Made by a program: the position numbers and the translations under genes. Shown piece by piece: positions 1 to 35,555 of a DNA stretch of 35,555 nucleotides. The stretch is from Candidimonas sp. (GTDB lineage Bacteria > Pseudomonadota > Gammaproteobacteria > Burkholderiales > Burkholderiaceae_B). The DNA is taken from positions 1 to 35,555 of the forward strand of contig SCQX01000076.1 in assembly GCA_004298545.1 (NCBI GenBank), in the 5' to 3' direction. A model generated the notes under the pieces. The model did not search any database. It worked only from the letters and a program-made list of their open reading frames with translations, and had not been told where the DNA came from. Within the stretch, counting starts at the first letter, position 1. Every line of letters begins with the position of its first letter.

Positions 1-194
1 GCGCATCGCAGGTTGTATTTTTTGCAGAATCCCTTGTCGATGGCTACCCACATGGGGATGCCCAGTATCGAGCCCGTGTATTCCTGTACACGAAACTGCG
101 CGTTGCCGCCGTCTGGCTTGTTTTGCGCGCTAGCGCCCGCAGTCATTCCGAGGGCGAAAAATGTGGCTGCCGCGAGTGAAAAAATACGCTTCAT
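1..194 (-). CDS. ABC transporter solute-binding protein, N-terminal part (NMT1/TauA-like), cut by window edge
   Basis: The reading frame starts at ATG 194 and runs off the left edge after 64 codons. It opens with a clear Sec signal peptide (MKRIFS, then a hydrophobic stretch, then cleavage after GASA), so the product is periplasmic. The mature start reads FRVQEYTGSILGIPMWVAID and then KGFCKKYNL. This resembles the first strand and helix of NMT1/TauA/SsuA-type solute-binding proteins, which usually show a GS...PLWVAKDKGFF pattern. A strong ribosome site (AAAGGAGA, about 201-208) lies 6-7 nt upstream. The ligand cannot be read from this fragment. The gene lies downstream of modE on the same strand, so molybdate-dependent control is possible but unproven. 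It is too short here for a confident family call. Confidence 0.75.
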   Translation of the reverse strand, partial: MKRIFSLAAATFFALGMTAGASAQNKPDGGNAQFRVQEYTGSILGIPMWVAIDKGFCKKYNLRC

Positions 195-228
195 TTCGTC
201 TCCTTTATCGTGTTTTATAGAAATATAT

Positions 229-264
229 AGTATATGTAGTAGCAGCTACGTTACTATATAGTAA
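229..264 (-). promoter_or_regulatory. AT-rich promoter with a perfect 14-bp palindrome upstream of the solute-binding protein gene
   Basis: Read on the minus strand, a -10-like TATACT lies at 234-229, giving a leader of roughly 27 nt. The perfect palindrome TTACTATATAGTAA (251-264) covers the place where the -35 box would be, and no good -35 hexamer is visible. A second inverted repeat, GTAGC-A-GCTAC, is at 239-249. The region is an AT-rich island in GC-rich surroundings. A TATATA-containing operator beside a modE gene suggests ModE control, but the sequence does not match the E. coli ModE box closely. The operator role is inference. Confidence 0.45.
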
Positions 265-451
265 ATTGAATGTGCTGTACTCTCTAATAGGGGATTTCCC
301 CAGCGGGATTGTCAGTCCGGCTCGCGGCACGACCCGCGGAGGCTCGCACGGACCGGTCGAACGGGGTGGTCATTCGCGCCCATGGCGGGGCTGGACGGTC
401 GGGATGTTTTCCAAAGGCTCCCGTAACCGGGGAGTCTCGGGGGTGGGGGCG
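265..451. other. Intergenic stretch downstream of modE, no gene seen
   Basis: This 187-nt stretch separates the end of modE from the promoter of the solute-binding protein gene. It holds two short inverted repeats: GGGGA-TT-TCCCC at 290-301 and CTCCC/GGGAG at 418-434. On the minus strand the second could form a weak hairpin just after the modE stop, but no T-run follows, so I do not call a terminator. No supported reading frame is present. Confidence 0.5.
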
Positions 452-1282
452 CTACTCGACGCCCACCAGAATGACGCTCGACGCGTTGAAGATGGCCATG
501 GCCTCCAGGCCTTCCTTCAGCGCCAGCGCTCTGAGACTGTCGAGGCTGATGATGGCGGTGATAACCGGACCGCGGAGAAGTTGTATGCCGACTTCGCCGT
601 TGACTGCGCCCGGTGTGACGCGGCTGATGGTGCCGCGCAGCTGGTTGCGGGCGGACAGCGCGGCGTTGGCCGCGGGCAAACCCACCAGGACAGACGATGC
701 CTTGACCAGGGCCAGCACACGCTTGCCGACATGCAGATCGAGGTTGCGCGCGCTTTCACTGGTGATTGACGCCACGATCTCGTTGCCGCCGGCGGCAAGG
801 ACGATTTCGTCGTTGACCGCGCCGGGCTTGATTCGCGCAACAGTGCCCGCGAGCTTGTTGCGGGCCGATGTCTGTATCGTCATGTGTTCGATGAGGTCGA
901 GGTTGTGCGTTGCATTGGCGCCGATGTTGGCAAGACGCGCCATGAAGCGCTCGTGTTCGCGGCTGACGGCTTCGTAGAACGCGATGAGTTCCCTGGCGCG
1001 TGGCGTCAGGCTCGCGCCGCCGCCGCGCTGTCCGCCGGTGGTTCGGGTGACCAGGGGCTCCTCGGCCAGGTTGTTCATGGCGTCGACGGCGTCCCAGGCG
1101 GCTTTGTAGCTGAGGCCAATCTTTCTGGCCGCGGCCGCGATTGATCCTTCTTCGCCGATGGCGGCCAGCAGCGCCATGCGCCGGGCGTTGCCCCACGCCT
1201 TGTCGCGCGAGCGCAGCGCCACACTTCCGGTCAGCTCGACGGGTGTGGCCGCGGCGGCGCGTCTGGCGTCTTTCTTGTCCAT
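452..1282 (-). CDS. modE: ModE-type molybdate-responsive transcriptional regulator
   Basis: The 276-residue protein has the full ModE layout. A winged helix-turn-helix of the LysR-like type lies at about residues 30-100 (GSIAAAARKIGLSYKAAWDA is the helix-turn-helix core, followed by TGGQRGGGASLTPRA). Two Mop/TOBE molybdate-binding domains follow at about 136-199 and 209-274, each starting SARNxLxGT and containing PGAVN(D/G)E. ModE dimers bind molybdate through the TOBE pair and control molybdenum uptake and molybdoenzyme genes. Length is close to E. coli ModE (262), with a short extra N-terminus. No mod transporter genes lie in the window; the nearest same-strand neighbour is the solute-binding protein gene about 260 nt downstream. 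No Shine-Dalgarno is seen upstream of the start, but a TACACT -10-like box lies 7 nt before it. Confidence 0.93.
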   Translation of the reverse strand: MDKKDARRAAAATPVELTGSVALRSRDKAWGNARRMALLAAIGEEGSIAAAARKIGLSYKAAWDAVDAMNNLAEEPLVTRTTGGQRGGGASLTPRARELIAFYEAVSREHERFMARLANIGANATHNLDLIEHMTIQTSARNKLAGTVARIKPGAVNDEIVLAAGGNEIVASITSESARNLDLHVGKRVLALVKASSVLVGLPAANAALSARNQLRGTISRVTPGAVNGEVGIQLLRGPVITAIISLDSLRALALKEGLEAMAIFNASSVILVGVE

Positions 1283-1289
1283 GTCCGAT

Positions 1290-1295
1290 AGTGTA
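1290..1295 (-). promoter_or_regulatory. Candidate -10 box of modE, very close to the start codon
   Basis: On the minus strand TACACT is followed by 7 nt (ATCGGAC) and then the modE ATG. If used, transcription would begin at or within a base or two of the start codon, giving a leaderless message. That would fit the absence of a ribosome-binding site. No convincing -35 hexamer is visible, so this is a weak call from spacing alone. Confidence 0.3.
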
Positions 1296-1409
1296 TGTTC
1301 AAATCGGGTCGGTCATCTTCATCTGTCGTGGCGGCATGGTCGCGCGAATTCCGCCGATACGCCCACTGGCGGCCCGCCTCAGACTTATTTTTGCAACGGC
1401 TATTCCTCC

Positions 1410-4208
1410 GTGACCACGGTACTCGAATCTTCAATCTCGTTCGACGATTTCGCCGAACTTGCCATGCGCGGGGACGACCGCGCCCGCGACGTGGTCGTCG
1501 TCACCGTCAATAATCGGTATGCGCGGCGCATCATCGCCGATTTCGCGCGACGGCTCGATGTTCACCGCAAGGTCGCGCCGCTGCCGCGCATCGTGCCATT
1601 CGGCGCCTGGCTGCGCGAAATGGGCGAACAAGCCTGCTTCGCGACGGGTGCGGCGCTGCCTGCCCACAGGCTTGACGATTTTGGTGCCTCGCGGTTGTGG
1701 GAGCGCGTCATTGCCCGCGATGAATCCGCGCGCGCGCTGTTCGACGTGCACCAGGCGGCGCGCCGCGCGGCGGATGCGGACCGTCTGATATCCGACGGGT
1801 ACGCGCGCGTCGAGCCGGGGGAGGAAACCGATGACTACCGTCGCTTCTCCCTGTGGCGGCGGCATTACCGGGCGGCGCTGACTGACCTGAACGCGGAAGA
1901 CGACACGCGCGTATTCGAGCGCGTGTGCGCGGCGGCCGATCGCGGCGAGCTGCCCGTCGTTTTTCGAACGCTGATTCTGGCCGGGTTTACGGCACTGTCG
2001 CCGCGACAGGAATCGCTGCTATCCGCGCTGGGGCATACTGGCGTACGCGTGTGCGCGCTGGCGGGAGGCGCTCGCCGCGCGCGGCGTATTGAACGCGTCG
2101 CGGCCGACGACCCGGATTCGGAGTGGCGCCTGGCCGCGCAATGGGCGGCCAGCTGCCTGTCGCGCGATCCGCGCGGGCGGTTCGCCATCATTGCGCCGCG
2201 CCTGGAAGCGGATGCCGCATTTGCGCATCGCGTGTTGCGCGATGCCCTGCGATGCGCGGTGGAGCCCATGGGAACGCCGGAACCCGCGGGCTCCGGCGGG
2301 CAAGAGTCGTCTGGAGTCTTGAGAGGCCTTGATCCATCGGTCGACGCATTGCGGGCGTCGCTGCTGCCGATCATGCCTTATGACGTGTCGATCGCGCGGC
2401 CACTCGGGGAATGGACCACCGTGCGTGGAGCCTTTGCCTGGCTGCGGGCGCTGTGCGCATTTGCCGCGCATGGATCGTGTTCCGCCGATATCGTGGGAAC
2501 GGCGCTGCTTGCGGGTTGCTGCGTGGGCGCCTCCGAGGAATCGTCGGGTCGCGCCGCGGTGGATGTCGCCTGGAGGCGCTTGGGCGCGGCGGGCGTCACG
2601 GCGGATGATCTGAGCAGGCGGCTGGTTCAATCCGCTCCGCGGCTTGCCGCGTTCTGGGTCGAATGGCAGGCGCGCCGCGAGGATACGCGGGGTGAAGCGC
2701 TGCTCAGCGAATGGATCGAGCGGTTTCGCCACTGGCTGGAATGGCTCGGCTTCCCGGGCGATGCGCCACTCGACAGTCAGGGGTACCAGGTGATGGAGGC
2801 GTTCGAAGCCGCCTTGACCGGTCTCGCGCGGCAGGATCCCGTGTTGGGGCGCCTCGACATCGACGGCGCGCTGCGGTCGCTGGAACGATTCCTTGGCGAG
2901 ACGCTTTTCCAGCCGCGGCGCGATGCCTCATCGCGGCTGGAGGTGCTGGGCTTCCTGGAATCGGAAGGTGGCCACTGGGATGGCGTCTGGGTGCTTGGCC
3001 TGACGGATGATGTTCTGCCGGCGGTGCCCGATCCCAACCCATTCCTCCCGTTGGCGGCGCTTCGCCGGGCGGGTGCGCCGCGCGCGACGCCGGAGCGCGA
3101 GCTTGCCTGGGCGGAGGCGATGGCCGAATCGTTCGTGGCCAGCGCACCCGATGTGTGGCTGAGTCATGCGCGGCGGGACGGGGAACAGGAATTGCGCCCG
3201 AGCCCCCTGTTGTGGGCGGCGGGGGCCGAGCCGGCGTCCGGGGCGGTGGTGGCGGGCGACGCGCCGCCGACCGGGGTGGTGCGCCGTGCGCGCCGCGGAT
3301 GCATGCTGGAGCGTGTCATCGACAACGACGGGCCGCCGCTGGCACCAGGCGATGAGACGCGCGGCGGCATTGGCGTCATCGATACGCAGGCGCGCGACCC
3401 GCTGTGGGCCTTTGTCAAATATCGCCTTGGCGCGTCCTGCCTGCCCCCCTACGCGGTGGAGAGTGGCCGCAATGTACGCGGCATATTTCTGCATCGCGCG
3501 GTGGAACTGGTGTGGCGACTGCTTGGTGATCAGGCGAATCTCTTGCGGGCGCGCGACGGTGGCACACTGGGTGGCCTGGTCACGCAGGCGGTGGATCGCG
3601 CGGGCGACGAGTGTCTGAGCGATGGCAGCCCCGTGCTTCGGCAACTGGAGGTCGAGCGGGCGCGCGGCGTACTCGATGCGTGGCTGGCGCTGGAGTGCGA
3701 ACGTTCGCCCTTCGCCATTGCGGCGCTCGAGCGCCACGGCGTCTGGTCGTTCGGACCGCTGACGCTGTCACTGCGCATCGACCGGATCGACCGTCTGGCC
3801 GACGGGCGGCTGGCGATCATCGATTACAAGTCTGGCCTGGGCCGGCTGGATCCGAAGAGCGACTGGATGCGCGAGCGGCCGGTTGGCTTGCAATTACCCT
3901 GCTATGCATCGGTGCTGGCGGGCGAATCCAGCCCGGTGGCCGCCATGGTGCTCGCGCGGCTGCATGCGCGCAAGGTCGAGACGGTGGGGCTGGCCGATGG
4001 AGACCGCGGGCTGCCGGGGCTCGCGCATCCCGAGGATTGGCCGTTGTACGCGGGATGGTCATGGGAGCGGATCATGGATGGCTGGCGCGGTACCATCGAA
4101 GGCCTGGCGAAGGAATACATTGCCGGCAGAGCGGTCAACGAGGTTCGGAAGCCGGCCGATCTGGACTATTGCGACGTGCGCCCGTTCTTGCGGTTGAATC
4201 AGGAGTGA
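1410..4208 (+). CDS. AddB-like PD-(D/E)XK nuclease, probable DNA double-strand-break repair protein
   Basis: This is the partner of the helicase-nuclease downstream, acting in resection of double-strand breaks for RecA loading. The C-terminus carries a RecB-type nuclease: GIFLHRAVELVW (near residue 690), SLRIDRIDRLADGRLAIIDYK with the Asp and Lys near 805-807, then QLPCYASVL. The N-terminal and middle parts (VTVNNRYARRI, LILAGFTALSPRQESLL, WDGVWVLGLTDDVLP) look like the inactivated helicase fold of AddB and match my memory of the betaproteobacterial 'probable DNA repair protein' family. I prefer GTG 1410 because the open frame further upstream runs inside modE on the other strand; ATG 1464 is an alternative. 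No clear ribosome site is seen for either. Predicted length from GTG is 932 residues. The cysteine cluster of the Bacillus AddB iron-sulfur site is not evident. Confidence 0.85.
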   Translation: MTTVLESSISFDDFAELAMRGDDRARDVVVVTVNNRYARRIIADFARRLDVHRKVAPLPRIVPFGAWLREMGEQACFATGAALPAHRLDDFGASRLWERVIARDESARALFDVHQAARRAADADRLISDGYARVEPGEETDDYRRFSLWRRHYRAALTDLNAEDDTRVFERVCAAADRGELPVVFRTLILAGFTALSPRQESLLSALGHTGVRVCALAGGARRARRIERVAADDPDSEWRLAAQWAASCLSRDPRGRFAIIAPRLEADAAFAHRVLRDALRCAVEPMGTPEPAGSGGQESSGVLRGLDPSVDALRASLLPIMPYDVSIARPLGEWTTVRGAFAWLRALCAFAAHGSCSADIVGTALLAGCCVGASEESSGRAAVDVAWRRLGAAGVTADDLSRRLVQSAPRLAAFWVEWQARREDTRGEALLSEWIERFRHWLEWLGFPGDAPLDSQGYQVMEAFEAALTGLARQDPVLGRLDIDGALRSLERFLGETLFQPRRDASSRLEVLGFLESEGGHWDGVWVLGLTDDVLPAVPDPNPFLPLAALRRAGAPRATPERELAWAEAMAESFVASAPDVWLSHARRDGEQELRPSPLLWAAGAEPASGAVVAGDAPPTGVVRRARRGCMLERVIDNDGPPLAPGDETRGGIGVIDTQARDPLWAFVKYRLGASCLPPYAVESGRNVRGIFLHRAVELVWRLLGDQANLLRARDGGTLGGLVTQAVDRAGDECLSDGSPVLRQLEVERARGVLDAWLALECERSPFAIAALERHGVWSFGPLTLSLRIDRIDRLADGRLAIIDYKSGLGRLDPKSDWMRERPVGLQLPCYASVLAGESSPVAAMVLARLHARKVETVGLADGDRGLPGLAHPEDWPLYAGWSWERIMDGWRGTIEGLAKEYIAGRAVNEVRKPADLDYCDVRPFLRLNQE

Positions 4209-4212
4209 TGGC

Positions 4213-7200
4213 GTGAATGGCGCAGCCGCCGGACGGCCTTCCGACCACGGGGTGCGTGCGCGCGCACTCGATCCGTCGCGGTCATTCATCGTCCAAGCGC
4301 CCGCGGGGTCCGGCAAGACCGAGCTGCTGACCGACAGGATACTGGCGTTGCTGGCCACGGTGGATCGACCGGAGGAAATCGTCGCCATCACCTTCACGCG
4401 CAAGGCGGCGGCCGAAATGCATGCGCGGTTGTTGTCGAAATTGCGCGCGGCGCTGGACGCCGGGAGTGACACCGCCGCGGCCCTGGCGGCGCATCGTCAG
4501 CGCAGTCAGGCGCTGGCGCGCGCGGCCCTGGCGCGCGATGCGGCCAAGGGCTGGAATATTCTGCGTCACCCGGCGCGGTTGTCCATCCGCACGATCGACT
4601 CGCTGTGTGCGCACCTGGTGCGGGGTATGCCCTGGTTGAGTCATTTCGGCGGGGTCCCGGCCATTGCCGATCGCCCGCAGGCGCACTATGACGCAGCGGC
4701 GCTCGCCACGCTGGCCATGGTCGATGAAGAGCCCGCGGTGGCCGCGTTGCTTTCCCATCTCGACCTCGATGGTCAGGCCGCCCGCGAGCTGCTTGCGCTC
4801 GGGCTGGCGCAGCGGGATCAGTGGCTGCCGCTGCTTGCCACGGGAGACGATGGCGCGCGGCTGATGGAAAATCTGCGGGGCGCTCTTGCCGGCGACTTGG
4901 AACAATTGGCTCATGCCATGCCCTTGGGCTGGGCGTCCAGCCTCGCCGCGGGCGTGGCCGCGGCGGCGAATCGGCTCGTGGCGTCGGGGGGAAAGCTCGA
5001 CCTCGCCGCGCTGAAGGATTGGGACGGTGCGCCATTCGGCACGGACCCCGTTGCCGATGGACCGCGCTGGCGTGCTTTGGCCGAGGTGTTGCTGACGTCC
5101 AAGGGTGAGCCGCGGGCGACGGTGAACAAGAATCAAGGTTTCGAACCGAAGAGCGCCTCCAAGAAAAGTGTGGAAGCGTGGCTGGACGCCGCCCGCCCGC
5201 AAGCGCGATCGTGGGCGGCGGCGCTCGATGCCGCGCGCCGGGCGCCAGTGGCCGGCTATTCAGCCGACCAGCTTGCCACGCTGGGGGCGATGTTCGATGT
5301 GCTGCGCCTGGCGTCGGCGCAGTTGCAATTGCGGTTTGCGGAAGCGGGCGAAGTCGATTTCATCGAGATTGCGCAGCGCGCGGTGCAGGCGCTGGGCGCG
5401 GCGGATGAGCCCAGCGATCTGCTGCTGCGGCTCGATATGTCCATCCGGCACCTTCTCGTCGACGAATTTCAGGACACCAGCCATTCGCAGATCGTCCTGC
5501 TGGACACGCTGACTTCGGGCTGGGTCGCGGGTGATGGCCGCACGGCGTTCCTGGTCGGCGACCCCATGCAGTCCATCTATCGTTTCCGCAAGGCCGACGT
5601 CGGTCTGTTCCTCGATGTCTGGCGGTCGGGATTGAAGCACGTCGCGCTGGAACCTTTGCGCCTGACGGATAATTTTCGCTCGGACGAAGGGGTGGTGGAT
5701 TGGGTCAATGGCACGTTCGAGTCGCTGTTCCCGCCGGCCGATGATGTGGCCCTGGGCGCGATCGCCTACTCGCGGTCTCACGCTTTTCTAGGTGCCGGCG
5801 ATGGGCCCGCGGTCCAGTTCCATCCGGTCTGGCGAGACAAAGATGATGAAGACGAGAGCGGCGAGCCTGCCGCACGATCCGTCGAGCGCATGGAATCCCT
5901 GGTGCTGGACCTGGCCAGGGATGCGCTGGCGCGCCACCCCGACAGCGCTCATCCGGTGGCGATTCTGGTGCGCGCGCGCAGTCATCTGGAAGGTGTGCTG
6001 CGTGTGCTGCGGCAGCATGGCGTGCCGTGCCGCGCGGTCGAACTGGAACCTCTGGGCGCGCGCCAGGTCGTCGACGATGTGGTGCAGCTGGCGCGCGCGC
6101 TGACGCATGATGGCGACCGCCTGGCCTGGTTGTGCGTGCTGAGATCGCCGTTGTGCGGGTTGACGTTGACCAGCCTGAATGCCCTGTTCGGCGCCGACCA
6201 TGCAGCCACCGTGCCTTCCCTGCTGGGCCGCTGGCTCGAGGCCGACGATGATGGGACGGCATCCCTTCCCGCCGATGAGCGGCGGCGCCTGCGCCGTGCC
6301 GCCGCTATTCTGTTCGACGCGGGCAATCGCGCGGGCGCCGTGCCCTTTGCCGCCTGGCTCGAGCAGTGCTGGCAGCGTCTGGGCGGGTCCGAAGTGTATG
6401 CCGATGCGGACGACCAGGCTGACGCGGAACGGTTGTTTCGCCTGATCGAGCGCCTGGCGCCTTACGGCGCGCTGGATACGGCAGAACTCGATGCCCGTCT
6501 CGAGGGCCTTTATGCATCGTCTGGCAGTGAAGGATGCGCCGTCGAGGTCATGACCATCCACAAATCCAAAGGGATGGAGTTCGATACGGTCGTGTTGATG
6601 GGGTTGCATCGCAAGCCGGCGGCCGATCGGGCGCCCCTGATCCGGTTCGAGCGCGGCGGCGACCGGGTGCTGTTGGGGCCCATCAAGCCGCGTGCCGCCG
6701 ATGAGCCGGATCCGGTGTCGCAATATCTGGCGCGCCGCGAGAAACAGCGCGCGGACCACGAAACTGTGCGGTTGCTGTATGTGGCCGCGACCCGCGCGCG
6801 TCACGCGCTGCACCTGGTCGGATTGGTCACCGTGGTGGAGGGGGCTGCGCGACAGCCCGTGGCCGGCAGCTTGCTGCGCCATCTGTGGGATGGCCTGGTG
6901 TGCCCGGAACCAACGGCGTCGTCAGCGGCCGCGTCACCGCCCGATGGGCGGCCGCGGCCGACGCTGTTGCGCCTGTCCGGCGAGGGGTTGCCGGCTCTGA
7001 AGGATGCCGTGGTGGCCGCGCATGGCGGCCGCGCGTGGCGGTGGCGCGGCGATTCCGACACGGAGGCCGCGGTGGGTACCGTTGTCCACGCGTGGCTGGC
7101 GTATCTGGGCAGTCATGGCGGCGGCGCCGGCTGGGCACCGCCCGAGATAGCGGCGTCCGTGCCGGCATTCAGGCTTCAGTTGTCACGCGCGGGGGTGCGC

Positions 7201-7563
7201 GAGGCGGCGCTCGACACGGCCGCCGAGGCAGTGCGCGCAACGCTGGCCGCGACGCTCTCCAGCGAGCGCGGTCGATGGCTGCTGGCGGTGGCGCGCGGGC
7301 ACCGGGAGTGGTCTTTGGTGAATGCGGTGGGGCGGGTGTCGGTCATCGACTTGGCGATTTCCCATGACGCGGGTTGGCTGGTGGTGGACTACAAGACCGG
7401 GGTGCCGGGTCGGGACGAGCCTATCGAGCGGTTCGCCGAGCGGATGCGCGCACGCTATGCCGATCAGATGGAACGCTATCGCCTGGCCGTGGCCGCGCTT
7501 GACGGCCGCCCGGCGCGCGCCGCCCTCTTTTTTCCGCGCGTCGACCTGTGGATCGATTGCTGA
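4213..7563 (+). CDS. AddA/RecB-like UvrD-family helicase-nuclease
   Basis: The 1116-residue protein is an SF1A helicase fused to a RecB-family nuclease. Helicase motifs in order: Walker A APAGSGKTELL, ITFTRKAAAEM (Ia), LLVDEFQDTS (II), VGDPMQSIYRFRKAD (III), LTDNFRSDEG (IV), MTIHKSKGMEFDTVVL (V) and LLYVAATRARHAL (VI). The C-terminal nuclease shows GTVVHAWLAYLG, VVDYKTG with the catalytic Asp and Lys, and DQMERYRLAV. GTG 4213 is chosen because AGGAG at 4201-4205 is well placed and the upstream gene ends at 4208, only 4 nt before it, so the two are almost certainly co-translated. Together they should unwind and digest broken DNA ends, in place of RecBCD. The motif III variant PMQS instead of PKQS is common in this group. 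Confidence 0.93.
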   Translation: MNGAAAGRPSDHGVRARALDPSRSFIVQAPAGSGKTELLTDRILALLATVDRPEEIVAITFTRKAAAEMHARLLSKLRAALDAGSDTAAALAAHRQRSQALARAALARDAAKGWNILRHPARLSIRTIDSLCAHLVRGMPWLSHFGGVPAIADRPQAHYDAAALATLAMVDEEPAVAALLSHLDLDGQAARELLALGLAQRDQWLPLLATGDDGARLMENLRGALAGDLEQLAHAMPLGWASSLAAGVAAAANRLVASGGKLDLAALKDWDGAPFGTDPVADGPRWRALAEVLLTSKGEPRATVNKNQGFEPKSASKKSVEAWLDAARPQARSWAAALDAARRAPVAGYSADQLATLGAMFDVLRLASAQLQLRFAEAGEVDFIEIAQRAVQALGAADEPSDLLLRLDMSIRHLLVDEFQDTSHSQIVLLDTLTSGWVAGDGRTAFLVGDPMQSIYRFRKADVGLFLDVWRSGLKHVALEPLRLTDNFRSDEGVVDWVNGTFESLFPPADDVALGAIAYSRSHAFLGAGDGPAVQFHPVWRDKDDEDESGEPAARSVERMESLVLDLARDALARHPDSAHPVAILVRARSHLEGVLRVLRQHGVPCRAVELEPLGARQVVDDVVQLARALTHDGDRLAWLCVLRSPLCGLTLTSLNALFGADHAATVPSLLGRWLEADDDGTASLPADERRRLRRAAAILFDAGNRAGAVPFAAWLEQCWQRLGGSEVYADADDQADAERLFRLIERLAPYGALDTAELDARLEGLYASSGSEGCAVEVMTIHKSKGMEFDTVVLMGLHRKPAADRAPLIRFERGGDRVLLGPIKPRAADEPDPVSQYLARREKQRADHETVRLLYVAATRARHALHLVGLVTVVEGAARQPVAGSLLRHLWDGLVCPEPTASSAAASPPDGRPRPTLLRLSGEGLPALKDAVVAAHGGRAWRWRGDSDTEAAVGTVVHAWLAYLGSHGGGAGWAPPEIAASVPAFRLQLSRAGVREAALDTAAEAVRATLAATLSSERGRWLLAVARGHREWSLVNAVGRVSVIDLAISHDAGWLVVDYKTGVPGRDEPIERFAERMRARYADQMERYRLAVAALDGRPARAALFFPRVDLWIDC

Positions 7564-7569
7564 TGCGCA

Positions 7570-7586
7570 CGCCCGGTCGTCGGGCG
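7570..7586 (+). terminator. Short GC hairpin just after the helicase-nuclease stop
   Basis: CGCCCG-GTCGT-CGGGCG forms a perfect 6-bp stem 6 nt after the stop codon. There is no T-run, so it would be a poor intrinsic terminator; it may instead protect the 3' end or help Rho-dependent ending. Confidence 0.25.
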
Positions 7587-7603
7587 CGTCGGCCCGAACC
7601 TGT

Positions 7604-7609
7604 TAAACT
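7604..7609 (+). promoter_or_regulatory. Candidate -10 box for the 4.5S RNA gene
   Basis: TAAACT lies 7 nt before the first base of the predicted mature RNA, the expected distance from a -10 box to a start site. No good -35 match is found 16-18 nt upstream, so the call rests on position only. Confidence 0.4.
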
Positions 7610-7616
7610 CCGAGGT

Positions 7617-7711
7617 GGCGGGCCCCTTCGCATGGTTCGGCGGTGAACCTGGTCAGGTCGGGAACGAAGCAGCCACAGTCGCTCAGAGCCAGTGCCGAAG
7701 TCAGGCTCGCC
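7617..7711 (+). ncRNA. ffs: Signal recognition particle RNA, bacterial small (4.5S) type
   Basis: The RNA binds Ffh and targets nascent membrane proteins to the translocon. The universal SRP domain IV apex is present at 7644-7673: TGAACCTGGTCAGG, a GGAA tetraloop, then GAAGCAGCCACAG. The ends pair: GGCGGGCC (7617-7624) with GGCTCGCC (7704-7711), one G-U included, giving a 95-nt hairpin close to the usual length. Compared with E. coli the pair closing the GGAA loop is flipped (C-GGAA-G becomes G-GGAA-C), a compensating change that keeps the fold. The exact ends are from base-pairing and could be off by a few nucleotides. A -10-like box lies just upstream and a terminator candidate about 35 nt downstream. 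Confidence 0.94.
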
Positions 7712-7744
7712 TATTCCGCTGTCATCCCCGTACCGTCATCCCTC

Positions 7745-7762
7745 GCGCCGATTCGGCGTTTT
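7745..7762 (+). terminator. Probable terminator of the 4.5S RNA transcript
   Basis: A small hairpin CGCCG-ATT-CGGCG is followed at once by TTTT. The stem is short, but GC-rich with an immediate T-run, and it lies 34 nt after the mature 3' end, where a precursor would be ended and then trimmed. No gene needs a terminator here other than ffs. Confidence 0.45.
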
Positions 7763-7883
7763 CGTGCCTGCAGCCGCGCGGCATGGCATCGTGTCGACCC
7801 GCGTGGCCCGATCGCCATGCGCGTGGCGCCGCCGCGCTAACATAGCTCTTGGTATCCCGAACTGAATTTCCGAAGGATCTCTC

Positions 7884-9329
7884 ATGCCTACATCGAATTA
7901 TCCCGACACGAAGCTGCTGATTGCCAATGAGTGGGTGGATGCCGCTGGCGGCAAGACGCTGGACGTCGTCAATCCGGCCACCGGCCGGGTCATCGGCAAG
8001 GTGGCGCATGCCGAGAAACCCGATCTGGATCGGGCGCTCGCCGCCGCGCGGGAAGGGTTCGATGCCTGGCGTAATCTGACCGCGCACGAGCGCGCCGCAA
8101 CCATGCGGCGTGCCGCGGGGCTGCTGCGCGAGCGCGCCGAGGGTATCGCGCGCCTGCTGACGCTGGAGCAGGGCAAGCCGTTCGCGGAAGCGCGCGGAGA
8201 GACGCTGGCGGGCGCCGCGCTGATCGAATGGTTTGCCGACGAAGGCCAGCGCGTCTACGGGCGTATCGTTCCGTCGCGCAACAGTGCGGCAATGCAGTTC
8301 GTCATCAAAGAGCCAGTGGGGCCGGTGGCGGCCTTCACACCATGGAATTTCCCCATCAACCAGGTGGTGCGCAAGCTGGGGCCGGCGCTGGCGGCCGGCT
8401 GCTCGGTGCTGTGCAAGGCACCCGAAGAAACACCGGCCTCGCCGGCGGCGTTACTGCAAACCTTCGTGGACGCGGGCGTTCCACCCGGCGTGGTGGGTTT
8501 GGTCTATGGCGTTCCGGCGGAAATATCCGGCTACCTGATTCCGCATCCGACCATCCGGATGGTGACCTTCACCGGCTCCATTCCCGTGGGCAAACAACTT
8601 GCGGCGATGGCGGGCGCGAACATGAAGCGTGTCACCATGGAACTGGGCGGCCACGCGCCGGTCATCATCGCCGACGATGCCGACCTCGATCTTGCGGTCG
8701 CCGTTTCATCCAAGGCGAAGTTTCGCAATGCGGGGCAGGTGTGCATTTCGCCGACCCGTTTCCTGGTTCACCGCGGCGTGGTAGACGAATTCACCCAGGC
8801 GTTCGTCCGCTATGCGGAGTCGCTCAAGCTGGGAGATGGTCTGGCGCAAGACACCACCCTTGGGCCCCTGGCCAATCCGCGTCGGGTGGCGGCGATGGCC
8901 AGCGTGGTCGACGATGCGCGCCGGCGCGGCGCAACGGTTCTGACGGGCGGCGAGCGGGTGGGGGCGGCGGGCAATTTCTACGCGCCCACGGTCATCGCCG
9001 GCTTGACGACCGAGGCCGATCTCTTCAATAAAGAACCCTTTGGTCCGGTGGCCGGCATCCGTCCGTTCGACAGCCTGGGCGAGGCCATTGCCGAGGCCAA
9101 TCGTCTTGCCTATGGCCTGTCGGCCTACGCGTTCACGCGGTCGTTCAAGAACGTGCAAACCCTGCTGCATGGCATCGAGGCCGGCATGGTGTGGATCAAC
9201 CAGGCCGCCACGCCATCGGCGGAGCTGCCGTTCGGCGGTGTCAAAGACTCGGGTTATGGCTCGGAAGGCGGGCCCGAAGCGGTGGAAACCTATCTCAATT
9301 CCAAGGCGGCTTCGGTCGTAGGGGTCTGA
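7884..9329 (+). CDS. gabD: NAD(P)-dependent aldehyde dehydrogenase, succinate-semialdehyde dehydrogenase-like
   Basis: A 481-residue cytosolic aldehyde dehydrogenase that probably oxidises succinate semialdehyde to succinate, the last step of GABA breakdown. It has the family hallmarks: [20 protein letters not shown] (nucleotide-binding region), [11 protein letters not shown], the catalytic general base Glu in MELGGHAP, the nucleophile Cys in [17 protein letters not shown] and the C-terminal [15 protein letters not shown]. Length fits GabD-type enzymes (about 480). GAAGGA about 6 nt upstream supports ATG 7884. No GABA transaminase or regulator is next to it, so the substrate is inferred from overall similarity; glutarate or 2-oxoglutarate semialdehyde are alternatives. 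It stands as a single gene between ffs and dnaX. Confidence 0.85.
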
Positions 9330-9451
9330 TTCGTTTTTCGTATCAGTGGATCGGTCGCCCGCCAAAAATTGCAACGAATCCGGTACACTTTTCGTTTACT
9401 CTTTTCGCTGGCGGCGGCGCTCGTTCCGGTGGCGGCGCGGCGGCCTCTCGC

Positions 9452-11533
9452 ATGACTTATCTGGTACTGGCGCGTAAATGGCGCCCTCGCTCCTTTGATA
9501 CGTTCATTGGCCAGGAGCACGTGGTTCGCGCCCTGACCCATGCGCTGTCGAGCGGCCGTCTGCATCATGCGTGGTTGTTCACGGGTACACGCGGCGTCGG
9601 CAAGACGACACTGGCGCGTATTCTGGCGAAATCGCTCAATTGCGAATCGGGTGTCACGGCAACGCCTTGCGGGACCTGCCGGGCATGCGTCGAGATCGAC
9701 GAGGGGCGCTTCGTCGACTATGTCGAACTTGACGCGGCATCGAATCGCGGTGTCGACGAAATGACGCAGCTCCTGGAACAGGCCGTGTATGCGCCCAGCG
9801 TGGGGCGCTACAAGGTCTACATGATCGACGAAGTGCATATGCTGTCCGGGCATGCGTTCAATGCCATGCTCAAAACGCTGGAAGAGCCGCCGCCGCACGT
9901 CAAGTTCATTCTCGCAACGACCGACCCACAGAAGATTCCCGTCACGGTGCTGTCGCGCTGTCTGCAGTTCAATCTCAAGCAGATGACGGTGCCGGCCATC
10001 GTCGGCCATCTTGGTTATGTGCTCGATCAGGAGAAAATCGCCTACGAAGCGCCCGCCTTGCGGCTGATCGCCCGCGCCGCGTCCGGTTCGATGCGCGATG
10101 CCTTGTCCCTGACCGATCAGGCAATCTCTTATAGCGCCGAGAACATCACCGAAGCGGCGGTGCGTGGCATGTTGGGCACGATAGACCAGCGCTATCTGGT
10201 CCGCCTGCTGCTTGCACTGGCCGAGGGGCGCGGCGCGGACGTTCTCGCGGTGGCCGATGAACTGGCCGAGCGCGGGCTGGCCTACGCCGGGGCGTTGGGC
10301 GATCTGGCCGTTCTGCTTTCACGCGTCGCGATTGCGCAGCGCGTGCCCGGCGCGATTCCGAACGATGACCCGCTGGCCAACGAGATCGCGGGGCTTGCCG
10401 CGCGCCTTCATCCCGACCTGGTGCAGCTGTTTTACGGCGTTGCGGTACATAGTCGCGGCGAACTTTCGCTTGCCCCTGACGAGTACGCCGGTTTTGTCAT
10501 GGCGTGCCTGCGCATGTTGTCTCTGGCGCCCGCGCGTCACGATTCCGCGTCTGGCGCGTTGCCGCCCCCCGCCGAGGCGCAGGGTGAATCGGCGGCAACA
10601 TCCGACGCGTCGTCCGTCGTCGCGGGCGCAGGGGCCGGTTCTCCCGATGCGCCGCCGATGCGGCATGACGATACGCTGTCATCATCGCCATCGCCATCGC
10701 CATCGCCATCGCCATCGCCATCGCCATCGCCATCGCCATCGCCAACCCGGTCGGAACTCGCGGGTTCACCGTCCCGCTCGGCGCTCGATCGCACGGTTGA
10801 TCTCGCGCCCGATCCGTCAGTTGATTCCGCGGCCGATTCCGTACCTGCCCCCGCGCCCGATCCCGCGGCGGGTGCTGTGGCTGATTCCGCGGTGGATGAC
10901 GGCGGCCGGCGTATTTCCGATCGTCCGGATGGCGCTGACGATCAGTTTGGCGACGACGATCACTTCGGCGACGACAATGCGTTTGGCGATGAGGGATCGT
11001 TCGAAACGTTTCCGCCCGAGGCCGCTCTTTCCGGGAACGAAGACCGCTTGCCCAGCGTTCCGCGGCGCACTTTGCCGTATGAGCCGGACAGCGGTGATCC
11101 CGTCGGCGGTGAGCCGGACAGTGGCCGGCTTACCGCAATGACCGCTGGAAACTGGCCTGCCCTGGCGGCAGCGCTGCCATTAACGGGGCTGGCGGCCGAG
11201 CTGGCGCGCCAGAGCGAGTGGCTGGCGGCCGATGATCGCCACATCGTCTTGCGGGTTGCCGCGCGCTCACTTGCCGAAAGTCCGGGCAGGGCGCGTCTGC
11301 GCACCGTGTTGTCCGAGCATTTCGGCGCCGCGTTAGCGCTCGACATTGAATGTGGCGCCACCGGTGAGGGTACGGCCTATGCGCGCGCGCAGGCGCGCCA
11401 GCGTGTTCGCCAGGAGCGCGCCGAGAAAGCCGCGCGCGCCGATCCGTTCGTGCGGTCGCTGCTCAGCGAATTCGGTGGCACGGTCGTTCCGGGGTCCGTA
11501 CAGGCGGTGCCGAAAGGCGACGGTGAACCGTGA
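9452..11533 (+). CDS. dnaX: DNA polymerase III subunit tau (DnaX)
   Basis: DnaX is the ATPase of the clamp loader and, as tau, tethers polymerase cores to the helicase. From ATG 9452 (MTYLVLARKWRP, the usual start) it is 693 residues. Seen: Walker A GTRGVGKTTLARI near residue 44, a zinc module CESGVTATPCGTCRAC, Walker B-region IDEVHMLSGHAFNAMLKTLE, sensor 1 LATTDPQKIP and the SRC arginine-finger region. After domain III (about residue 360) comes a long disordered linker with a Ser-Pro repeat and acidic DDxFGD repeats, then a C-terminal tau-type domain (NWPALAAALPLTGLAAELARQ). No A-rich slippery site of the E. coli gamma type is visible in the linker. No Shine-Dalgarno precedes the ATG; a TACACT box at 9384-9389 is a possible -10. 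Confidence 0.95.
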   Translation: MTYLVLARKWRPRSFDTFIGQEHVVRALTHALSSGRLHHAWLFTGTRGVGKTTLARILAKSLNCESGVTATPCGTCRACVEIDEGRFVDYVELDAASNRGVDEMTQLLEQAVYAPSVGRYKVYMIDEVHMLSGHAFNAMLKTLEEPPPHVKFILATTDPQKIPVTVLSRCLQFNLKQMTVPAIVGHLGYVLDQEKIAYEAPALRLIARAASGSMRDALSLTDQAISYSAENITEAAVRGMLGTIDQRYLVRLLLALAEGRGADVLAVADELAERGLAYAGALGDLAVLLSRVAIAQRVPGAIPNDDPLANEIAGLAARLHPDLVQLFYGVAVHSRGELSLAPDEYAGFVMACLRMLSLAPARHDSASGALPPPAEAQGESAATSDASSVVAGAGAGSPDAPPMRHDDTLSSSPSPSPSPSPSPSPSPSPSPTRSELAGSPSRSALDRTVDLAPDPSVDSAADSVPAPAPDPAAGAVADSAVDDGGRRISDRPDGADDQFGDDDHFGDDNAFGDEGSFETFPPEAALSGNEDRLPSVPRRTLPYEPDSGDPVGGEPDSGRLTAMTAGNWPALAAALPLTGLAAELARQSEWLAADDRHIVLRVAARSLAESPGRARLRTVLSEHFGAALALDIECGATGEGTAYARAQARQRVRQERAEKAARADPFVRSLLSEFGGTVVPGSVQAVPKGDGEP
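10685..10744 (+). repeat. Ten perfect tandem copies of the hexamer TCGCCA inside dnaX
   Basis: The repeat encodes a run of Ser-Pro dipeptides in the tau linker. Because the unit is 6 nt, copy-number change would lengthen or shorten the linker by two residues without breaking the frame. The ten units are identical at DNA level, which suggests recent slippage. Confidence 0.97.
10937..11002 (+). repeat. Three and a half 18-bp degenerate repeats inside dnaX
   Basis: Units start at 10937, 10955, 10973 and 10991 (last one partial) and encode DDQFGD, DDHFGD, DNAFGD, EGSF. They add an acidic, aromatic-dotted segment to the tau linker just after the Ser-Pro stretch. Confidence 0.8.
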
Positions 11534-11620
11534 AGCGTCACCCGGATCCCGGTCGCGCCATGGCCTGGCGCCGTCGTCCGGACATTGCGACAGGGCAGGC
11601 CATGTCGCCCAATGACACGC

Positions 11621-11646
11621 CGGCAGGGAAGGTCCCGCCGTTTTTT
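11621..11646 (+). terminator. Intrinsic terminator between dnaX and ybaB
   Basis: The hairpin is CGGC-(bulged A)-GGGA, loop AGG, TCCC-GCCG, followed at once by TTTTTT. It lies 88 nt after the dnaX stop and 24 nt before the ybaB start. It should end or attenuate transcription between the two genes, so ybaB-recR may depend on read-through or on a separate start that I cannot place. Confidence 0.75.
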
Positions 11647-11669
11647 ATCTCAGTCAGGATGAATCAACC

Positions 11670-11996
11670 ATGATGAAAGGTCAGATCGCGGGTTTGATGC
11701 GACAAGCCCAGCAAATGCAGGAAAATATGAAAAAGGTGCAGGATGCGCTGGCGGAAACGGTGGTCGATGGCGCATCGGGAGGTGGGCTGGTCAAGGTCGA
11801 AATGACGTGTCGCCATGACGTCAGACGGGTGTCGATCGACCAGAGCCTGCTGACCGATGACAAGGACATGCTCGAGGATCTCGTGGCGGCGGCGTTCAAT
11901 GATGCGTTGCGCAAGGCCGAGGCCACGTCCCAGGAAAAGATGTCGGCCGTCACGGCGGGCATGCCGCTGCCACCGGGAATGAAGCTGCCGTTCTGA
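11670..11996 (+). CDS. ybaB: YbaB/EbfC family nucleoid-associated protein
   Basis: A 108-residue DNA-binding protein of the YbaB/EbfC family, which acts as a dimer and is usually found between dnaX and recR. It shows the family pattern: N-terminal [17 protein letters not shown] helix, then [27 protein letters not shown], and a C-terminal helix ending in [14 protein letters not shown]. Two ATG codons lie in a row; the first (11670) is preferred because AGGA at 11656-11659 is then 10 nt away. Its stop overlaps the recR start by one base (TGATG), so the two are translationally coupled. A strong terminator hairpin lies just upstream. Confidence 0.95.
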
Positions 11997-12604
11997 TGGA
12001 ACCGGCCCTGCCCGAGCCCGAACCTCTGACGGCGCTCATTCAAGCCTTGCGCCGCCTGCCCGGTGTGGGCGCGCGGTCGGCGCGCCGCATGGCTTATCAC
12101 CTGCTGCAGCGTGATGTGGCGGGCGCGGAGCAATTGGCGCGCGCGCTTGCCGACGCCGTTCACGGTCTGCGCCATTGCCCGCGCTGCAATGGGTTCACCG
12201 AGAGCGAGGTGTGCGTCACGTGTGCAAACTCAAAGCGCGACTCCTCTCTGCTCTGCATCGTCGAGACGCCCGCCGATCAGAACGTCATCGAATCCAGCCA
12301 TGGCTATCGGGGCCTGTACTACGTCCTCATGGGGCATCTTGCGCCGCTCGAGGGCGTGGGGCCGGACGATCTTCAATTCGATCGCGTGATACGGCGCGCC
12401 ACCGATGGAGTCGTGCGCGAGGTAATCCTGGCGACCAATTTCACCGCCGAGGGTGAAACGACGGCGCATTATTTGTCGGAAATATTTCGCGCGCGCGGCC
12501 TTTCCGTCACGCGTCTGGCGCGCGGGGTGCCGGCCGGCAGCGAGCTCGAGTACGTGGATGCCGGAACGATTGCCTGGGCGCTGATGGAGCGGCGGTCGAC
12601 ATAG
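11996..12604 (+). CDS. recR: Recombination mediator RecR
   Basis: RecR works with RecO (and RecF) to load RecA on single-stranded DNA gaps. The 202-residue protein has the N-terminal helix-hairpin-helix ([20 protein letters not shown]), a Cys4 zinc finger with C61, C64, C73 and C76 ([16 protein letters not shown]), and a Toprim domain ([43 protein letters not shown]). Length matches the family (about 200). It starts on the ATG that overlaps the ybaB stop. dnaX-ybaB-recR is a widely conserved order. Confidence 0.96.
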
Positions 12605-12670
12605 GCCGCGCGATCGGGTACTGGGGCATGATGGGCGGGTGTGGCACCTGGCCGATGGGGGGTGCCGCGT

Positions 12671-12676
12671 TATAAT
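12671..12676 (+). promoter_or_regulatory. Consensus -10 box upstream of carA
   Basis: A perfect TATAAT lies 45 nt before the carA start, implying a leader of about 39 nt. The -35 region is GC-rich with no good TTGACA match, so the promoter may need an activator. No arginine or pyrimidine control element could be recognised by eye. Confidence 0.55.
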
Positions 12677-12721
12677 TCTAAGATTTGCTGATCGATACCA
12701 TTAAAAGAACTGGGGTTTATC

Positions 12722-13882
12722 GTGCTGCCGTCATTGTTTTCTGGAAGCGGGGGTGTCGCCGCGCCTCCTTTAGCGGTCCTTGCGCTGGCGGACGGCACGG
12801 TTTTCAAGGGGATTTCCATCGGTGCGAAGGGTTGCACCGTTGCCGAGATCGTCTTCAACACCGCCATGACGGGGTATCAGGAAATCCTGACGGACCCCAG
12901 CTACAGCGGGCAGATCGTCACGCTGACCTGCCCGCACATTGGCAATACCGGCGTCAACGACGAAGACGTGGAATCGTCACGGATTCATGTGGCGGGTCTC
13001 GTCGTGCGTGATTGTTCGCTGCGCGTCTCCAGCTTCCGCGCGACGCGGTCGCTGCCCGACTACCTGGAGTCGCAGGGTGTGGTCGCGATAGCCGGCATCG
13101 ACACGCGCAAGCTCACGCGTATTCTGCGCGAAAAAGGCGCCCAGGGCGCCTGCATTCTCGTGGGCGAGGACGTCGACGAAGCGCTGCGGCTCGCCCGCGG
13201 GTTCACTGGCATGGCGGGGCAGGACCTGGCGCAGGGGGTATCCATCGACAAGCCACTGGAATGGCACCAGGGCGAGTGGCGCCTCGGCCGGGGCTATTCC
13301 GAACCGGCGCCCGGCCCGTACCGCGTCATTGCCTATGATTTCGGCATCAAGCGCAACATCCTGCGCCTGCTGACCGAGCGGGGGTGCCGCGTGACGGTGG
13401 TACCCGCGCGCACGCCGGTGGAAGACGTGCTGGCGATGAAACCGGACGGCCTGTTCCTGTCGAACGGCCCCGGCGATCCCGAGCCCTGCGACTACGCCAT
13501 CGAGACGGCGAAAGTGGCGTTCGAGAAGAAGATTCCGCTCTTTGGCATATGCCTGGGGCAGCAGCTCATGGGGCTTGCGCTGGGCGGGCGAACCGTCAAG
13601 ATGAAAGCCGGCCATCATGGCGCGAACCACCCGGTTCAGGACGTCGGGTCGGGGCGCGTCTTCATCACCAGCCAGAACCACGGTTTCGCGGTCGATGCCG
13701 GCTCGCTGCCGGCGAATGCGCGTGTTACCCACGTATCGCTCTTCGATGGCACGCTGCAGGGGTTCGAGCTTACCGACAGCCCCGCCTTTTTCTTCCAGGG
13801 CCATCCAGAGGCCAGCCCCGGTCCGCACGACATCCATGTGCTCTTCGATAAATTCATCAGCCTGATGGCCGCGCGGAAATAG
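12722..13882 (+). CDS. carA: Carbamoyl-phosphate synthase small (glutaminase) subunit
   Basis: CarA hydrolyses glutamine and passes ammonia to CarB for carbamoyl phosphate, the precursor of arginine and pyrimidines. The 386-residue protein has the CarA N-terminal domain ([45 protein letters not shown]) and a class I glutamine amidotransferase domain with nucleophile C277 ([10 protein letters not shown]), H361 and E363 (GHPEASPGP), matching E. coli C269/H353/E355. The start is GTG 12722, the only plausible start before the conserved LALADGT; a weak GGGG ribosome site precedes it. carB follows after 12 nt. Confidence 0.96.
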
Positions 13883-13894
13883 AAAGAAAGCACC

Positions 13895-16800
13895 ATGCCA
13901 AAGCGTACAGACATAAAAACCATCCTGATCATTGGTGCGGGGCCCATCGTCATCGGCCAGGCGTGCGAGTTCGATTACTCCGGCGCGCAGGCGTGCGAGG
14001 CGCTGATGGCCGAGGGGTTTCGCGTCGTCCTGGTCAACAGCAACCCGGCGACCATCATGACCGATCCGGACATGGCCAGCGTCACCTACATCGAACCGAT
14101 CACCTGGCGGGCACTCGAAAAAATCATCGCCAAGGAGAAGCCCGACGCCGTGCTCCCCACGATGGGCGGCCAGACCGCGCTGAACTGCGCGCTCGACCTC
14201 GTTCATCATGGCGTCCTTGCCAAGCATGGCGTCGAACTCATCGGTGCGAACGAGCAGGCCATCGAAAAGGCGGAAGATCGGCTGAAGTTCAAGCAGGCCA
14301 TGACGCGCATCGGACTGAAATCGGCCAAGTCGGGCATCGCGCACACGATGGAGCAGGCCTGGACGGTGCAGCGCCAGATCGCCGCCGACGTGGGAACGTC
14401 CGGTTTTCCGGTGGTGATCCGGCCGAGTTTCACGCTGGGCGGCACGGGCGGGGGCATTGCCTACAATCCCGAGGAATTCGAGGCGATCTGCCGGCGTGGA
14501 CTCGATGCTTCCCCCACCAGCGAGTTGCTGATCGAGGAATCGCTGCTGGGCTGGAAAGAGTTCGAGATGGAGGTGATCCGCGATCGCGCGGACAACTGCA
14601 TCATCGTCTGCGCGATCGAGAACCTCGACCCGATGGGCGTGCATACGGGCGATTCCATTACGGTGGCGCCGGCGCAGACGCTGACCGACAAAGAATATCA
14701 GATCATGCGGGATGCCTCTATCGCCATACTGCGCGAGGTCGGGGTTGAAACCGGCGGTTCGAATGTGCAGTTCGCCGTCAACCCCGCCGATGGCCGGATG
14801 ATCGTCATCGAAATGAATCCGCGTGTTTCACGGTCGTCGGCCCTGGCCTCGAAAGCAACCGGCTTCCCGATTGCCAAGGTCGCCGCCCGCCTGGCGGTGG
14901 GCTACACCCTGGACGAACTGCGCAACGAAATCACCGGCGGCGCAACACCGGCATCGTTCGAGCCGTCCCTCGATTACGTCGTGGTCAAGGTGCCGCGCTT
15001 CGCCTTCGAGAAATTCCCGCAGGCGGACTCGCGCCTCACCACCCAGATGAAATCGGTCGGCGAGGTGATGGCCATTGGCCGCACCTTCCAGGAATCATTC
15101 CAGAAGGCGCTGCGTGGCCTGGAAGTGGGTGTGGATGGGTTGAACCAGAAGACCACCGATCGTGAAAGGCTGCAAGTGGAACTGGGGGAGCCGGGGCCGG
15201 AACGCATCTGGTACGTGGGCGATGCGTTCGCCCAGGGCTTCACGCTCGATGAGGTCTACACGTTGACGCACATCGACCCCTGGTTCCTGGCGCAGATCAA
15301 AGAGATCGTCGATATCGAACTGGCGCTCGAACAGCGCACGCTGGCCGACCTCGATTATCAGGCACTGGTTGACCTGAAGCGCCGGGGGTTTTCCGACCGG
15401 CGTCTGGCGTTCCTGCTCGATACCTCGGAAACCGAGGTGCGGAAACTGCGCCATCAGCTCAACGTGCGGCCGGTCTACAAGCGGGTGGACACCTGCGCGG
15501 CGGAATTCGCCACGACGACGGCCTACCTGTACTCCACCTACGAAGAGGAGTGCGAGGCGGCACCGACGAACCGCAAGAAGATCATTGTGCTGGGCGGCGG
15601 GCCGAACCGCATCGGCCAGGGTATCGAATTCGACTACTGCTGCGTGCATGCAGCGCTGGCGCTGCGCGAAGATGGTTTCGAGACCATCATGGTCAATTGC
15701 AATCCCGAGACCGTGTCAACGGATTACGATACCTCCGACCGTCTGTATTTCGAGCCGCTGACGCTGGAAGATGTCCTCGAGATCGTGCACAAGGAAAACC
15801 CCGTTGGCGTCATCGTGCAATATGGCGGCCAGACGCCGCTGAAACTTGCGCGTGCGCTGGAGGCCAATGGTGTCCCCATCATCGGCACCAGCCCCGAATC
15901 GATCGACGTGGCCGAAGACCGCGAACGGTTCCAGAAGCTGCTGACCAAGCTGGGCCTGCGCCAGCCGCCCAATCGGTCGGCGCACACCGAGGGCGAGGCG
16001 CTGGTTCTCGCCGCCGACATCGGCTACCCGCTGGTGGTGCGGCCCAGCTACGTCCTGGGCGGGCGCGCGATGGAGATCGTGCATGAGCAGTCGGACCTTG
16101 AACGCTACATGCGCGAGGCCGTCAAGGTCAGCAACGATTCGCCCGTGTTGCTCGACCATTTCCTGAACAACGCCACCGAGCTCGACGTGGACTGCCTGGC
16201 CGACGGTCAGCAAGTGCTGGTTGCCGGCGTCATGGAACATATCGAACAGGCGGGCGTGCATTCCGGCGATTCGGCGTGCAGCCTGCCGCCGTATTCCCTG
16301 TCGGCCGCGATAGTCGAGGAAATCGAGCGCGAGACCGCGCTCATGGCGCGCGCGCTCAACGTCACCGGGTTGATGAACGTTCAGTTCGCCATCCAGGATG
16401 GGGATGTCTACGTGCTGGAAGTCAACCCGCGCGCCTCGCGCACGGTGCCGTTCGTATCCAAGGCCACCGGCATGCCACTGGCGAAGATAGCGGCGCGGGC
16501 GATGACAGGCCGCTCGCTGGCCGATCAGGGTATCGTCGCGGAGATCGTGCCGCCGTACTTCTCGGTCAAGGAAGCGGTGTTTCCGTTCGTCAAGTTTCCC
16601 GGCGTCGACACCATACTCGGTCCTGAAATGAAGTCGACCGGCGAAGTCATGGGGGTCGGCGAGAGTTTCGCCGAGGCCTTTGTGAAGTCGCAGCTGGCCG
16701 CGGGGGCGTCGCTGCCCGAGTCGGGAGTAGCCTTCATCAGTGTGCGCGATCAGGATAAGCCGCTGGCGGCGGCGGTGGCCAAGGGCCTGGTCGACCTGGG

Positions 16801-17137
16801 CTTCTCGGTGGTCGCGACGCGCGGCACCGCTGCGGCGATAGAGGCCGCCGGCCTGCATGTGCAGGTGGTCAACAAAGTAACCGAGGGCCGCCCGCACATT
16901 GTCGACATGATCAAGAATGGCGAGATCTCGATGGTGATCAACACGGTGGAAGAGCGCCGCAACGCCATCGCCGACTCGCGCACGATACGAACCCACGCGT
17001 TGGCCAGCCGCGTCACGTTCTTTACGACGATCGCGGGCGCTTGCGCGGCCGTCGAGGGCTTGCGCTACCTGCATCAGGGCAAGGGGCTGCAGGTGTATGC
17101 CTTGCAGGAGCTCCACGCGCGCAACCGGGCCCATTGA
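13895..17137 (+). CDS. carB: Carbamoyl-phosphate synthase large subunit
   Basis: CarB makes carbamoyl phosphate from bicarbonate, ammonia and two ATP. At 1080 residues it is full length (E. coli 1073). It shows two homologous halves, each with a pre-ATP-grasp and ATP-grasp fold: [20 protein letters not shown], then [16 protein letters not shown] and [20 protein letters not shown] in the first; [36 protein letters not shown] and [20 protein letters not shown] in the second. An MGS-like allosteric domain (about 940-1080; [30 protein letters not shown]) would bind ornithine and UMP. An AGAAAGAAAG stretch precedes ATG 13895. The stop codon lies inside the first copy of a 13-bp direct repeat. Confidence 0.98.
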
Positions 17138-17167
17138 CGGAAGGGTCGCACCCGCATTGACGGAAGG
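17132..17167 (+). repeat. 13-bp direct repeat spanning the carB stop codon
   Basis: CATTGACGGAAGG occurs at 17132-17144 (containing the carB TGA) and again at 17155-17167, 23 nt apart. It looks like a small local duplication. Confidence 0.85.
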
Positions 17168-17217
17168 TGCGTGCGCTATCTCGGGCGGCCCTGATTGGCC
17201 CGTTGTGTGGTTTTTTG

Positions 17218-17286
17218 GCGCGTGATCCGGGGGCGATGTCAAAAAATGCGGGTGTCGGTTTTCGAGCGCATGATCCGTGGGCGGTG
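17218..17286 (+). repeat. Imperfect 21-bp direct repeats between carB and greA
   Basis: Copies at 17218-17238 and 17266-17286 share 18 of 21 bases (core TGATCCG-GGGCG), with 48 nt from start to start. They could be protein-binding sites or a worn duplication. Confidence 0.6.
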
Positions 17287-17313
17287 CCGATATGGGCGTC
17301 GATTTCCCGGGGC

Positions 17314-17342
17314 TTGCAATTTTTGCGATCTTTGCCGACAAT
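17314..17342 (+). promoter_or_regulatory. Sigma70-like promoter directly upstream of a terminator
   Basis: TTGCAA (17314-17319) and GACAAT (17337-17342) are spaced 17 bp apart, a good sigma70 arrangement. The predicted start (about 17349) is only a few bases before the terminator hairpin at 17353, so the transcript would be about 35 nt unless the hairpin is read through. Confidence 0.35.
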
Positions 17343-17352
17343 AGGCTTGAGA

Positions 17353-17384
17353 CCCCGGTTCTTACCGAGCCGGGGTTTTATTTT
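17353..17384 (+). terminator. Strong intrinsic terminator in the carB-greA gap
   Basis: CCCCGGTTC pairs with GAGCCGGGG across the loop TTACC (9 bp with one T-G pair) and is followed by TTTTATTTT. It lies 215 nt after the carB stop, so it is most simply the end of the carAB transcript with a long 3' UTR. Confidence 0.8.
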
Positions 17385-17442
17385 GAACCTGATATCCGCA
17401 TCCGGGGCGCCGGTTCTGTCGGTGCCGACGGGCTCGGGTGTC

Positions 17443-17480
17443 GTTCACCGCTCCCAGAGGAGCGGCGGCTGGCGGTGAAC
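17443..17480 (+). promoter_or_regulatory. Mutually exclusive RNA hairpins upstream of greA
   Basis: A perfect hairpin CCGCTCC-CAGA-GGAGCGG (17448-17465) shares bases with a longer perfect 9-bp inverted repeat GTTCACCGC (17443-17451) / GCGGTGAAC (17472-17480). The two pairings compete for 17448-17451, as in attenuators or switch-like leaders. A regulatory role is inference; the distance to greA is 145 nt. Confidence 0.4.
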
Positions 17481-17624
17481 CCGTGAGTCCCCAGTGGATG
17501 GGTACTTCCGCATTGCATCTGGGTTTTCCGCCAGGCCAGCAACTTCCCGCTACCTTCGCACAACATATAACGGGGCGCTCTGTATCGTGGAGCGTCCGTC
17601 CATTTTTCGATTCAGGAAAACCAT

Positions 17625-18101
17625 ATGCCTACGATTCCATTGACGGCTCGTGGCGCCGAGCGCCTGCAAGCGGAATTGCATCGCTACAAGACAGTGGAGC
17701 GCCCCGCGGTGATCGCAGCGATTGCCGAAGCCCGTTCCCATGGCGATTTGTCCGAGAACGCCGAATACGATGCGGCGCGGGAGCGACAGGCCTTCGTCGA
17801 GGGGCGCATCCAGGAACTGGAGGGTACGTTGTCGAGTGCCCAAATCATCGATCCTACGGCACTCGATGTCGACGGGCGCACCGTGTTTGGCGCCACTGTC
17901 GAGATCGCGGATCTGGAGTCGGGAGAGCACGTCACCTACCAGATCGTCGGCGACATCGAAGCCGATATACGCGCCAACCTGATTTCCGTCTCCAGCCCGG
18001 TGGCCCGTGCGCTGATTGGTAAAAGCGAGGGCGATGTCGTGCAGGTTCAGGTGCCGGCCGGCATTCGCGAGTACGAAGTCGTGCGTGTCAGCTACCTTTG
18101 A
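17625..18101 (+). CDS. greA: Transcription elongation factor GreA
   Basis: GreA rescues backtracked RNA polymerase by stimulating transcript cleavage. The 158-residue protein has the N-terminal coiled coil whose tip carries [16 protein letters not shown] with the catalytic acidic residues D41 and E44 (same numbers as E. coli), then the FKBP-like domain ([44 protein letters not shown]). Length equals E. coli GreA (158). AGGA at 17614-17617 supports ATG 17625. It lies downstream of carAB and converges on yhbY, the same arrangement as in E. coli. Confidence 0.97.
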
Positions 18102-18116
18102 TGTCCTTGCCTGGTC

Positions 18117-18144
18117 GGCGGCCCTTGCCCGAAATACGGCCGCC
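18117..18144. terminator. Hairpin between convergent greA and yhbY
   Basis: A perfect GGCGGCC/GGCCGCC stem with a 14-nt loop lies in the 86-nt gap between the two converging genes. Neither side has a T-run, so it is a weak bidirectional terminator candidate. Confidence 0.3.
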
Positions 18145-18187
18145 TTCGCCCACAAACGTGGCTGTCCTTGCCCGCAAGCCGGGCGTT

Positions 18188-18757
18188 TCAGCGCCGATGC
18201 CCCGCAAGATGCCGTCTGGCACCGGCCTTGAGCGTCAGGGCGCTGCCACGGCGGGGAATGTTGTGCGCGGGGCTGCGCGAGGCGGCTATCGTCGGCCGCG
18301 CGCGCGCTGCGGCTGGCCGTGCCGGCTGAGCGTTTCGTGACGCCAGCGCCGCGGCGCGCGTTTTGCGCGCACGGTTCGTGTGTGTGCGCGTTGCCCCGGC
18401 GGCGGCCATTTTTTTGGGGGTATACGGTTCGGACGGCTTGCGCACCGCTCGTGTGGGGGCGGGTAGCGAACTGGGCGCCGCGGCGTCTGGCCGGTAGACG
18501 ATCAGTGTCCGGCCCAGATGGTGCACCGGCGCGCAAGAAAGCGTGTCGCAAATGGTATCGAGCATGGCCGCGCGCGCGGTGCGCTCTGCGCCCGCCGCTT
18601 TGACCTTGATCAGGTGGTGTGCCTGGAGATTGCGGTCGATTTCCGTCAGTACGGCTGGCGACAGGCCTCGGTCGCCAATGAGTACGACGGGCCGTAGCGC
18701 TTGCGCGGCGGCGCGCAGCGCGCTGCGCTCTTTGCTGGTGATGGTTAGTTTTGGCAT
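18188..18757 (-). CDS. yhbY: YhbY/CRS1 family ribosome assembly RNA-binding protein with long basic tail
   Basis: YhbY binds pre-50S particles through a CRM (CRS1-YhbY) domain. The N-terminal 97 residues are typical: MPKLTITSKERSALRAAAQA, PVVLIGDRGLSPAVLTEIDR, HHLIKVKAAGAERTAR and LGRTLIVYRP. E. coli YhbY stops about there; here about 90 further residues rich in Ala, Arg and Pro follow and are probably disordered and RNA-binding. ATG 18757 is chosen because MPKLTIT is the usual start; the open frame extends 13 codons upstream into rlmE. A TACAAT box lies 6 nt before the start. The gene is divergent from rlmE (17 nt between the starts) and converges on greA. Confidence 0.88.
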   Translation of the reverse strand: MPKLTITSKERSALRAAAQALRPVVLIGDRGLSPAVLTEIDRNLQAHHLIKVKAAGAERTARAAMLDTICDTLSCAPVHHLGRTLIVYRPDAAAPSSLPAPTRAVRKPSEPYTPKKMAAAGATRTHTNRARKTRAAALASRNAQPARPAAARARPTIAASRSPAHNIPRRGSALTLKAGARRHLAGHRR

Positions 18758-18763
18758 AGTGGA

Positions 18764-18769
18764 ATTGTA
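18764..18769 (-). promoter_or_regulatory. Candidate -10 box of yhbY, very close to the start codon
   Basis: On the minus strand TACAAT is followed by TCCACT and then the yhbY ATG. Initiation 7 nt after the box would start exactly on the ATG, making a leaderless message. A perfect TTGACA (minus strand, 18796-18791) lies 21 nt upstream of the box, longer than normal spacing, so the -35 is doubtful. Confidence 0.35.
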
Positions 18770-18774
18770 CGGGA

Positions 18775-19434
18775 ATGACCAAGAAGAAATTGTCAAAAAT
18801 CTGGTTGCGGCAGCATGTCAATGACCCGTATGTGAAATTGGCGCAACAAAAGGGATATCGGGCGCGGGCAGCCTTCAAGCTCATCGAGATCCTCGACACC
18901 GAGAAATTGTTGCGCGGCGGCGATGTCGTGGTCGATCTGGGCGCCGCGCCGGGCAGCTGGTCTCAAGTGGCGCGCGAGCGGCTGGTGAACGGCGCCGGCA
19001 CGATCGACGGGCGCATCATCGCACTCGACCTGCTGCCCATGGAGCCCATCGCCGACGTGGTGTTCATACAGGGCGACTTTCGCGATCAGGCGGCGCTCGA
19101 CGCGCTGGAAGGCCACCTGGGGGGCGGCAGGGTCAACCTGGTGATTTCCGACATGGCCCCCAATCTGTCGGGGGTGGCATCCGCCGACGCGGCGCGCATC
19201 CAGGACGTCTGCGAACTGGCACTCGCGTTCGCCGGCGATCATCTTGCCAGTGGTGGCGCGTTGGTCCTCAAGACGTTCCACGGCAGCGGTTTTTCCCAGA
19301 TCGTGGAGGCATTCAAGCGCTCATTCGACCGTGTCGTGGAACGCAAGCCAAAGGCCTCGCGCAGCCAGTCCGCGGAAACGTTTCTCGTCGGGCGGGGGTT
19401 GAAATCGCGCCGCGTGGAGTCTTGTGGGGAATAG
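18775..19434 (+). CDS. rlmE: 23S rRNA 2'-O-methyltransferase (Um2552), RlmE/FtsJ
   Basis: RlmE methylates the ribose of U2552 in 23S rRNA late in 50S assembly, using S-adenosylmethionine. The 219-residue protein has the SAM-binding motif [16 protein letters not shown] (residues 51-66) and the K-D-K-E catalytic tetrad: K35 (AAFKLIE), D126 ([10 protein letters not shown]), K166 ([10 protein letters not shown]) and E201 ([10 protein letters not shown]). E. coli RlmE is 209 residues. ATG 18775 starts [10 protein letters not shown]; only a weak GGGA lies upstream. It heads the rlmE-ftsH-folP-glmM series and is divergent from yhbY, as in E. coli. Confidence 0.96.
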
Positions 19435-19444
19435 GTGGAACTTG

Positions 19445-19474
19445 TCAACAAGATTCCTTCTATCAGGTTAGAAT
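19445..19474 (+). promoter_or_regulatory. Possible promoter upstream of ftsH
   Basis: TCAACA (19445-19450) and TAGAAT (19469-19474) are spaced 18 bp apart. The small inverted repeat CTTGT-CA-ACAAG (19441-19452) overlaps the -35 region. No clear heat-shock (sigma32) pattern was recognised, although ftsH is often heat-induced. Confidence 0.35.
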
Positions 19475-19550
19475 GGACTATTGACGAATCTGGTCTGATG
19501 CGGTTCTTGCGCGGCCGCGGCCGGGCGCGGTTCCACGCGGGAGGTTGGTT

Positions 19551-21452
19551 TTGAACAACTCGTTTTCCAAGGTTGCGATCTGGATGGTGATCGCGCTGGT
19601 ACTGTTCACTGTGTTCAAACAGTTCGACGGCCACAGCACGTCGACCCAGACGGTCAGTTACACGCAGTTCATGAACGATGCGCAGGCTGGCCGCGTCAAC
19701 AAAGTCGATATCCAGGGCGACACGATTTACGTCACTCCCGACAGTGGGCGGTCCTACAGCCTGACGTCGCCGGGCGATCTCTGGATGGTGCCTCAGCTGG
19801 TGAAATACGGTGTTCAGGTTTCCGGCAAGGCGCGTGAAGAGCCGTCCTTCCTGACCAGCCTGTTCATTTCCTGGTTCCCCATGCTGCTGCTCATCGGCGT
19901 GTGGATATTTTTCATGCGGCAGATGCAGGGCGGTGGCAAGGGGGGCGCGTTCAGCTTCGGCAAGTCGCGCGCCCGCATGCTCGACGAAAACACCAACCAG
20001 ATCACCTTCGCCGACGTCGCGGGCTGCGACGAGGCGAAGGAAGAGGTGCAGGAATTGGTGGATTTCCTGCGCGAGCCGGCAAAGTTCCAGCGCCTGGGGG
20101 GGCGTATTCCGCGTGGCGTCCTGATGGTCGGTCCCCCGGGTACTGGCAAGACACTGCTGGCCAAAGCCATAGCGGGCGAGGCCAAGGTGCCGTTCTTCAG
20201 TATCTCCGGCTCCGACTTCGTCGAGATGTTCGTGGGCGTGGGCGCGGCGCGCGTGCGCGATATGTTTGAAAATGCCAAGAAACAGGCGCCGTGCATTATC
20301 TTCATCGATGAAATCGACGCGGTCGGGCGCCAGCGTGGCGCCGGCCTGGGTGGTGGCAATGATGAACGCGAGCAGACGCTGAATCAGTTGCTGGTCGAAA
20401 TGGACGGTTTCGAAACCGGGCAGGGGGTGCTGGTCATCGCGGCAACCAACCGGCCCGATGTACTCGATCCGGCGCTGCTGCGGCCTGGCCGCTTCGACCG
20501 CCAGGTGGTCGTATCGCTGCCCGACATTCGCGGCCGCGAGCAGATTCTGAAGGTTCACATGCGCAAGGTGCCCATCGCGCCCAGTGTCGATGCGCTCATT
20601 CTGGCGCGCGGTACGCCGGGCTTCTCGGGGGCCGATCTGGCGAATCTGGTGAACGAGGCCGCCCTGTTCGCCGCTCGCCGCAACGGCCGCACGGTCGAGA
20701 TGCTCGATTTCGAGAAGGCCAAGGACAAGATCATCATGGGCGCCGAGCGGCGTTCCATGATCATGCCCGAGGAAGAGCGCCGCAACACCGCCTACCACGA
20801 ATCGGGCCATGCGCTCGTTGCGCGCGTCCTGCCCAAGACCGATCCGGTTCACAAGGTGACCATCATCCCGCGCGGCCGGGCATTGGGCGTTACCATGCAA
20901 CTGCCGGAAGGCGACCGCTACAGCATGGATAAAGAGCGTCTGCTCAACACCATCGCAGTACTGTTTGGCGGGCGCATCGCCGAAGAAGTGTTCATGCATC
21001 AGATGACCACCGGGGCGTCCAACGACTTCGAACGGGCCACCATGATCGCGCGCGACATCGTCACGCGCTATGGCATGACGGATTCTCTCGGGCCCGTCGT
21101 CTATGCCGAGAATGAGGGCGAAGTTTTCCTCGGGCGCAGCGTCACCAAGACGACGCACGTCTCCGAAGCTACCATGCAGAAGGTCGACGCCGAGATTCGC
21201 GCCATCATCGATGAACAGTATGGGGTCGCGCGCAAGATCATCGAAGGCAACCGCGACAAGATGGAGGCCATGGCGAAGGCGCTGCTCGAATGGGAAACCA
21301 TCGACGCCGAGCAAATCGAGGATATCATGGCGGGCAAGCCGCCGCGGCCGCCGAAGGTCGTCGCGCCGTCGCCCGATACGCCCAATTCTCCACCGCCGTC
21401 CAGCGGGCTGTCGGCGGCGGGCGACAGTGGCACGGCAACGACGCCGGTCTGA
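19551..21452 (+). CDS. ftsH: ATP-dependent zinc metalloprotease FtsH
   Basis: FtsH is the membrane-bound hexameric AAA+ protease that degrades damaged membrane proteins, LpxC and sigma32. From TTG 19551 the protein is 633 residues. Seen in order: TM1 ([17 protein letters not shown]), periplasmic domain, TM2 ([13 protein letters not shown]), Walker [14 protein letters not shown] (near 194), Walker [15 protein letters not shown], the second region of homology ending LRPGRFDRQ, and the zinc site H416-ESG-H420 (E. coli H414/H418). The C-terminal tail is Pro/Ser-rich. The TTG start is chosen because GGGAGG (19539-19544) lies 6 nt upstream and the next residues, [10 protein letters not shown], are the usual FtsH start; no in-frame ATG is nearby. 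Next comes folP after 16 nt. Confidence 0.97.
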
Positions 21453-21468
21453 TTCCGTTTTTCCGGCA

Positions 21469-22311
21469 ATGGCGCAGATTTTTCGCTGCGGGCGCTTCGA
21501 GCTCGATCTCGATCGCCCGCGCGTCATGGGTATCCTCAACGTCACGCCCGACTCGTTCTCCGATGCGGCACGGTTCCTCGATCGAGATGCCGCGGTTGCG
21601 CACGCGCACCAATTGATGGACGAAGGGGCCGACATCCTCGACATAGGCGGTGAGTCCACCCGCCCGGGCGCCACGCCGGTTGACGCCAGAACCGAGCTGG
21701 CGCGCGTTCTGCCGGTCGTCGAGGCGCTGCGCGAGTTCGCGATCCCGCTGTCGGTCGACACCTCCAAGGCCGAGGTCATGCGGGAAGTGCTCGATGCCGG
21801 CGCCGATATGATCAACGATGTCTACGCCTTGCGGCAGCCCGGCGCTCTGGCGGCGGTTGCGCGCTCGAACTGCGGAGTGTGTATCATGCACATGCGAGGC
21901 GAACCGCGCACCATGCAGGCGGCGCCCCGTTACACCAACCTGGTGGCGGAAGTGCGTGCGTTTCTCGATGAACGGGTTGGCGTTGCGCTTGGCGCGGGGG
22001 TCGAGGCGGCGCGCATCGTGACCGATCCGGGGTTTGGGTTCGGCAAGACGAAGCGGCAGGATTTTTCGCTGCTGCGCGATCTGTCGCGCACGCGGGTGCG
22101 CGGGTTGCCCCTGCTGGCAGGGGTGTCGCGCAAATCGATGATAGGTTATGCCACCGGGCGGCCCGTGCAAGACCGATTGGCGGGAAGTATCGCGGGGGTT
22201 CTGGCCGGGGTGGCGCGTGGCGCCCGAATTGTGCGCGTCCACGACGTCGCGGCCACGGTAGACGCGCTCAGGGTCTGGCGCGCGGTGGAAGATGGGGCAT
22301 TCGATGACTGA
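21469..22311 (+). CDS. folP: Dihydropteroate synthase
   Basis: FolP joins p-aminobenzoate to dihydropterin pyrophosphate in folate synthesis and is the sulfonamide target. The 280-residue TIM-barrel protein shows the family signatures [78 protein letters not shown] and [15 protein letters not shown] 21469 ([20 protein letters not shown]) starts 16 nt after ftsH; the longer open frame upstream is inside ftsH. Its end overlaps the glmM start by 8 nt, so the pair is probably translationally coupled. Confidence 0.96.
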
Positions 22312-23653
22312 CGGCAGGAAGTATTTTGGTACCGACGGCGTGCGCGGCGTCGTCGGGGGCGCGACGATCAACGCCGACTTTGCGCTGCGCCTGGGGTATG
22401 CGGCGGGCAGCGTGCTTACCCGCCACGTGCCGGCGGGTGGCCGACCCGCGGTGCTCATCGGCAAAGACACCCGCATTTCGGGCTATATGCTCGAATCGGC
22501 GCTCGAGGCCGGCTTGTCGGCCGCCGGCGTCGATGTGCTGCTGGCGGGGCCGATTCCCACCCCCGCGGTGGCCTACCTGACGCGCGCGCTGCGTCTGGTG
22601 GCCGGGATCGTCATCAGTGCCTCGCACAATCCATACCGCGACAACGGCATCAAGTTTTTTTCCGCGCGTGGCATGAAGCTGCCCGACGAAATCGAAGCGG
22701 AAATCGAAGCGGCGTTGAGTCAGCCTGCGGGCTGCGTCGATTCGGAAAGCCTGGGACGGGCGCGCCGTGTCGACGACGCCAACGGGCGCTACATCGAGTT
22801 CTGCAAAAGTACGTTTCCCACCGAGTTCGACCTGGTCGGCCAGAAAATTGTCGTGGACGCGGCCAATGGGGCCGCCTACAGTGTCGCGCCCCACGTGTTT
22901 CGCGAGCTTGGCGCCGAAGTTCTCGAAGTGGGCTGCCGGCCCGACGGCTTCAACATCAACGAGCAGGTGGGCGCGCTGTATCCGGAACACCTGATAGAAC
23001 AGGTGCGCGCGCAGGGCGCTCAAATCGGCATAGCGCTTGATGGCGACGCCGATCGGGTGCAGATGGTCGACGAGTCGGGACGCCTGTACAACGGTGACGA
23101 GCTGCTTTACGCCATCGTGCGCGACCGCATGCGCGGCACGAAGGTAGAGGGCGTCGTCGGCACCGTCATGACGAATTTCGGGTTCGAGAAGGGCATGCAG
23201 GCGCTGGGTATCGGCTTCGACCGCGCGAAGGTGGGAGATCGCTATGTGCTCGAGCGCATGCTTGCCCTGGGCTGGCGCTACGGCGGTGAAAGTTCCGGGC
23301 ATCTGTTGTGCCTCGATCGGCATACGACGGGCGACGGCATCATTGCGGCCTTGCAGGTACTGGCCTGCATACGCCGCGGCGGTCAGCCGCTGAGCCGCCT
23401 GGTCGCCGATCTCAAGATGTATCCGCAGAAAATGGTCAATGTGCCGCTGGAACCGGGCATGCGGTGGCAGGATCACCCGGGGTTGATGGCGGCCAAGCGG
23501 AAGGTGGAGAAAGAGCTGAACGGACGCGGCCGGGTTCTCATACGCGCCTCGGGCACTGAACCGAAGCTGCGACTCATGGTCGAGGCCGAAGAGGCGGCTC
23601 TGGCCGAACACGGCGTGCGGGAGTTGTTGGCTGTAAACTTGGCGCGTGCCTAG
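22304..23653 (+). CDS. glmM: Phosphoglucosamine mutase
   Basis: GlmM interconverts glucosamine-6-phosphate and glucosamine-1-phosphate for peptidoglycan and LPS precursors. The 449-residue protein (E. coli 445) has [11 protein letters not shown] at the start, the phosphoserine loop [15 protein letters not shown] with S107, the metal loop [14 protein letters not shown], sugar-binding GGESSGHLL and phosphate-binding [17 protein letters not shown] 22304 gives the usual short N-terminus and lies inside the end of folP; ATG 22292 would add four residues. In many Burkholderiales, as I recall, the pst phosphate-uptake genes follow glmM; here they do not. Confidence 0.97.
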
Positions 23654-23762
23654 TGTTCCGGTTGGCTGATTCAGGCACTCGAACCAACTGAACGGGATCC
23701 TAGCCTGGTCATGCCCATTCACCACGCCATCCGTCATCGCCCGCGCACCTGAACCCGTTTCT

Positions 23763-24559
23763 ATGCTGGAACTTGCACGCATCCCCTCATATTGCGCCGC
23801 CGGCGAGTCATATTCCGGGGCGCATGTCACTGGGCTGGTCATGGGGCTTGCCCGCACGAACGCTGAACTCGAATCCGTTCAGCGTTTACGCTACAAGGTA
23901 TTCACGGAAGAAATGGGCGTGGTCTTCCCCGATGCGGTCGACGGCGTCGATGCCGACCGATTCGATCCGTGGTGCGAACACATCATGGTCAAGGAAGGCG
24001 GAACAGGCGCCGTCGTCGGTACTTATCGCTTTCTGAGCCCTCGTGGCGCGGTGAATGCGGGGGGTACTACGCGGAGTCGGAGTTCGATCTCTCGGGGTTG
24101 GGAGGCCAGCGCGCCAGCATGGCCGAGATGGGGCGGTCGTGTACCCGCGCCGACCACCGCAACGGCGCGGTGATCATGCTGCTGTGGGCGGGGGTGGCGC
24201 GGCTCTTGGTGCGCGATGGCTGTCGATACCTGTTGGGCTGCGCCAGTGTCAGCTTGCGCGACGATGGCGCGGCGGCCGCCGAAGTGTGGCGCAGGGCCGC
24301 GGCGTTGGGGCGTGTTGTTGGTGAACCACGCGTGGTACCGCTGCACCGCTACCCGGTCGAGCGCCTCGACGGTACGCTGCCGGCGCGGATTCCGCCGCTG
24401 ATCAAGGGATATTTCAAGGTGGGCGGCCGCGTATGCGGGGAACCCGCCTGGGACCCGGATTTCAATACGGCGGACTTTCCCATCTTTCTCGATACGCTCA
24501 CGATGGATCGCCGCTACCAGCGGCATTTCGGCCTTCTGGCCGGCGAACAGTCAGTTTGA
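23763..24559 (+). pseudogene. OlsB-like ornithine lipid N-acyltransferase (GNAT, 'hemolysin-like'), split by a -1 frame change
   Basis: Two frames together make one GNAT-type acyltransferase of about 265 residues. Frame one (from ATG 23763) gives ELESVQRLRYKVFTEEMG, then GTYRFLSPRGAVNAGG, and runs to a stop at 24173. Frame two picks up exactly there with YYAESEFDLSGL, MAEMGRSC, HRNGAVIMLLWAGVARLL, YLLGCASVSL and ends at 24559. The family (OlsB, COG3176) adds a fatty acyl chain to ornithine. The break is at G6 (24059-24064) followed by T; one extra G, or a -1 slip, restores the protein. In frame this reads G GGG GGT, a canonical slippery heptamer. Inactivation, assembly error and programmed frameshift are all possible. 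The end overlaps the convergent ppx by 9 nt. Confidence 0.8.
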
Positions 24560-26041
24560 GATCAGTTCGAACTGAAAGCCCATCGTGTTCCACTCGTGCA
24601 TCTCCCGCCGGAGAGAATATTCCGACAGCGGGTGCTTGCCGAGCCAGGCGGTCTGGACGCGCGCGCGTATGGTTTGCGCGTCTATCTCGAGCCGCACGGG
24701 TGAAACGGCCAGTGGCTCGCGCCGGCGCGACAGCAACACCGCCATTCTCAGGCTCAGCAGGGCCAGCCAGCCGGCCCGCGATGGTTCTTTGGCGCGCAGT
24801 TTGCCCAGCTTGCCCTGGTGCCCGAGCACCAGCATGGCGAGCAGCGCCTGGTCGTCGTTGGAAAACCCGGGCATGTCGGCATGCTCGAGGATATAGGCAC
24901 CGTGCTTGTGATAGTCGGCGTAGGCAATCGACAGCCCGATCTCGTGAAGATCCGCCGCCCAGCCCAGCGCGTGCGCGAGGTCATATTTTTCGGGGCTGTC
25001 GGGAAATCCGGTTTGCCGAAAAAACGCCAACGCCAGCGTTCTGACGCGGGCCGACTGGTGAGTATCGACGTGGTAGCGTCGAATGAATTGGCGTATCGTT
25101 TCATCCCGCTTGTCGTGTTCGGAAGCACGGCCCAGCAGATCGTACAGCACGCCCAGCCGCAGTGCGCCGTCGCCGGCGGCCATGCTGTCGATGCCCAGCT
25201 CCCTGAAGGCGGCGATCATGATGGCCATCCCGCCGGCAAGCACGGGGGCGCGATCCTCGCGCAGGCCCGGCAGTGTTCCAACGATTGCGCGGCCGTCGCG
25301 GATCAGCCGTTCGCGCAGTTTTTCCAGCCCTGCCAGCGTGAGACCCGATTTCGAAATGCCGCAGGCGGCGAGAATGGCGATCAGGCCTTTTGCCGTTCCC
25401 GATGAGCCGTAGGCTTCCTGCCAGCCCGTTCGCCGATAGAGCCGGGAGATCTTTTCGAGTTCCCGGCGCGCTTCCAGTTCGGCGCGGGTGACACGGTCCG
25501 CCGTGATGACGCCATCCGGGAAAAATTGTTGGGTATAGCCCAGACACCCCATGTACAGCGACGCCATGTGTATGGGTTCGTAGCGCCGGCCGATCACCAG
25601 TTCCGTCGAGCCGCCGCCGATGTCGATGACGAGGCGGTGATTGTCGGAGGGCCGCAGTTCGTTCACCACGCCCGAGAAGATCAGGCGCGCCTCTTCCTGG
25701 CCGGCGATCACTTCCACGGGGAAGCCCAGCGCCGCCTCCGCGCGCGGCAGGACATCGGCAATGTTGCGCGCCACGCGGAACGTGTTGGTCGCCACCGCGC
25801 GCACCTGGCTGGGGTGGAAGCCGTCGAGCCGTTCACGGAAGCGGCTCAGGACGACGAGCGCCCGTTCGATGGCGGCTTCGTCCAGGTGTTTGGTGTCATC
25901 CAGGCCGGCAGCCAGCCGCACCGTCTCTTTCAGGCGGTCGATCGCGTAGATTTGAGCGATGTCGCCATGTTGCACGACTTCGCCGATGGACAGTCGAAAA
26001 CTATTGGAGCCGAGGTCGACGGCGGCGAGCAGACGGTTCAT
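24551..26041 (-). CDS. ppx: Exopolyphosphatase (Ppx/GppA family)
   Basis: A 496-residue member of the ASKHA-fold Ppx/GppA family, which removes terminal phosphates from polyphosphate or converts pppGpp to ppGpp. Seen: AAVDLGSNSFRLSIGEV (residues 6-22), RAVATNTFRVARN, GQEEARLIFSGVV with the catalytic Glu near 117, VIDIGGGSTELVIG (about 138-151), and YGSSGTAKGL. A C-terminal HD-like helical domain (about 310-496; LGWAADLHEIGLSIAYADYHKHGAYILEHAD) makes it the long, Ppx-like form. GppA cannot be fully excluded. The start ATG overlaps the stop of the TlpA-like gene by 4 nt (ATGA), so it is the last gene of the efflux operon. No ppk is nearby. Confidence 0.9.
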   Translation of the reverse strand: MNRLLAAVDLGSNSFRLSIGEVVQHGDIAQIYAIDRLKETVRLAAGLDDTKHLDEAAIERALVVLSRFRERLDGFHPSQVRAVATNTFRVARNIADVLPRAEAALGFPVEVIAGQEEARLIFSGVVNELRPSDNHRLVIDIGGGSTELVIGRRYEPIHMASLYMGCLGYTQQFFPDGVITADRVTRAELEARRELEKISRLYRRTGWQEAYGSSGTAKGLIAILAACGISKSGLTLAGLEKLRERLIRDGRAIVGTLPGLREDRAPVLAGGMAIMIAAFRELGIDSMAAGDGALRLGVLYDLLGRASEHDKRDETIRQFIRRYHVDTHQSARVRTLALAFFRQTGFPDSPEKYDLAHALGWAADLHEIGLSIAYADYHKHGAYILEHADMPGFSNDDQALLAMLVLGHQGKLGKLRAKEPSRAGWLALLSLRMAVLLSRRREPLAVSPVRLEIDAQTIRARVQTAWLGKHPLSEYSLRREMHEWNTMGFQFELISN

Positions 26042-26847
26042 CGGGGAGTGGAATGCCCGAGTATTTCCTGCAGCCTGGCGGCGGTCAGCTCACCCATGTG
26101 CGATGCGATCATCCGTCCGTTGGCATCGAAGAATACCGTGGTTGGCAGCCCCTGCGAGCCGGCCGCCCGCAGGGCGCGGGAGGACGGATCGAGCAGCACG
26201 TGGTCGAATTGCAGCCCCTCGCGCGCGAGGAACGCGCGGACCGTCTGAACGCCCTCGCCCTGGTCGATCATCAGGAACGTGACGCCCGGGTACGTTTGCT
26301 GCGCGTGCGCGAGCATGGGCAGCTCGCGCCGGCACGGTGGGCACCAGGTTGCCCACAGGTTCATCACGATGGGCCGGCCGAGATAATGCGCCAGTGGCAC
26401 CTGTCGCGCGTCCAATGTGGTCAATGTCAGGTTCGGCAGAGGCGGCGCGTTGCGATCCAGCAGCGCGAGAGCGCCCTGCGTGGCTCCCCAGGCGAGCATG
26501 CCGGCGGCGATGCCGGTCAGCACCGGCCGGCGCAGCCACCGGGCCTGGCGGGTGCGCCACCAGACGAAGATGAGCGCGACGGGCAAGCCCGCCCACCAGT
26601 AGAAGCCGCCGTCGCCCAGCGCCAGAATCGATCGCGGCGCGGAAGCGTAGTCGGGCCACCATCGCAGGACGTACCCCAGCCGCGCCGCGATCAGGCCGAT
26701 GAACAGCGCGTCGAGCACGATGCCGGCGGCAACGCGGTGGCGGCTATTCGGGTAGCGGCGACGCATGAGATGCGGCACCATCCACGCCAGCAGCGCAGCG
26801 CCCGCCGCCACGATCACCTGTACGGAAAAAGGGCCCACGCCGATCAT
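26038..26847 (-). CDS. TlpA-family thioredoxin-like protein with an N-terminal Lgt-like membrane domain
   Basis: The 269-residue protein has two parts. Residues 1-130 hold several hydrophobic segments and a pattern like prolipoprotein diacylglyceryl transferase (IGVGPFSVQV, GLIAARLGYVLRWWPDY, GDGGFYWWAGLPVAL), but without the His of the Lgt SFHGGL motif, so transferase activity is doubtful. Residues 133-269 form a periplasmic thioredoxin domain with LTTLDARQVPLAHYLGRPI, the active site WATWCPPC (C169, C172) and GLPTTVFFDANGRM with the cis-Pro. It probably reduces or oxidises cell-envelope proteins; the partner is unknown. It starts 1 nt after the RND pump stop and ends overlapping the ppx start (ATGA). 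Confidence 0.85.
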   Translation of the reverse strand: MIGVGPFSVQVIVAAGAALLAWMVPHLMRRRYPNSRHRVAAGIVLDALFIGLIAARLGYVLRWWPDYASAPRSILALGDGGFYWWAGLPVALIFVWWRTRQARWLRRPVLTGIAAGMLAWGATQGALALLDRNAPPLPNLTLTTLDARQVPLAHYLGRPIVMNLWATWCPPCRRELPMLAHAQQTYPGVTFLMIDQGEGVQTVRAFLAREGLQFDHVLLDPSSRALRAAGSQGLPTTVFFDANGRMIASHMGELTAARLQEILGHSTPR

Positions 26848-26848
26848 G

Positions 26849-29800
26849 TCAGGCCACCGTCACCGGGTGGGAGGCCGCCCCGCCGGCCGCGGTCTTCTTC
26901 TCTGATTTCGCCACGTAGGTGTAGATGACGGGAACGACGTACAGCGAAATCAGCGCGCCGATCGTCAGCCCCGTGGCAATCACCACGCCCATGTCGAAGC
27001 GGCTCACCGCGCCCGGACCGGTCGCCACCAGCAGCGGCACGACGCCGAACACCATGGCGCAAGTGGTCATCAGAATGGGGCGCAGACGGATGCTCGAGGC
27101 TTTTTCCGCCGCCGCGCGGCGGTCGAGCCCCTCTTCCCGCTGGATCACGTTGGCGAATTGCACGATCAGGATGCTCTGTTTGGTGATCAGGCCGATCAGC
27201 GTGATCAGCCCGACCTCAGTGTATATGTTCAGCGTCGCGGCGCCCAGGTACAGGAAAACGAGCGCCCCGAACACGGACATGGGTACGGCCGCGAGCACGA
27301 TGAGCGGATCGCGGAAGCTTTCGAACTGCGCCGCCAGCAGCAAATACACCAACAGGATCGACAGGGCGAACGTGATGATGATCGTATTGCCCTGCTGGAT
27401 GAATTGCCGGGACTGGCTGGCGTAGTCGATGCCGTAACCGGCGGGCAATGCCTGGCGCGACAGGTTTTGCAGGTAGCCGAGCGCCTGGCCGAGTGTTACG
27501 CCCGGGGCCATCACGCCCTGAATCGTGACGGAACTCAGCTGCTGGAATTGCGGCAGAAATTCCGGCTCGACGCTGCGTGTGACATCGACCACCGTGGTGA
27601 GCGGGACGAGTTTGCCGCTTGCCGTGCGGATATAGTAGCCGTCGAGCGCATTGACGTTGGCGCGCGCCGAATCGGGCACCTGGGGGATCACCTCGTAGCT
27701 GTGACCCACCATGTCGAAGCGGCCGACGTAATTCTCGCTCAGGAGCGCGCTCAGATCCCGGCCAATGTCGTTCATGGTCAGGCCCAGATTGGCGGCGACG
27801 TTGCGGTTCACGTTCAGCGAGAGGCGCGGCGAGTCGTAGCGCAAATCTTTCGTCAGAAAGGCGAACAGGCCGCTTTTCATCGCCGTGCCAATCAGTTGAT
27901 CGGCGGCCGCGTCCATCTGCCGATAGCTGTGGGTGGAGGTCAGCACGAACTGGATGGGCAGACCGCCCGCCGACCCGGGCAGCGTGGGAAGCGAGAAGGC
28001 CACGGTCTGCAGTCCGGCCACGTCGTCGAGCTTCTTTTGCACCAGCGGCAGGAGTTGCATTTGCGTGCGCGAACGCTGACTCCAGTCTTTCAAGTTGGCG
28101 CCGCCGAACACGGCGTTGTTGCCGGCGCCCCCGGAAGGCGCAATACCGCTGATCTGCCAGACGAGCGCGGTTTCGGGAAAGCTGCTCAGAATCTTGCGGA
28201 TTTCGGCGTTGTAGGCGTTCAGATAATTCAGGGTCGCGGTGGCCGGGCCGATTCCCTGTTCCAGAACGACGCCCTGGTCCTCGGTCGGCGCGAGCTCGCT
28301 CTTGGTTCCGAGGAACAGCAGCGGGATGCTGACGAGCACGCAGGCGGCAACCAGCAGGACCAGCGGGCGGAAGTTCAGGATGGCGTGCAGCGAATGGTCG
28401 TAAACCGCGCGTATTCGCGTAAAGCCTCGATCCAGCAGATGGGTCAGTCCCCTTTCCGAGGTGTGGCGCAGCACCTTCGAGCTGAGCATGGGCGTCAGTG
28501 TGAGCGCCACGATCATCGACACGATGACGGTGGCCACCAGGGTGAACGCGAATTCGGTGAACAGGCTGCCGGTCAGACCACCCATGAAACCAATCGGAAT
28601 GAACACCGCCACCAGCGTGGTCGACATGACGATGATCGGGCTTGCCAGTTCGCGCGCCCCGGCGATGGCGGCATCGAGGGGGCGCGCGCCCTCGTCGATC
28701 AGCCGCTGAATGTTTTCAAGCACGATGATGGCGTCGTCGACCACCAGCCCGATCGCCAGCACGACCGCGAGCAGGGTCAGCAGGTTGATGGTAAAGCCGA
28801 GCGCCAGCATGATGAGCCCCGCGCCGACGACCGACAGCGGGATGGCCAGCGCCGGCAGCAGCAGCGAGCGAACGGAGCCGAGAAACAGGAAGATGACGAC
28901 CACTACCACCGCGAGCGTGATGGCGATGGTGGACAGCACCTCGTGGAGGGACGCCGTGATGAATGTGCTCTGATCGAGCGCGATGTCCGCATGCATGCCC
29001 GGTGGCAGCGAGGGTTCGAGTTCGTGCAACGCCGCGTGGACGCCCGCCGCGACATCGAGCGCATTGGCGTCCGGTGACGGCTGCACGCCGATGAATACGG
29101 CGGGCCTGCCGTCGTAGAACACGGCCTGGTCATAGTTTTCAGCGCCCAGCGTTACGTTGGCCACGTCCTTGAGACGGATGATGGTGTTGCCGACGGTTTT
29201 CACCACCAGATTCTTGAACTGGTCCAGATTGTTCAGCGATGTCGTGGCGGTGATCGTCACTTGTTTTTGCCGGTTGCGCGTGCTGCCGACCGCCGAAATG
29301 AAATTGTTGGCCTGCAGCGCCGCGGCGACATCGGCGGGCGTGATGGCGCGCGCCGCCATACGTGTCGGGTCCAGCCAGGCGCGCAACGCGAATGCGTTGC
29401 CGCTGGGGTCGGTGCCGGCGGGCACGATCTGCGCCTGGCCCACGCCCGGCACGCCCTGAATCTTGGGTTGGGCGACGCGCAGCACGTAATCGTTGATCTG
29501 CTGCTGGCTCATGTTGGTGCCGCTGAACGACAGGTACATCAGTGCGGTCGAATCGCCAACGGTTTCATTGATGATCGGCCGCTGGCTGTCGGCGGGCAGC
29601 AGGTTCTGGGCCTGGTTCACTTTCGACAGAATTTGTGCAACCGCGGCGTTCGGGTCGAAATTGAGCCGCATGTTGATGGTGATCGTCGACTGGCCCTGCG
29701 CGCTCGTGCCCGTCATGTAGTCGATGCCCGGCGCGCTGGCGATGGCCTGCTGCAGCGGCGACGTGATGAACGCCCTGACTGTTTCCGCGCTGGCGCCCGG

Positions 29801-29953
29801 ATAGGCGGTCGTCACGGTGACGACGGTGCTGGTGACGGTCGGGTACTCGCGCACCGTCATGCCGGTCCATGCGCGTATGCCGAGCAGCAGGATGACGAGA
29901 CTGATGGCGCTGGCCAGTACCGGGCGGTGAATGAAGATGTCGGTGAATTTCAT
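26849..29953 (-). CDS. RND family efflux pump, inner-membrane permease (HAE1 type)
   Basis: A 1034-residue proton-driven drug exporter of the AcrB/MexF superfamily; the length is typical. The N-terminus FTDIFIHRPVLASAISLVI is the usual first helix. TM4 carries the proton-relay pair in IGLVVDDAIIVLENIQR. Also seen are EREYPTV-like VREYPTVTSTVVTVTTAYPG, the porter-domain repeats, FESFRDPLIVLAAVPMSVFG and the second-half TM10-like GLITLIGLITKQSILIVQFAN. Heavy-metal-type (CusA) signatures are absent, so substrates are more likely hydrophobic compounds or drugs. It lies 12 nt after the membrane-fusion protein gene, with the outer-membrane protein upstream, and is followed after 1 nt by the TlpA-like gene. 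No dedicated regulator is adjacent. Confidence 0.95.
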   Translation of the reverse strand: MKFTDIFIHRPVLASAISLVILLLGIRAWTGMTVREYPTVTSTVVTVTTAYPGASAETVRAFITSPLQQAIASAPGIDYMTGTSAQGQSTITINMRLNFDPNAAVAQILSKVNQAQNLLPADSQRPIINETVGDSTALMYLSFSGTNMSQQQINDYVLRVAQPKIQGVPGVGQAQIVPAGTDPSGNAFALRAWLDPTRMAARAITPADVAAALQANNFISAVGSTRNRQKQVTITATTSLNNLDQFKNLVVKTVGNTIIRLKDVANVTLGAENYDQAVFYDGRPAVFIGVQPSPDANALDVAAGVHAALHELEPSLPPGMHADIALDQSTFITASLHEVLSTIAITLAVVVVVIFLFLGSVRSLLLPALAIPLSVVGAGLIMLALGFTINLLTLLAVVLAIGLVVDDAIIVLENIQRLIDEGARPLDAAIAGARELASPIIVMSTTLVAVFIPIGFMGGLTGSLFTEFAFTLVATVIVSMIVALTLTPMLSSKVLRHTSERGLTHLLDRGFTRIRAVYDHSLHAILNFRPLVLLVAACVLVSIPLLFLGTKSELAPTEDQGVVLEQGIGPATATLNYLNAYNAEIRKILSSFPETALVWQISGIAPSGGAGNNAVFGGANLKDWSQRSRTQMQLLPLVQKKLDDVAGLQTVAFSLPTLPGSAGGLPIQFVLTSTHSYRQMDAAADQLIGTAMKSGLFAFLTKDLRYDSPRLSLNVNRNVAANLGLTMNDIGRDLSALLSENYVGRFDMVGHSYEVIPQVPDSARANVNALDGYYIRTASGKLVPLTTVVDVTRSVEPEFLPQFQQLSSVTIQGVMAPGVTLGQALGYLQNLSRQALPAGYGIDYASQSRQFIQQGNTIIITFALSILLVYLLLAAQFESFRDPLIVLAAVPMSVFGALVFLYLGAATLNIYTEVGLITLIGLITKQSILIVQFANVIQREEGLDRRAAAEKASSIRLRPILMTTCAMVFGVVPLLVATGPGAVSRFDMGVVIATGLTIGALISLYVVPVIYTYVAKSEKKTAAGGAASHPVTVA

Positions 29954-29965
29954 GGCGCGGCCAGC

Positions 29966-31048
29966 CTACGGTTGCACGTGGTTGTTGGCCACCACCGGCA
30001 TGCCGTTGCGCAACTTGTTCTGGCCGGCCGTGACTAGGGTTTCCCCGGCCGTCAGGCCGGCGATGACGAGGGCCGAACCATCGCGTTCGTCGCCCACCCG
30101 CACCACGCGTTCGTGCGCGGTCAGCGCGTGGTCGGCGCTGCTGGTCACCACGTACACGCTGTCGCCCGAGGTGCTGTAGGTGATTGCGGTGTTGGGCACC
30201 GTCACACCGCGCAGCGGCTTGCCAAGGGAGAGCCTGACGTTGCCATACAGACCCGGGCGCAGTAGTTCGCGCGGGTTGGCAAGCGTCGCCTGCACGTCGA
30301 TGTTGCGTGTGGCGGGGTCCACGCGCGAACCGATGGCGGTGACGTGTCCGTCGAATGTTTTGCCGGCATAGGCGTTGACCGTGAATGCCACGTTCAGCCC
30401 CGGCGCGACTTCGCTCAGGTTGCTTTGCGGCAGCGAGAAATTCAGCAGCAGCGGATCGTGGCGCTGCAGATTGACGATGGGAGTTCCGGGCGAGACGTAT
30501 TGGCCGACACTGACCTCGCGAATGCCGACGATGCCGCTGAATGGCGCGGTAATGTCGAGTTTCTTCAGCGTTGCCTGGTCACCCTCGACCGCCGCCTGAG
30601 CGGTGGCGTTGTCCGCCTCGGCGGTTTGCAGGTCCGACTGGCTGGCGGCGCGCGCCGCGTACAGCTTGCGTATGCGCGCGAGCGTCGCCTGCGTGAGCCG
30701 CAGCTTGGCCTGATCGGCGTGCAGCTGCGCCAGCTGGTTCGAATCATCCAGGTGCACCAGCGGGTCGCCCTTGCGCACGCGCGCGCCCGAGCGGAAGGCG
30801 ATTTGCGTGACGTTGCCGGCGATCTGCGCGGTGATTTCGGTTCCCTCGACCGCTTCCAGACTTCCCACCACGTTGATTTCCGGGAGCCAGGAGGCCTCGC
30901 GCGCGGCGGCGGTGGACACGGTGACCGGCGGGAACCCGCGGTGCGCCGCCGCCTCGGCCGCGCGGTGGTCCGCATAGTACTTCCCGCCGAAGATCCCGCC
31001 GAATACGACGACCAATATCACCACCACCGCCAGCACTTGTTTTCGCAT
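29966..31048 (-). CDS. RND efflux periplasmic adaptor (membrane fusion protein)
   Basis: A 360-residue adaptor linking the RND pump to the outer-membrane channel. It begins with a hydrophobic anchor (MRKQVLAVVVILVVVFGGIFGG, shown split: MRKQVLAVVV then ILVVVFGGIF), followed by the lipoyl half-motif VVGSLEAVEGTEITAQIAG, an alpha-hairpin (about 100-160), the second lipoyl half ITAPFSGIVGIREVSVGQYV, then beta-barrel and membrane-proximal domains. ATG 31048 is preferred over a start 17 codons upstream because GGAGAG lies 6 nt before it and it begins the hydrophobic segment. There is no lipobox Cys, so it is probably membrane-anchored by the N-terminus. Spacing is 51 nt from the upstream gene and 12 nt to the pump gene. 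Confidence 0.93.
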   Translation of the reverse strand: MRKQVLAVVVILVVVFGGIFGGKYYADHRAAEAAAHRGFPPVTVSTAAAREASWLPEINVVGSLEAVEGTEITAQIAGNVTQIAFRSGARVRKGDPLVHLDDSNQLAQLHADQAKLRLTQATLARIRKLYAARAASQSDLQTAEADNATAQAAVEGDQATLKKLDITAPFSGIVGIREVSVGQYVSPGTPIVNLQRHDPLLLNFSLPQSNLSEVAPGLNVAFTVNAYAGKTFDGHVTAIGSRVDPATRNIDVQATLANPRELLRPGLYGNVRLSLGKPLRGVTVPNTAITYSTSGDSVYVVTSSADHALTAHERVVRVGDERDGSALVIAGLTAGETLVTAGQNKLRNGMPVVANNHVQP

Positions 31049-31099
31049 CGATACTCTCCGCGCCACGGCCCTGTCGGGGCAGCGGCGTTGCAAATTCAT

Positions 31100-32683
31100 T
31101 CATTCACTCGCCGCCGCGTGTCTCGACGAGCCATGGCGATCGCCCTGTGGTTGCGCCCCCGCAGCGGCGGCTGCCGCCGGCGACGGCGCCGCGCCCCATT
31201 CGCCGCCGCCAAGCGCCACATACAGTGCGGCGGTGTCGGCGTAGCGCTGCGCCTGTGCCTTGACGAATGCCACGCGCGTGTTTTGATACTGTGTTTCGCT
31301 CGTGAGCAGGTTCAGATAATCGACTTGCCCCGCGCTGTATTGTGTGGTGACCAGCGCGAGCGCCTGCCGCGCGGCCTGCATCGCGCGCGCCTGCGCTTCG
31401 AGGAAAGCGGAGTCGTGCTCCAGGGCGCGCAGCACGTCGGCCACATTGCGGAAGGCTCCCAGCACGGTGCCGCGGTATGTTGCGAACATGCCGCGGTATG
31501 CCGCCTGCGCCGCATTTTTCCGGGCCTCCAGCGTGCCACCTTCGAACAGAGGGGCCACCAGCCCCGCGGCCAGATTCCACAGGCGGCTCGCGGGGTCGAA
31601 GAAGGTATTGGCGAAGTTGCTTTGCTGACCGAAGCCGGCGGTCAGTTGCAGGCTGGGATACATTTGCGCGACGGCCTCGCCAACCTGCGCATTCGCGGCG
31701 CGCAGCTGTGCTTCCGCGGCGCGTATGTCGGGCCGGTTCCGCACCAACGCCGACGGCAGGCTCAGCGGCAGTGTGGCGGGCAACCGCAGATCGGTCAGTT
31801 TGGGTGTTTGCATGTCGCCCGCTTGCGCCGGCAGCCTGCCGGTGACCGTTGCCAGCAGATGCCGCGCGGCTGCCCGCGCTTGCCGCAATTGCGCCAGCTG
31901 CGCTTTCGTGCTGGCCAGCTGGCTCTCCTGGGTGAGCACGTCGAACTGCGCGGTGGCGCCAAGCTGATAGCGCTTGCGGGCCAGCCCGAGAACCTGCTCC
32001 TCGTCGCGAACGTTTTCTTGCGTTGCCGTTATTTCGTCGTCGAGCGCGGCCAGGCCGATTGCCGTGTTCACGACGTTGCCCACGATCATCAGGCGCGCTG
32101 CGGACAACTGGTCTTGCGCCACGTCGACCAGCGCCTGCTGGCTGCGCGTCACCAGGCGGTTCAGCCCGAAGACATCCGGGTAGTAGCTGACCGAGACCTG
32201 GCCGGTGTAGAGGTTATAGAGCTGTGGCCCCGTCATGCCTCCGGTGGCCGCACCCGAAGATCGCGTCCGCTCGCCACCCAGGCCGAGTGCGACTTGCGGG
32301 TAGAACACGCCCTGCGCCGCCTTCAGCTGGAACTGCGCTTGTTCGAGCGTGGCTTGCGCCGCGTCGAGATCGGGGTTGTGGGCCAGTGCCTGATCGACCA
32401 GCCGGTCCAGTGCCGCCGACCCGAACCCTTGCCACCAGTGCGAATTGACGGTTGCACCGGGTTTGAAAATTTGCGCGCTGGCGGATGATCCGCTCGCCGA
32501 TGGCGCCGCCGCAATCGCAAGGGGAGCGGGTGTCGCGGTATAGCTGGCGACGTTCGGCGCCTCGGGCTTGTGGTACGCGGGGCCGACGGTACAGGACACG
32601 AGCGCCATGCAGGCTCCGAGCACCGATATATTGCGCGCGAACTGCGCCATTGGCGCGGAATCGGCCCGGAGGTTGAAATGCAT
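31100..32683 (-). CDS. Outer-membrane efflux lipoprotein, NodT/OprM family
   Basis: The outer-membrane channel of the tripartite efflux system, 527 residues from ATG 32683. The signal peptide ends in a lipobox (MALVSC, then TVGPAYHKPEAP), so it is lipid-anchored, and TVGPxYxxP is typical of the NodT family. Two OEP repeats follow (DRLVDQALAHNPDLDAAQAT; RNRPDIRAAEAQLRAANAQV), with tip-region LYTGQVSVSYYPDVFG. ATG 32683 is chosen because AAGGA lies 9 nt upstream; ATG 32650 is a second option that still keeps the lipobox. The C-terminal tail is Ala/Pro-rich. It is the first gene of the minus-strand operon with the adaptor, the pump, the TlpA-like gene and ppx. Confidence 0.94.
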   Translation of the reverse strand: MHFNLRADSAPMAQFARNISVLGACMALVSCTVGPAYHKPEAPNVASYTATPAPLAIAAAPSASGSSASAQIFKPGATVNSHWWQGFGSAALDRLVDQALAHNPDLDAAQATLEQAQFQLKAAQGVFYPQVALGLGGERTRSSGAATGGMTGPQLYNLYTGQVSVSYYPDVFGLNRLVTRSQQALVDVAQDQLSAARLMIVGNVVNTAIGLAALDDEITATQENVRDEEQVLGLARKRYQLGATAQFDVLTQESQLASTKAQLAQLRQARAAARHLLATVTGRLPAQAGDMQTPKLTDLRLPATLPLSLPSALVRNRPDIRAAEAQLRAANAQVGEAVAQMYPSLQLTAGFGQQSNFANTFFDPASRLWNLAAGLVAPLFEGGTLEARKNAAQAAYRGMFATYRGTVLGAFRNVADVLRALEHDSAFLEAQARAMQAARQALALVTTQYSAGQVDYLNLLTSETQYQNTRVAFVKAQAQRYADTAALYVALGGGEWGAAPSPAAAAAAGAQPQGDRHGSSRHAAASE

Positions 32684-32855
32684 GGTCTTATCCTTGGCGT
32701 CGGCCGGGCGCCCACATGCGGATGTCGCGTTCGCGACCAAGGCTCGCGGAACACGCGACCCGCCCGGCTACTGGGTGTCCGTTCACGACACCGATGCGCC
32801 GCCCGCCAACCCACACGCTCGAATGGGAGTTCGAATCGGCCAAACGGTACGTCGG

Positions 32856-32867
32856 GTATTGTAATAC
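32856..32867 (-). promoter_or_regulatory. Operator-like inverted repeat overlapping a -10 box upstream of the efflux operon
   Basis: GTATT-GT-AATAC is a perfect 5-2-5 inverted repeat. On the minus strand it contains TACAAT, a good -10 hexamer, about 175 nt upstream of the outer-membrane protein start. No matching -35 is seen at 16-18 nt. The rest of the 281-nt gap (32684-32964) shows no gene. A repressor site overlapping the -10 is plausible, but no local regulator exists. Confidence 0.35.
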
Positions 32868-32964
32868 GTTGATTCAAGGCGTGACCGGCGACCCGCCGAT
32901 CGTTCCGTCCAGAATGGCGTGAACCCACGCGATCCAGCTCGAAAGCCCCTGGCGGCACCCGCCG

Positions 32965-33345
32965 TCAGGCTGTGGCGTCCGTGCGCGGCGGCTCCTGCCG
33001 CAGCAGGCCGTGAGCTTTCGCCGTTCGCAGCGCGAGGCGGATCTCCAGGGAATCGACCGGCCGGGCGAGCGGCCCCCTTGGCGCCTCGATCTCCCCGCGG
33101 CTGTAATGCCTGACGTTCTGCCCCGCGCAGCCGCGCTTGAGGTCGTCCACGCGTTGCCAGCCACGGATGTCCAGCCCCCACGCGCCGTCCTTGGACGTCA
33201 CGAAGGCGTGCAGGCAGTGCCCATGCTCGTCGAAGAGCGCGGCCATGGGCAGCCGCAAACGTTCGCTGAGCGCGACGGCGATGCTCCAGCGCTGGGGCTG
33301 ATGCCAGACGAAGTCGGTGATGGGGGATTCTGGTGTAGGGGTCAT
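32965..33345 (-). CDS. Small protein of unknown function
   Basis: A 126-residue soluble-looking protein without signal peptide or membrane segment. It has the order SIAVALSERLRLPMAALFD, EHGHCLHAFV, then WGLDIRGWQRVDDL. I recall families of small uncharacterised proteins with a similar order of an AL..R.GLP helix, H-A-F-V and LD-I/V-RG, some with a Cys near the first helix; that Cys is not present here (WSIAV). The second half has no recognisable motif. ATG 33345 is used; an in-frame TTG at 33393 would add 16 residues. Neither has a clear ribosome site. It is divergent from the flavoprotein gene and lies upstream of the efflux operon on the same strand, 281 nt away. Function not assigned. Confidence 0.65.
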   Translation of the reverse strand: MTPTPESPITDFVWHQPQRWSIAVALSERLRLPMAALFDEHGHCLHAFVTSKDGAWGLDIRGWQRVDDLKRGCAGQNVRHYSRGEIEAPRGPLARPVDSLEIRLALRTAKAHGLLRQEPPRTDATA

Positions 33346-33501
33346 GGCGGCGCGGGTTGACGGTGACGTGAAGTTCAGGGGGGATGCGGGCAATATACCG
33401 CGCTTTCCGCGTCTTCATGGCCATCCTCGCCGTTGCGCCGCCGGCAGGCGCTTATGATGGCGTGACACGACATTTGAATTCCATGGTGATCGGAGAGGCG
33501 A

Positions 33502-34929
33502 ATGGTGCGCAAGACGAAGTTGGCGGTCATCGGCGCGGGTACGGCCGGCCTGACGGCAATCAAAGAAGCCCAGCGTCTGACACAGGACGTGATGCTCATC
33601 GACGATGGCCCTTTGGGCACCACCTGCGCGCGGGTTGGCTGCATGCCGTCAAAAACGCTGCTTGCGCCGGCGCACGTCTATGCGCGCCGCAAGTTCCTGG
33701 CGGAGGCGGGCGTGCTGGGCACCGACGCGCTGGCCATCGACCTGCCCGCCGTTCTCCACCATGTGCGGCAGTTGCGCGACCGCTACGTCGCGGGGCCGAT
33801 CGCGCTTGCCGAATCGCTGGGCAGTCGTTACCTGAAGGGCCGCCCGCGGTTTCTCGATCCGCATACCCTGGAGGTCGATGGCGAGCAGATCGAGGCCGAC
33901 GCGATCGTCATCGCCACCGGCAGCCAGCCTGTCGTACCCGACGGCTGGCGCGCACTTGGGAATCGGGTACTGACATCCGACACTGTTTTCGAACAAAAGG
34001 ATCTGGGGCGTCGTGTGGCGGTAATCGGGCTTGGCGCCATCGGCGTCGAACTTGGGCAGGCGTTGGCGCAGCTGGGGTTGGATGTAACAGGCCTGACGCG
34101 TGGGCAAACCGTTGGCGGGCTGACCGACCCCGAGGTGTCGGCCACTTTGATCGATTGTCTGCGCGAAGACCTGCGAATCCACACTGGTGTGCAGGTGGAC
34201 CTTGGCCCGAGCGGCGACGCCGCCGTGCGCGTTTCCGCTGGTGACCAGACATTCGAAGTGGATTGGGTGCTCGCCAGCCTGGGGCGCCGGCCGAACATCG
34301 AGGGGCTGGGGCTGGAAAACCTGGACATCGATTTCGATGAAAGGGGAGCGCCCCGGTTCGATCCCGCCACCTTGCGGATCGGCAAGCACGATATTTTCAT
34401 TGCCGGCGACGTGAATGGCGTTCGCCCCATACAGCATGAGGCGGCCGACGAGGGTCGGGTGGCGGCCTACCACGCGTTGCGGCCCGGTGCGCCGTGCCTG
34501 CGCCGCCGCGCGCCTTTGGGCATCGTCTTCACCGAGCCGAACGCGGCCTATGTGGGGCAGCGGTACGCGGCGTTGCCATCGCGGGAAATCGCGATCGGCG
34601 AAGTAGATTTCTCCCGGCAGGGCCGCGCCCTTCTGGAGGGCCGCAACGCCGGCCGCCTGCGCGTGTATCTGGCGTGCCCCGATGGCCGCCTGCTGGGCGC
34701 GGAGATGGTGGCGCCCGATGGCGAACATCTGGCGCATTTGTTGGCCTGGGCGGTGCAGAAGGCGATGACGGTAGACGAATTATTGCAACTGCCGTTTTAC
34801 CATCCGGTGGTGGAAGAGGGCCTGCGCTCGGCGCTGCAGGCGGCCCGGCGCGCACTGGGCCGCAAGCGGCAAACGCCCGATCTGCCGCTGTGCGGGGAAC
34901 CCGCCGCGTGGGCGCTTGGCGGCAATTGA
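33502..34929 (+). CDS. Dihydrolipoyl dehydrogenase-like pyridine nucleotide-disulfide oxidoreductase
   Basis: A 475-residue FAD-dependent disulfide oxidoreductase. Seen: FAD-binding LAVIGAGTAGLTAIKEA (residues 7-23), redox-active disulfide GTTCARVGCMPSK, IVIATGSQPVVP, NAD-binding VAVIGLGAIGVELGQALAQL, second FAD motif DIFIAGDVNG, and dimer-interface HPVVEE supplying the catalytic His-Glu pair. ATG 33502 has GGAGAG about 4 nt upstream. No 2-oxoacid dehydrogenase genes are adjacent, so it may serve a role other than lipoamide recycling; family members with the same TTCARVGCMPSK segment are commonly annotated as dihydrolipoyl dehydrogenases without a known partner. A TATGAT box at 33453-33458 is a possible -10. 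Confidence 0.88.
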   Translation: MVRKTKLAVIGAGTAGLTAIKEAQRLTQDVMLIDDGPLGTTCARVGCMPSKTLLAPAHVYARRKFLAEAGVLGTDALAIDLPAVLHHVRQLRDRYVAGPIALAESLGSRYLKGRPRFLDPHTLEVDGEQIEADAIVIATGSQPVVPDGWRALGNRVLTSDTVFEQKDLGRRVAVIGLGAIGVELGQALAQLGLDVTGLTRGQTVGGLTDPEVSATLIDCLREDLRIHTGVQVDLGPSGDAAVRVSAGDQTFEVDWVLASLGRRPNIEGLGLENLDIDFDERGAPRFDPATLRIGKHDIFIAGDVNGVRPIQHEAADEGRVAAYHALRPGAPCLRRRAPLGIVFTEPNAAYVGQRYAALPSREIAIGEVDFSRQGRALLEGRNAGRLRVYLACPDGRLLGAEMVAPDGEHLAHLLAWAVQKAMTVDELLQLPFYHPVVEEGLRSALQAARRALGRKRQTPDLPLCGEPAAWALGGN

Positions 34930-35069
34930 GTTCGCGGGCGTCGTTTTTGCTCGCAGGGTCGCGGGTGCCCCGCACTCATTTCCCGCTGATAATGGGCATG
35001 CCGTTGGCATCATGCGCGCCCCGACCGTGCAGGCGGCTGGTGTGTGTTTGGCGATAGGGAGGTGCGCCC

Positions 35070-35527
35070 TTGGCATCGCACGCGACCGCTAGTCCGGCGG
35101 AAGAAGCCAAAACGGACAAACCGTCGAGGCTGGTGGTTGCCGCCCTCGGCATTGTCTTCGGGAACCCGGTCACCAGCCCCCTCTATACGATGCGTGAGTG
35201 CTTCTACGGTACCTACCCCGTGGCGGTGAATCGCGCAGGCGTGCTCGGCGTGGCGTCGCTGATGGGCTGTCCGGATACCTGGTATTGGGTGGCGTATACC
35301 TGTGTTTGACGCGCGTGGAAGCGCTCTACGCGGATATGGGGCACTTTGGGCGAACGCCGATTCGCATGGCCTGGTTCTGGTTTGCCCTCCCGGCGCTCCT
35401 GCTGAATTACTTCGGCCAGGCCGCGGTCGGATCATGGCGCCCCCGCGGGACGGGTTACATTGCTCCGGGCTTGTTTGCCCGCTGGGGAGTCTTCTTGACC
35501 ATCAGGCCGGAGGCGTCGACTTTTTGA
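35070..35527 (+). pseudogene. kup: Relic of a Kup-type potassium transporter
   Basis: Two pieces in different frames resemble Kup. The first, from TTG 35070 with GGAGG 8 nt upstream, reads LVVAALGIVFGNPVTSPLYT, then [11 protein letters not shown] and GVLGVASLM, matching the first 55 or so residues of Kup (E. coli [21 protein letters not shown]), but the conserved GD is GN. It stops at 35309. The second, in another frame from about 35277, reads [20 protein letters not shown], then [13 protein letters not shown], matching E. coli Kup around residues 230-270. About 170 residues between them are missing, and similarity ends after FGQAA. The gene therefore has an internal deletion, a frame change and further decay, and cannot make a transporter. 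The 140 nt before it hold only a short hairpin GCGGG-TGC-CCCGC (34961-34973). Confidence 0.85.
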
Positions 35528-35555
35528 ACGCCTTTCACGCTTTGCGCGACGGCTA

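Follow-up and report, generated by a model that had tools for sequence, protein, structure and literature searches.

The gap between carB and greA

In the window (the whole 35,555-nucleotide stretch of Candidimonas sp. DNA that was analyzed), a gap of 487 nt (17138-17624) separates carB (13895-17137) from greA (17625-18101). The greA product acts on RNA polymerase that has stalled and rescues it, and relatives of the gene were found at E <= 1e-40 in 197 of 200 genomes of the same family. The features considered here are as follows.

17313-17384, forward strand: element A (promoter, hairpin and U-tract), recognized from its sequence and its conservation in the family
17314-17342, forward strand: predicted greA leader promoter of the sigma-70 type, from sequence and column identity in family copies
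17349-17384, forward strand: predicted prematurely terminated leader RNA of about 34-37 nt, with a putative start at 17348-17351 and a putative end
17352-17376, forward strand: hairpin A, predicted intrinsic-terminator stem ACCCCGGTTC-UUACC-GAGCCGGGGU, from shuffles and conservation
17376-17384, forward strand: interrupted U-tract of terminator A, TTTTATTTT, from the tract pattern across copies
17442-17534, forward strand: a pair of hairpins, 17442-17482 and 17469-17534, of which only one can form at a time, from shuffles
17573-17597, forward strand: hairpin B, before the greA ribosome-binding site, from 54 aligned copies and shuffles
17625-18101, forward strand: greA coding sequence (ORF of 158 aa), the gene that the leader would serve

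The gap as a whole folds to -219 kcal/mol (z -2.75; 1 of 100 shuffles equally low). An initial annotation had described it as structured, and all the features it listed are found in the sequence, but some are no better than chance. Judged by single-hairpin z scores against 300 shuffles, hairpin A and the stem at 17573-17597 stand out, and the one at 17443-17480 is marginal. The annotation had seen two competing hairpins at the latter place. An overlapping pair does exist there, but the hairpin originally noted (17442-17482) has a z of only -1.95, with 12 of 300 shuffles as low; its partner, 17469-17534, has a z of -3.9 (0/300). Neither has a homologous stretch near greA in the 200 family genomes, a set that includes no other genome of the genus, and perhaps they have no function.

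The direct repeats that had been reported are there too: a 30-nt pair of 80% identity (17209-17238 and 17257-17286, copies 48 nt apart), an identical 13-nt pair at 23-nt spacing that spans the carB stop (17132-17144 and 17155-17167), and an 18-nt pair of 78% identity (17355-17372 and 17410-17427). The 30-nt and 13-nt pairs would be imperfect local duplications. The repeats lack homologs near greA in the 200 family genomes, and a search of the organism's own genome with the entire gap (E <= 0.001) returned nothing but the gap itself. No Rfam family reached its gathering score in the gap, and the permissive hits (anti-hemB, E 0.3; DsrA, E 0.68) were both far below it. Elsewhere in the window, Rfam identifies a bacterial small SRP RNA (RF00169) at 7617-7714 on the forward strand, with 79.6 bits.

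When 17138-17700 was compared by BLAST with the 200 family genomes, matches were obtained in 111. Nearly all of them fall into one of two blocks, the first at about 17309-17389 and the second taking in the last part of the gap and the beginning of greA. The few weak matches elsewhere in the gap (E >= 0.001) lie on contigs other than that of the greA match, or have greA elsewhere.

Element A and its linkage to greA

The first block corresponds to element A. Its predicted promoter has a -35 hexamer TTGCAA (17314-17319), a 17-nt spacer, an extended -10 TTTGCC (17331-17336) and a -10 hexamer GACAAT (17337-17342). The -10 ends at 17342, 10 nt before a stem formed by 17353-17361 and 17367-17375, so that the promoter-like pair set 10 nt before a strong terminator, as first annotated, is present. 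For hairpin A, z is -4.4 over 17352-17376 and -5.5 over 17351-17384, with none of 300 shuffles as low in either case. Because the two hexamers match only 8 of 12 consensus positions, the promoter is missing from the list given by a simple promoter/terminator scan of the gap; hairpin A is not on that list either. From the places of the -10 and the U-tract, transcription would start about 2-5 nt before stem A; the segment 17349-17384 folds to -22.4 kcal/mol.

Conservation follows the parts of the element. Over 40 aligned family copies (alignment A1, made without L048, L014 and L061) mean column identity is 0.88-0.98 for the -35, for the extended -10 and the -10, for both arms of the stem and for the U-tract: 0.97 (17313-17318), 0.92 and 0.95 in the promoter, 98% in the stem arms and 0.88 in the U-tract. 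The first transcribed bases and the loop side have 0.53 and 0.61, respectively. The tract itself has a characteristic form. An interrupted tract (T3-6, one or two other bases, T3-6) follows the stem in 37 of the 40 copies, in 16 of 35 greA terminators of other betaproteobacteria and at 11 of 83 terminator-like background sites, the corresponding figures for an unbroken run of at least six T being 1/40, 4/35 and 12/83; this contrast is indicative only, as the 40 copies are mutually related and the background includes false sites.

A covariance model of element A (R1) has matches at E <= 0.01 in 176 of the 200 family genomes, in 160 of the 178 that are of good quality, and in 40 of 43 genera. 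A single match is the rule (160 of the 176 genomes; the other 16 have two or three), and the organism's own genome has one strong match, the next being at E 1.3. Among the R1 matches listed, 142 of the 143 compared lie on the same contig and strand as greA, 8-381 nt upstream of it (median 141.5), and the sole exception, in G098, is at contig edges. These 143 are drawn from 150 listed matches, the remaining seven genomes (G030, G077, G100, G120, G145, G154 and G169) having no listed greA row. Even genomes of about 0.8 Mb carry the element; in G007, for example, it is 53 nt upstream of greA.

R1 found no match in 24 of the 200 genomes. In the three of these that were viewed, greA is preceded by a different hairpin (G014 and G146) or by no hairpin (G012). 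The weakest matches (G023, G033, G047 and G084, E 0.0018-0.0096) may be due to chance, since an ordinary E. coli terminator scores 22.8 bits. The latter, R1's match in E. coli K-12, is the terminator between obgE and dacB (L198, 3895-3963, reverse strand). R1 was also tried as a wider detector, on 22 chosen loci from other betaproteobacteria plus E. coli, and was rejected for this use: its single match at E <= 1 was an ordinary terminator.

The spacing between element A and greA has some variants. Twelve R1 matches have a spacing of 8-11 nt (for instance L239 and L240), with element A directly before the greA start, and hairpin B was not seen in the short-spacing loci that were viewed (L178, L180, L185, L191, L239 and L240); this may be an older arrangement or a deletion. 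In L241 (G159) and L257 (G010) there are GC-rich stretches with a common GGGGGCAGCAAGCCGAAGGCG between element A and greA, and in L241 the stretch bearing it recurs in units about 80 nt long, arranged head to tail. These stretches may be a dispersed intergenic repeat.

Is element A a leader of greA or merely the terminator of the gene before it? That gene varies within the family: a few genomes have carB there, others a permease of the xanthine/uracil type or the ATPase of an ABC transporter. When 21 loci were scanned for ORFs, the nearest one upstream was permease-like in seven and ABC-ATPase-like in two (by eye), with no clear reading in twelve; a Pfam check placed three of the permease-like ORFs in Xan_ur_permease (PF00860) and one of the ABC-ATPase-like ORFs in ABC_tran (PF00005). 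The window and G007 have carB upstream of greA and both have element A. The same neighbor occurs in G012, G033 and G146, of which the first and last have no R1 match and G033 has only the doubtful one. Since the upstream gene changes while element A stays with greA, the element belongs, as a predicted leader, to greA and not to carB. That hairpin A is a plain carB terminator, abutted by the greA promoter by chance, is unlikely: element A does lie between the two genes in the window, where it would insulate greA, and G007 too has carB on that side, but of 60 other family genomes tabulated just one (G012, which lacks element A) showed the end of carB upstream of greA, and many of the others carry the element. 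Moreover, the -10-to-stem distance is short and keeps to a narrow range while the distance to greA runs from 8 to 381 nt, and in E. coli greA shows this layout with no carB beside it.

Covariation, controls and other greA loci

Covariation in the stem at 17353-17375 had been proposed as a check, and the outcome is mixed. In the 40-row set stem A is near-invariant: 92.0% of cells are paired and one pair has two-sided changes, that outer pair being unpaired in 18 of 38. With diverged rows added (alignment A4: 29 of the 40 A1 rows, L014 and 14 diverged rows; L054 and L247, whose hairpins are wholly different, were left out), 96.9% of cells are paired and three of six pairs have two-sided changes (5 cells; 0/500 shuffles). 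A control slid by -3 equals this with four pairs and 5 cells, yet has only 31.4% of cells paired; the best slid version reaches 79.7%. Position and composition thus speak more strongly for element A than covariation, which is weak to moderate.

For the stem at 17573-17597 the same check gave a clear result. Hairpin B (z -3.9, 0/300 shuffles as low) has 97.3% of cells paired over 54 rows, with two-sided changes in five of nine pairs (19 cells; 0/500 shuffles), and slid versions attain at most 67.8% paired and 13 cells. The percentage paired is favored by the choice of rows, as the alignment (A2) holds the 54 of 73 distinct upstream stretches that have the hairpin; 18 with no visible hairpin of this type and the near-copy L196 were dropped by eye. 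The initial annotation had pointed to a hairpin followed by T5 near the greA start. That feature is present. Hairpin B is the only terminator-like site on the simple scan's list, with 1 found where 1.1 are expected by chance; in the window GTCC comes between the hairpin and T5. The tract directly 3' of hairpin B resembles TTTTTACTTTT in most aligned relatives and is GTCCATTTTTCG in the window. Because the first half of its tract is replaced, hairpin B may not terminate in this genome.

Promoter-plus-terminator pairs are enriched upstream of greA over controls. A generic scan found a pair at 17 of 23 family greA loci (400 nt scanned; terminators counted alone, 21/23), at 17 of 77 greA loci of other betaproteobacteria (300 nt; terminators, 35/77), and at none of 20 greB loci (500 nt). 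The 77 are 78 loci less L072, which has only 35 nt upstream. In 20 rounds of shuffling the mean numbers of pairs were 0 and 0.05, and 800,000 strand-bases of background gave 83 terminator-like sites and no pair. The same scan picks up E. coli GraL, a leader element of greA in that organism.

In the other betaproteobacteria, the occurrence of a terminator near greA was tabulated by the size of the carB-greA gap, the bins taking in 76 of the 77 loci: 0/15 below 40 nt, 2/10 at 40-70 nt, 27/46 at 70 nt or more, and 5/5 where carB is not next door. The values 35/77 and 27/46 are too low, since hairpins with long loops or bulges escape the scan, among them some recognized by eye in Burkholderia and Oxalobacteraceae. 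Many long-gap betaproteobacteria of other families have hairpins of different sequence between carB and greA. In 14 mostly Comamonadaceae-like loci the greA hairpin has other letters, with two-sided changes in four of 11 pairs (10 cells; 0/500 shuffles by cells, 13/500 by pairs); two slid versions reach four pairs, with 4 cells each. These loci (alignment A3) were picked by eye from 78 for one hairpin type, which favors the percentage paired.

Among other families of the class, no terminator leader was found at any of 29 loci. The sample is not random, since 68 other genomes gave a greA match and the best of these matches were taken. At 28 of the 29 loci carB is the neighbor, and the gap to greA measures -4 to 68 nt. 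The 29th has no carB and no leader either, which counts against a strict rule linking the leader to carB distance. A transcript running through carA, carB and greA is described for Pseudomonas syringae (PMC4997734).

Hairpin A could also be read not as a terminator but as a 5'-terminal stem-loop shielding greA mRNA from decay. A stem-loop near the 5' end is a layout known to stabilize some mRNAs, and the predicted start 2-5 nt before the stem would suit it. Protection would not require a U-tract, however, and this one is conserved; U-rich tracts also lie 3' of the different-sequence hairpins before greA in other families. We regard such a role as quite improbable. Finally, it is very doubtful that element A is a stand-alone gene for a trans-acting small RNA with only a secondary proximity to greA: GraL is reported to act in trans too (PMC6829880) and the sequence of stem A is nearly invariant, but the loop side and first transcribed bases are so poorly conserved that there is no conserved single-stranded seed for pairing, and linkage to greA holds for all but one of the 143 matches compared among those listed. 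The initial wording "regulatory leader or small RNA locus" is partly supported: conservation favors a greA-linked leader and does not support a trans-acting small RNA.

A predicted attenuating leader and its relation to GraL

We consider it probable, from the sequence and by analogy with E. coli, that the conserved core within the gap is a GraL-like leader belonging to greA, with early termination, fractional read-through and, plausibly, feedback by GreA. Polymerase starting at the sigma-70-type promoter would meet intrinsic terminator A almost at once, and many transcripts would probably stop after about 34-37 nt. A fraction, suggested by the interruption of the U-tract, would read past A and then hairpin B, yielding greA mRNA. 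Given the predicted start, a transcript from this promoter would have about 2-5 nt 5' of the stem, too few for an upstream antiterminator. In a transcript reading through from carB, upstream sequence pairs with the 5' arm at -14.4 kcal/mol at best, weaker than the -17.6 kcal/mol computed for the two arms pairing with each other. If no upstream RNA switch is possible, regulation would have to come from polymerase and its binding partners, and the best candidate among regulators bound to polymerase is GreA, by analogy with E. coli. Element A would thus attenuate greA and may mediate feedback by GreA.

The absence of room 5' of stem A sets the element apart from the greA- and rnk-leaders of Naville and Gautheret (2010), which are reported to have an antiterminator in each case; the figure legend for those leaders names Pseudomonas, Enterobacteria, Yersinia and bacilli and does not include betaproteobacteria (PMC2965389). 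A literature search that took in few subscription journals found no paper on a greA leader in the window's family, and a term search of the main text of Burkholderia cenocepacia transcriptome papers found no naming of greA.

GraL is the closest known counterpart. According to PMC6829880, it lies in the greA 5' UTR and has promoters of its own and, after them, an intrinsic terminator. The resulting RNAs are 37-59 nt long, termination is imprecise, and read-through is partial, with about one transcript in three passing the terminator. GreA lowers greA expression in vivo, an effect that needs both the GraL sequence and the cleavage function of GreA, but a defined in vitro system did not reproduce this autoregulation (PMC6829880). 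Element A has the same order of promoter and then intrinsic terminator before greA. Placed 5' of greA, equipped with a predicted promoter of its own, whose hexamers are conserved, and linked to greA in 142 of 143 cases among the matches listed, it would belong to the GraL type of layout. The hairpin sequences differ, and R1 gives no match to the E. coli greA leader at E <= 1, which is to say no sequence homology to GraL was detected at that threshold. The suggestion of a similar but unrelated device is consistent with these results. Unlike GraL, the locus also has a second hairpin before the ribosome-binding site, seen here in the sequence.

The scan found no promoter-proximal terminator at the 28 sampled short-gap greA loci from other families of the class, but such terminators occur in the window's family, in E. 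coli and in betaproteobacteria with a long gap. On this basis we put forward, tentatively, that such a terminator arose more than once, with unrelated hairpins, as greA gained distance from carAB, and that it could be a minimal sensor by which polymerase alone, with no RNA switch, responds to how much GreA is present. The stem of GraL begins at +19, whereas the putative start would put stem A at about +3 to +6, and the predicted RNA would measure about 34-37 nt as against 37-59 nt for GraL. The far earlier position of the stem counts against the attenuator reading. The near-absence of RNA before the hairpin, predicted family-wide and even in the roughly 0.8-Mb genome G007, would make element A a smaller object than GraL for asking whether the state of polymerase alone sets read-through.
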